Shown: piece by piece, positions 1 through 64,000 of the stretch
Position numbering within the stretch: the first letter of the stretch is position 1
Layout of the letters: each line of letters begins with the position of its first letter
Assembly: GCF_921293095.1 (NCBI RefSeq)
Contig: NW_025791658.1
Span: 9,610,001 to 9,674,000 of the forward strand
DNA length: 64,000 bases
Source of the DNA: Ischnura elegans
Taxonomy: Eukaryota > Arthropoda > Insecta > Odonata > Coenagrionidae
Reading direction: 5' to 3'
Translations under genes and position numbers: made by a program
Notes under the pieces: generated by a model
What the model was told of the DNA's origin: nothing
The model's database searches: none
What the model saw: the letters and a program-made list of their open reading frames with translations, nothing else

Positions 1-126
1 AAATTAAAAATAATTTTATGGGCTTTCAAGTTGTTTTTTTAAAACATCTTTACATACTCAGGGCCTAAACTGTTACGCTTGGGTTTGGAAATGAATATAG
101 GAAAAATCTTAGGAGGAACCACTGAC

Positions 127-384
127 CAGTGGCGTAGCAAGAGGACCCCCCAAAATATAAAAACACAATTGCTTTCCTTCATAAAAGGAAACAAAATATT
201 TAAAAATCATGTATTTACAAAAATGAAAAATGAAAGAAAAATGTATCTTTGCAAAATGATTTTTTTTTCTTTTATGAAGGGTGTTAAAATTAGTTTGAAA
301 CCCTCTCCTTTGTACCCTGTTGTTTAAAAATTTTCCCCCCTGGTTTTGGACCCCCCCTTAACAAAATTCCTGGCTACCCCCCTG
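127..384. mobile_element. hAT-type MITE, decayed
   Basis: The left end reads CAGTGGCGTAGC and the right end is a degenerate complement (CTGGCTACCCCCCTG). The flanking 8-mers CCACTGAC (119-126) and CCATCGAC (385-392) agree at six of eight positions, as expected for an old 8-bp target duplication of the hAT superfamily. There is no transposase. The same end type occurs in the cleaner copy at 10003-10280. Confidence 0.6.
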
Positions 385-392
385 CCATCGAC

Positions 393-1380
393 TGAATTCA
401 AATTTTTCCTCACGCACGTTTCCCCCGAATTTTACTTTCTCATCGCATACAGACTTGTGTGTCACCCGAAAATGCTTCAGTATGGTGATGTGGATTTCGC
501 ACATCTTCGCGATAATTTACGCCACAGTGCACACACACGCTTCGGTTCGGAGTCAGATCTTGCTTCAGTGACGTCGTTGCCTTCAAAGCGAAGCCGGGCG
601 CACTACGTGATACATGTAGTTGGCGTTTCCAATCCGTCTCTAATTGTTTGAGGGGTTAATGTTGCGCATGTTTCTTTGAAAATTTGGCTGTTTGTACAAT
701 GTTGCATATCAGTAAAGTCTAATTGTAGATAGAAAACTGAGCGGCATTCAATTAGAGCTGAAAAATAAACAGAACTATCGTCAGGAATGCGTCTCGTTTG
801 GTCTAATTCTTTTTTAAATCTCGTGCATGTCATCTTATTGTCGAAGCTATCAAGATATCTTCGGGCCCAGAAGTCACACTCCTAGCATTTTTCGTCTAGA
901 AACGGAGAATTGAAGCAGGTAGGCCAAAAAAGGTCAGTTGGTGCGACGAGGTAGGGATGAAACACGCTTCAATTGTTTTCGTGTGATTTGATATTTTCCT
1001 TAGAAGACAATGATTTATGATCCGTTTGATTTCGGATACGAAAAAACAACAATAGAGGCACGGGCTGATGGACGGCCAAAGGTGGTTTTCTGAAATCCGC
1101 GACGTAGTTACTTTTGACGTGGTTATTACGTTATTATCCTACGGCGCTGAGATTCCCCCGATGATTGTTCAATCTCTTGGGAAGAGTCACACTATGTGCC
1201 AGTCGTATTGTGCCTTTTTTATTTTCTGGCTGAAAATCCTGGCCACGGCTGAAATTCTACTCGTAACCTCTGCGAGAGCTTTCAAACAAAACGGTTCATG
1301 AGTAGGACAAGAATCGCATGCGACGGCGCATTCGAAGAGGGAATCGGAACTCTATCCACCCTGATTGCATTCACTGAAGC
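393..1380. other. unassigned; isolated hAT-like end motif
   Basis: No gene is recognised. A lone TAGGGATG motif at 952-959 resembles a hAT terminus, but no matching 8-bp duplication joins it to the opposite-facing termini at 1499 or 2209. Short ORFs here show no recognisable domain. Confidence 0.3.
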
Positions 1381-1499
1381 TATTATTTAAAATTTCGGAT
1401 CCAGATCCGATGCCTTCCGCGACTTTGGATCCGATGTATCCGATGAAGGGCAATATCCGCAGATATTTGGGTCCGAGGTATCCGATCCGACCATCCCTA
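1381..1499 (-). mobile_element. hAT terminus with GGATCCGA subterminal repeats
   Basis: The segment ends in CCATCCCTA, the complement of the common hAT terminus TAGGGATGG. Just inside lie repeated GGATCCGA/ATCCGAT words, typical of subterminal transposase-binding repeats. No partner end with a matching 8-bp duplication was found, so this is a solo end. Confidence 0.5.
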
Positions 1500-2100
1500 A
1501 AAATAACAGTAGCCGCGGTGGCTAAACAATAATGTAGCGTTCATTGCGTCCATACATACCAGAGCAGCCTGGTGGGTGCGCGGTGGCGGCCGAACGCAAC
1601 CTGTCGAGTCCGCCCGGAGGCCGCGGCGGCTTATGCCAAGAAAGTATCAACTTTCTCAAGGGTTGCATTGATGAAACTGGGCTATACAAACGCGAATGTG
1701 TCTAAATTTTTTATTATTGACGCAGGCGCGTGTTAGTCTAAAAAAAGTTACATATATAAAAAACCCGCTCTCAGCGCGTATTTATAAGAAACTTTTTTCA
1801 CAGGAGAACTCGCTGTCTGCACGTTTTTATTTTCATCAGACTTCCAATACCATTAAAAAAAAAAAACATTTCGATCTATTATACTTTAAAATTGGTGGTC
1901 CAGATGAATTCTCCGAATGTGATTCATAATGCCACTCTTGCCGACATTTTCATGTTTCCGAGGCCTCTTAGGCATGTTCGTCGCAGCACCCGCGTGCCGG
2001 GCGTATCCTCCGCGCGGGAAGGCTGACACCGCGACCGCTTAGGTGTGTGGCAGCCTTTATGCCCCACACTTATAGTCTATGCTCAAAACATTTATCTTCC
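1500..2100. other. unassigned, GC-rich patches
   Basis: Contains GC-rich patches around 1560-1640 and 1970-2040 and an A-rich run near 1855-1867. I see no exon, RNA gene or repeat end that I can support. Confidence 0.25.
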
Positions 2101-2209
2101 TGGAATCGATGGAATCGGAATCGACTTTAGGCGATCGATTTTCGATTCCGATTCCGTTCTCGAGAATCGGTGGAATCGAGAATCGACATTTGGAATCGAC
2201 TCATCCCTA
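2101..2209 (-). mobile_element. hAT terminus with GGAATCGA subterminal repeats
   Basis: The words GGAATCGA and TCGATTCC recur many times in about 110 bases, and the segment closes with TCATCCCTA (a hAT-like end read on the minus strand). It is related in style to, but different in word from, the end at 1381-1499, suggesting two hAT families. No left partner is visible. Confidence 0.5.
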
Positions 2210-3604
2210 GTTAGGACCATTGAGGAGGAACCTCTATGGTTAGGACCCGCCCGCCATTGCGACGGTGGGGGATCCCATCTCTTCCTTCCCTATCCTTTCC
2301 CTGGAGGTGTCATCGGGTTCCTATCGCGGCGCCGCCTCCTTCCTTTCTCCTTCCTTGTCCTCCTCCCCCTTCTGCGGTGTAGAGGTGAAAAGCTAGTAGT
2401 GGCGCTTTTCTACTTCCTATGCCGATGATCAACTGTTCTGTTTTCCCGAATACGTGGTCAATTCTAGCAAAATGAATATCTGTATTCCCGAATGAGTGGT
2501 AGCCACCTATGGTAATTTGGTATATCAGTCGTGTATCTAGCTATATCAGGCAGTTCAAGTGCACTATGGCTTTCCGCAAGTGAGATGTAAAATTAAATTT
2601 GAGATGTGAAGAAAGTTTTTGACGATGCCAAAATAAAATATTTTGCTAACAACCAAATCGATCAGAGATTCCGTCATTAAGCAGTTGTGTACTGCCTGTA
2701 ATGTATGAAATATCATCAATTATTTGAATATCCTGCTTAAAAATCAGTGAGAGCCAGGGCAAGAAATCTTATGAATGGGCACATAACATTACGTGGCATA
2801 GCATAAATCTATCTTGAAAATTGAATTTAGGCGCGGTTTCAGACGAAAAATCAGTTATTTCAATTGAATTTTTGTGCATATCTGTGCAACATGCTCAAAA
2901 ATTCAAAAAGAGCAAAATTATTTAATATGCATGTTAATATGTAGCCCCCTATGACTTTGATGAAACCCTGAAGGATTATCAAAGAAAGTCAAATAAACAT
3001 TTAGCTATCTCCTTTTAAGTAATTGCAGGTATTCAAAATCGTCATCTATGTAATAATATAGCTGTAGCGGTCAATAACTTTCATCGGGGATGAATTTATT
3101 TTCACCGGCTAGCACTCCCAGCGTCTGCTAAGAGACTTGCAGTTTTTTTTATTTTTGAAGTTTTCATTATTTAAAAAAAATATTTTATACTAAGTCATAC
3201 TGAAAGCATATGTATCTTAAAAGTTCCAATTTATGCCCAGTTCAATACTAATAAATAGTAGATCTGTGGTACACCAATTTAGGCAGCGCTATGAGGGTAA
3301 AAGTAGTGATTCTCGTGAAAATTAGAAAATTGAAGAATTATTTCTTTGGTCCGATAGTTGCCGAAATTATTTATAACTTTCCATAAATTATGTATTTTTA
3401 ATAGCATATTGTCGTGTTCTCTCGTGGACGGCTCTACCAGGGGCGACTCAGACTCGGGATCTTGACTGACGCTGAGGGCTTCCGGACTGCGAAGGTAGTG
3501 GACCTCTCGGAGGGACAGTTAAAGGAGAGAAATGAAAGGTATGGAGTTTGCCGAACAAGAGTGATCTCCTGCCTCGAATACTCCCGGTCAATCGTAGAGC
3601 TTCA
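2210..3604. other. unassigned
   Basis: A pyrimidine-rich stretch (about 2270-2400) is followed by AT-rich DNA. Nothing recognisable as a gene or repeat end was found. Confidence 0.25.
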
Positions 3605-3661
3605 GGGAACCTCAAGAGGACCATAAAGAGCAATTCTTTGTGGTCCTCTTTTGAGGTTCCC
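3605..3661. repeat. short hairpin (about 25-bp stem)
   Basis: The arm GGGAACCTCAAGAGGACC (from 3605) is complementary to the right arm ending at 3661, with small differences and a loop of about five bases. It could be a decayed MITE or a small-RNA hairpin. The sequence alone cannot tell. Confidence 0.5.
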
Positions 3662-4249
3662 GTTGGTCCTTTTTACCACCATCTCCACTTTTCTCAACGA
3701 ATTAGGTCAGTTCAATTCTCTCATCAAAATATTTAGCTTAAATCACGGTATCACCATAAAAAGCATGCCTAAAAATCGATTTGTCTTTCTCACCTCACTT
3801 TATTTTTGCCAAAAATCGCAAAATGTGAAGTTTGTGTTCATATCCCTCGATAATGCTGAAGCCCCTAAATTGTAGACCCTTGAAGTGAATTGGAGACCCC
3901 TGCTCTGAACCATTCCTGAGAATATACTTGTTCGTTTTTCTTTATGTGAATAGCCGGGGGTTCCTTTTCACAACCACGGAAATTGCGTCAATGCGGGGAA
4001 CATTGCGGAGCAATGCTTTCCAATGTGATAATTGCTTGAAGTACTTCACCGGACCCTTAGCCGAATGGATTGTCAATAATATGTGTTGGCGGTCGCGATA
4101 AGAAATTTTCTACTAAAATTAAGGTATGAGGAGTCACGAGCAAGCCCCGAAGGCTTGAGAAGGCTGAAGGCAGGAGCTCCAAAGCGGCAGTAATAAGAGT
4201 GAGGGAAACTATAGGAAATCCGGAATGGGGTGGGGGAAAATATATTAAT
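3662..4249. other. unassigned
   Basis: AT-rich with no recognised feature. Confidence 0.25.
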
Positions 4250-4335
4250 TCAACTATTATTTCTAACAGCATATAGTAGTATAGTTTGATAGTATACGGT
4301 ACGATAGCCCCGTATACTATCAAACTATACTACTA
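4250..4335. repeat. LINE 3'-UTR scrap ending in a perfect 26-bp hairpin
   Basis: Bases about 4259-4290 match the 3' region of the CR1/L2-like LINE at about 60911-60940 (shared word ATTTCTAACAGCATATAG). The last part, 4274-4299, is followed after a 10-base loop by its exact reverse complement at 4310-4335. The simplest reading is a short LINE scrap with a snap-back inverted duplication. Confidence 0.55.
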
Positions 4336-5388
4336 TTTAATACAGCTGTTACCCACGGTGCATGTTCGTCTGATTTTGGGGAAGGACAATATTTTCTGAT
4401 TTGTCAGCACTTGAAATTCACCAGACCCATCCTCAATTTCTTAACGTAGTGTTGTTTTCATGGCAGTTTACTCGGCATTGTATGCGAAATCTCTTTCGAT
4501 CTTGTCTCCTAGCTGATATTTTACTTTCCTTAAGCTCAAATTTTTCCTTTGATGAGGAAGCCCTTTCGATTTAATGGCCATGAGGTTATTAGCAGTAGTT
4601 TCGGAAATGATTTACACTACGTAACTTTTAGATATTGAAGTTACATATCCGTAAAAATGTCTGGTGATAAGAATCGAAGCTTGACTTCTACAATTTTCTT
4701 CTACAATTTTCTCGTCAATACTTTTTTTTGTAGAGCGTTGATAAGTAATGGTATGCATGGTTCCCGATGTAATTGTTGTTATTATGTCTTGCTAAACCAT
4801 ATTTCCTTGAATCACGATCATGTATATTTTTGACGGATAATTAGCCAAATAAAATCTTGTGATGAACGCAATAGCAATTAAACGTAATTATTATCGTAGC
4901 ATTCAGTATCCTCTAATTCTTCTTTAGTCCATTTATCCTTTTTTATTTACTTTCATAATTGAATTTGGTTTAACAAATTCTGCTGTGAATATCAAATTTT
5001 ATATACTTTGTGTTTCACATGAACTCATTAGTTATTTTTCAGCCTACAGCCGATAATTAGTTGCAACTGTGGCAAAGTGACTTTTTGTGCGTCATATTTT
5101 TAATTTGCCGCACCGTGGTTGAATCGTATATTTCATCCAAAATACACATTTTTCCGGTTTTATATTCAACAAATAATCTTCGCTCATCGGTGGGAAGGGC
5201 TTTTTCCGGCTGTCAGTAGGGAAAATATTGAGTTTCCTTTGACGAATTTCCCCTAAGGAGCCATGTATTTCTGCTACACAGGAATATGGCAGATGGGCTA
5301 AAGTGCCACGCCCCTTCGGCTTCACTTTTCTACCGTGGGAGGGGTATCTAACGCCCTCCCCAGAAGATCTATGGTATAAGCAAACGTC
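4336..5388. other. unassigned, AT-rich
   Basis: No recognisable gene, RNA or repeat end. GC content rises after about 5200. Confidence 0.25.
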
Positions 5389-5396
5389 TTCAACAA

Positions 5397-7094
5397 TAGG
5401 CATGGGCAAAAAATACCGGTATTCGGTAGTACCGAGTACTATTTTTTTTTCTACTTCGGTAGTACCGGCCAGTATTTTTTTAGCGGTACCAACGGGGTAC
5501 CGGTACTAGAAATAGCGGTACTTCGACGGCGCTGCCAACTTTTGTGTTATCAATCAACTACCTACCCAGCTACTTAAACAATTGAATGTTGATAATATAT
5601 CAAGCTTGTATTTAAGCGCACTAAAAATAATACCATCTATTTATTTTAATTTGAACTGATAATGTAAGCAGTAATACAGTTGGTCAACGTAGGAAGAGAC
5701 TGAAGAATAGCGATGTTCTAATGATATAGGCATTTCTATCAAGCTTAAGCTTCATAACACTGTTTATCAACTTTTTTAATATATTAGCAATGTTCATCCG
5801 TTTCTCGTTTTAGTACATACAACCAGTCAAGTGAACCACCAAAAGAGGGCCAAATTAATTTTGCCTCTTAATTATTAACACTTCTTCCTTAGTTTATTTC
5901 TTGTTTTCTTATAATTTAACGGTACTTCTACAAAAACTGAGTTCGACACTAATGTTATAATTATTGATATAGACGATATTTATTTACTCTAATAAGGCAA
6001 GAAAAGTCAAAGTTATGGAAGTCCACACATGTATTTCTTCCTTGACATAAATGGAACAGCGACCTACACGTCAAATTTTATTCGATCGCAGTATTTTAGC
6101 CATAACTAACACCGATTATTGTCGTGTTAAGTCATAAAATTAAATGTTTTAACATTAGAGGAGCTTTTTCTAGGTAATCTCAGGCTGCAAACGTAAGCTC
6201 TGTGAATAAGAAGACTTTTCAACATAAGTTCTCGGCAGAAGACGTTTCTAATGTTGGTCTTGAGTCCGAAAAAAAAACCGGTGGCTTTAGGAAAACAAGT
6301 CATCTGATAGAGTTCCCGAGAGAACGTCACACTTCATGTACGCAAGGAAAACACCAAATTTAATGGTATGCATCAAAATCATCACCATTAAAAACTTCAT
6401 CGCTATCACCCTTCTCTCTATTAGAGATCTAGCCTCCATGTATTTTTTTCGACAAATTTTCGTAAAAAACCCAGTTAATGATTTTTTTCGGTGTATTCTT
6501 CCTGTAAGAAGACGAGAGAAGATTGGAGGCGTTCGAGATGTGGGTATGGAGAAGAATGGAGAAGGTGAAATGGACGGAGAGGAAAAGGAACGACGAAGTA
6601 TTGGATATGGTTGGCGAGGAGAGAAAGCTTTTAGATGAGATACGCAGAAGACAGAAGGTTTGGATGGAGTTAGTGCTTAGCGGTGAGGGGATGTTGAAAA
6701 TGGTGTTGGAGGGTAGAATGTTGGGGAAACGAGGGAGGGGAAGGAGAAGAATAGGATTTTTAGATAGATTGAAAGAGAGTAGGCCTTACAATGAATTAAA
6801 TAAGTCAGTGCTGGAAGGAAAGGGAGGCTCACAGATCACCTCTTTAGTACTCCATGGAAACCTACCTTAATCGGTAGAATACTATAATAATAATAATTCT
6901 TCCTGTATGTTACGCTAATTTGCCGAAGTACCGGACAATTAGGGTAAATCAAACGTTAAATCTCAACTTATTTACATATTTTATCAATTATGAAAGTACC
7001 GGTATACCGGTATGTTTTCGCCGGTACTACGGGGACAGTACTATTATTGCTTTTTAAAACTCATCACAAAAATACGGGTACTTTTTCCTGCCTA
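5397..7094. mobile_element. hAT-like element with 8-bp target duplication
   Basis: The ends TAGGCATGGGCAAAAAATAC and (complement) TAGGCAGGAAAAAGTACC are flanked by identical 8-mers TTCAACAA at 5389-5396 and 7095-7102. Just inside both ends lie many copies of ACCGGTA/GGTACCGG, a typical subterminal binding-site array. No hAT transposase ORF is seen, so it is non-autonomous. An RTE LINE fragment (6507-6895) is inserted in it, so the hAT element is the older of the two. Confidence 0.8.
6507..6895 (+). mobile_element. RTE-clade LINE, 5'-truncated 3' end
   Basis: The conceptual product across about 6523-6780 contains EAFEMWVWRRMEKVKWTER and a later GKRGRGRRRIGFLDRL stretch, the carboxy-terminal pattern of RTE/BovB-like reverse transcriptases. 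The element ends in an (ATA)n tail. Exact 12-bp direct repeats ATTCTTCCTGTA at 6495-6506 and 6896-6907 are its target duplication, so the insertion edges are secure. Only the tail of the LINE was copied. Two relatives lie at 30590-30830 and 52085-52475. Confidence 0.8.
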
Positions 7095-7102
7095 TTCAAC
7101 AA

Positions 7103-7800
7103 GGGTAGAGGCCAGCGGTGGGGACCGGAGGGGATGAGGGTGCTTTCCTCCTCACGGGTGGTAGTGTTGTGGTATAGGGCGGGCAGCGCGGGGGGCGGGA
7201 ACGAATTGGGCGGCTGAGGGGACGGGGAAGCACGTGAGGGGGTCGGGGCAAAGGGCGGGGAGGGGTGGGTTTTTCGCCGCGTGGTGACGCAGGTGCAGGG
7301 GGGGGAATAGGGAGGTAGGAGGAGCACTCGGAGGGAAAGGGCGAGGAGGGGGGCGGATAAGCGCGGGAGGGGAGAGCGGAGGAAGAGATTCTCGGAGGAG
7401 GTGGCTTTGACTGCGGAGGGAAGGGGAGAATCTATCTCATGGGGGAAGGCTTCGCAAACGCCTCAGTCTGCGTGACGAACGAGCATGCGAAGTCCGCGGT
7501 CGTCGCATGCTTGTTCGTCACGTGCCGTGGTGTTGATGATGTTTTTGTTCTCGCGGCGTGGTTCTTTTTTTTTCGTTCGGTCCGCGTGTCGGGCACGGAA
7601 GTGTTGCCGGCTACTGTGCCGATTGGGAGGAGAGCACCACTACGATGTGTTTCGAGTGCTGTTGTGTTATTCAGTGACAAGGACTACCTTGTTGTGACTG
7701 TCCCTCGGCCCTCTGAACCTAGGCGTGGCCGCTTTGTGACTCAGCCTTATTCCTGTGACACCTCTTTGTGTTTGGTGAAATTCAAGCTCTCGTAGACGTC
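7103..7800. other. GC/CpG-rich island, unassigned
   Basis: G-rich and rich in CpG, unlike its AT-rich surroundings. It might be the 5' end of a host gene. Plus- and minus-strand ORFs cross it, the longest on the plus strand at 7439-7795 (118 codons), but none has a recognisable domain and GC bias alone lengthens ORFs. A hairpin lies at 7472-7521. Confidence 0.35.
7472..7521. repeat. 19-bp hairpin in the GC-rich island
   Basis: Arms 7472-7490 and 7503-7521 (core AGCATGCGA / TCGCATGCT) pair throughout, with one G.U wobble if transcribed on the plus strand, around a 12-base loop. Confidence 0.6.
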
Positions 7801-9277
7801 AAGAACGGGATAAACCATATCTATGTAACCCCTGCGTGTGAATCCACCCTAAGATTGAAGACTCCTGCTCACGGAGGCTTCCCTCCCGCCAGAAAGTTCC
7901 CGATCGCCCGTTGCGCCTAGGGGCGCGCATACTCCAGGGTTCAACTTCTAAATTCAGGTAAATTCATCATGTAGTCATTTCATCACCATCACAAGTTTAG
8001 ATAAAGTATTTCTAATTTTAAGATTGTGCACATTGAATTCTTTAAAAATTTAACCATGTATCTTTTTTGCGTATAGATATTACCTTTGTATTTTTCATAA
8101 ATTTATCTTGGAATTAAATAATGACGACAGGACTCGTACTATGCAGTGTGCGCATACAGTCTGACAAATTTTCTACGGAACGAGTAATTTTATGACGTAC
8201 TTTTTATCTAAATTTCCGCATTTTCATATTTTTAAATGTGGTAAGTGACGAAATCTTTAGATGGCGTGTTTTGACATTTGGTACTTAGGTCCTCTTTCAT
8301 AAACCGTAACACAATGTTTTTTTAAAATCAATATTACCAAATATTTTATAACAGCATGACTTGTCTTATTTTGTGCCTATTTTATACAAAGTAAATCAGA
8401 TTGCACCAGTGTGATAGAAAGGTCGTTTATTATCGGAAGCCTTACAATAGATTTCTTCTCTAGCACAATGCTAGATAATCGTAGGTGGATATTTTCTAAA
8501 CGCTTCCGGTCTAAATTCTTTCTGCTCGACTGTTTTTTTTCAATTCTCACTCTCCGTCACTCGCCAGAAACCCCTTCGGGTACACCCGGTTGTATTATCT
8601 TTCAAGTGATCGTGCCTCGGAGACCTTCTTGAGGGGAGAGACAAAACGTTCCCTTAATCGAAGCCGCTTTCTCATTCATTAATTAACGCGCCGAAGGCGC
8701 TGTCTCGCTGTCCCGGTGAATTCCTTCACCCTAACCAGCCAGATTACAGGAGATTTCAATTTTTTTGCGCAATTGTCTATGTTGTGTGGGTAGTGTTTTG
8801 TTTGTGTGAGCAGAAGCTTATAACTAATATGGAATTTGACATTTACATATTGAAATTAAATGAGTACATTGATACATTATTAAACCTTTAAATAACAGGT
8901 TTTCTTTACCTTGGTAATTTGGGGTATTTACCTTTAAATTTGGATGATGAGTGAGGAGTTACTTTACTCTCTTTTTATAATGAGTTTATTATTTATTTAT
9001 ATATTTTTATTTATTATTTTTAGTTCTTTTTCTTTTGATTTTTTTTCTTTCGCGAGAGGGCGTTTTTTTATTTTCCCCGCGAGAATTGCGTCATAATATG
9101 ATCTTTTGGTGGCTGACGGTGGAGTCGGACGACGTGAGGTGGAGGTCTGGTTTAGGCGCGGGATTTGAGGCACCCGCTGAGCATGATGGGCCACGGGGGC
9201 TGAATCGGGAATGAGGAGGCGGCGGCGGGTTTCGCCTCGGGGATGCTGCCAACACCTCTCTCTCCCAACCGTATTCT
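7801..9277. other. unassigned flank of the Harbinger element
   Basis: An AT-rich centre (about 7960-8420) and a GC-richer end (about 9050-9277). No gene or RNA is recognised. Confidence 0.25.
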
Positions 9278-10002
9278 CGAGGGTGCGGTCCAATGAATGC
9301 TACTTTCGCTACCAGACGCTACTGACGGAAGTGCTCCGGAGCTCCGGTCCATAGGCGCTACGTTCGCTACGAGAATTTCTTTTCGGACCGGTTAGGAGCG
9401 AAGCGAAATCAAAATGGCGGATATAAATGAGGGCGGGCTAGCTGCACTTAATAACATCGAGGAAATGGTGATAATTGCGGCTGTAAGGCGAGTATGGCCC
9501 CTGCTCCTTATTTGGAAGACGACGAAGAAGATAGAGTGCTGGAGTTCCTGGCGGAAGAAATCCGGGAAGAGCGGAACAAGATTCCTCGAATTGAAGGGTT
9601 TGTGGAGAGGACTATCCCTTCATTTTCATCCGCCGAGTTCCAGTCGCACTTCAGGTTAGCTTTTATGTTATTTCGATGGCCCCATTAATCTTTTTAATCC
9701 CGTTCCGTTTCGTGTGAGGTCGGTAATTATTGATGCCATGGAACTGCATTTCTCACTCTAAAATAATATTCACTTTGTACGTTCCACACTAATAATTTGT
9801 TACTGACAATGGTTTCGACAGAGGACATGTCATTGTAACCATGTCTAATAATAAGCCATAGTCGGTAATAAGTTATTACTGCGGAATGTAAAAAGGGAAT
9901 TTTACTTTCCAATACCGTGATTCCTCTTAACGAAGCCAGAAATTTGGAACGGCATTTCTAACTCCCCCCCGGCATGGTCGGTTATATGTTATTAGTGCGG
10001 AA

Positions 10003-10280
10003 CAGTGGCGTAACTACGGGGAGGGGGGTGAGGGGGAAACACCCCCCCCCCCCCCAAGCCTCAGAGAAATAAAACTAATATTTTATACTATTGTCCAGCT
10101 TTGACTTATCATTATTGCCTTTATTCAAAGTGAAATTTTAAGTGCCTAAATGACGTAAAATTTAGTTCCTGGCATGTTGTTTTTCAAAAATCCCCCTGTA
10201 CCCTGGATCCCCTTCTGGATCCCTCACCCCTAGACTCTCCCATCCCCCCCCCCAAGCATATTCCTATAGCTACGCCACTG
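10003..10280. mobile_element. hAT MITE in transposase intron 1
   Basis: The ends CAGTGGCGTAACTA and (complement) CAGTGGCGTAGCTA are flanked by exact 8-bp duplications GTGCGGAA at 9995-10002 and 10281-10288. It is 278 bp with C-rich tracts and no ORF. It is the same family as the decayed copy at 127-384 and younger than the Harbinger host. Confidence 0.9.
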
Positions 10281-11617
10281 GTGCGGAACGAACAAATGAG
10301 TTTTATTTTCCATTATCATGGTTCCAAAAAGCAAAGCCGGAAACTTAGGACTTTTTCATTCCTACCCCATCTAAATGTAACCCATTTCCATAAAAAAATT
10401 AAGTACTCATGGGTAGGTAAGTTACAGTTTACTCACTTGTAACATATTCACATATTATGGCTAACGACTATTGCTATTATTCATCCATTTCTATTATTTT
10501 TGTATCCTACTTATCTTCAGAATGTTATTAATTGCATAAATTATGTGTCAAAAGAAGTTCATATAATTGTTTCTCATGCGTACTACATGCCCCTTTTCAT
10601 TATTTTTTGTATCTTTCTGAACTTTAAGGCTGCTTCCGGAGACTTTTGAATTCCTTTTGGGAGAGATTGGAGAAAGTCTGCGGAGAGACAGTGCTTGGGG
10701 AAGGGTCCCAATTGCTGAAGAGAAGCAGATCCTCATTTCATTGTGGCGTCTAGCCACGCCTGATTCCTATCGGTAAGTGCTTGTCAAGGTAAATTCCGAT
10801 AATGTAACACGTACATGATTTTATAATTCTACCTTGTGGATATTAATCTGATGAAGTTTTACTTGTTGAGTGGTTCGAATGGGAACAAGTTTACTGTGTC
10901 ACTCTTTTCCCTACCCCAACTGGCTCTATACTTTTCCACCCTGCTCATAATGATAATAATATTTCTTCTAATGCTAACAGGATATCCCCTTTTACTAGCA
11001 TTGTAATATAGTCGTAAAGGACTTAAGAACATCCATGGCGTGGATAGGTAAATTAATATTCTTGCAGGATTCAGCAGAGTTTTCAAGTGATCTGAAAACC
11101 ACTGGTGAAATTTTGAGTAGGGAGGGGTCTCTAATGGTAGTTGTAATGTGTTGAAGCAATGATTGATGTTTTGAAATAGAACCCACAGAAATGATAAGCT
11201 TACATTCCAGTTGTAATAGCAATTAGTTTGTACCATTATACCTTATGATGTTGTGAGTTTTGCTTTACTAAATTGAATTGATTGATTTGGTGTAGGTAAA
11301 GCCACGGCAGTGAGAACTGTGAGGAGAGTGACTCTCGCTCTCACAACATTAGCCAAGAAGTATATAGTGTGGCCAACCGGGGAAGCAGCTGTGGGTGTCA
11401 TAGATGGATTCGCACGATCAAGTGGTTTCCCCGGTGTGATCGGTGCCATCGATGGCACTCATATTGAGATACCGGCACCAAATGAAAGTGCTGCTGCGTA
11501 TGTAAATAGGAAGGGATACCACTCTATCCACTTACAGGTGTGTATGAACTTATTAATTGCATTGATTGCTAAGAAAGAGACTTGGTGAAATATTTTGCAT
11601 TTTGTATTGGAATCCAC

Positions 11618-12306
11618 CAGGGTTGATTGATTTAAATCACTTTGATTTAATTCATGATTTAAATCATAATGTGATCTATATGTTTGATTTTTAAAGAGTC
11701 GAGGAAAGGAAGCTGTAAGTTCATAATTTTGATTCTTATTTATTAATTAATACAATAAATCGACAGTTATCAGCATAATGGTGGCTCTTAAATAGAAATG
11801 ATACTGTAGGAATGCATGAGACCTGAAAATTTGAAAAAATGTCTTTGGTTAGAATACTAGTGTATCCGTTGAAAAAAAATTTTTTCTGATTTAACTTCTA
11901 AGCGTAGGCACCATACAAAGTTGCAATTACAGAATTTTTCTAAACTTCATATGCTTTAGAACCGCATAATATAGTACATTTGATACATCCAATGGCAATT
12001 TTATATTATGCTGGTGTAATTTTTAATTTGATACAATTGGCATTTCCTTAGTTCTCTCCCCTGATTGACTAAATGTTGTATTGAGTTTAGAGTATGTTGC
12101 CTCTTATTGTCTCTGCAAACGATCATTCTCCAATATGCTGCCCAAATAGTTAGTTTTGCAAATAACTGAATTTTTTATGAATGATGAATCGTAAAATCTC
12201 ATTTAAATTAATAAAATCCGATTAAAATCAATAAAATCCGATTTAAATAAAAAAAATCGACAAAAATGATTTTTTTGAAAAAAAATTAAGATTTTTATCA
12301 ACCCTG
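11618..12306. mobile_element. hAT MITE in transposase intron 3
   Basis: The inverted ends CAGGGTTGAT... are followed by repeated TTTAAATCA/TGATTTAAAT words. Exact 8-bp duplications GAATCCAC lie at 11610-11617 and 12307-12314. It is 689 bp, AT-rich, without a transposase, and sits wholly in the intron, so it need not have harmed splicing. Confidence 0.9.
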
Positions 12307-13158
12307 GAATCCACACTAACTCTGTTTTTATGGATAATGAAATGGTCTTTATGACATCTTTAAAATTGCTTTTCCGTCTGACCTTTGCCTGTTGCCTTTT
12401 AAACGATGTTTGTGTCATCTGTAATTATATAACTGGGGTAGTTTGTGGGAGAGATTCAGGTTGATAGTCTGTCCTATTGGCACCAAAATTATTATGATTA
12501 TCTGGTTCATTTTCTGCTGGTTTGTGTCATCAACTCTTCATTTATTCATCTTTTTAGGCCGTCTGTGACAGTGAGGCTGTATTCACCCACTGTTATGCGG
12601 GCAATGTGGGCTCTGTCCATGATGCCAGAGTCTTTCGGCTTTCAGCCGTTCATAATTTCCTTAATGATGAAACGAAATTCCCCAATGACAGCCATATCAT
12701 TGGGGATGCTGCCTATGGGTTACATCCCCAGCTCCTGACCCCGTATGCTGACAATGGCCATCTGTCACAAAGGCAGAAGAATTTTAATTTCACTCATGCT
12801 TCAGCCAGAATGGCCATCGAGAGAGCCTTTGGCCTCCTGAAAGGCCGGTGGAGGTCATTACTCCACACCCTGGCTATGCAGGACTTATTGTTAGAGCAGG
12901 TGCCAATAGTAATTTTATCTTGCTGCGTGTTGCACAATATCTGTTCAATACGGAGAGATAGGCTGCTGGCCGGCCTGCACAACAATGTCAACCTGGGCAG
13001 GAAGAAAGAGGCCGAGATGCAGGGAGGTTGAAAAGGGACTTAATTTGTGCGCGTCTGGCTGTGAGGGACGTTTGATTAAGGTGTCTTTTGTAAGTGTATA
13101 TAATAATGTAAATGTCTCTGATGCTGATACTTCTATCTTGTGTTGTTTTTTGGTTTAA

Positions 13159-14992
13159 CCCTTTCAGTCCCACCTATCTTTAATTTCAAGTTATTTCGCT
13201 GAAATTCGTTATATGTGACTTCTTACACTTCGTAACACCGATAGTATTCAAGGATCTCATTTTATTTATTCACATACTTTTTTACATAATTTTTTAAATA
13301 ATGGACAGAAATGTACCGCTGGGACTTTGGAGCCCTTTTTCTCTCTCGTCTAATATTCCCAAAAAAAGATAAGCCAGTGATTTTTCTTTATTAAACTCTT
13401 TATTTTAAGAGTTTTTACTTATAAATCTACATGGAACTCACTTTTATGATTTTAGCAATTTTTCCTTCATCATAAAATATCGTGATAAACAATAATTTTC
13501 TGTTTTTTCTAGAAGTATCATATAAAGTTGAGTGAAATTTACAATTATTAGCTGTAGTTAGGTATGGTAATGTTGAAAACAATTTCTTGTGGCATTAAGA
13601 TACCAGTATACAGCACAGTGAGAACACTATATATACGGCTAAGAACGCCACGAACCATGCTAATTAGAAGCTAACAGCACACATTTAGTGTCCTTAGACT
13701 TATACACTCCTAAACCTGTGGAAGTGTGTGAAAAATCAAATTCCCCCCTTTTTTTAACTCTTCGTCTCCCTTTAGGCAAGGTAAGCCTTTTCTGTGGACT
13801 CTCACAGTTCCACATGCTAATGTCTTTTCAGACGTAAGCTGTTCAAGAAGATGCAGCGATGTATGAAAAAATTTATACATATCTTTTTCCCCAAATATTT
13901 TGTGTGAGATGGAGAACAACGCATTCTCCTAGGCCATATTTATTAAATTGTTTTTCAATTCCTCATCTTTCCCTTGATGTATCCTAAAGTTTTTGTGTAT
14001 CCAATCATATCACTGATTGCCCAAATTTTGTATCCCCTTTGATTGGTTTCTTAGGGTTGTACTGTTTCATTGAAATGCGACCTTTGAAAAGGTCCACACT
14101 TTCATCCACACTCCACTCTCTCGTCCCTCTATAAACTGAACAAAATGTAGCATTGAGTGAGTCTGTAAGGAGGCGTAATTTGAAGCATTTATCTTTACAT
14201 TGTAGTGTTATCTTTGAATTGTCATTTATGTGTAAATATCTCAAAATTTTCTTGAAATCTGATTCTTGACATTGTCCGTTTTACAACAGAGACGCCCAAA
14301 TCAGGCTGAATAGACCAAAAATGTTTTATACTCAGTAGTTGGTGATAGCCCATGAGGAAATAAGCTCCTCTCGTTTCAGTTTCAATGCATGCCCTTTTTT
14401 GCACAGCGTATAAATATCCTGCTGCTTAGATTTTTCCAACCTCGGATACTTTCAGTACATAGAAAGGGCATCCCATCTGGTTCCTCGTCATAAGGTGCAT
14501 TTTCAATAGTTTCCTCATCCAGATCCTGAATCGCGGAATATTGTGATGCCTCAGGAGTTGTTAATTCATCATTATCTGCAAAATTACACCCATTAGTATG
14601 AGGAACCTCGTCTCAGCACGCAAAATATAATAAAACGACCAAAAATTTTTGAAACAAATATTTACCTATATTGGTGTCTTCCCCTATATCAGAAGGTAAT
14701 TCTTCGAGTAAAATATGCTCAACTTCCTTGTTTCTTAAGACTTAAGAATACTGTATCCACCGTAATATTTTGAAAATAAAGTGCTTGTGAGCCAAAATTT
14801 TTAAAATAAGTTCGGTAAGTTTTCGTAATTTTTTTCACGTAGCGCACTCTTTTGGGGAGAACTTTAACCGGGCGGCTAGTAATAAGTATCAGAAATGTAT
14901 CCCTGAAATCCAATTTGATGTACAAATGAAGGTCTTGGGTTCACGGGAAAAATAACGAGTGGTACATATATGTACCTCTGGTACTGAAAGGG
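13159..14992 (-). mobile_element. piggyBac element, internally deleted
   Basis: The ends CCCTTTCAGTCCC and (complement) CCCTTTCAGTACC are flanked by TTAA at 13155-13158 and 14993-14996, the piggyBac signature. It is 1834 bp and encodes a damaged minus-strand transposase. It lies inside the Harbinger element, downstream of its transposase gene. Confidence 0.9.
13710..14590 (-). pseudogene. piggyBac transposase remnant
   Basis: Read on the minus strand, the amino part is acidic (DNDELTTPEASQ..., about 14590-14460). It is followed by a GYHQLLSIKHFWS stretch, RYLHINDN and the first catalytic-Asp region SVDESVDLFKGRISMKQYNP (about 14120-14060). The next recognisable block is the distal ACGTVRVHRKGLP segment (about 13830-13780). 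The core between them, holding the second and third catalytic Asp residues of the DDD nuclease, is essentially absent, and the frame is shifted between blocks. The protein cannot be active. The ends alone could have been mobilised by an intact relative. Confidence 0.8.
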
Positions 14993-15109
14993 TTAAGCTG
15001 ATGAATATGTGATTTATATATGAAATAAAAAATAAATTGAAAATAAAACCCCTTACTTATTTTTTGAAACTACTCTTTTAATAGTTGTTACCACCTACAG
15101 GTTTGCATG

Positions 15110-15440
15110 AACTTGATGATTCCATTGATCACTGTTACCTGATGGTTGTGTCATCTGCAAATATAATTGGAATAGTTAGTGTAATACATTCCGGCAGCTT
15201 GTTAATGAAGGCTAGAAATGGCAGGTATAGGTTCTAGAAAGTTCATTATGGTTTCCCACATTGCAAAGGAAGGGGCCTGCAGATGACAGTATAAATTAGC
15301 TTTCTCTCTTGTAAATAAGATTGAATCCATTGGCTAGCCTGCCTTGGTAGGAGAGTTATATAATTTACTCTGCTAAAAGATTTATTTGAGATCAATAAAT
15401 GAGGTGAGGATTCTAAACAGTCTTTGGACTCCAAGATATT
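15110..15440 (-). mobile_element. decayed LINE reverse-transcriptase fragment
   Basis: On the minus strand the translation shows a QWIQSYLQERKL stretch, then INKLPE and IIFADDTTI. The FADD block is the catalytic motif A/C region of non-LTR reverse transcriptases (Jockey/CR1-like). Stops interrupt it. Its full extent is unclear; the DNA up to about 16600 may belong to the same decayed element, but I cannot show it. Confidence 0.5.
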
Positions 15441-16945
15441 GTCATGGAAGGTGAATTATGCCGTATTGATTTATTTATTATTCCTTAAGCTGAATTGATG
15501 CTTACATGCTGTAATATTTTTCAGTTAAGGAAGGTATTCTGTAATACATTGATTTTTCAAGAACCTTTGCGAAGGAAGATCTAAAATTCCATATACTGTT
15601 ATCATCTCGATTTGTAAATAGAGAAATAGTTAAGTAATTTAATTAAATTGTGTGAATTTCTATTTGACGAAAGATTGATAATAAATATCTGGGAATGGAA
15701 TTAGAATTAACTTGCCAGAGCTTTTAATACAATATGAATTTTAACACATCATCAATCTTAAAATTATTAGGAATGGCATTTCGGTTGGTTAATTAATCTA
15801 CATTATACAAAATTTTCCTAGGATCTGTCATGATTTCTCATTACATAGCAGCATATTTAATAATTTTTTTTAGTATTGTCCATCTAAGGAGAAATTATCG
15901 CCATGTTTACTTAGTCATGTGATAATCTTCCATCCTTGCCTCTAATTATTGATTTAACATCCTCTTTAGCCTGCAGATATTGCCTTGACATGCAGCAAGC
16001 ATGATTCTCCATGCTCTTCAAATATATCCTTTACAAGTTAATTATTACTCTACCTTTCCACCAAACCTGTTCTGCCTGGGATTTTTAATCATTCAGATTT
16101 CCTCACATCATAGTCACCTCTGCCATTAGTTACTCCAACCTTCTCATACTCTTCCTGCATGTCTATTCTTTCCTGTAAACTATTCTTCTAAAGTTTATGG
16201 TATTCCCTTCCATACTCAATCAGATCTTCCACATTCGTTGCATTAATAAGATTGAAACAAAAAGTTTGCAGTGGATAACAGTTGCATCAAACACAATGCT
16301 ATTTACCCCAATTCTTTATCATTCCTAGGCTGCAGTGTTCCTGCCACTACCCGAGGTTTCCATTATTAATTCAATGAGCTCCGAACCCTCTACCCTGTGA
16401 TTGCTATAATTCATGTGCAACTGAACCACCACTATGTTTGTGGTACATACCTCATTCTTACCACTATTGTCACAACCTATTGTATGACAGCTTCCTTCTT
16501 AATCCAAGGAGGACAAGAGTTTGCCCTCAATATCTTTCTTACACACCACCAGAACTGTGCCCCCTATTCCTTGTTTGAAATTTTAACCACATAATGTGGT
16601 TAAGCTCGTTCTACATGATATATTGAACCACTCAGTTGCATTCACTGCCAATGTTTTGACTTCCATTTTAGCTTTATTAATTTACCACATGAGCTTAGCT
16701 TGAGGCATAACTATGAAATGAGGCCACCTAAGGAAAATCAGTTGTAGTCCCTGCCTCTTAACGAAGGGAAAGGAATAACATACTCTGTGAGAGTATAAGT
16801 AACAATAAATCTTTTCAAAAACAACAATGTATTAAAAATATCACAATCAAATACATACAATATCAGAATACACACTAAAATATCTTACACAATTAATTCC
16901 AAAAATAATGCAAGCCTTCGCTCATCAAGTACAATTATTCAGGCT
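15441..16945. other. unassigned interior of the Harbinger element
   Basis: AT-rich DNA between the LINE scrap and the stop codon of the Myb-like gene. A plus-strand ORF at 16397-16594 has no recognisable domain. Confidence 0.3.
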
Positions 16946-19620
16946 TCACTGCTTCTTCAGGCCAGACAGGAAATTAAACAGGCGGTCCTGTTTTGCCATG
17001 GCCTCGGCATGCATGGCCGCCCGCTGCTCCCTGCTGGCCTGCAAAGATTGCAGTACTGAATCCGCACTTGGTCTGCCTGAAAAGAGAGGAACAAAAATTG
17101 AAAAGAGCCGCTTTAAATTTTGCTACATTAGCTACAATTTTGATTGATGTAATACAATTACAAATAGAAAAAAGTGATCTAAATTCACAGCTCATAACAA
17201 TGCTGAATACATCTTGCTTGGTGAACTATACAAAAGCTTATAAGTTGATGTTCCAATGTGATTTGGAGAATTTTCTGAAGGACGAAGAAGCTTCAGCTCA
17301 AAAGTGATCATAAAAAAAGCACTGCGTAGACTGATTAAGTCATATTTGTAAAAACATCACAGATGTTGCAGTCAAAACCAATAGAACTCATTCGATCAGT
17401 TGGCAGAGACTTACGTCTTCTTCCACTGCTACTTCCACTTCCACTGCTACTTCCACTTCCACTGCTACTTCCACTGCTAGGTGATGATGAAAACTCTATG
17501 TGTGCGGTATCTACCGCTCGCACTGGAGCCATCCATGGCTCCTTCTCAAAGAAGGAGTCCATTAGCTGAAAGGATAAGTCACACTAATAAAAAAAAACTG
17601 GCAAAACTAAATAACATTTATCAGGGTGGCATGAAAAGTGTAATACCTCCAAATAAACCCAATTTCTTCTGGAGTTCCCACTCCTATTGTTGTGGTCCTT
17701 GATGGACCTGTAGGTCTTTTTCAGGCCATTTATTTTGCTTTTGCACTGAGGACCAGTGACAGCAACGCCATTGGCCCTCAGTGCATCAGCTAGTCTCTCC
17801 CACACCTTCTTCGCCGACGTCTTCCCAGAGCTCAACATTGGCTCCTCCTCCTTGAACGTCTGCACAAGGAGGAGGATAGCCTCATGGGTCCAACGAAAGG
17901 TATCTGCAAAACACATTCTACAATTAATGACCAGTCTTATTGTTAGAGGTTACACAGAACATTAACTTGCATACTTTAGTTTGTCCTTCTGAATTCACGA
18001 AGGGTTTTGCATGCATTGTAAGGTAAAATTGAGGATAATCACATAAGATCTTTGCTTAGGTCTGACCACACGAGGCAACTAAAATATATTCCACAGTGCG
18101 CAAGTAATGTGTTCCAAAATGGGTTTTTTATCCCTCTGCATGATATAAAAAGAGGAAAATGATGGAGCACATGATGAGGACCCCACACAAAAGTCTCCTT
18201 ACTTAACCAATATTGAATGCCCAGAACTTTAACAATGCGCTTAAGGTGTCTTAAGTAAAAAAATTTCTAGGATACACATGAAAATGTGAACGTGCAAAGG
18301 AGGCGAGAAATCAGTACCAGTATCTGAGCTATGAAAAAACACTTCATAGTTATTATAAGTTATAGTAATATAAATGTTATATAAGTTATAATAAATATAA
18401 ATGTAATATAATGAAATGCCATACCATCCCCAGCACTCCTGCTGCTCTCTCCAGCTGCGAATAACATAGCCGATATTAAATCCAAAAGCAATCAGAATCA
18501 TACTGAGGTTAAAATGAACTTACATCTACTAAGTATACCCAATGCAAGAAGAATACGTGATAGCCACTACACAAAACACCAACGGCATTTATGTATTCCC
18601 GGCATTTTAAGAAATTCATTATATTAAAACAGTACTGTCACAATATCAGAAAAATCACAGACGTAGTATTAAAAAAATACACAGCAACATACACTAACGT
18701 ATTTGTGGCCAAGTAATAACATCGTCAACTTAACAGCCTAAGCCTTACCGTCAAAGGAGATCTCCCCTCGTGCTTGGTTGGCCAAGGGAGGCTCATCGTC
18801 TAAGTCTTCTAGAACAAAATAGTAAAAAATGCTCATTAGCGCAACAGGATGATTTGCAAACAGGCTGTAATTGTGAAAAGCTTTGCGGGATATCTTAGCG
18901 TCAACGCCTGATACAACGCGTGCAGCCGGCTGTGTAGCGGTTGTGGCCATGCTGCCATCTCCACCTGTAAATATCAGAAATCAATATCTCAGAGTTGCAG
19001 CGAAACTGTAGTAGTATATAATAAATAAATAACTGTATTTAATGCACGGGAAAACGTAGCTAATTGATAGTAAAACAATGCAGTGATATCTACACGCACA
19101 TGTTCATAGCATAGAAGAGCGGCACGATACTTACGTCCCATTTTCGAGAAATATTCACAGAAAAATATATACGCAGTAACAAAGATAACATTGTAATACA
19201 CGAGTTTATAATAATGAAACGCGTAGGCATTGACTTACGCTCTAGCGGCGGCCGGTGGTCCGGGCCACGTTTTTCACAAACAGGATCTTCTAAAATGAAA
19301 AAAAATAACACGGAAATAAGAAATACATGCCCAAAGAGAGAAATAGTTTCATTAAAACATTTCATAAAGACGTAGTAACATACCTTGTGCCCTCACGGAC
19401 TTCATTAGGTTTGTGGCGAACACCATGTCTGAAAGAGGTAAAATTCGCATTTGTAATCGAGCTCTTCCACTATATATAATTTTTAAAACACAATTACAAT
19501 TATATAAATGTACGATATCTTACCCATGTGCGCCTTCTCCGCTACCGCTGGAGTGACTTTTAGCGAAAAGACGCGTCCTGACTCCGCGTCCAGCAGTTGC
19601 AGGGTTACCATGCCTTCCAT
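16946..19620 (-). CDS. Harbinger Myb/SANT-like DNA-binding protein
   Basis: A multi-exon minus-strand gene. Exons that join in phase are 19620-19524 (starting MEGMVTLQLLDAESGRVFSL), 19428-19384, 19289-19239, about 18966-18749, 18454-18425, 17903-17647, 17565-17415 and 17076-16946. The 17903-17647 exon encodes the trihelix/Myb-SANT-like domain with its aromatic core (FRWTHEAILLLV, KVWERLADAL, KKTYRSIKDHN). It is followed by a Ser/Gly repeat linker (17475-17415) and a helical tail ending in FNFLSGLKKQ and TGA. In known Harbinger systems this protein binds the element ends and helps bring in the nuclease. No disabling change was found in the exons read. The exact borders in 18966-18749 are uncertain: that stretch is open throughout, and a spliced-out middle is possible. 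It is convergent with the transposase gene. Confidence 0.8.
17415..17482 (-). repeat. Ser/Gly-coding minisatellite
   Basis: A tandem 12/18-base pattern (AGTAGCAGTGGAAGTGGA type on the minus strand) encodes the SSGSG linker of the Myb-like protein. Copy number may vary between element copies. Confidence 0.7.
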
Positions 19621-20164
19621 TACTTGTAATCTACTCCCTTCAAATTTCCGCCACAAAATGACTTGCTCCTCCTCGAACCCTAGTTTTCACAGAAGCGTCT
19701 GGAGCGAGGCGGGAAACGGGTGTGTGACGTTTTCCGTGACGTCACACCTTAACCTGTAGCGCTCCGTAGCGAATAACGGACCGCTTGGGAGCTCGTCGGT
19801 GGCGCTACGAAGCATTAGTAGCGTTCAACGGACCGCACCCCGAGTCTGCTCGCGCTCCCGGCAAGGAGGCACGCGGGCTGTTCAATTCATAGATCTTTCA
19901 TATAGGTAGATGGCGCATGACGTCACGCAAGCGTGGTCAACATAAGCGTGGTCGTGTATCACGTGACTCGGGTCAGCGTTATGGTGAATACGCGTAGTGC
20001 CTTCGGTTGCGATGAGAGATTCCTGAAAGGAATTTGTGTTTCTTTTCACTGCAAAGTTTGTCCCTGTTAAAATTAAAGCCGTGTTAGCCATGGATATATT
20101 TATTACTGAGTAAAGATACGTGTAATGCAATGCATGCGCTATTTAATAAGAAAATAAAAGCATT

Positions 20165-21271
20165 TACTGTCTATAAAAAAAGCAAGATACTCGAGTTTGA
20201 GGAGCTCTAGCGTCTAAACGAAGCAATCGATTTCAATGCAACAAAAAGCATACGAAAGAGAATTTAGTTCTACGTTATATCATGTACTTTAAAAATTCTT
20301 CGGCTAAGTAGTATTTCCTGTACTTAATTTTTTCTCAAAAAAGTACCCGTTTTTTGCGCGTAAAATCAAGTTGCCCAACTTTGAGCGCTTGGCATTCCCG
20401 TAGTTTTCGTTCCTATAACTTGCAATTTTGATATAAAGAAGCAACATCTATTACTAGCAGTTTGCCGAAAACAAATTGTTTATACCACAAAAATTAACGG
20501 AGTTGTTGTAAACAACGCAAACCTCTGCTAACTTCGAAACCAGTGAGTCAATTGAAAATTGATTGGTACTGTTGTCTTCCGTAGAATGTTAGTAATGTAT
20601 ATACGTAGATAATACACGTTAAATGTCAGCAGTATATTCAATATCTTTTTATATTTATTTTGGTTTTTAGCTCTTGTTGTCGTCTTCTCCCTGCCTGACG
20701 AGGATGCCCTAAACAAAGCACCAGAAAAGAGAAAGTCTATCGAAGTCATACGTGCGTACGCGCATAGAAACGTCTAGATAAATAATAAGTGATATCGACG
20801 TTATTATTGATATTTAATATACATTTCATATGTGCTTGCATTACTAACATTCTACGGAAGACAACAGTACCAATCAATTTTCAATTGACTCACTGATTTC
20901 GAAGTTAGCAGAGGTTTGCGTTGTTTACAACAACTCCGTTAATTTTTGTGGTATAAACAATTTGTTTTCGGCAAACTGCTAGTAATAGATGTGGCTTCTT
21001 TATATCAAAATTGCAAGTTATAGGAACAAAAACTACGGGAATGCCAAGCGCTCAAAGTTGGGCAACTTGATTTTACGCGCAAAAAACGGGTACTTTTTTG
21101 AGAAAAAATTAAGTACAGGAAATACTACTTAGCCGAAGAATTTTTAAAGTACATGATATAACGTAGAACTAAATTCTCTTTCGTATGCTTTTTGTTGCAT
21201 TGAAATCGATTGCTTCGTTTAGACGCTAGAGCTCTTCAAACTCGAGTATCTTGCTTTTTTTACAGACAGTA
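20165..21271. repeat. 433-bp near-perfect inverted repeat with 241-bp spacer
   Basis: The left arm 20165-20597 and right arm 20839-21271 have equal length and differ at only about five sites by eye. The spacer 20598-20838 contains a short open stretch following a TTTTTAG acceptor-like site on plus. A transcript across it would fold into a very long hairpin. It may be a foldback element or an inverted duplication inside the 3.2-kb element. Confidence 0.9.
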
Positions 21272-21321
21272 GGGTAGCTCAGGCATCCGGCAAGTTACGG
21301 AACAAGTATATTTTCCTTGTA

Positions 21322-21567
21322 TTGACGATGGAAGTATTCACAGCTATTACTTCCCTATTTCTACATTTAAGGGACCATATTCTGGAGCAAGATTTTGAAG
21401 AAAATCAGACAAATAACTTAGTTCGTGAAATAATATTCGAACACCTAATTAATCAATCAAGATTGAGAGCAAGTAAGATTTATTTTCAATGTATTTCCAA
21501 CTCACTCGGCTACCTGAACAAAATGTATTTTACGGAATCAGTATGGCTTCCAATTCCATGCATGTAA
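21322..21567 (+). CDS. unrecognised exon-like ORF inside the 3.2-kb element
   Basis: The ORF begins MTMEVFTAITSLFLHLRDHI and is rich in charged helix-forming residues up to about 21487, where CAA|GTAAGA forms a good splice donor. A pyrimidine-rich TTTTTTTACAG acceptor-like site lies upstream near 21254-21264. A second acceptor (TTTTCTTGTAG) lies at about 21727-21737, before the MITE at 21795. I recognise no domain. It could be a remnant of this element's transposase gene or a captured host exon. Confidence 0.3.
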   Translation: MTMEVFTAITSLFLHLRDHILEQDFEENQTNNLVREIIFEHLINQSRLRASKIYFQCISNSLGYLNKMYFTESVWLPIPCM

Positions 21568-21794
21568 CTGTAAAGACTATTTTTAGGCTACATTATTTGA
21601 GTGTGAGCTGAGGCTGGGCCCTCAATCATTTCTTCAGGTTCCTCTTTTTTCTATTGCCCTATGCTAACTGAATCTCGTTTAGACTGTATGGTTTCTAATT
21701 ACTATTATGTTATTTCTAAACCCTTTTTTTCTTGTAGATTCTGTTTGATGGATGCTCTCTATCCTCATTTTGGAATTCTATGAAATTGTTACAT

Positions 21795-22016
21795 GGGGGA
21801 ACACGGGGCGGAACGAGGTAAGCGGTTTTTTTTAACGCGAAAAAAGGTGCTGCGCAAGCGGGAATAACTATATCTAGCCCAGATTGGTGTTGCTTATATT
21901 TTAAAAACAACAATTTTGACTAGTTATATTTACTCCTGCTTTATTTCGCAATTAAAAATCGCTTACCCCGTTCCGCCCCGCCACCCTGTTGCGCACCGGG
22001 TTCCCCTATGTTCTAC
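21795..22016. mobile_element. MITE with GGGGGAAC / GTTCCCC ends
   Basis: About 220 bp with inverted ends (GGGGGAACACGGGG left; complement of CCGGGTTCCCC right) and inner inverted words GCGGAACG..GGTAAGCG. The right side has an extra stretch with no counterpart on the left. A target duplication is not clear. It interrupts the exon-like region of the 3.2-kb element. Confidence 0.6.
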
Positions 22017-22980
22017 CAAATATGTGGACATACACACTGTGGTCATTTAAAATGTAAAATTTATAGTCTTCTTTGATGGAGTGAAAATTGAGCTTCACTT
22101 TTGTATTCAAACCTTGTTTTCCATTGTCGGCAAAACATCTTTATTATCTGCGATGTTTTCATCACACCTCCAGCGGACGTATATTGCTAAAGGTTTCTTT
22201 AATAAACAAGGATTTATTACTAGCACATGTTGAAGGATATTTAATCATTTTATGCGAACTGAATTACGTACGAGAGATGTTCACGTATAAAATTTCTTAA
22301 AATCAATGCTGGCTGCAACACTGACTATTGTGGGTACTTTTGTTAATTAACATTCTGAGGAATCTTAAATTATATTTTCATCAATTTGCCCCGTGCAACG
22401 AGAGATAATTACCAGATAGAAGGAATAATCAGCTGGTTAAAGCTCCTAATGTTCTTCTCTGGCTTTGAAAGTCATGCAACATTGGAAGTGTCTTTCCTTT
22501 AACGATGACGTTCTATTAATGGCGTATTATTGAAAAAAAGATAGTACCTATCATTTGTGAAAGATTACTTATTAATGTACTGGATTGGTGGTTGAAATTC
22601 ATAGCCTATGGTTGTGTATACATTTTTCTCAAACCATGTAATCTACCTTTGTGTTATTGCTAACTTTATTTACGAAAAAAAACGGAGCCTTTGGATGCAG
22701 GTGTTCCTCTGTAAAGGACACAAACGAAACCAAACATGTGTTCCTGAAGGCTGCTTCAGTTGCGCATAATTGGGGAAACTATTTCAGTTTTACTATAGTT
22801 CTTCCTAAAACTGAATTAAAATGAACTCTATTTTGCTATAAGGTTCACATATAATACAGCAAAACGTAAATAAAAATAAATATCAAAATAGACACGTACT
22901 TCTTTAGCGCTGTAAGTAAAAGTAACATGTCTTTTACCCGAGCGGGAACGATATTCACAACAGAGAATTCAAACGCCGCC
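22017..22980. other. unassigned interior of the 3.2-kb element
   Basis: AT-rich. Contains no recognised coding domain. Confidence 0.3.
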
Positions 22981-23159
22981 ATTAATTTTGACCCGAACCA
23001 CGTGACTCCGAGAACGAAAGGGGGGGCGGTATGTTGGCTACGCGCTCCGGCCGTAAGGGGCTAGGGGAAAGCGCCATCTACTGTATAAAAGATCTATGGT
23101 TCAATTCGGTGGGTGAGGGGGGCGCGTTTCTTCCCGAGGCTTGAGTGCTCCACCTCTTG

Positions 23160-24136
23160 GGGTGCGGTCCGTTGAACGCTACCAATGCTTCGGAGCGCCA
23201 CCAAGTGGTACGTTATTCGCTACGGAGTGCTACAGGTTAGGCTGTGACGTCACGGCAAACGTCATACACCCGTTTCCCGCCTCGCTACAGACGCTCCCCT
23301 GAAAACTTGGCTCAGCGGAGGAGCGAGTCAATTTTTGGCGGAAATTCGAAGGGAATGCACTGAGACAATTGAGTTTACTCACGTTGCAGATGTTGGACGG
23401 CGAATGCGGACGCCTTTCTCCTATAAAAGTGACTACGATGTAACGGAGTAGACGCACTTAGTAAGTAGATGTAAATTTAATTGTGATTTAATTAAATATA
23501 CAGGAAGAACTAACTATCCGCAAACATTCTCGTATCTCCCCCAAAATGAACTCAAATGTATCTGGAAGCAGCCTTTACATCCAAAAGGCTACAAAAAATT
23601 ATTTAAAGGGGTATGTAATATAAAGAAAGGATTGTAAGAACATATATCGACAAATTAACTCATGCCATAAATTAAAATCTGAAGAAAAATAAGATATACA
23701 TGAAATGGATTAATGTTTTTTAATAGTCGTTATCCATTATAACTGGGCAAACGGTAGAGTACCTACTTTTTCCTTTACTAGGGTAATGAGTTTCATTGAG
23801 AAGGGTAGGCGAGGGTTGGTGTGAGAAATACGGTCCAAAGTTTCTTCCTTTACTTTGTGGAACCTCGATATTGAAAAATAAAATTCATTTTAATAATATT
23901 CAAACATATTTATTAATATTCAATGACCATAATCACCTCAACTCGCAATTAAAACCACATCTTCGATTCCATAATCCCAGTTTGCCCATCCTCGTTCATT
24001 TCCGCCATCTTGACTTCGCTCCTGACCGGTCCGAAAAGAAATTCTCGTAGCGAACGTAGGGACTATGGACCGGAGCTCCGGAGCACCTCCGTCGGTAGCG
24101 TCTGGTAGCGAAAGTAGCATTCATTGGACCGCACCC
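23160..24136 (-). mobile_element. internally deleted Harbinger copy, inverted
   Basis: The ends GGGTGCGGTCC are present. The left 300 bp match, in opposite orientation, the Myb-gene end of the 9281-19840 element, including a degenerate copy of Myb exon 1. The right part (about 23975-24136) matches the transposase end, including a recognisable exon-1 start (MAEMNEDGQ on the minus strand). Everything between has been lost. The flanks TTG and GGA do not match, so either the target duplication decayed or the copy rearranged. Confidence 0.8.
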
Positions 24137-25020
24137 GGACATGGTGGGGTGAACAGACGCGGTCCTTTTCAGTCTTTCGAACCTCGGCGACTGGCCATGA
24201 AAGTTTTCGGACTTCTCATGGAGATGCGCTTAGCCAGCATTAGGTTTAAGGGATTCAAATGCCTGTCAACGGGGATGGAATAGCTGTATTATTGTATTCT
24301 AATCGTTGTGATCTATTTAGAAAACTTAAGTTAAAACCGTGTTTAATTTATAAAATAACAATTCCTTTAATAGTAAGTAATATATTTCAAATTGTCTGTG
24401 CATTGCTGCAGGGATGGTATAATTTTCCCTGGTATATCTCGCAGAATTTCGAGATTTCATGGGGAACTGGTTGTCGAAAAGCACCTACACTTGAATAGAA
24501 GTTTGGAATGCAGCTCAGTAGGCCAGAAACTCCATTGAAATAACACATGAATTTGATATTTATAAGTACCGTAATCCTCTCGAGTGGATAGGTGAACGAA
24601 TAGAATATCGAAGGAGGTCGTGCTAGACGTATAGGTTGAGGTTTGTAACGTGCTGAGGAAGATGAGGGGAGGGGGCAAAGGATGGAGCGTGTACTGAGGG
24701 GTGTGGGGATGGTGAAGGCGTGGACGCGTGGGGTGAAAGGGGGAGAAAGAGAGCAAGGGTGATGGCTGGAGTGAATGGAAGTAGCCCTTCCAGGGAGAAA
24801 GCTTTCCCTTTCGGACACCCCAATGAAAAATCCATGAAGTGCGAGGAGGACGAGGGGGAGGTCACCTACCCTGGATATGTATGTAATCACGCTTATGGCT
24901 TCGTTCGGGGCAAGCACTACCCTTACATATCCGTACTAACATTCGGGTGGAATCAGTGAGTGAAGGAGCCATGTGTAGTAATAATTGAGACAACTGTAGT
25001 ATTTTTCCACGCCTATTTAA
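24137..25020. other. unassigned; purine-rich patch
   Basis: A purine-rich, GC-richer patch (about 24650-24760) keeps ORFs open on both strands (a 176-codon minus ORF at 24387-24917 and a 79-codon plus ORF at 24720-24959). Neither has a recognisable domain, and composition alone could explain them. Confidence 0.3.
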
Positions 25021-25021
25021 T

Positions 25022-25075
25022 CTTACACAACCGGTTCCAATGCTTACGCATCATTCTCAAGAGGTGTCTCACAGC
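25022..25075 (-). ncRNA. degenerate hammerhead-like Penelope-type tail
   Basis: On the minus strand, TTGAGAATGATGCGTAAGCA is followed by GGAACCGGTTGTG and then ATTAAAT..GTGGAAAA.TAC. The same arrangement follows the better hammerhead-like motif at 43988-44027, so both are 3' tails of one retroelement family. The core is too degenerate here to expect activity. Confidence 0.45.
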
Positions 25076-27592
25076 CATATAGATAAAAGTAAGCTACATA
25101 AATACCAATGGAGATTTACGGTGACAATAATATATATTATAGTCTCTTGTGTAGGGGGAAAGTTAAAAGACGTGTTGAAATAGCTGTCTGGGGGTCTAAG
25201 GAGAATACCTGAAGCTCCCCAGGCTCAGGCAACTGCCTTTTTCTTACCCTTCCCTGGGCTTGCACGAGGTGGAGAATGAATCTCTGCGGCCCAGGGCGGG
25301 AGGGAAGGGTAAGGGACTTCAGGGGGAGTGGGGGAAACGGGTGGGGGTTTGAGGCAAATTCTCTCTTTTCTGCGAGATACCGAGTTCTAGGTAACTCTTT
25401 GGTATGGAAGGATAACTATTCCCTGGACTCCCCTCCCCCTTCCACCCCTGGCTACATCCCTTTGTCACACCTGTTTCTCTCTTATCTCCTTTTCCTCTTT
25501 TATTCCCCACCCTCCGCCTTCTCTCCCCCCTCCTCCTTCCCTTTTTTCCGAATGGCGGCTCGCTGAGGCCAGTCAGTGGTTGCCACGGACACCCTTGTGG
25601 GTAGAGTGGGCGGTCCATTCAAGGTGACCAAAGGGGCCAACACCGACTCAAATCGCAGTCCAGCTTTTTCAAAAGGAACGCGGTGAAGACGATTTTGCGT
25701 TGGTGCGATTATCGCACGTCGTGGATTCAAACATATCAGTTTTCTCCGTAAGCGAGAGATAATCTGGATGTTACGAAATAATTTGTGAAACGATATTTTC
25801 CGATGCTATCCTCTTATGACCGTAAATATGTACGTTTTGATACTGATCTCAAATGGGAGTATGTTTGGATGGAAACCGTGTAACTAATCGTTGTCGCAGG
25901 CTGTAATCCTGTGATTTTTTCTTCCTTCGACTCGATAGTTTTCATCCTAGCTTTGTTATCTTCTCATTAGCCATCAACTCCTCATACGTTTCATTTACTT
26001 TTTTCCTTGGCAAAATTTTATCAGGTTTCGTTCCTTTGATGCAATCCAACCTCTCGATCCATTTCTGCATTCATGTACCGAAAACCCATTGAAGTCTACG
26101 TCTTTGAAGGTGATTTTCTGCGACGACTGACTTTATTCTTCATATTTTTTCTGAATTGTTTTTGCTCGTGAATGATTGTAATCCAGAGACAATCATTATT
26201 TGGGCATTTAACATAAAATGGCGTTTAAAACTTAAATATTCATACATTAGGTCATGATTATTTTAGCTGTCACCACTATTTCATACTTTACACACTGCTT
26301 AATTGACTACGAGGTATTGCACTGGAATGTACAAATTTTGTGGCAAGAGCCTAAAGGATCAAATTACAACCGACAAAGATACCACTAAATTTCCTAAGTT
26401 AAGTCGTTGAGATGGAGTTATTTCTTTGCGCATATATTTTCATAACTTTGACTTGCAAAAAATGCCATCTGATTTGATTGCATCGATTTTGAGGCATCCC
26501 AGTGGAGGAGGAAAATGCAGTGCAGAAGACATTGATGGAGTATCACTTGCGTTGGGAATTTTGGCCCTAAACATTTTTTTAACAAAGTGTACGTCCAAAA
26601 GATTGAAAATCCCCCCAGCGATTAAGTGATCAAGTGTATGCTTAGAAAGTGACTTGTTGTTTACAGTGTTTCGATTGGCATAGTGTTGATTAAAGTCGTA
26701 AGGATAGATAAAAGAATTGTAAGTGTGAAATTAAATAACTGGAATAAATCCGCGGTGAAAGGCAATAATCGATATCCGAGAAATGATCCGATAAATGATT
26801 CGAGGGTATCTAATACGTCTCCTTGACCTTCCAAAGGACGTACAGAAAAGAAGAGAACCTCCAGCTGAAATAGGCCGTCTTACGCCCGCGCACGCAGCTA
26901 CTCCTGTGTACCTCTACCCGCCTCTCTTAGCATGAATCTCCTTCCCCTCGCTCTTTCTTCAAACGCATTTCAAACGAACGTTCTCCGCTTGCAGCCACTC
27001 CGACACCTTTCCGAGTTCAACTCCTCCCGGGCAGCGAATCCAGGGCACCACGTATAAGGAAGGGGTTTCGGGCCAGGCTACTTCAGATGTGGGAGGGACT
27101 CTCGTCACGTATTAATGCAAGCAGAGGAGCATTTAATATTAATGTAACCCGTCAAAGTGAGTCTGGGCTGACGTTGAGGTAAACTGGCGGTTGGAGCATC
27201 CTTTATGGAAGCGGGTGGAAAGATGAGGAAAAAAACACACACGCCCACCGTTCTCTCTCTTTCTCTCCGCCCACCGCGTGGGTGAGATAGAGGAGCGCCA
27301 AGTGTGTTTGTGTCCCTGAGTACGTTCTGCCAGCATCGGTAAAGGGAGTTGGGGTGGTGGGGAATTTTCTCTCTTCACGTAACCTCTATAGAGATCGCGA
27401 ACAAAACCTTTTAGTAGTCACGTGTGGACGATCCTTATCTCCCTCTTCCTCCTACCCCTTACCCCACCCCTCTTTTCCAATGGTTAGGGGGAAGGGTTTT
27501 TTTTTTGGGGGGGAGGGAGGGGGGGTGATTCGGGGGGTGAGTGGATGGTGCCGGCTTTTACGGCGTCTTCTCCAGAGTCGTCACCTGAGTTA
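25076..27592. other. unassigned; candidate core promoter near 27053
   Basis: GC-richer patches occur at about 25200-25720 and 26880-27590. No exon is recognised. On plus, TATAAG at 27053-27058 lies 32 bases before the A of TCAGAT (27083-27088), the normal spacing of a TATA box and an arthropod initiator; no convincing start codon and ORF follow. A G-rich run occurs at about 27505-27535. Confidence 0.3.
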
Positions 27593-30172
27593 AACGGAAA
27601 CCTGTCTTGTCCGGAAAATTTTGTTGGTCCTGGCGGTCACATTACGGTTTTACGTGCATTGGTGCCCTCTGTTAAACGGAAACTGTCAAACGCGGAAACG
27701 GAATCGATTCTCGGGCACGTGTTTCTTGGTTAAGCGGAATTTCAAAAAAAAATTCCATGGGCAATTTTTACCGTGAGGAAATAAAATCCTAAAATGTTTT
27801 GTAAAGCCCTCTCCATAGAAAATAATCCAACGGAACCAGCTAAATGTGTCGTACGTTCACTATGCTCTACGTCATTATTGACTGACATCAGGTCGCAGGA
27901 GGGACTCAGGACAATATTGCATCAACCTTGACCGAAACACTTTCTCGTCTCCCTAAATTTAGTGTTAATCCTCCTCCAGTGCCTCATGTCCATCGTCTCC
28001 CATCGCCATGTAAAGTGCAGTTTCGTTTCACGTACACTGTATCAAGTGCTCCACAAAAATCTCCACCCCTCTTCCCTCCCGCCCCCTCCTTTCTTAACCA
28101 CTCCGCCAACCCATGCTTGCAAACTTACCCCCTCCAACTCGTAGAACCCTCTCACTACATGCACAATCATTTTGTGAATCCTTACTATCCACCGAGTAAG
28201 AAGGAATCATTCTCCTACGTGCTGCCGACAGCGTAAGAATACAACGCAGAACGCTAAGAATAAAGGGAACTGCTGATTGATTTTCGCCATGCCACGAAAC
28301 GTATTAACGCTGAAAAATAAACTGGACTTGATTGAGTGCTTTGAACGAGAAAAGCTCTCAGTGAAGTAGATCCAAGAGAAGTTTAAGTGTGGAAAGACTC
28401 AAGTTTACGAAGCAATTAAGAAGAAGGACGAAATTAAGAAAGACTTTGAAAGAGGTAGGTTCTAAGAAACATATATCTTCTTTTCCCATGCCACAATAGT
28501 TTGCAAAACGACACACCATAAAATAATTGTAGTTTTCATCGATTATTTTAGGCCTTAGTTTACATTCAAAGAGGAAAACACCACTCTGCGAATATGAAGA
28601 AATAAACGAATTAGTTTGGGAATGGTTTGTGCGAGCAAGATCGAGGAATATTCCATTGTCAGGTCCAACAGTCCAAGAAAAGGCCAAGGAATTTGCAATT
28701 TCTTTGGGAAAATTGGATTTTAAGGCCTCCAATGGATGGCTAGACAGCTTCAGAGCAAGACGCAATGTTGTTTGGAGCAGTGTTGTTGGCGAGTCAAATG
28801 ACGTTGACATGGAAACCGTAGAGTGGAAATGTATGTTTCAAGTAAAAATTAAAGACTATCAACCATGTGATATCTACAACGGGGATGAAACCGGAATGTA
28901 TTTTAGGGCTCTGCTGTCTAAAACATTGTGCGTAAAAGGAGAAAACTACTAGGGTTTGTATGCATTTCCGGGTTCTACTTCTAGAAATTAGGGTAACAAT
29001 TCAAACAATGATGTCATATTTACACTTATTCTTTATTATGTAGGAGGGAAGCACTCAAAGGAGCGTTTGACCATTTTCATTTGTGGGAATATGGCAGTGG
29101 AGCTCCTAAAGCCTCTTGTCATCGGGAAATCAGCTCGACCACGATGCTTGAAAAACGTTGAAATTGAGAAGCTACCGGCCAAATGGAGGCATAATAAAAA
29201 ACATTGGACCCCGGTTTCAATCATGGAAGAGTGGCTTAAAAGTTACAATGCCGAAATGAAGAGGAAAAAATAGGAAAGTAATACTTTTCCTTGACAATGC
29301 AACCTGTCACCCTAAAATTCACCTTGCGAATGTAGAGCTAGCCTGGTTTCCGGTAAACACAACAAGCATCATTCAGCCAATGGATCAGGGAGTAATTAGA
29401 TCGCTGAAGGCACAATATAGGAAGTGCATGATGCGATCATTATTAGCTGCTGCAGATACTGCGAATTAAGTATCGGAGGTGTTAAAAACATATTAGAGCT
29501 GGATGCCATTAATTGGATTAACTTTTGCAATGAAAGATATTACACAATGTTTCGCCAAAGCTGGAATTCTGCCAGAACTGATCCCCGAGGAAGGTGAGGA
29601 AAATAATTTGAATGTTAATGTATCACCAATTTAAATGTATATTTACGCATTTACAGGATTATATATATTGCTATTTTAGAGCCAATGGTGGATCTCAGCG
29701 AATTGCAGCAAGTAAAAGGCATTGACATGAATGCTGAGAATTTGTGGATTTCGACAATGATCTTCTCACGAGCGATGAAGATGGTTCCTTAACAGCCAAT
29801 AATAAAGAAGACGAAAGCTGTGACACCGACGAAGAAGTGACCTTAATATGTGAAGAAAATAAAAAATCGTATAGAGAAATGTTGGTTTCATTAAAAAAAT
29901 TAGAAGAATGCAATCTCAACAATGGTAAAACTGATTTGTATTACATCTTACATGGGGCCATAGGCAACGTAGAAAATTGTATTCTACAGGAAAAAAGGAA
30001 AGACAGACAAAAATGACTGATTATTTCAAATAAACAATTTAAAAATAATGCGATGCTGTTCTGTTCTTTCGCGGTCATTTTTGAATTGTCAGACGCTGAG
30101 TTAAGCGGAATACTGTCTTATCCGGAAAAAAGTGAAGGGCCCAAGAGATTCCGCTTAAGACAGGTTTCACTG
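27593..30172 (+). mobile_element. pogo/Tigger DNA transposon
   Basis: The right end is the complement of CAGTGAAACCTGTCTTAAGC, the classical Tigger terminus. The left end is decayed (GGAAACCTGTCTTGTCC from about 27596). TA lies on both sides (27591-27592 and 30173-30174). Subterminal words TTAAACGGAAACTGTC repeat near both ends. It encodes one plus-strand transposase gene. Confidence 0.85.
28289..30016 (+). pseudogene. Tigger (pogo-type) transposase, damaged
   Basis: The gene starts MPRNVLTLKNKLDLIECFER, the amino-terminal CENP-B/pogo helix-turn-helix (28289-28454), with one in-frame TAG at 28366-28368. The second exon (from 28552) holds the CENP-B-type second DNA-binding domain and the first catalytic Asp in YNGDETGMYF. 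The third (from 29044, KHSKERLTIFICGN) leads to LFLDNATCHP (second Asp) and QPMDQGVIRSLK (third Asp), after a frame change near 29272. Further stops fall near 29467 and 29491. The final exon (about 29682-30016) encodes an acidic tail ending KDRQK, with a frame break near 29735. The DDD triad is visible but the gene is not open. It lies alone within its element. Confidence 0.85.
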
Positions 30173-30589
30173 TACTAAATTATATTTTCCTTTATTTACA
30201 GGTGAGTATCACTCCTATGGAATGATGAAAGCCCAAGGGGTCGAGTTGTGGTGGTTTGTAAATGTTTCGCCTTTTTATTCATTTTTTAAATCAACTTTCC
30301 GAATTCAAGTGCAATAAAATTTGCACTTCTGCATCGTCAAGAGACTAAAGTTAATTCGTTGATTGAAAGTTAATTCGTTTCAATAGCACTGTGTTGGTTG
30401 GCATATTGGTCCGCTGTCATCCTAGTTCAAGCAATAAATCTTATTTTCTCGAAAACTGCATTCTTACCTCTAGGTACATAGTGTAACCTTTAGCTCTTTA
30501 TCACTTTTATTCAAATTATTTCATTTCACTGGAAAATTGTCATGGAACGGTCATTTTTAATAAAATAAATCAGTACCTTACTTATTATA

Positions 30590-30830
30590 GACAGAAGGTA
30601 TGAATGGAGGGAGTACTTAGCGGGGAGGGGATGTTGAAAACGGTGTTAGAGGGTAGAATGTTAGGGAAACGAGGGAGGGGAAGGAAGAGAATAGGATTTT
30701 TAGATGGATTGAAAGGGAATAGGCCCAATAAATTGAAGAATGTATTGCTGGAAGGAAAGGGAGGCTCCCAGATCATTTCCTTAGTACTCCATGGAAACCT
30801 ACCTTAATCAGTAGAATACCATAATAACAA
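30590..30830 (+). mobile_element. RTE-clade LINE 3' fragment
   Basis: Encodes GKRGRGRKRIGFLDGLKG and then shares with 6660-6890 the untranslated word TACTCCATGGAAACCTACCT and an AT-rich tail. It starts within the AGACAGAAGGT word of the family, so it is more truncated than the copy at 6507. The target duplication is not clear. Confidence 0.75.
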
Positions 30831-31560
30831 TAACTCATTATAATACCGTCTGTGGTATCTTGATATTGAATCGGTTAAATAGGTTAAACAAAGCGACAGA
30901 AATCCCGAGAGCGAATCGCCGTTCAAGGAATAGGAGGAGTGGAGTCAGCTGCGAGAGGAGACGTGGTTTTTTCACCGAATCGGGTTTAGCAGATACAGTA
31001 GTCGGGCGGATATTATTTCAGTGAAAGGAGATTTGGTGTTTTAAGCGATGATTGGTCCGGATTGGATGGTTGCGGCGTCGCCATGATTGCGAGGGAGTGG
31101 ATTGGGGATGGGGTTATAAGCACGGCAGCGGGAGATTTGGATTCCGGCGAGGATCGACGGAAGTGGAAAGCATTTAAGAAAGATCCACTGGCATACTAAT
31201 GTAGTTAGCGCGAAAAAATATGTCTTCCTTATCCTACGCACTGCCGTTTCTCTGTCCTCGTAAACATTTTCATTATGAATCAGGAAGGAGTAGGCCGGTG
31301 TGTGAACGTAAAAGGATCCCGTGGAAAACGAAGAATCCAGTAGTCAACCCATGCTGCTTGAAGGACCTCGGGCACCTGGGTTAATGAATACATTTCTCAA
31401 GTGACTCAGGCAGTCGTCTTCAAATCTTTTTTATTCCCATATATGAGTGGGTGGAGACTGAAGTCTCTTGAAGATTGTGGTGAGAGCTTGTGTATGTAAA
31501 TACAGTGCACAGTTTAGTGAGCCTTCAGCATGTTGACATCTCTAGTATTATCTGTGACGA
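30831..31560. other. unassigned
   Basis: Moderately GC-rich DNA (about 30890-31160) with no recognised domain or repeat end. Confidence 0.25.
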
Positions 31561-31745
31561 TTCAAAGCACTGCATGAAACAAGTAACTTTGTACGCAGTC
31601 TCGCACACGAATGCAAAGTTATATACTCACTCCAAGGATGAAATTCGCCATGAGATTATTGTTACGACAAATCATTTGGCGAAGCCATACGATTATGGCG
31701 CTCTTGACTGCGTCTAAAGTTACTTGTTTCATGCAGTCCTTTGAA
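31561..31745. repeat. 40-bp inverted repeat enclosing a SINE scrap
   Basis: Arms 31561-31600 and 31706-31745 (core ATGAAACAAGTAACTTT) pair with about three mismatches. The enclosed 105 bases include, on the minus strand, GCCAAATGATTTGTCG and TTTCATCCTTGG, words shared with the SINE at 31900-32012. It looks like a small MITE or foldback that carries a SINE piece. Confidence 0.6.
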
Positions 31746-31899
31746 AAACGTCCTTCGCGGAATTGCGATAAAGTAGGTTTTATATCTCTATCAGTGGCTT
31801 AGTAAGCACGACCACTGTCTCCTGTGCCTTGAAACACTATGGGCTTGAAACGTCAGCACATTGTTCGGTGAAGGCCAGCATGAGTTTTGCCTCGGTAGA

Positions 31900-32012
31900 A
31901 GATAGCTTGGCGGTGTACCTGGTCGTGAACCGGGTACGAATCCTTGCTAGGCCAAATGATTTTTGCATGGCAAATTTCATCCTTGGTATTCATATAAGAA
32001 GATTGATCATGG
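31900..32012 (+). mobile_element. tRNA-derived SINE
   Basis: An A-box-like TAGCTTGGCGGTG and a B-box-like GGTACGAATCC are spaced as in tRNA genes. They are followed by CCAAATGATTTTTGCATGGC and TTTCATCCTTGGT, a body shared with the pieces at 31615-31690 (minus), 49255-49345 (minus) and 49600-49725 (plus). A functional tRNA fold is not expected. Confidence 0.6.
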
Positions 32013-33923
32013 GAAAAAGTATGTCCCATTCGTAGAGGTTTTTCAAAGAATTTAAAAATTATATCATCATAACTAGATCGTGGTAATTTTGGACCCATAA
32101 AATCGGGTACTTACTTTTCCATTTTACTCAAAGAGTGTTTAAATGTGAATGAATAAATGTTGCTGTTTTCAATGAATCATTTCGTCTTGACTTGCAATGT
32201 GGCTCTTCTACCTGTTTAATGTCTCAAAATCAATCTATTATTATCATTTACACGCCCAAGTGTCAGGAATGCCCCTGGAGGAAGTTTTTATTGTGGATTA
32301 TGATCGGGGAAGAAAAAAATGCCAAGTGAACGGAAAAAATGGTGCAAGGCAACGTACTTTGGTATACATATGAATAATAGAATTTCAAGTATTTATCCTT
32401 TTAGATGTTTAAGGTTTACTCGAGGACATAAACAGTTAATCGATAGTTCTAGCTGTAGCTTGAGCTCATCATGTTTTGTGTTTATATCAAATGAAAATAT
32501 CATTTCACTATTTTATTTTCAGAAGCTCATTGATTCGCATATAAATGTACTAAATGAAAAATGGGCTATTCGGCCATAAATGACGTCTTAAGCGCCATGT
32601 CATGGGAAACGAATAAATGCAGTTTGAATACGGGCTTCATAAAATAGAATCGATGGATAAGTTTTATACCTATCTGCGAAGACATTTAAAATGCATAGTC
32701 TAATTTATTAGAAAAATTGATTCTCTCACAATTTTTTCACGCATATTGGCTTAAATTCTGTATTTCGTCGGGTGCAAGATTGCGTGAATTATAATAAAAA
32801 GCAATTGTGTGCTGCTTCCTAACAAAATAGGTATCTTCACATTAAACTGCCAATTTTAAATTACTCTTCCCTCAAATTTATTTGTAGCATATTATTCTCG
32901 CCTTTAAGTCAGTGTTTGAGAAACTTCGATGTACTGCTGTGAGTGTGTTTAAAATACGCGTATTCCAAGGAATTTTTGCATCAAAAAGTTATGATTATAA
33001 TTATAGACATCTTCATATCTGCATTTATTTAAAATTTTAATTTCATCCCTCAAGTCTCGAGGCATTACATCAATGAAAAAGATTCTTCTAACCACCGGAA
33101 AAAATGACAGATTTCACTGAAATGGTTGCGCACATTCCATTTGAAATCTCCCCATTGCCGGGGCTAATATCAAGATTGTCTTTTGTCTCGCTGCCGGGCA
33201 ATTACGGGAGAGGACTCAGAAAAGAGCAATTGCAAAGGTAAAAGAAGAAAAGCATCAACGTGGAGCTTTACGTTTCTTTGACTGTAAACTGGAGATTGAT
33301 GATGCTTTCAGTATGGTGCACCGAGACGCTTGAATGCATAGCGAAATGTTATGGGGAATTGATTTCCGACTAAACCGAACGGATGGGAGAGAGACAGAGG
33401 AGACGGAAGTGTTGGCGGTGGAGGATGGGGGCAGCACTGAGGAGACAATAGACGGATAATGAGCGCAGGGGCACAAAAATAAAAGACCGACCCGATTTGA
33501 ACATCAAAAGAACCAGTCGAGAGGAGCGCCATCAAAGTGGTTGCGGCAGAAAAGGGAAACTAAAGGTACTTCAAATATCCGTCATAGTGACCATTATCGG
33601 GATCATAGAATTCATTTCTTTTTCGAGTCCCAAACGGGACAATTCCAGGTTTCGATCGATATTGTCCCTTTTTATCCCGTCGAGTGGCTGTTCAGTGGAG
33701 GGAGAAGAAAGGATTATTTTTGTGTGCTTGCATGTCGTTGGGGGAGGAGTTGATATTTTTTCATTTGCTTTATATTTACTTGTGCCTAAGAGAGACTCAT
33801 AGAGCTGTCCCGTGATCAAAAGTTTCCTAATCGGTGACTAATGTATTGGCACTTGATTTTTTTTCGATGCTGAGCATCAGACAGCTCACTTGCATCTGAT
33901 AATGACAAAAGTGCTTCACTGCG
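32013..33923. other. unassigned
   Basis: AT-rich to mixed DNA. ORFs at 33255-33535 (minus) and 33497-33802 (plus) overlap each other and show no domain. Confidence 0.25.
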
Positions 33924-34175
33924 TTATACTATAAAAGGCAGGCCGACCTCTTTGCTATGTGACGTTTGGTGGCAGTGGTTGAAAGCGTCACATAAGTATG
34001 GCTGCCGGGAGATACACTCGTCCCAATTCTTTCCAATCATTAATATAATCTGGTTATAATTCCCACTCATGGCACCACATTCATTTCTTTCGTTTTTGTG
34101 GCAGGTGATGTTGCAGTCCGTTTCATCATGGTTAATAATTCCTTTATTAGAGAAGTGCGCACATTCCCTCTTCAT
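33924..34175 (-). CDS. unrecognised cysteine-rich small ORF
   Basis: 83 codons, starting MKRECAHFSNKG and including DCNITCHKNERNECG and DECISRQPYLCDAFNHC. Seven cysteines are distributed along the chain in a way that looks like a disulfide-rich secreted domain, but there is no amino-terminal signal peptide, so it could be an internal exon. On the same strand TTTATAAG (34224-34231) lies about 50 bases upstream of the ATG and could be a TATA box. I do not recognise the family; chance is possible. Confidence 0.25.
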   Translation of the reverse strand: MKRECAHFSNKGIINHDETDCNITCHKNERNECGAMSGNYNQIILMIGKNWDECISRQPYLCDAFNHCHQTSHSKEVGLPFIV

Positions 34176-37100
34176 GCGTGGTGACGATTAATCTTATATT
34201 CCGAGTAAGCCAGGCAGAGGTGCTTATAAATGCGGTTTTGAATTGGCTATGGTAGTAGGTCAGCATCGGTGACTGGAAAATGTAATAATTTTTAAAAATT
34301 GTATACTTTTTTTAGTCCTAATTTATACGGTCAATCTGTGGCGTTACAAATAGCATTGAATATGATTTCTTGAGGACTGGTCTTTTTCATTAGACATTAT
34401 AGGTCTAGTGGCATAAACAATAACTAGATTAATTCCAAAACATAATTTTGGCTGGATATTATTAACCTATAACCATTGATCTCATTGGAATATTTTGAAT
34501 TATTTTCCGGAATAGTTCTTTCTAAATTTTATTTTTTACGTGTAGTGCAGAACGAATCATATTCAATGATATTTGGGAAGGAGAAAAAAAAGATTTTTCT
34601 TATTTGTTGTTTGTTGAGATCAGAATAATAAAAACTGAGCTATTAGTCAAAATTATTTTCCGTCATAATTTAGCTTTGAGAGTGACCCGATGGGCCGAGC
34701 GAAGTCATTAACCTATTGTGTATTCAGCATGATTTGTTCAAATATCTTCCCAATCAACAGAATTTTTCTACTTCTGAGTCAGGATTTTGTTCACAATTTT
34801 TTTATTAAAAATTTGAATGAGATCCTATTTTAACGGTTGCTCAGAATAAAGGTCGAGTAAAAATCAAGAGTTGAAGGCATAAATTGGTGAGCTGGAGTCA
34901 CGGGTATGTCGAGAAAATTAGTGCAATGAAATAAATATCACCTTATAGACAGCATTTTCGAATGGCATTTGTTTTCTTACATTTTAAATGAATGTACCGT
35001 TATATCCAAGTTGTTAGCCCTGATTCGGGAGAATTAAATTAATGATATATGTTAAATAGAAATAAGACTTTGATAATTGATTAATGTGTGATAGTGGTTG
35101 TTGTTTGTGAAATGTTGAGCGATTCAAATGAAGTATTTGAATGATTTCAAAGTGCAAGTGAAATGTTTCCGTCAAGAGTGGTGCAATGAATCTATCGGCA
35201 TTTAAAAAAATGAAAGGATTTAATAAAAGAATTAACTTTAAAAGGAAGTGGTTGAGAACATTATGCAACAAATTTCAAGGTGAGAAACCTTTTTTAGTTA
35301 TATTTAGGTTTTCATCATGTAATTTATCAAGAAATAATTCATAAAAAGCCAGTCGGAATTGATAGACCGTAGACTCCTCTGGTTGTGTGTATTTTAGATT
35401 TACGACTGTGGGTAGACGGAATTAAGAAATCATTACGCTTAGGAATCTCAATGGTCTTCCGGGAGTTACAGAAACATTAAGAATATTTAAGCTATTGGAA
35501 GGTAACTTAGTTTTCTATATCGGAACAACATTCTCTCAACGATTTTTTACTGCCTAACATGTTATAAATAGTGACGAAGTATATGATTTGCGACAAATCA
35601 GTGAGTTACAGGATGATTTGAGCATAATCTTCGAATGCAGGAGACAAATACGTTAAGAACAACTATCAATGCGACATTAGTTTTTTACTGTTTGCATTAT
35701 GTAATTGAAGAATCAATAATGAGGAAATTTATATTATTTTAAGGAAAATGGTATACATGCTGCAAGAATGCCAATTTCAAGTGCACTTTTAACAATTGAA
35801 ATGAAACAAAGGAGCTAATTAGATGGAAATCCAAACAGCAACAAAAAGACAAACCGATACAGTGGCCACATCTTCAGTATTTTGCAAATTGTTTGATTAC
35901 TTTCCATGAAATAAGATGATGCCGAGTCGTGAAATTTTAATTGAACGAGAGAATGGATCGATCTCAGTCGAGAGAGAATTTATTAAGGTGTAAAGACGGA
36001 AGAAAAGAGAACGCTTAATTATTGGTAGTCTGGGGGGTATCTTTCTTTTTTATAATGGCTTAAATGCTTGTTACACCGCCCGCTAAATTTATTTTACAAT
36101 AATTAGTTCTTTTAACCTTCCTGCTTCACATAGTATTACAAACGAAGAAAGAAATATATTAAAGGGTTTCAGTTAGGCTTTATAAGAGTTCTGAGGGGTA
36201 GACTATTCTCTTGAATCATTTTTTCTTCACCTTATATAATTTGTTTATATTTTTATTTAAGGACTTTGCCTTTATCAGTTACTTTGTTAGGTGTTATTTT
36301 AGGGCATACTGCTTAGTTTCTTATAACGAAAATTCATTAACAATAGATATAATTTTACTTAATATTTTTGCTGATAGTATAGTATTTATACCTTTTATTA
36401 GAACTCGCGGTTTAAGCCCTTTTTTCAAATTCAAAGCCCTAAATGCAGATACTAATTTAGTTGGTAGTAAGTTGGGAGTTGGAACGGGCGTTGCGGGAAC
36501 GTACTCTAATGTCCATGAAGGAAACAATATCAAGACTGTTGGAGTGAGAATTAAAGACTTTGCAAATGAGTTTTATATTCAGATAGTAATTTATATAATA
36601 TTTTCCTTGATCGTTAATTAGCAGCTTCTCTCATGTATGGAGCACCTTGTTTAGGGGGCTGACCTCGTCACTTCCCCTCGCTTATCGTGTGCACTCTATG
36701 AATTATATTTTTATTTCCCTTTATCACTTCGAACTCTTTCATCTCCATTATCCATCCTCCTCTTGTGCACCCCCAACCCTTTCGGAGCGTGTGAGGTAAT
36801 AGGATACTCCCCACAGCCATCCCTCAACGTTTGGCCGTCCCAGAATGTCAGCCCTAATCACGCCCTTGATTTAGAAGCGATTCTGTTTTGTCTCTCCCAT
36901 AAAGCGTGCGGGAGTCGTGAAAAACAAGACCGGGAGGCCGCCGGACTGAATCTCGGTTCGTTTGTTAACGAAAAGATCGGGGCAGTTGAAAAAGTTCTCA
37001 ATTTTTTTTCCAACCCCACTCTCGCTGTGTACACTTCTCTTTTTTCTCTCTCTTCTCTCACATTTCCGTCCTTTCCTTGTTCATCATCTCCAGTTTTGTC

Positions 37101-38000
37101 GTCGTATAATGTGGGGAAAACGATCGCCTTTTTTTTTATTCCTCTTCCAGAGGCCACCCGAGGGAGACCGTATCCGTTGTAAGCGACCGCATCGCAGTAG
37201 CGTATGCTAATGGCATTATTTCCAGAGCGTTGAGTGAAGGATCCCTCCGACGGGTAATTAATATTATCTTTCGCAACGAAAGGCTGTTATTCTCGCCCTT
37301 TCCATGTTTATAGTTTACGAGGCGAAGGGGAATGGAAACATCACGAACTCGGTCACTTCGTAATATGGGCCTTTGCTTACATTATCGAATTTTTCTTCTC
37401 ATCTCTCTCGTCCTTGTGCGTGTCTGACGTGAGGACGAAACCCTTCATTCGTCACTGTAATTTGACTTCTCGCGGCCCAGCCATTTCCTCGAATGGAGTG
37501 TGTTCACAGCGGCATTTCCTTATTTATAGTTCGTGATGATGAAGGGAAGTTTTTGTTAGGACTGGTGAGAAAACGATCACATGAAGGGAGAGCCTCACTA
37601 ATATTGTTCCACTTTACCAAATTTTCTTGTTTTACCACATTTCATCACGTACCGATTAAACTAACTTCTTAAGCGTTGGTTTTGATACGTTTATTTTATT
37701 TAATCTTCCTTCTTTTTCATTCGTTTAGCGGTATTTTTACATGACGAAATTAGGAATGATGTCGTAAGTTTTAAATCTTTCTCTTTAAAGTGCACCATTT
37801 GGAGTGATTAATGCCATGCAAGCCTTATATTTATGAGGCAGTTGTTACATGGTCGACACTTGCGCTGAAGATGATTTTCTGAGATTTGGCCGAAGTATGA
37901 GCTCCATGAATCTTTAATCGCTCTTTTCCTGAAGGCAACGATCTGAATAAAATTATGGATCTATTTTTTCCTTATATTGACCGCGTTTAATTCATGTTCA
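34176..38000. other. unassigned, AT-rich; one longer ORF
   Basis: Long AT-rich, intron-like DNA. The longest plus ORF, 36211-36621 (136 codons), has a hydrophobic first half and a glycine-rich middle (GSKLGVGTGVAGTYSNVHEG). I recognise no family. A GC-richer patch lies at about 36660-37240. Confidence 0.3.
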
Positions 38001-38225
38001 AATATTTCTTGGAGTGTAGGTCAACGTATGTTATGCAAAAAAAAGTTATAGCCAACGTTAAACGTTTTCCGGGGGGGCACAATGGTCTGACAGACAAACG
38101 ATCATATCATACTTGAGATTAAAAAATACCTTCAACAATTACTGTACGAAATATTCTCTTTATTTTAATATGAAAGCTATAACTTTTTTGTATAACATAC
38201 GTTGACCTACACTCCAAGAAATATT
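38001..38225. mobile_element. hairpin MITE with 50-bp terminal inverted repeats
   Basis: Arms 38001-38051 and 38177-38225 (core TTGGAGTGTAGGTCAACGTA) pair almost fully across 125 bp of unrelated DNA containing a G7 run. A related end, CTTGGAGTATAGGTCAATGT, occurs at about 54785-54806, so this is a family. No ORF. Confidence 0.7.
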
Positions 38226-40028
38226 TTAACATTATGGATCTAGATAATAGATGCTTTTTAATACCGAAAATGTGGTGCTCACCGAAGAATGTTAACTGAA
38301 TCGATTCAGTTAACATAACAATAACTAAAGTAATCAGTAGATGCTAGGAAGAGAGGGAGTAAAGAGAAATCTTACAAAAACCATTAGGAGGAGACGGCCA
38401 GCTTGGTCGGCCACAGTGTGAGACATGATGGCTTGATGAAAGCAATAACAGTCGGACAAGTGTTCAGGCAAGAGTGCGAAGGGACGGCCTCGAATGAGTT
38501 AAATAGGACAAAGGGTTATAAAGGATGTAAAAGAGAAGAAATACGTCGCTATGAAAAAGTTAGCGGATAGGAGATGAGGAAGGAGCGGAGGAATGGAGAG
38601 CTGCGTCAAACCAATCTTAGGAATGTTAACTTATGATGATGATGGTATTATTCGCTTGTTTGCCCAAACTTCTTATTGTTCCATGTTTTTGTCACTCCTT
38701 TGTCGATTTAAATGCGTTAAAAGCAGTTTTACTGCCATGGCAAAAATAATCTGCACTTGGTTCTTCCATGTAAATTTATCCGTTTTTCTGTTAACCTGAA
38801 TGTCTGATGAGAAAAAAATTCTCCTGCATAATTTTAAAATGTGTTTTCCACTCACATGAATTTTCCATGCCATTATTTATTCTTAATCAAATAAATTTTT
38901 TGTTTCTTTGCAGGTGAGTGTTAAGCCCATTTGTTTCTCTCGTGGCAATGTGTGTAAGTAGAAAGAATTCTTTTCCTTAATCCATTATTATTTAATATGT
39001 ATATATAATGCCTTGAATATACGGTAAGAGGTGGTATTAAAATGAGAACACTTGAATGGCCTCAATTGTTCCAAAGGAATGGCTGTCAAGTATCTTTTAC
39101 TGTCGGTAGTAAAATGAAGATGCATAAAGTAATCTTTTATGCGCTATGATAAAAAAATGTAGACAAGGCCTTTGGCCTCACCCTTATGAACTGCTGCATT
39201 TGATATCATAGTATCAACTAGAAAATGCTCTCCCTCAAATAGGTTGAAACGACGTCTTATTTAGCATGATGTCCAGGGTCTTTGTTCGAGAAAAGCCGCT
39301 GACTCAAAAGCTCAGAGGCGCGCATGTCATCGGAACGGCTGGCTGACCATTAAACCATTTTGACTTTGCTAAAACATTCTGTAATTGTAAAGTAATAAAG
39401 GCTGTGCTGTTATGCAGTTTGCGTGTCAATGGTACTCCATAAATGCGCTCATGAATCGCTCATACCCTCTTAAAACGTTACCTATGTGCAACTTTCATGT
39501 GAGCTAAATAATGCTATAGAAATAAAGCTTTGTTTTGGAGTCAAATGTTTCCAGAACAGGTTAATAAATTTTAATTCGCTTTATTTATCTCGGCATTAAG
39601 AGTCGCAATGGATCGCAAATATGCTTTTTTTAAACGAGGCTAGGAAGTGCAGCACACATTGGCTGAGCAGCCAGCTTTGTGCACTTTCGTTTCTCTCGAA
39701 ATTCTCTGATTTTATTCTTGAGCAGTCACGCCGAGATTTGAGCGAAAGAAAACAATTGATGATGAGTTTGTATCCTCCGATACTATAAAGGCGAAAAATA
39801 AATTTTCTAGCAAGTAAGGATTTTTTTTTAATTTTAGGTGAAAAGGTATTGATATCGTACTGTTCCTTTCGTGGTAAAACAAACCGTTGCGTATCATTTT
39901 ATGTAATATCGGAATGCCGTTATTTTTTCAATTTAAATATGTAACCAAAGGAAGGGTTTTCCTTTAGTTTGATATGCGGTACCACTGAGTCTTTTATGAA
40001 TGATGTAGAGGTCCTCAATATTCTAATA
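38226..40028. other. unassigned
   Basis: AT-rich with no recognised gene. TTTGCAG|GTGAGT at about 38910-38920 looks like abutting splice sites but no exon is defined. Confidence 0.25.
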
Positions 40029-40681
40029 GGGTGGTTTCCTATTATTTTTTTCTAGCCTAAATCGAAGGATCATCACTCGTGGAGTACGTATTTCACGCAC
40101 ATAGATTTTTAAATGACGATATCTATTTTTCGCGATGAAATGAAAAGTGAAAGTTTTCAAGCGCGCGAAAACGCGACGGCTAAGTATGAATGATGGGAAA
40201 ATTCCGTGTGACGTCGTTCTGGTTCCCGCTGCCGCAAGTGAGGTGACCTTGGGACGAGGCTTTGAGCGCTGTTACGACGCAGGCTGCTAGCAGGTAGCAG
40301 AGTACCCTGCTAGCTGGTAGCGCTTGGCTTAAATAAGGATTATTAATACCTTATCAAACGAAGGAAACTTTCCGGCCTTAAGCAGTTTTAATAGGTGATT
40401 ATTAAGACATGTTTCCCTGAGCTCTGTGCCGAATACATGCATTGGTAATCTCAGACCATGTAAAATTCCGATCTACTCGTATAGAAACTAGGTCCCTGTG
40501 ACTTCACGTGGAGTAGAATCGCATGGGTGCCAATCTGACCTTTTTCCAATGAGGATAAAAATTGCCATTCGTCTAAACCGGTATCTCTAAAACCGAATAA
40601 TTTGTATATTATGAATACACTAATGGTGGGTAAGGAATCGAAATCAATGTCTTTCATTGTCTTTGATGAAGGAAACTACCC
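40029..40681. mobile_element. TA-flanked MITE, copy 1
   Basis: The ends GGGTGGTTTCC and (complement) GGGTAGTTTCC bound a 653-bp non-coding unit. TA precedes the left end; the expected TA on the right reads AA. The interior includes GCGCGCGAAAACGCGACGG and a CRE-like GACGTC. It is the same family as 41650-42048 and 59040-59671. Tc1/mariner-type mobilisation is a guess from the TA target. Confidence 0.75.
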
Positions 40682-41649
40682 AATTATTCATATTGAATTG
40701 AATTTTTTCTAGTTGTGGTCACAAATTACCTCATAATTCTAGCCAAACATTCTATTCGAAGGGAGGGAAGGGTGGAATTTGAGCTTGAGCACTTAAGGGA
40801 GATCCACTAGATTCATGCATGGAAATTTTTGAGGGTAAGGCCAGGGGGCCAGGGTTGGAGTAAGTAAGGGTAGGCCGTGGCTAAGTGGCTTTATGGACTA
40901 AATTTGCGGAAGTAATTCGCAGTATTCGAAAAGAAGGTCGAAGAGTTCCAGCATTGAAAGTCTAAACAGATGGCATTGGACGAATTGTTGAAATAATAGT
41001 TATTCCTCATACAACCTATTGACTCAGGTAATAATAAATTTAATTTCGTGTTCTCACTGGATTGTGGTAGTCCTAAGGGTTTACTGAAAATCTCAGGTTT
41101 TTTTCAGAAAACTCCAGATATTGGCTAAACGTCTGTTCCAGAATTTTATATTCATATTCTATTTATTTTATCTCTAACGATTTATCAGAATAAATTCGTG
41201 GATTCAACATGGTGGCAACAGGTTTTTCGTTTAACATCGTAACGAAAATATGTTCGACGCGTGATGTTGTAAAAAAGTAAAAGGTGTGGCTTTTGTCGCA
41301 TGATTATATATTTGTCATGAAATATAGACAGGAAACAAATAACCCATAGCGGATTTACAAATTGGGATGGAATGGAAAATGGAATTACAGGTGGTTGAAA
41401 TTCAGACTATGGGCAGCAACATAATGACGTGAGATTGAGGGAAACAGCAGGAATTTCAGGGCATTTATAATATAGGCAACATAGACGAATGACGAAAGGT
41501 GCGAGTAGTTTTCTTGTGCTTTTATGAAGGTAGAACTAGCGCACAATTGGATGGTGGCATAGATACGTATCGCACTGGACCCGTAATTTGCTTATACGCT
41601 TCCCACCACCCTCATTTCCTGCATCCTCTCGCTATTTTCATCAAACTTT
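40682..41649. other. unassigned spacer between inverted MITE copies
   Basis: No recognised feature. Confidence 0.25.
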
Positions 41650-42048
41650 ACTCCACGTGACGTCACAGGGACCTAGTTTCTATACGAGTAGATCGGAATT
41701 TTACATGGTCTGAGATTACCAATGCATGTATTCGGCACAGAGCTCAGGGAAATATCTCTTAATAATCACCTATTAAAACTGCCTAAGGTAGGAAAGTTTC
41801 CTTCGGTTGATAAGGTATTAATAATCCTTATTTAAACCAAGCGCTACCAGCCAGCAGGGTACTCTGCTACCTGCAAGTATCCTGCATCGTATCAGCGCTC
41901 AAAGCCTCGCCCCAAGGTCACATCACACTCCGACAGCAGGAACCAGAATGACGTCACACGGAATTTACCCAGCATTCATACTTATCCGTCGCGTTTTCGC
42001 GCGCTTGAAAATTGTCACTTTTCATTTAATCGCAAAAAATTATTTCAG
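41650..42048. mobile_element. TA-flanked MITE, copy 2 (inverted, both ends lost)
   Basis: About 400 bp that match, in reverse orientation, positions 40120-40516 of copy 1, including the CACGTGACGTCACAGGGACC and CGTCGCGTTTTCGCGCGC words. The terminal GGGTAGTTTCC ends are missing. With copy 1 it forms a 400-bp inverted repeat spaced by about 1.1 kb. Confidence 0.75.
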
Positions 42049-42412
42049 GCTTTCACCGCTCATGATCGTCAAGTTGCTATACAATGAAGTATCCAGTGGA
42101 AACCGGAAGTTGGTTCACTTAACGCTCTAGGCCTGTCATTTAGGCAATTTGTCCCCTAAGCATTTCCTTCCCTCCGGAGGTGTTCACGATTTTTTCGTTC
42201 GTCTTTTGTTTCCAATCGCGAGTGCATGCGGGGCCGCTCTTGACGCCCATCTTCTGATGCACTCCCCCTCTCCACGGTGACGTCACGCAAACACGTGCAG
42301 ATCGCGCGGCGCTACGTGGGCCCGCTTATCGCCGCATGCTATCTAAGTGGCATATATCCCTGAGTCTCGCCACCCCGCGTCGCTTTTTACAACCTGTTAT
42401 TTCGGAAAGGAT
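42049..42412. other. GC/CpG-rich stretch upstream of a candidate promoter
   Basis: Includes GGTGACGTCACG (42269-42280; CRE-like) and an E-box CACGTG close by. No ORF with a domain. Confidence 0.3.
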
Positions 42413-42414
42413 CG

Positions 42415-42456
42415 TATAAAAAGGAGCGCCTCTTTCCTCTTCCTCCTCGTCTACAG
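42415..42456 (+). promoter_or_regulatory. candidate TATA core promoter
   Basis: TATAAAAAGG (42415-42424) is followed about 30 bases later by a pyrimidine-rich TCTACAGT (42450-42457) that could be an initiator. The setting is GC-rich with CRE-like and E-box words upstream. The first ATG downstream (about 42556) opens only a very short frame, so any transcript would need splicing or be non-coding. Confidence 0.35.
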
Positions 42457-43838
42457 TGCTTGAAAAAAAAGCGTGGAAGAGGGAATAGAAAGAAGGAGAG
42501 ATTCACGGGGAAGCTAGTCGCTTCCAACTTCAAAAATCGTAACTGTCGCGGTGGAAAATGATCGGCCTCGCTTCACGGGGCCTCACCAGTCTGACTCAGT
42601 GAACGGTTGTGCGGATTAAAAAATAAAACACTCGCGTTCGAAGACCATATATTTTTTTTATTTTTGAGTGAGTGACATTCATAGAAACCAATTCGAGAGG
42701 ACGTTAAAAAGTGGAAGGAACTTCGCTGTGAATGGGAAGTGCATAATTTACGACGTAATTTGCAATTTCTCGTACGCGTTGAGGTTTCATTGCTTGTCAC
42801 ACGGGCGATGCACAACCTCGGGAGTTTCGGCGTCTCGTGGTTATAGATATCGCTAAAGTGGTCACACGAAGAATGCATTTCAAAAGGCTATAATTCTTTC
42901 ATATCGCTGCGACTCTCGCATATCCGAATTGCACGTCCGACTCACGATGTGCTGAACCAGGCGTCAGATATCTTTCCACGCATCCATTTGCTTCTTCATA
43001 AAATGCCGTACTATATTGCACTACCTATTGCGTAGGAAATGAGCAAATCCGTGATGTGTGCTTATTTGTTTATTATAGTTCACTTTATTGAGGCCCTTTC
43101 AGTGATTTCCCGTTTTGAAGTGATCTTCCTTCTTTTGGGTGTATCCGAGGCTTGGTCGATAGTTCGCAATACAGTAAGGAATGTACGCACGAAGTTTCCT
43201 CGTATTGTAATATTTTTCTAAGGGTAGCTATTTTAATGATAATCATTTTTTGAAGGCGTGTTTTCTCACATCATATGTGATTTCATGAAATAAATGAATC
43301 GAAGTAGGTACATGCCTTTAAAATCTTGCTGATCACATAATACCGCTATTATCTTACTGAGTTTGTTGTCTTCCACCTTTTGTCTATGCATTCACTACTG
43401 TGAAAACTTTCTTGATATCTAGAATTCATATCCTCAAGGATATCTAATTCATATCCTCTTGGTAATTAATCCTTTTACTCATTATTGATTAATATTTTGG
43501 AAAAGGAAACCCTTAGTTACCCTTTAAGGTTGATAATATGATCCTATTTCCCTGAACCATGGACCAACTATATACTTGGCTCCTTGATATATCCCTTATT
43601 TCTCTAATGACTGTCATCGTGACCAGGGTTTATCACTTTTGCGAAATAATAAGATAAATATGAATGGTGCAATGTTTTTCCAGGTTAATAAACATTGCCA
43701 CTGCACCCCTTAAAAAATTAATTTAATCATCCAATGATTGAAGAAATTATTTCCGTAAGGTGTTATTATATTTGAAGCTCGTTGGTGGATTCAATTTTTA
43801 ACTTGAACTGGTGAAATTATCAAAATAGAAACATTAAC
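42457..43838. other. unassigned
   Basis: Purine-rich then AT-rich DNA downstream of the candidate promoter. No exon is supported. Confidence 0.25.
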
Positions 43839-43850
43839 AAGTCTTAAGAT

Positions 43851-44068
43851 AAACTTGATTGTTTCTGGCTTTACTTTGTGAAAATCCATTCTTAATAATA
43901 AAACTAAAACAAATAAACTTAATAATTCTTAACTTAATAATTAATAACTTAATTAATTAAACTAAATAATTCTTAATAACGGTTTCTGTACCTGATGATG
44001 TCGCCTCTGCGACGAAACCGGTCGTATTAATTAAATCGTGTGGAAAAGTACAATAACGTTTTATTATT
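43851..44068 (+). mobile_element. short retroelement insertion with hammerhead-like tail
   Basis: Exact 12-bp direct repeats AAGTCTTAAGAT at 43839-43850 and 44069-44080 bracket 218 bp. The insert holds an AT-rich repeat part, a hammerhead-like motif (43988-44027) and a TTTTATTATTA tail. The long target duplication points to target-primed reverse transcription; the ribozyme-like core is typical of Penelope-like elements. No protein is encoded, so this is a truncated copy. Confidence 0.65.
43988..44027 (+). ncRNA. hammerhead-ribozyme-like motif
   Basis: The core CTGATGA (43992-43998) is followed by a 5-bp stem GTCGC-CTCT-GCGAC, then GAAAC, a minimal CG loop and GTC. Flanking GTAC (43988-43991) and GTAT (44024-44027) can pair as helix I. 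This is the type-I minimal layout described for Penelope-like elements, with cleavage expected after GTC. One extra T (43999) sits between the core and helix II, so activity is doubtful. Confidence 0.6.
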
Positions 44069-44080
44069 AAGTCTTAAGAT

Positions 44081-46388
44081 TTTTATTTGGTGATAACCAC
44101 CGCATATAAGCGAACGTGGAAACTTACAATCAATACTGGATAGTTGGCTACGTTAGTGGCATGACGTTTAGGTCATAGACCCTTCTCAGAAAGCGCTGTA
44201 TCGCATGCTTATGATAACCTGACCGAGATGTTATGTTGCTATGCTGAAGAAGTGATAATTGTATTAATATAGCGTGTTGTCGGTGCGAACCAGTGCGACC
44301 CGAATATTGAAATAACCGAGTGAATATTGGTGTTAGTGTTAAATTCATTAGTGTTTCTGGAAGTATCATGTTGGAAAATGGTATGAAGACCTAATTTTAC
44401 GCTTCAAAAGCTGTATTTTACGTGTCCGATGCCATTAATTTTGAAAGAACGGTTATATACATATACAGTATGTGAATAATTAAAAATAACTTTTGAACTT
44501 CAAGAAATGTTCGTCAACGGAAGATGTTTTATAAAATCCATTTAATGTGTTCAGTTTTTCCTGACTTATATGACGACATTATTCTTTTGGAAGATAATGT
44601 GCTTGGTATTATTAACAATATGAAGGCAAATATTATTAAATTCTATAGACGCGCCAATGTAATAGAAAATCTTTTTAACGAAAGATTTATTCCTATACTA
44701 TATTTTTTAATAATTAGGTACCCATTTAATATTATTCGTAATTTAGCAGTTTTATTATAATTTTAATAATGAGCCTTCTTAATGCTCCAAATTATCCATT
44801 CCTTTCGTTAAGGCTTGTGCTTGCCTCTTTAGGTTAATGGGGAAACCAATATTGTTCAAGGATGTAGGTGGCCTCGTGCCGCATTTGCTGCTTGCCCTCC
44901 TTCTGCGTCAAATCTAAACCTATTTATTGAACTATTAATCTGATCCGACTAACGGTCAAGTTCTTTTTTTCGACTTATTCTTTTTCGGAATCGATGCCAT
45001 TATTCTTTCGTTGTGTTGGAGACATTTCTCCTCACATTGTGAAGCAAATGTTTCGCAACGTGCTCGCGAGTGCTGTTGAGAGATTTCCGGAACGCCTTAT
45101 AAACGCTCTTCCGTATGCATCGTCATCCGCGTCACTCTGTGCAGCCATGCTCTCCGATTTCTTCTTCTTCTCCGATTGCAGCGTCGATGCATTTTCTCCA
45201 ATTTAAACCCTCCCTCACGACGGAGTCGGTGCTCATAATCAATAGAGATATTCCGACCCGACTGCCCTACTTAATCTAGCGCCACTTCTTCATCCAGCGT
45301 AGTTACCAGGGGAGGCGAATATTGATCCGTTGCCTAGCAACCGACTGTTTTCTCCTCCGTATCCATGGGCGTCTTTCCACGAGTCAACTGCGAAAACTGA
45401 AGATGCAATTTACTCAAGATTCCGATTAATGCTTCGAGTTCTACTGGAGAATCTTTACGAGCAGTACATGGAAATACTAAGGCTTGAAAATCATGAAGCA
45501 CTTAAATTAAAAAATAATTATGTCTTCGTTAACATAAAAATGCAAAAAATTCAGGCACTAAATAAGAGGAATCTGTAGTTCACCGCTAAGTCGTAAAGGG
45601 CTTATCGGCAGGTGACATCATTCAAATATATAATTTTATGCAAAATTTTCTATTTTTTACATCAAATGCTCATTTTACAGTAAAATATAGAACTTCAATA
45701 CTCCATATACAATTATATATACAGAACGAAAAATATTTTGGAATTAGCGATAGTAATTTATGTAATTGAACATTTTTTGTACCTAATATGTGACCTCTAA
45801 TGTCTGTCTTTCCAATGCCTGATAAAAGCGGACATTTAGTATTCTGTGAATATAATTTTGGAGCCTTTGTGTTTCAGTACGCTTGGTTCTTTCAGCATTG
45901 TATTTAAGCACTTATTGTTTGTAATTTAATGGCAGTTTATTCTTGTGATAGTTTTTTAAAAATTATTTCACAGATTACACAATGGGCCACCCGCTTGATT
46001 CACGGCATGTGCTAATACGAAATTTCAAATCGATAGCCAGCAGCAAAAATCCGTTTCCTATCTTCCATTTTACCCATTTAGATTTTTTAGTTCAATCGGT
46101 GAAACTTAGGACCAACCGCATGGGAGTGAAAACCGAGGATTTTGTCTTTAATACTACGATTATTTTGACAAAGGGAGACCTAAACATCATGTGTGCACCA
46201 CTATGACTAATACTACGTTTTGGGAAACCAAATTTTCATGTGTGCACCAAATGTCTTGTTTTATCGTCCCCAGGGTAAAATAAATATTTCCAAGAAACTT
46301 TTTGGAATATTATAAAGATTTAATCGTGAGACTTAACCGGAATAGACATTCGACTATCAGTGAGTTCTGATCATAGCTGTAGAGTTTC
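44081..46388. other. unassigned, AT-rich
   Basis: Small ORFs at 44524-44760, 44994-45206 and 45330-45578 have no recognisable domain. Confidence 0.25.
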
Positions 46389-46544
46389 CATACTCCAGTT
46401 GAAAAATTAGGTGAACGGGCAAGATTTGTCGTATTAAAATCAGAAAAAAAACCGTTGACTGTATTTAGGAGTACGTCAACGGTTTTTTTCTGGTTTTAAT
46501 ACCACAAATCCTGCCCGTCCACCTAATTTTTCAACTGGAGTATG
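46389..46544. mobile_element. palindromic hairpin MITE (70-bp arms)
   Basis: Arms 46389-46459 and 46475-46544 (outer word CATACTCCAGTTGAAAAATT) are nearly perfect complements around a 15-base loop. The whole 156-bp unit is a single hairpin. A TA lies just inside each CA..TG edge, so a Tc1/mariner-type TA insertion is possible. Confidence 0.75.
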
Positions 46545-46710
46545 TCATATATTCTAGCAGCGTTCTTCGAGATTTAGCAAAACATTAATTACCATGGAGG
46601 CAGGGTTTGGAAATGTATTTCGAGGTTTAAATTATTTCCTCACGGCTTTATCTTATCTTCAGACCGCTGTTTCATTTCGGTCCTTGAGTACGGAAAACTT
46701 CTTTAAGCCA

Positions 46711-46752
46711 TGCCTTGAAGATGATGGACAACTCGCCCATCGAAACGTCAAC
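46711..46752 (+). ncRNA. degenerate hammerhead-like tail
   Basis: TTGAAGATGATGGAC, a small stem (ATGG..CCAT), then CGAAACGTCAACC. This order resembles Penelope-type 3' tails but lacks a clean CTGATGA core. Confidence 0.35.
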
Positions 46753-47743
46753 CGAGATGGAGTTGGAGAACCTGACCCGATGGAAATCCCGACCTTCCAC
46801 AATGGGGAACATGCACAATTTTTTAAAAGTACTGGAATAAGAAGGCCTCAACCTCAAATGTGCTCGTCGAAAATTTCGCGTATAAATAATGCTTTTTAGC
46901 TGAGTTATGAGTCTTAATCTCTTAAACGGATTTAATGAAGAAAAAAATACATACGTTGGTCTGCCATTCGATACGGATATTAATACCATATATTAATGAA
47001 TTATTTTGCAGTTCGCACACGGGCCGGCTGTATTCCGTCGAAATCATTTTCCTGCAGTGTTGCCAACGGTCCACGCATTGTGAACATAAAGTTTTAAGAT
47101 CTCCTGAACACGGTGTTTGGTTTTTAAGGTTGTGGTGACTGGCGGCCACCGGTCCAGAGACGGAAGAATGTGTAGAGGGAGAGAGTGTGTTCCTCGCTCA
47201 GAGACGCGGCGAGCGATGTAGTGGGGGGGGGGGGGGGAAATTTGTCAACAAACAAATGGTCAAATTCCTACTTCACCCACTCTTCAACCAACTCCAACCT
47301 CAACAGGGTTTTCCCGACCGCCTACCCTCTCTCCGTATTGTGTTGACCATTTTCTTCCGCCTGCAATCCCTTCCCGGAACCCCTGCTATATAATTCTCAC
47401 TCATTCTCAGCTACCCTAAAGGGACTCCTCTCCCCCGCCTCTTTCTGCTTCGCTACTTACTCCGCCTCTCCATTTCTGACGACTCGCGGCCTCTCTTTTT
47501 ACCCCCCTTTTTACTCTTCTCCACCCTTACCATTTTCTGTGGTTCTTCCCACGTGTTGTTATTCGACAGTTATGTCTAGAGTCCTCTTTCCACTCCTGGG
47601 TTTCCCGAATAGTTGTATATTTCTCACTTTCTTGTTTCTTCCCACTGCCCGTACGTTTCCCGCCCCTTCCTCAAACTTGTCAAATCCTCCCCCACCTCTT
47701 CCTCAAATGTATAAATGTGATTTTCTCATGAATAACAATGCCC
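46753..47743. other. unassigned; poly-G run and pyrimidine-rich DNA
   Basis: A G run lies at about 47222-47237, followed by C/T-rich DNA up to about 47700. No domain-bearing ORF. Confidence 0.25.
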
Positions 47744-47784
47744 TGTACTAGATTATGGTTGCGTGAGCCGAAACGCGTCGTACA
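47744..47784 (+). ncRNA. hammerhead-like motif, core decayed
   Basis: TGTAC (47744-47748) pairs perfectly with GTACA (47780-47784) as helix I, GGTT..AGCC can form helix II, and CGAAACGCGTC is intact. The CTGATGA core is altered to CTAGATTATG. It probably derives from another Penelope-like family, as its downstream sequence differs from the one at 43988. Confidence 0.5.
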
Positions 47785-48331
47785 CATTGAAAGTAATTGA
47801 CGCAAAGATGAACTACCTTTTTTCTCAATATTTCTTACCCCTAAAACGCTTTCTGGAGTAAAGGTATTTTTGAGCAAGGTGTACTCACTACAATACGCGT
47901 TGTACGGCTAAAATTTAGAGCAAAATTCGCAAAGGGGTCATAAGTCGCATCAAGAACTGAAAGCCTAGACGAATAATGAATTAAAAGCGAATTGAAAATG
48001 CTTAGGGCTGAACAATGCCAAAAGAAATAGTCAAGTGTGAAAAAGAAAGATTTAAAATTGGCTGTGATCATGAATTAGTTATTTTTTCATTGAAAAGATA
48101 CGCTGATAGCTATCAAAGATTATTTCATTCATTGAAAACTTTACAAAGAAGCTGTGTGGACAACTGAAGTCTTCCTTATTTACACTTACCTAAAGTTTGA
48201 GTCAGTCAAAAAATAATATTTCAGCATTGTAATTTGCACTTTCAATTTGACACGATCATAAAAGATTTTAAGGCCAAAATACTCAATTTCGTAGTTTACA
48301 CATACATTAAAGATTAGCAATGGAAAAAATT

Positions 48332-48456
48332 CCCAAGTTCTCCAACTGAATTACCACCAGTGCATATGAAATTCACCCCTGCCATTCCACCCCTCAAGTA
48401 AATATGGTGTGTGCCTAGAAGAATCGACAAATACACCTCCCTCACTCCTTCCCCCA
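48332..48456. repeat. dispersed repeat, copy A
   Basis: About 125 bp (CACCAGTGCATATGAAATTC ... GTGTGCCTAGAAGAATCGA) repeated directly at 49384-49503 with scattered differences. The family is unknown. Confidence 0.7.
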
Positions 48457-49254
48457 TTCAAAGTGTTAAAACATCCCGCTATACGTACGCCTGCACGTAT
48501 ACTGTGAACCCAGCAACCCAGCCCCCCCTTCCGCCCTCAGAAGAACCCTTCGGTTCAGGATGCCCGCTAATCCGACCGGCTGCCTCCCCCCTCAGAAGAC
48601 ACTCGCCCGCCGCCGCCATTCATGCATGGACTCCCTCCCGAAACAACACCCCCGAATTCCACCAGAAAGGAAGACCGCCACGTGGATGTTGGAATGTTTG
48701 TGTGAAAAATTTTGTTAACCCCAAAAAAACCAGCATTTCCCATGTCTCCTCCCTTACCAACTCCCACCACCACTTTCTCTGGTTTTCCAATATCTTACCC
48801 TGCTCTCTATTCCGTTCACTTTCCTCTTCAGGTTTCTCCATCTCCTCTCCCTCCTCTCTCCCCTTACTTCCCCAACTCCAATAAAAACATTGTGTAAATT
48901 AAATGCACGACACACCATTTGTACCTTGAAGATTATGCTATAACACTGAAGCCGAGGTCGCCACGAAGTCTTTGATGATCGTGTAAAATTGCAAGAGTTA
49001 ATTTCAATGCTAAAAAACTCCACTCCATCACTCTTGAATCTTCGAATTTTATTTGAAAAATTAAAATATAACTTTTTAAGTAGTGCGTATGAAAAACCAT
49101 TCACCTTTCTATCAAATGAATTTGTCGGGCATGGAACAGCAACTAAATATAATCTTCCGCACAGTGGCCGTTAATTTATGAAGTTGGATATTCCATCGCC
49201 AAATGCAAAATGTTTACTCTCACTCATGCAAAGAACTCCACCAAAAAGTAACTT
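48457..49254. other. unassigned, pyrimidine-rich first half
   Basis: The C/T-rich stretch 48460-48890 keeps ORFs open on both strands; no domain is recognised. Confidence 0.25.
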
Positions 49255-49345
49255 TTGTACACAGACACGCGCGCGTGTGCATATTTAAGTACACCAAGGA
49301 TGACATTCAACATGCAAAAATCATTTAGCATAGCCGGTATTCGAA
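49255..49345 (-). mobile_element. SINE fragment
   Basis: On the minus strand: CGAATACCGGCTATGC, AAATGATTTTTGCATG and GTCATCCTTGGTGTA, matching the 3' half of the SINE at 31900-32012. Confidence 0.55.
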
Positions 49346-49383
49346 GATTTGGAAGAATTAGAGATTAGAAATTGAAAAAAATC

Positions 49384-49503
49384 CCAAGTCCCCCTACTAA
49401 ATGACCACCAGTGCATATGAAATTCACTCCCACTATCCCTCAAGTAAATATAGTGTGTGCCTAGAAGAATCGAAAAATCCACCTCCCTCCCCAATGCTTC
49501 CCC
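49384..49503. repeat. dispersed repeat, copy B
   Basis: Direct-repeat partner of 48332-48456. Together the two copies and the flanking SINE pieces suggest a local segmental duplication or one composite repeat family. Confidence 0.7.
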
Positions 49504-49599
49504 CTTACATATGCTACCAATTTTATCACCAAGCCATCCTTGTACTTGAATATGAGGTCCTATCTTTCCTTTTGTCTGAGATTCGGCTTGGAAGTAAAT

Positions 49600-49725
49600 T
49601 ACTTTGTGGAGTAAAGTATATCTGACCAGCAATAAGGGAGATCCGGGTTCGAATACCGGCAAATCCAAAATATTTTTCATGGTGAATGTCATCCGTGGTA
49701 TATACTCTCACTCATGTTTAATAAT
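49600..49725 (+). mobile_element. SINE fragment with intact B box
   Basis: GGGTTCGAATACC is a good RNA polymerase III B box. It is followed by AAATCCAAAATATTTTTCATG and GTCATCCGTGGTATA, the family body. The A box is not evident, so the 5' part is lost or diverged. Confidence 0.55.
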
Positions 49726-51061
49726 CATGCAATTTAAGAATTTGCATGCAAAAATGCAATTTAACTTCCCTTCAAAATTATGATAATAGGAATACTGGCG
49801 AATAATGAGAAGAGAATTATATGACTACATACTCAGTACAAGACGTGACTTCAGAGCAGGTTGCCATTTCGGAAGGGTCATCCAGTGTCCCGAGGGGTTG
49901 AGAAGAATTGATCGGATAATGCTCCTGGGAAGTTGTAGGCTCTTCCCAATGACTACACTCGGGCTGTGGAGATGTCGATGTAGTTCTAAATTGAAGAATT
50001 TTTAAAGACATTTTATTGAATTGTCATAGATTTCTTGTAGAATGATTATGCCAAAGATTATTATTATTATTATTAATAACCGAAGATTAATGATTATGAT
50101 TATTTCAGCTGTTAAATTTAATGCGTCTACCTGATACTGCACACCAGCATGGTACATGGGTTTTCACACGTTTATATCGCAATTTACTCTTCACGAAATC
50201 GTAATTTTAGTCAAAAATTGTGTATAAATGGGTAAAACATGTGCTACCGAAAAAAACAAACTTCCTCTTTCAGCCATTATCACAAACAGTAGACTTGAAA
50301 AATCGCGGACGTTTGCGCCTACTTTTGAGAAAAGTTGCATTCGTAATTTGAGTCCATTACCTCCTGCAGTGAGAACCATTTATTGAGAAAAACGATAAAC
50401 AGCACGCAAATTAGGTTGTTGGCAAAGGAGATAACAATACGCTTGTTTGCATAACTTTATTCGAGTGAAATGAATATCCCATATAGCTCCTTTCGACTTT
50501 TATCCTAATTATTTTTTGCTGTTTACTCGTCACTCCTGCTACGTATGTAGAATTTGAGTCTTATATTTGGAAGACTGGTTTTCAGGTTTATTGGATCTCG
50601 TGTGTCATTTTTTGCATACCCCAAGCTAATTTACACAAATAGGAGACAGACATCGATTAAATTTGGTAATCTAGAAATTATCGCTGTATTATATCGGCCA
50701 AACATAAACCCCCTCTCAGTAATACGGTGGTTCCCGTCCAAATTCAGTATATTTGGTGACTCACGTATCTGAATTTCAGATTTATAAAATAACCTGATAC
50801 TTTTTACGTCGTGTTTTGATGAAATGGTTACTTTTGAAAGTATTACACACGAAATGAAGATATGCGCATTATGTTATCTACTCAGTTACAAATTTATTCT
50901 TGGTAAGCGTTAGTAAGAACTTAAAAGACAATGTTGCAACCTAGGGCCGAACTCATATGTGCAGTATATTCACTTGAATCATCATCATTATTTTCCAAGA
51001 CTTGGTCACAAAATATTAATATATTATAATCACTGCCAATAAATTATCGAGAGATACTTAC
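49726..51061. other. unassigned; short ATT microsatellite
   Basis: AT-rich DNA with an (ATT)n run at about 50058-50076. An acidic open stretch on the minus strand (about 51005-50918; VLENNDDDSSEYTAHMS) could be a later exon of the candidate gene at 51062-51311, but no clear acceptor precedes it. Confidence 0.3.
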
Positions 51062-51311
51062 TGTACTGCAGTTTCTCCTTCCACATTGGAAATAACATCT
51101 CTTGTTGCAGGTTTGGAGTGACTAAAATGGTTAAAATAATTTGATAGTCTTTTTCTTAGCTGCACCACGTTTTTACAGATGTTACGATGAAAATACGTTT
51201 CTTAAGATATCCAAACTTTTAACAATGTAACACATTTAAAAAGGATTTAAATACTCACCATTCTTCCAAGGAAAAGCTCTTTCTTCTCTTTGATTTCCTT
51301 TCACTTTCCAT
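51062..51311 (-). CDS. candidate first two coding exons of an unknown gene
   Basis: Exon A (51311-51259) encodes MESERKSKRRKSFSLEE and ends at a strong donor (G|GTGAGT). Exon B (51121-51062) follows an ATTTTAG acceptor, stays open in phase (HSKPATRDVISNVEGETAV) and ends at A|GTAAGT. A TTCTTAG acceptor-like site sits two bases before the ATG, so a non-coding first exon may exist. The basic start resembles a nuclear protein, but I recognise no domain. It is partial at its 3' side. The 4.9-kb element at 51406 begins 95 bases upstream of the ATG. Confidence 0.35.
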
Positions 51312-52084
51312 GCCTAAGAATAAAAATTGAAAACTCGCGCTTTCTAACACACCGCTTGCCAACTCCGAAAACACACCGTTTCAAACACACCGCTCGCAAC
51401 ACTAGGGGTGCGTTCCGAATCACGCATCATGCGCATCAACGCATGACCTTGATGCAGCCGTTCCGAAATTGCATCAAGGCATTGATGCGCTTATGCTGAT
51501 GCGTGATTCGGAACGGCTTGATGCTATTTGAGCGGGAAGTATTCCGCCGTTCAAAATACCCGCAGGCATCAGTGCTGGAAGATAGTTCGGGTTAAGCGAT
51601 AATACAATGATTGATATGCCGAAATTTAATATGCATAGTACTTCAGATGACGAAAAACGTTTATTGATGCGTATATTAAAACATAATTATATTGATTACG
51701 GTCGTTCGAAAGTTCCAAGCCGTAACTTGCAACTCATATTTACTTAAAATAGTGATAGACTGAGCGAATTGACGGTATTTTGTGCAGCTAACTAGAAAAA
51801 CGGTCTATAAGGAAGCGTAGTGTATAGTATATCTCAGCCATCAGTGAGTTTTACGGGTCAAATTGTTTTGAAGAGACGATTTTTACGATCAATAGTACGT
51901 AGATTTTGCTGCTAGACATCAATTTATGGCTTTCCGATAAGATATACGACTCGGAAACAAATTATTTTCATAAAAATCGGGAACAAATACTATATTAAAA
52001 CCTCAATAAAATTTTCACAAACGCTTTTTCATACTGCATATATAATGCTTAAAAATAAACTCCAAGACATTTTTATTGAAGTAT

Positions 52085-52475
52085 TCTACCGCTTGGTATT
52101 AAGGTAGGTTTGCATGGAGCATTCCATAAGTCCCCCATGCCCTCATGGACTTCCCTCCTGAATTCACAACTTCGCCCTTTTCATGCTATCTAAAAATCCT
52201 ATTCTCTCATTTGTTTACCCAACATTCTATCCTCTAGTAGTGTTTTCAACATCCATTCCCAGCTCAGTACTCGCCTAATCCATACCTTCTGTCTCCTTTG
52301 AATTCTATCCAGTAGCTGCCTCTCCTCACTCAACATGTCTCGCACTTTGACCTTCTTTCTTCTCTCAGTCCACTTCACTTTCTCCTTACCCACATCTCGA
52401 ACACCTCCAGTCTCTCCCACTCTCCTCCATGCCCATGTTCCCACACTGTAAAGTGCTATACTCCAGATCAAAATG
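52085..52475 (-). mobile_element. RTE-clade LINE 3' fragment, inverted
   Basis: On the minus strand it encodes VKWTERRKKVKVRDMLSEE and QLLDRIQRRQKVWIRRVLS, the same carboxy-terminal RTE pattern as at 6507-6895. The 3' word AACCTACCTTAATACC follows on that strand. It is more diverged than the other two copies, so an older insertion. Confidence 0.75.
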
Positions 52476-52489
52476 TTACAAATTTATCA

Positions 52490-54770
52490 ACCAATGTACT
52501 GTCTGTAAGCAAGCTAGTTAAAAAGACACAGCTGTCTTGTTTAATGAATCTGGGTACAGCTTATTTGATGCCAGATCTTTGGAAGTAAAAGGAGTGATCT
52601 AGCCACCAGTTTTGAAGAAAATGGCATGTTGTCAAGATTTGAAACAATTCAGAAAGTAAAAGTAATGCAACTTGTTACGTAGGATTGACTGTCAAAGTAG
52701 TAGAGGACTGTTTACTAAGTCTGTGGCACAAGAGTAGCAGACTTGTGACAGAGTAACATGCAGGTTATAATGTGGTTGTCAGTGGTGTGGATTGTCCCCC
52801 TAATAATTAATTTCAGCCTTGTATAGCATATGTTGATAGCAAGTTAGCAAGGAATGATTCGAGAGAAGTGCTAGAATGGAAGCTGTATGTAATAAATTAA
52901 GTCTGATCCTCTCAGAATTCTGTGGTCTGATGGTATTACAGGTGAAAATATATGTTTACTATTTATGTAAAATATATGCTCACCTTCACTGATGACTGCA
53001 CAAGAAAGGTTTTTGTTTTATTTATTAAAAGTAAGGAGTCTCATTTAGTCCTACAATGCTATACAATTTTTAAGGCAAGCATGGAGAATGAGACAGGGAA
53101 CAATATGAAATGCCTGCATACAGATTATGGAGGTGAATATATATGGGTCAGGCATAACAGGGGAGGTTAAGGGCATGAGCGATAAAAGGTTAAACTACAA
53201 AATCTTATAATCTTCAAGCAGAAATGATTAGCTGAGCAAATAGAAAGCTGGGTACAAACTCTCTGGCACCAATTTAATAAAATATTATTGGGTTTAAGCT
53301 TGTTGAGCAGCTGTATATCTCGAAACAGTACCATCCAAAGCAGGAGGGAATGCATTACCTGAGGAGAGATGGTCTGAACGAAAATTTAATCGAAGACATC
53401 TAAAAGTATTTGGATGTATTTTTTATGCTTATGTGGCTAAAGAGCAATGAAAGATGCTGGATGCCAAATCCAAAAAGTATTGGCAATTGTAAGGAGTGAG
53501 GAGTGGTATTTTTTGGCTGACCCTGATATAGCGGAAAGATTCATCGAAGCATGTGATGCAGTATTCTTTGTAAATATATTTAGGGAGCTCAAACCTGTCC
53601 AAATATCTCTTGGTAACTCTTTTATTCTACCTAGGCTCTTAGGGGGATAAGGGATAATTAGTTACTGACCTGACCTGACAGTGGAGAGAATGGCAGTGCT
53701 GAAAAGGTACCAAAGAAGTGAGGGGAATATCAGAATATCAAGTAATGAAGACTCTATCCCTGAATCAAGTTGTGAGGGTAATGACAAAGTTCCAACTAAT
53801 GTAAACACTAGTTTTGAGAGTAATCAAGAAAATGAGTCAGTGTTTGGAAGCGAGGGAGGAGAAACAGAAGAGACGTTTTCTTTAAAAAATGGAGTGGCTC
53901 GAAAATTACCAGATCACATAATCTCCTTGTCATCTACTAACTTAACCTGCAATCAACCTTTGTCTCATAGAAGCAGGTTTGAATGTATAGCTCCTGCAGT
54001 GACCCAAAAACTTTTCCTGATGTTCCATTTCTAGTTTTGATTGGTTGTCTTATGTATGCAATGATTTGTACAAGGCCAGATCTCGTCTTTGCAGTGTCAA
54101 AGTTAAGAAGGTTTATTGATGATTCTACAATGCAATACTGGGCATATGCAAAGAGTATATTAAGATATTTGATGGGAACTATAAATTATCTTATTTCTTA
54201 TTCTTAGTCAGGAACGTTTCTGGAGGGATACACAAATGCTGACTTTACCATTGACAAAATAGATTGAGTATCCTGTACTGGATACATGACAAGTTAGTTA
54301 ATGGAGCAGTAGCTTGGGAAAACAAAAAGCAGTGCTGTGCAGTGGCTATGTATACAATAGAAGGCGAGTATGTAAGTTAGGCAGCTGGAGCAAAAAATGG
54401 TATTGTACTGTCCAGAATTATAAAAGAAATCGTTGGAGGGAACTGCATTAAAAAACTTGGTACTTATGTGGTGCATGTATGCAATGATGACCAGTCTGCA
54501 GTAAAAAAATGCAAATTGTGGAGATGGAAGGTCAAAGAACAGAGGTTAGACATCATTTTGTTAAAAACTCTGTTGCCAAAGGAAAAAATAATTGCTGATT
54601 ACATGTCAACAAAATACGGTAGCAAATGTGCTTCCAAATGGGCTTAACAATGGCAAGAATTTGAACAGCATTAATGAATCGGATTTTGTAGCTGATGGAA
54701 GCAACTAGTTGAAGTGAGGTTGTTGTGCTTCTAACCTATAGTTGCAAAGTTAAGAAATAAATAGCTACAA
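52490..54770 (+). mobile_element. Ty1/Copia-type LTR retrotransposon fossil
   Basis: Recognisable parts in Copia order: an integrase core segment (about 52950-53170), a linker region (about 53440-54000) and the terminal part of reverse transcriptase with the RNase H region (about 53980-54650). It is clearly broken, with more than ten breaks. I could not identify LTRs or a target duplication. Judged by decay it is old. It lies inside the Harbinger-like element at 51406-56285. Confidence 0.75.
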
Positions 54771-55490
54771 CATGTTAAAATAGTTCTTGGAGTATAGGTC
54801 AATGTCTCATTTTTCAACATAGATACATATTTTACTGTTCCAAGTCCATAAAAAAGCCTAAATCACAATAAGATTAAGTACATTTTGTGGATTGGATAGT
54901 TGGGCATTGTCCATTTACTTAGAGTGGCATTCATGAAATAGAATTAAGCATTTCCTTCTGAACTTACAAAATTTTATACGGTGTACATATGACTGAAAAT
55001 TGAACGTAAACATTGAAAACCGGAAATCACTACAGTTATGGTGATTTCTGATTTTCAATGTTTTTGTTTACTTTTCAATGTTTGATGATGCAGTATCTTA
55101 AGACAAATACCCAAGTTCAACTGAGAACCATTTTGGAAACCCATTACTTTTGATAACATTGATAGAAGTGTGCCTTTAGTTGGATAGCATTTAGGAGGAC
55201 ACTGAAAATAAGTTGGCCGCGTCATCAATGCGTCGATTAAAGAGTATTTGGAGCCAATTTATAAACTAACTGCACTACTGCAATACGTATACGTATTTAA
55301 CCGGGCTTACCAAATCACACGCTATGAAAAAATTAATTGCACAGAATACTCAATCAACTCGATGGGGTTCTTCAAGCACACATCCATGATCCTTGCATAA
55401 ATAAATTAATTGATGATGTTATTTATCACGGCATCACTACCCTGAATGTCCCTTTACTTGTGGTACCATAACGTGAATTAATCTCTTCAG
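54771..55490. repeat. MITE end and hairpin between Copia fossil and Harbinger end
   Basis: CTTGGAGTATAGGTCAATGT (from about 54785) matches the end of the hairpin MITE at 38001. A 23-bp hairpin with two mismatches (55008-55030 / 55041-55063, core CATTGAAAACC) lies downstream. No coding feature. Confidence 0.45.
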
Positions 55491-56501
55491 CAGGGGAAAA
55501 TAATTTTAGTACCTACCGAGCAAATTCACTTGCAATGAATGTATAGTTTCGCATATTAAATAGGTAATAAGCGTTTGTCAAAATAGCAATAATTTGCAAC
55601 ATATATGCCTTCAAATGATAGACCAGTGAGATTATACAAAGCGTAAGCAATTCTAATATTCCGACGAACAAAGTCTTATATAGCTATTTTGAAGATACTA
55701 TTATACTACAAACCACAGTCTCTGTGCTATAAACACTCCCTGCTGTAGCTTCTCAACTAATCTTTTCACAATATAACGTTTAAATGTCGAACATTTCCAC
55801 AAGTTAGTGTACAGAAGCAAAATTACGGTTAAAACTACCACGCCTACATTTCAATGTGTGAAATTATAGATCGTATTTGGCATTTTTACCACCAATGAAA
55901 TTAATAACGGTTGTAAACAAGTTACTTACACGCACACTTCAACGCATCGGAAATAGATTTCCCCATTTCCCATTTTCTATGGACTTATTATTACAAAAAC
56001 AAATAACTATAACTCCTTCAACTCTTTCCTATGATCGTAGAAGCACAATATTGTCGTGTAAACACCCTATGCAAACACAAAACACCAGTCACAATTTTAA
56101 AGGTTGCGCCCATTTTCGCCTTCGCATCATCCGCATCAAGAATTTCTGATGCGAGCCGATGCGAGTTGATGCTTCCGAAACCTCGAAATATGCTCGATGC
56201 AGGGCCGCATCAATGCGCATCAATGCTTGATTCGGAACGGCCTGATGCGCATCGATGCACATGATGCGTGATTCGGAACGCACCCTAGAACACTCGCCTT
56301 CGGGTGAGAATGAAAAAAAAACTTGTCTGCTTCTTCCTTGCGCGGCTAAAGCGTAAAGGGAAACGACACAGATGAAGGGGAAGCGAGTGACCATGGAGGG
56401 GAAGTGGTGAAAGAGGAAGAGACTGGAGGGGAAGTAGAGAGAGAGACTGCTGTGGGGTGGGAGGCTCTTTCCTCGAGAGTGGGGGATCACACAGCAGCGC
56501 C

Positions 56502-56726
56502 ATGGAAGAAAAGATCGTTAAGCGCCTGATGTTGAGAAAACACGCTCACGAAATTGAGCTAAAGCGTGGTTATTGCAAAGATGACATTAATGAAACGTAT
56601 CTTATTTCAAAGAAGAAGGATGAATGTTCACATCTACCTACAAAAAAATCAAATTGCGTTTTCTACGTGGTAGTATTACATCGAGAAAACAGGCGTTTTA
56701 TTGTGTTTTTCAGCGCCAATAACTAA
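56502..56726 (+). CDS. candidate small ORF with good start context
   Basis: GCGCCATGGAAG is a strong translation-start context. The frame reads MEEKIVKRLMLRKHAHEIEL and continues for 74 codons to TAA. The first 32 codons are charged and helical; the rest is less convincing and a GTATCT donor-like site (about 56597) might end the exon. No domain is recognised. It lies 217 bases beyond the right end of the 4.9-kb Harbinger-like element, facing away from the candidate gene at 51311. Confidence 0.35.
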   Translation: MEEKIVKRLMLRKHAHEIELKRGYCKDDINETYLISKKKDECSHLPTKKSNCVFYVVVLHRENRRFIVFFSANN

Positions 56727-58340
56727 TTAACAAATGCTTTTCAAAATTTTTTTTTCACTAGCCGAGAACAATAATCTTAGCTTAAACCATATCCAAAACA
56801 AGTTCTCTATAGAGTGTTTACTAAGCGAGCACCCTTAGAACACCCTTAAAGGAGAGTAAATATTTACGGGTGATTTCCCACAAGAAATTTCCTTGCAAAA
56901 ATATATTCAACTGTCAAATGAACCCTTACCATGCCGTTTGAACTGAGCGCCTAAAAATGTATTAATGGCTCTGTGGAAACATCTACTGTTAAATGTTAAT
57001 GGTGTGTTTCATGAACATGTTCATTATTCCGTTTCGCTGAAGTTTCCGAGGGCAAAAATGTTAGGTTGAGCAGGAAGCTTGAAGCGTAAGGAGCTGACGT
57101 ATGATCTTAGGTTTTCCTGGCGGTTTCCCGTTTGCTGTTTATCCTCAGGGAAGATCGAAAGATCCCCAGAGGATGATCAGCAAGTCACTGCTCGAAACGT
57201 CAGGAGACATGGAAGACATCAACCGGTGAAAAACCCGAGAAACTTTTCTGCAGCGTAAGGAGTTCAGTTTGATCGGTTGACGGAGAGGTAAAGAGAGAAC
57301 ATTTTTTTAATTATTGTTCCAAAACGGGAAATATCCTCGCTCTTATTAATTAAATGATCGCGACAGTGTGTGGATATGAAACCTTTGGTGTGTGTGCTGA
57401 GATTCCTGTTCTGGATCCAGCAGCGAGTGTGGTCGAGTGGAGGTTCGAAGCACTGTCCAATGAACAGGCTGTCTCCTCCATCAATCCGCTCTCTCGTGCC
57501 GTATTCATCACGGGGGGGGGGGGGGTTGGAAAGGTCGCCACCGGAGGGAGGGGAGGCGTGTTTTCGCCCCCGGCCGCAGCAACGGGGGTGGGAGTTTGCT
57601 CTTGTGGTCGCTGAAAGCACGGCCGTGTGTTGTCGTCACGGGAGGGGTCGGACAGGTGGGGAGTGCAGTGGACGTGGGGGCGTGAAAAATGCATGGGCGT
57701 GATTGTCGTTGCGGTCGGACACGCGCACGCACGGGGGAAAAAGGTCGCTCGTCCGAAAAAAATCGTGCCGCGTGATAGTGGTGGAAAAGAATCAAAACCT
57801 AATGCATAAGACTGCGGAAGTGACTTTTTAACCATTGGAATATTTATATATGCATAAAAGTTTGTTCTTTAATTCAGAGTTTACCTAAGGTTTTTGGTTG
57901 ACTATTGCTATAAACCTTCCAAAGATACAATTATCTTCAAAATGCTAAATTATTATGTGTAATTACATTGAAGGCAACGGTGTAGCAGGTAATACGTACA
58001 CATCCATTGTAAGCCTTATCATTTCGAGAATTCTCAGTCATCAGACATGCCTATTCAACGACACCAATAAACTGGTTGAAAAACAAAAAGCTTTTGAGTA
58101 CTGAGTAATGACAGTATATCCTGTTCATAGTTACAATAAAGTATTGAGTATGCATCACAAAACGCACGGGTAAAAAGACCGTCTTCCCATGTAATGGAAT
58201 AACGAATAAATTACGACTAAAACAAATGGATTCTTTTTTTATAACCGATCAATAATTTTCACAGTGTGATCTGCGTCTTCGATCTTTGACTTCGAAACTT
58301 TAACTGCGGATCTTTAACTTGATGAATAAAATTATATTTC
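56727..58340. other. unassigned; GC-rich island with poly-G run
   Basis: 57350-57800 is CpG-rich with a G run at about 57511-57525. Long ORFs on both strands here (up to 161 codons on minus, 57350-57835) have low-complexity, Pro/Arg-rich translations and no recognisable domain. A degenerate hammerhead-like tail lies at 57168-57206 (GGATGATCAGCAAG..CTGCTCGAAACGTC). Confidence 0.3.
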
Positions 58341-58343
58341 ACG

Positions 58344-58438
58344 TATAACAAAGTTCAAATTTTATTGATGAATAAAATTTGAACTTTGTTTTTCCACATA
58401 TATTTCACATATAACAAAGTTCAAATTTTATTCATCAA
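58344..58438. repeat. AT-rich inverted and direct repeat cluster
   Basis: AACAAAGTTCAAATTTTATT (58347-58366) is followed after GATG by its exact complement (58371-58390), and a third direct copy lies at about 58414-58433. This gives a perfect 20-bp hairpin. Confidence 0.7.
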
Positions 58439-58769
58439 GAGTAAATTCCATAAAGTGACGCCTGAAACCATCAACGATGTTTAACTTCGCAAATATTTCT
58501 GACCTCGTTTAACAAGTTTTCCACGCTAACCACGAGGAACACCTTATATTACATTTATCCCTGGTAACAGAGGCCAGTTATCCATGTGGAGGGATTTGCA
58601 CCCTCGGAGCTATGGGTTGGCGCAAATGGTTCATCACTTAAGATTACATTAGAATGGGGTTTGCAAGGTCAAAATTCCAGGTTTTCATTGAAAATGTCAT
58701 ACAATAAACACATAGCTGTCATTTTCTGACCATTATAAAGCCCAATTTATATTTTTATGCTCTCTTGGT

Positions 58770-58850
58770 ATGTAGTAATGCCACCCCCGCCACACACCTT
58801 TTTAGGCGGCTTGCAAGGAAGTGTGTAGATGTAGCTTTGATGTAGAAGGC
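58770..58850 (+). mobile_element. CR1/L2-like LINE 3' end fragment
   Basis: CCGCCACACACC..TTAGGCGGCTTGCAAGGAAGT..GTAGATGTAG follows the same order as the 3' end of the LINE at 59945-61076 (CTGCCAAACACCC..AGGTGGCTCGCAGGGTA..GTAGATGTAGATGTA). A short, decayed 3' end. Confidence 0.5.
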
Positions 58851-59039
58851 GTGGCTCAAAATAGATTCTCTTGAAGTGCACGTGCAGTTCTTGGTACTGC
58901 GTGCCCTCAGGGGCGTTCTGCTAAATATATTGAAAACATTTCTTCCGTATCTTCCCCTCCGTCTAAGCGTGTTGTGTCTTCTGTCTAATACGCCTCGGAG
59001 GAGGAAGGCTTGCGACTGCAAGATGTAAAGTAAATAATA

Positions 59040-59671
59040 GGGTAGTTTCCTTCATCAAAGAAAACGAAAGGCATTGATTGCGATTAGTTACCCACCATTA
59101 GTGTATACACAATATACAAATTATTTGGTTTTAGAAATCCCAGGTTAGACGAATGGCAATGGTCAATTTTAACCGCATTTGAAAAATGCTAGATTGATGC
59201 CACTCCACGTTACGTCACAGGGACCTAGTTTCTATACGAGTGGATAGGAGTTTTAGATCGTTTGAGATTACCAATGTATGCATGAGGCACAGAGCTCAGG
59301 GATATATGTCTTAATAATCACCTTTAAAACTGCCTATGGTCGGAAAGTTTCCTTCTTTTGATAAGGTTTTTATAATCCTTATTGAAGCCATGGGCTACCC
59401 GCTACCTGCTAGCAGCCTCCATCGCAGCGAAGCACATACCCGCGCCCCAAGGTCACCTCACACGGCGACAGCGGGAATCAGAATGACGTTACGCGGGGTT
59501 TTCCCAGCATTCATACTTAACCGTCGCGTTTTCGCGCGCTTGAAGATTTTAACTTTTCAATTAATAGATTATTTTTTTAAATTAAATATCGTCATTTAAA
59601 AATCTAAGAGCGTGAAATGCGTACTCAAGAAGTCTTTCAATTTAGACAATAAAAATAATAGAAAACCACCC
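59040..59671. mobile_element. TA-flanked MITE, copy 3 (complete)
   Basis: The ends GGGTAGTTTCC and (complement) GGGTGGTTTTC are flanked by TA on both sides (59038-59039 and 59672-59673). 632 bp in the orientation opposite to copy 1 at 40029. Shares TCACAGGGACCTAGTTTCTA and CGTCGCGTTTTCGCGCGCTT with the other copies. No ORF. Confidence 0.85.
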
Positions 59672-59944
59672 TATTGTTGAATATGGAGTAATAAAATGTT
59701 TCTTCCCCCATTCACTACGTTCACAGAGATATAAAAGTGAACCAAGGATACGATATTATGAATGATACAATCGTTTTAATTTTGAGTCAAAACCCATATT
59801 TTTTCCATCGTCTTGAACCAATCGTTCTGTCATTTTCATGTAGCGAACATGACTTGACTTCAATTACACACTCATTAAGTACTCTGGTGGCAGTCGTAAA
59901 TTTTATTTTTATGATTATAATGAAGGCCTATCGAATGTTGTATG

Positions 59945-61076
59945 AAAGCAAGATAATCTGGCGTTCCTCAGGGTAGTGTCATTGGCCCACTCCTATTCCT
60001 TCTTTATATAAACGACATTGGCGAAGTAGTGCAGAGTAGTTACGATTATTTGCAGACGACGCTGTAGTTTACAGAGAAATCCGTTCCAGCAAAGATATAA
60101 ATGAACTAACGAATGACCTTGCTGCTATCCAAGCTTGGTGCGATGCTTGGCAGTTAGAATTAAATTTGGAAAAATGCGTCGTAATGAATATCTGGAAGAA
60201 GAATAACTCCCTACAGCGTAACTATATCATTCGGGGCACCCAATTAGAGACTGTTGAATCCGTGAAATAACTAGGGGTTAGACTCAGTAATGATCTATCG
60301 TGGAATAAACACATTCAAGAAATAACCGGTCAAGCTAATCGTAAAATGGGTTTTGTTATAAGAATATTAGGAAAGTGCGACGACAAAGTGAGAGAAATTG
60401 GCTACTTTTCCCTCGTTAGACCACATTTGGAATACGCTGCCAGTGTTTGGGACCCTCATGAAAAAGGCTTAATAACAGAGTTAGAACGCGTGCGAAGAAG
60501 AGCTGCCAGGTATGTGAAAGGTCGATACGATAGTCTTGTTAGTGTAACTGACCTCTTAGATAAACTCGGATGGGAATCTCTGTCGTGCCGTAGATTAGAT
60601 TACCGTAGAGTACCGGACCGTAGATTGAAATATAGACTAAACCTTTTAGATAAATTCAAGAGCAGTGTCTTTCCTGACGAAGTTAACCATATCTTGCGGA
60701 CGCCAACGTACTACGGAAGATCAGATCATATAAATAAAATAAGAGAGATAGATTGCAGAACAGACAGATTCCGAATGTCATTTTTTCCACGATCAATAAG
60801 AGATTATAACGGCAGCAATAGAACTCGTAAATAAATTGCATGACTTGTAGTGTAGCCTACTAACCTATGTAAAACTTAATGCATGTTTCTGAAATTCTAT
60901 TCTATATTCTATTTCTAACAGCATATAGTAGTATAGTTTGTTATTATACGGGACGTTTTTTGGACGGTGTGGTATGCATGTGGGAGTCAAAATGCATGCT
61001 GCATGCTGGTGATTGATCACCCCCTGCCAAACACCCTAGAGGTGGCTCGCAGGGTATTAAGTAGATGTAGATGTAA
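59945..61076 (+). mobile_element. CR1/L2-like LINE, 5'-truncated
   Basis: Begins within the reverse transcriptase at [20 protein letters not shown] (from about 59950), then [14 protein letters not shown] (YADD-type catalytic box), a LEYAASVWDPH block and an RRAARYVKGRYDS tail, as in CR1/L2/Jockey-like enzymes. The frame changes just before the FADD box (near 60045) and a TAA interrupts at about 60267-60269. A clean run follows at 60346-60834. The 3' UTR carries ATTTCTAACAGCATATAG and ends in GTAGATGTAGATGT repeats. It is dead but moderately young. Confidence 0.85.
60346..60834 (+). pseudogene. LINE reverse transcriptase carboxy-terminal part
   Basis: 162 codons open to TAA: GFVIRILGKCDDKVREIGYF, PHLEYAASVWDP, ERVRRRAARYVKGRYDS and a final PRSIRDYNG. 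This is the region after the catalytic palm of non-LTR reverse transcriptases, including the conserved W-P (WDP) and R-R-A-A-R motifs. The tandem DYRRVPDRRLKYR suggests a small local duplication. It is not an independent gene. Confidence 0.8.
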
Positions 61077-63202
61077 CTCTTATAGCATTAAGTCAGCACA
61101 TTTAATATGCTTTTACAAATGCTTTCTTGAGAATCTTTATTAGGACGCTGAATTTCAATTCCAAGGTAGTATGGTAAGGAAAATCTTATTTTTTGAGTAT
61201 GAGATGAAATTAGAGGAACATATTTCGATATTTTCGCGAAAAAATATCGTACTCTCCGTGTGTCGCACCGACTACCTTAACTTTGCTGTTCCAATCCTCT
61301 ATGCTCACAATGGCCATCGCTTTAATTTCAGATTTTTGTGACCGTTCATTTAGCTAATCAGTAGCTGGTTGGAAGTTCCGGCCGGAAGTCTGCAAATAGT
61401 TGATGCTGCGCAACTTGGCCATTTGAATTATTTCTGCCTTCATTTGCGACTTCCGTTGAATTTGATTTTTTACGCAATTTTTTTCTTTTTCCGCCCTTCA
61501 TGAAACGGATGATTTGAGGAGATGGTTGTATTGGTGAGGGAAAGAAAGAAAACCTTCGAAGAAATCGCCGGAAATTGCGACTCTGGGAAACTGAAAAAGC
61601 GCTTTTCGGCTTGGCGCAAATATATTGGAAGGGTGACTTTGAATTTACAGTTTGAATGTTTTCATTCCAATTTTACCGGTATTCCGAAAAATTAGATTAA
61701 AGCGTTTTTTTAAGACTCGCCGCGGTCGTCACCTTTTATTAAAGCTTGCTTTATCTAATTTTCACGTTGGTGGCCCGAGAAGGAGTTAGGGTGGGAGGGT
61801 GGCCAAAGAGTGAGGGGGGGTTTAGAAGATTTCTCGGAATCAGGAAACGAAATACAATTTTCGAATTAGATTTGAAGTTGTTGAAGTTCTGAATTTCCTC
61901 GTTATTTTGTTCTCCTCTGGTAGCATGCACGCACGCACATGCCTTACTGCTCGGGCCTTTTATTTTATTACTGCTGCCTAATTGACGCGAGTGTCGGAAA
62001 ACATTGATCAGAAATGGCGAGTGTTGGCTCTAATCCCAGCGTTTTATTTATTTTTTTGCTGGAGATGCCCAAGTATTGCAGCCGCACCATATATTTCAGG
62101 TCAGCCAGTTCTGAATCATAAATTACTAATTTCGGATAAGACTTTCGTAATCAGATTATTTTTCTCGGCTGCATCCACATATCTTATACTTTTAGCCTCC
62201 AACGGGTACCTTTTTTCGTTCATGGTTGCAGTAGACCACTCTTATGTCATGACAGATTTTGGTTCGGAGCCTAGTTTGTAGATGACATGATGCTGCAAGG
62301 AGCACAATTTAATATTACTGGCTACTCTGAAGTTTATTGCTTTGATAGAAATAGTGAATTCGAATTATAAACGGAGAACGGTCTCTAGTCGTGGCATTTT
62401 TCGTAGGAGTTACCCTAAGTGAGCCTAATTATCTGTAGCAATCAGGACGAAGCGACCTTCAATAGTTTCCCCTCTTTTCTTTTGACTGGTGATAGGTGTA
62501 CTCAGGCTTTCAAGCGATATAGCAGACATGCTGTTGCATCATCCTCCTCCTCTCAGAAAGTAGTTTGTGATTGTAGTGTATACTTTCGATAGGTTGCTAC
62601 GAAAATGAGTTTTCTCATCTAAGACTAGTCCTTTTAGAAGTCACTTAGCTGATTCGTGGATTTTTTTCTAAGTCGTAATATTGATAAGTATGAGCATATA
62701 GTAAGTATATATAGAGAGCTCACCACACGTACAAAAATCGTATACGTTTTTGGTGTAGTTCTAGAGCGATTAACCAGATGTCACTAGAAGAATTTTGGCA
62801 ATTTTTTTAATTTGCTCGTTCCACAAGTCTAAAAATATATTCTGAAGCAGAAAGAGTTGCTACATTAAGTGGAGACATTAATTATTCGATTTTGTTTATA
62901 ACAATTGTTATAAAAAATATTTTCTCAAATTTCGGCTAGTTACTTGACTTTTCCGAGTTTATATTCCTAATCCATTTTCCGGCAGACTGTTCTTAGTATA
63001 AAGTTGAAACTTGCAGGTAATGTTCATAGCACATTATTTTCCATACTAGTAAACTTTAATTTGTTCATAACTCAGTTTCAACGTTGTTATGTGTGTTTAT
63101 ATATCTTTCGGACGATAAATTTGGAATTTTGCAGGGTAAAAATCAATCGCCTGCTAACTTTCGTATCTTACGATATAGGCCAATATATGCTGCATATGAA
63201 AT
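61077..63202. other. unassigned
   Basis: AT-rich to mixed DNA. The ORF at 61982-62281 is hydrophobic but has no recognisable family. Confidence 0.25.
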
Positions 63203-63280
63203 TTGGAAAAAACTATAAATTTATTTTTGGTGAAAGAATTGCAACTTTATTTCGATTACAAAGGGAGTTATGCATTTTTA

Positions 63281-63460
63281 ATGGCCGCACCTCGTCAGGC
63301 TTTCCTTACTGGCCTGGGTCTACGCAGAAAGCTCCCGCCTCCTAAGGAGTTCGTTTTGCCATCAGATAGGTTGGCGAGGCGAGGGTTTTGTTTTGACGAG
63401 GAAGAGATTTTCCGTGAGGGAAGATCTTTTCGCTTCAAAAGACAATATAAATCTTATTGA
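63281..63460 (+). CDS. candidate small basic ORF, unrecognised
   Basis: From TTTTTAATGGCC the frame reads MAAPRQAFLTGLGLRRKLPP and later ARRGFCFDEEEIFREGRSF, 59 codons to TGA. The mix of Arg-rich and acidic stretches is unlike the AT-rich neighbourhood, so an exon is possible. No domain is recognised and no promoter is visible. Confidence 0.25.
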   Translation: MAAPRQAFLTGLGLRRKLPPPKEFVLPSDRLARRGFCFDEEEIFREGRSFRFKRQYKSY

Positions 63461-64000
63461 TGGTCATCACATCGTTGAACGATCAACATATCGAATGAAA
63501 TACATTTCGCGTAGGGTGCTTCAGAACTTCAGATAGGAAATACCTCACTTTGGTGAAGTGTAAATGCCATTTACAACACCAAGTGCCGGAATATTACAAT
63601 TAAAAGGGAATGCGAGATTGGATCTCTACACTGAACAACAATGCACTGTTTGCCTTTCGCTAACGGTCATAGCCTCTTCACCACAGTTGGTAACTAAAGC
63701 TTAGAAGTATTTGGTAATGAATTCATAAGCGCGCAGGTTCAAACGAACACAAAGAGGTATGGATCAGCAGTAGCATTTTTGGGAATAGGGGTGGTCGGTG
63801 ACCTTGATTTGTTTGCTCGATAGCGGGATGAGTAATGGCCCATTCTGTTACCACGTCGAAAATGGAAAGGTTTCTTTCGGCTGTACCAGTTTTCTACTTC
63901 AGGTCTTACGTATGGGGCCGGGGATAATCTAATGCATGTTTTTGTCTTTCCTTCAGACCTTATTCTGATCATAGTTGTGATAATCGTCGTCTCGTCAATA
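63461..64000. other. unassigned window end
   Basis: No recognised feature. A minus ORF at 63739-63972 has no domain. Confidence 0.25.

Follow-up and report, generated by a model that had tools for sequence, protein, structure and literature searches.

Sailor transposons (DD82E) have a spacing of 78-111 between the second D and the E of the catalytic triad and include many arthropod members, and their terminal inverted repeats (TIRs) vary widely in length, with one fungal Sailor possessing TIRs of 1362 bp (PMC8533490). The P elements and P-MITEs of Anopheles gambiae have TIRs of 27-31 bp and include internally deleted derivatives of 205-2450 bp (PMC1562414). Foldback elements are assigned mostly to the Mutator superfamily, with exceptions (PMC4079207). 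In Drosophila cells, two inverted-repeat loci are known to yield siRNA (PMC5392987). A description of a miniature-inverted or inverted-repeat transposon from Ischnura was not found in the open-access papers searched.

The window, i.e., the whole stretch of 64,000 nucleotides that was analysed (Ischnura elegans contig NW_025791658.1, positions 9,610,001 to 9,674,000), contains a pronounced hairpin. A sequence-only reading had announced a near-identical inverted repeat with arms of equal length and had mentioned arthropods. Its coordinates proved exact, and the arthropod setting was right, the source being a damselfly. The left arm (20165..20597, plus strand, starting TA-CTGTCTATAAAAAAAGC) represents the long TIR of a TA-flanked non-autonomous transposon and pairs with the right arm (20839..21271, minus strand, ending ...ACAGACAG-TA), which is its reverse complement; of the 433 nt of each arm, only positions 9, 37, 244, 279 and 376 are mismatched. 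The loop region (20598..20838) pairs weakly in its outer 61 nt on each side, and ungapped extension of the arms led to 494 nt with 29 mismatches and a spacer of 119 nt. Together, arms and loop form a unit of 1107 bp, and 20165-21271 are the exact ends of the mobile unit, from TA to TA; the two target duplications at 20165..20166 and 21270..21271 were identified from a table of ends and from sites without the hairpin. Very probably, this structure is a non-autonomous long-TIR (foldback-like) transposon of the IS630-Tc1-mariner (ITm) group nested in an internally deleted P transposon, which itself resides in a third palindromic repeat. Like foldback elements such as Tetris of Drosophila virilis, the hairpin element consists mostly of long inverted arms, is non-autonomous and can fold back (PMC4079207). 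It differs in having TA duplications and an ITm-type relative, and its arms proved free of tandem repeats.

To determine the distribution of the hairpin, the genome assembly ioIscEleg1.1 of I. elegans (1,722,721,009 bases in 110 contigs) was searched. The left arm yielded at least 43 matches on 14 contigs, including the window's own two, among the best 40 of 2201 candidates scored. The terminal 31-nt pattern of the arm occurred at 203 places with at most 3 mismatches, and the reversed control at 0. Single-arm copies, for which the earlier reading had recommended a search, do occur. The ends were tabulated for 31 places, the window and 30 others, chosen by similarity to the window copy; this set is not representative of the whole hairpin family, and the similarity ranking overstates the share of nested copies in it. 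Apart from the eroded ends given below, the arm ends that could be listed read TACTGTC...GACAGTA. The hairpin was situated in the same P context at 23 of the 31 places, with the common flank on one or both sides, strongly indicating that it has multiplied as cargo of a P element, and had unrelated flanks at the remaining eight (L030 and L032-L038). Four of these free copies were readable at both ends (L032, L034, L035 and L037), and all four displayed TA on both sides and nothing longer. TA on both sides was also present at L079, again between unrelated flanks. One eroded end each was observed at four of the 31 places (L018, L022, L024 and L027), and ten places offered a single listable end (L010, L024, L027, L028, L030, L031, L033, L036 and L038, together with L018, where the TA is eroded on one side).

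Sixteen relatives of the P derivative lack the hairpin at the corresponding site, which in all 16 cases lies 240-258 bp from the left end of the P carrier. Eleven of them possess a single TA at this position and five a CA, demonstrating that the hairpin is an insertion at a TA that was duplicated. Judged from its sequence, the unit is thus a non-autonomous long-TIR DNA transposon of the IS630-Tc1-mariner group, dispersed in many copies. An assembly artefact in which one arm had been falsely duplicated is hardly conceivable: no point in its support was found, many loci share this structure down to its ends, copies of the P element with the hairpin stand beside copies that lack it, and the assembly was built from PacBio, 10X and Hi-C data (PMC9975421).

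Free longer relatives of 1643-1894 bp retain the arms and contain more internal DNA, and at the loop position of such longer hairpin relatives about 0.5-0.8 kb of extra DNA was found that is partly transposase-derived. The internal open reading frame (ORF) of one free copy, L032, produced nothing above the cut-off against Pfam, nor did the partial ORF of L080 give a Pfam match; the family was settled by a longer copy, L079 (contig C19, 3072 bp, positions 937-4008 of its stretch), whose arms are the same and 95.4% alike. Its ORF of 381 aa matched DDE_3 at a modest 30.1 bits, just over the cut-off of 28.6, and displays a triad of D115, D224 and E316 with a D-108-D-91-E spacing. A comparison of this ORF with PDB sequences returned only two meaningless matches (E 0.46 and 0.85). 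L079 is regarded as a coding relative of the hairpin element, perhaps incomplete or inactive, that resembles the Sailor branch of IS630-Tc1-mariner. Its second-D-to-E spacer of 91 is within the Sailor range, and the motif around the E, HCELNAIEL, is close to the HCELNPIEL of Sailor; in contrast, the second-D motif reads IVIDQAP and not VIIMDNA, the hairpin family starts with CT where Sailor usually starts with GT or CC, and its target duplication is TA where most Sailor elements have TATA (PMC8533490). This comparison covers spacing, motifs, element starts and target duplication. On account of its target duplication and its first bases, the parent element was not assigned to Sailor despite the spacing and the HCELNAIEL motif.

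The carrier of the hairpin is an internally deleted transposon of the P superfamily (19888..23098, plus strand), delimited by its ends, its target duplications and a transposase remnant, and comprises 3211 bp including the hairpin and about 2.1 kb without this cargo. The left TIR (CATAGATCTTTCATATAGGTAGATGGCGC, 19888..19916, plus strand) was recognised from the inverted ends and pairs with the right TIR (23071..23098, minus strand) with one gap and few mismatches, so that the inverted ends measure about 28 bp. A comparison of both ends of the carriers identified an 8-bp target duplication, GTTCAATT, at 19880..19887 on the left and at 23099..23106 on the right. Among eight carriers checked at both ends, six had perfect 8-bp duplications, each of a different target; L005/L077 matched in 7 of 8 positions, and L027 had none. 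Next to the hairpin, at 21271..21447 on the plus strand, lies a remnant coding for the C-terminus of a P transposase, in which 39 of 59 residues (66%) are identical to the P element at L083.

The left-end pattern of the P carrier was found at 65 places with at most 2 mismatches and at none with the control pattern. In a comparison by eye with 128 P-transposase matches, three of these 65 left ends proved to lie 2.7-3.1 kb upstream of such a match and on its strand. Two of the three, L083 and L084, match the carrier in the left 261 bp at 87% and 86%, respectively, and in a stretch near the transposase C-terminus at 75% and 74%. L083 encodes the domains PF12017, PF21787, PF21788, PF21789 and THAP9_C (P-element HTH, RNase H, GTP-binding insertion and THAP9 C-terminal). 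The match of this transposase relative to the carrier ends holds for the left end only, as no right P end was seen in L083 or L084 within the stretches read. The left-end match together with the C-terminal piece of the transposase indicates that the carrier is an internally deleted P element. A hAT element, which had been considered as the carrier on the basis of the 8-bp duplication, was dropped once this left end had been seen at three places to be followed, 2.7-3.1 kb further downstream, by P transposase. The carrier agrees with the A. gambiae P elements and P-MITEs in its 8-bp duplication, its inverted ends of about 28 bp, the presence of a P transposase remnant, its internal deletion and its size range; in contrast to these, the Ischnura P derivative carries the long-TIR derivative of another transposon as cargo (PMC1562414).

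Several minor observations were made on the carriers. The places L012 and L014 (= L005 and L007) have different outer flanks and the same truncated hairpin, with a right arm of only 174 nt, which indicates that the truncation was copied as well. The carrier at L018/L088 (contig C3, 1.885 Mb) has a perfect 8-bp duplication, and L027, 1.1 Mb away (C3, 3.01 Mb), has none; their right flanks are identical in 65 of 65 bases and their left flanks differ. With its missing duplication and the right flank of L018, L027 looks like the product of ectopic exchange or duplication between two carriers, through the nested element. In the P elements L083 106 and L084 155 (contigs C14 and C17) the left flank is identical in 12-15 nt, and both may be situated in a larger common repeat or duplication. 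Within the P carrier of the window, a small imperfect palindrome at 21804-21980, with 27-nt ends at 93%, is found in many carrier copies and is possibly a fourth nested insertion.

The palindrome search of the window also identified the outer repeat into which the P carrier inserted; its left arm extends over 19635..19844 and its right arm over 23156..23354. The left arm with its flank had at least 40 matches, itself counted, among the best 40 of 310 candidates scored. The nested arrangement very probably arose in three steps. An element with a DDE_3 transposase and TIRs of about 433 bp would have lost its coding middle, resulting in a derivative of 1107 bp that consists mostly of arms; relatives of 1643-1894 bp and a coding relative of 3072 bp were observed. 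One such derivative then entered a TA inside a P derivative, as shown by the hairpin-free sites with a single TA. Subsequently, P transposase acting on the P ends would have multiplied the composite to many sites, a step based on the 8-bp duplications and the common inner flanks that were found. The likeness of the arms probably goes back to a long-TIR parent in which they already matched, and to the young age of the carrier copies.

The sequence-only reading had proposed that decay has affected the arms far less than the elements around them and that the repeat is either recent or kept alike by gene conversion. The first proposal stands with regard to the other palindromes of the window (19635-23354, 40125-42040 and 46389-46544), the arms of which are 87-94% alike. 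It does not hold with regard to the sister copies of the hairpin, in which 4-14 mismatches per 433 nt were counted, the window copy with its five being the second lowest of 15. The second proposal turned out to be half right. A tree was built from 41 loci with 68 arms; its bootstrap did not fully converge (correlation 0.977). The 39 nested arms of both sides fell into one clade (97/92), indicating that the ancestral nested copy already had like arms. Fifteen of 18 nested right-labelled arms formed a clade (98/87) without any left arm, with the right arm of the window in basal position. Three right-labelled arms were placed outside this clade, namely those of L017 and L022, which formed their own pair, and that of L027; the latter is identical to the left arm of L022, and its label is doubtful, as most of the L027 loop is lost. 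The nested left arms did not form one clade but occurred in small groups around the right-arm clade. Among two-armed free copies, a copy's own arms were paired at a bootstrap of at least 95 in five of 11 (L032 at 95/78, L034, L035, L049 and L079) and not in the other six.

In a second set of loci, the two arms of a copy were each other's closest match in none of 15 nested copies and in 4 of 13 free copies. For these counts eight near-duplicate loci had been dropped (one nested and seven free, four of the seven being places fetched twice); with the dropped distinct places added as non-sister, the numbers are 0 of 16 and 4 of 16. The contrast between nested and free copies is suggestive only, because the nested copies are close relatives in which sister arms are harder to see. 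The right-arm clade without left arms argues that gene conversion has not generally equalised the nested arms since nesting. Arm homogenisation thus appears to occur in the hairpin family, but not generally in the nested group since its spread began. It is very improbable that the window copy is a segmental or local inverted duplication in which gene conversion between the arms continues to hold them alike at this locus. This explanation could draw on the mere five mismatches of this copy, on the sister arms of the four free copies, and on three positions (252, 259 and 266) at which the right arm has the left-type base in L017, in L022 and in the window copy; the basal position of the window right arm, however, implies that this left-like patch may be ancestral, and neither the exact TA ends and the sites without insertion nor the right-arm clade and the lack of sister arms in nested copies agree with conversion at the locus.

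Divergence was also determined for the individual segments of the nested copies. Among 13 copies with all segments, the mean pairwise value was lowest for the 277-bp P left end (0.17%), followed by the loop (0.96%), the left arm (1.39%), the 500 bp that open the P right part (1.89%) and the right arm (2.11%). When every copy having the respective segment was included, the values were 0.64% for the P left end (21 copies), 1.45% for the left arm (22), 0.88% for the loop (20), 2.01% for the right arm (17) and 1.72% for the P right part (16). The left 277 bp of the P carrier (19888-20164) therefore are its least divergent part, the remainder differing by about 1-2%. The end of a P element is expected to be needed for transposition. 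As the arm divergence is about that of the P interior, this comparison between copies reveals no conservation of the arms in excess of neutral cargo; the nested arms seem to drift at about the P-interior rate, with no sign of selection on them.

These values also bear on the idea that the hairpin is a transcribed hpRNA locus, the dsRNA of which is diced to endo-siRNAs that silence the long-TIR family, and that it has been retained for this reason. A single RNA strand of 20165-21271 is predicted to fold into one long hairpin at -798 kcal/mol (a raw value with no shuffled comparison), and this near-perfect 433-bp stem, along with the siRNA-yielding inverted-repeat loci of Drosophila cells mentioned above, is in line with such a locus. 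Nevertheless, we consider it improbable, as the nested arms diverge as much as the P interior, no Rfam family reached the gathering score in the window, and many dispersed copies exist in place of one conserved locus. A single-locus hpRNA gene as the main reading was consequently rejected, the unit being a dispersed mobile element. Any long inverted repeat that is transcribed might act as an endo-siRNA source, but such a role is unsupported here, and an RNA function is not needed to explain the hairpin. Somewhat less improbable, but still unlikely, is a combined scenario in which the arms would be equalised when the element moves by its own transposase, by hairpin-templated repair, and not when it travels as P cargo, and in which P copies in transcribed DNA may additionally turn the cargo into a dsRNA source silencing the parent family. 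If true, a single genome would provide a natural experiment on what preserves the similarity between the arms of long inverted repeats. On the nested-transposon reading, the hairpin element is tidy but ordinary mobile DNA. The case demonstrates, by sites with and without the insertion, that nested transposition can account even for an inverted repeat as conspicuous and nearly perfect as this one, and a long-TIR ITm family and its P-element carrier would be added in a damselfly.

Some other identities were considered for the sequence and discarded. A known RNA family did not emerge at the gathering score in the window, and a tRNA-derived repeat was rejected, as no tRNA was found. The female colour-morph locus of I. 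elegans was also considered; it has been placed on chromosome 13, within ~1.5 Mb of the start of unlocalized scaffold 2 (PMC10781644), and the window is located at 9.6 Mb on its contig.

The window harbors further mobile elements. Another element with long inverted arms (278 nt, 94% alike, and 110 nt, 91% alike), together with a related partial copy 17-19 kb away that is 80-89% alike, was found at 40125-42040 and 59033-59565. The compact palindrome at 46389-46544, with 62-nt arms that are 94% complementary and a 32-nt spacer, looks like a short MITE. At 12558-13031 and 17584-17949, a Harbinger-type DDE_Tnp_4 fragment and a Myb/SANT-like ORF on the opposite strand were identified, which are perhaps, as a guess, the two genes of one PIF/Harbinger element. 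Finally, a Tc5-type HTH transposase fragment (HTH_Tnp_Tc5) was present at 28533-28952.
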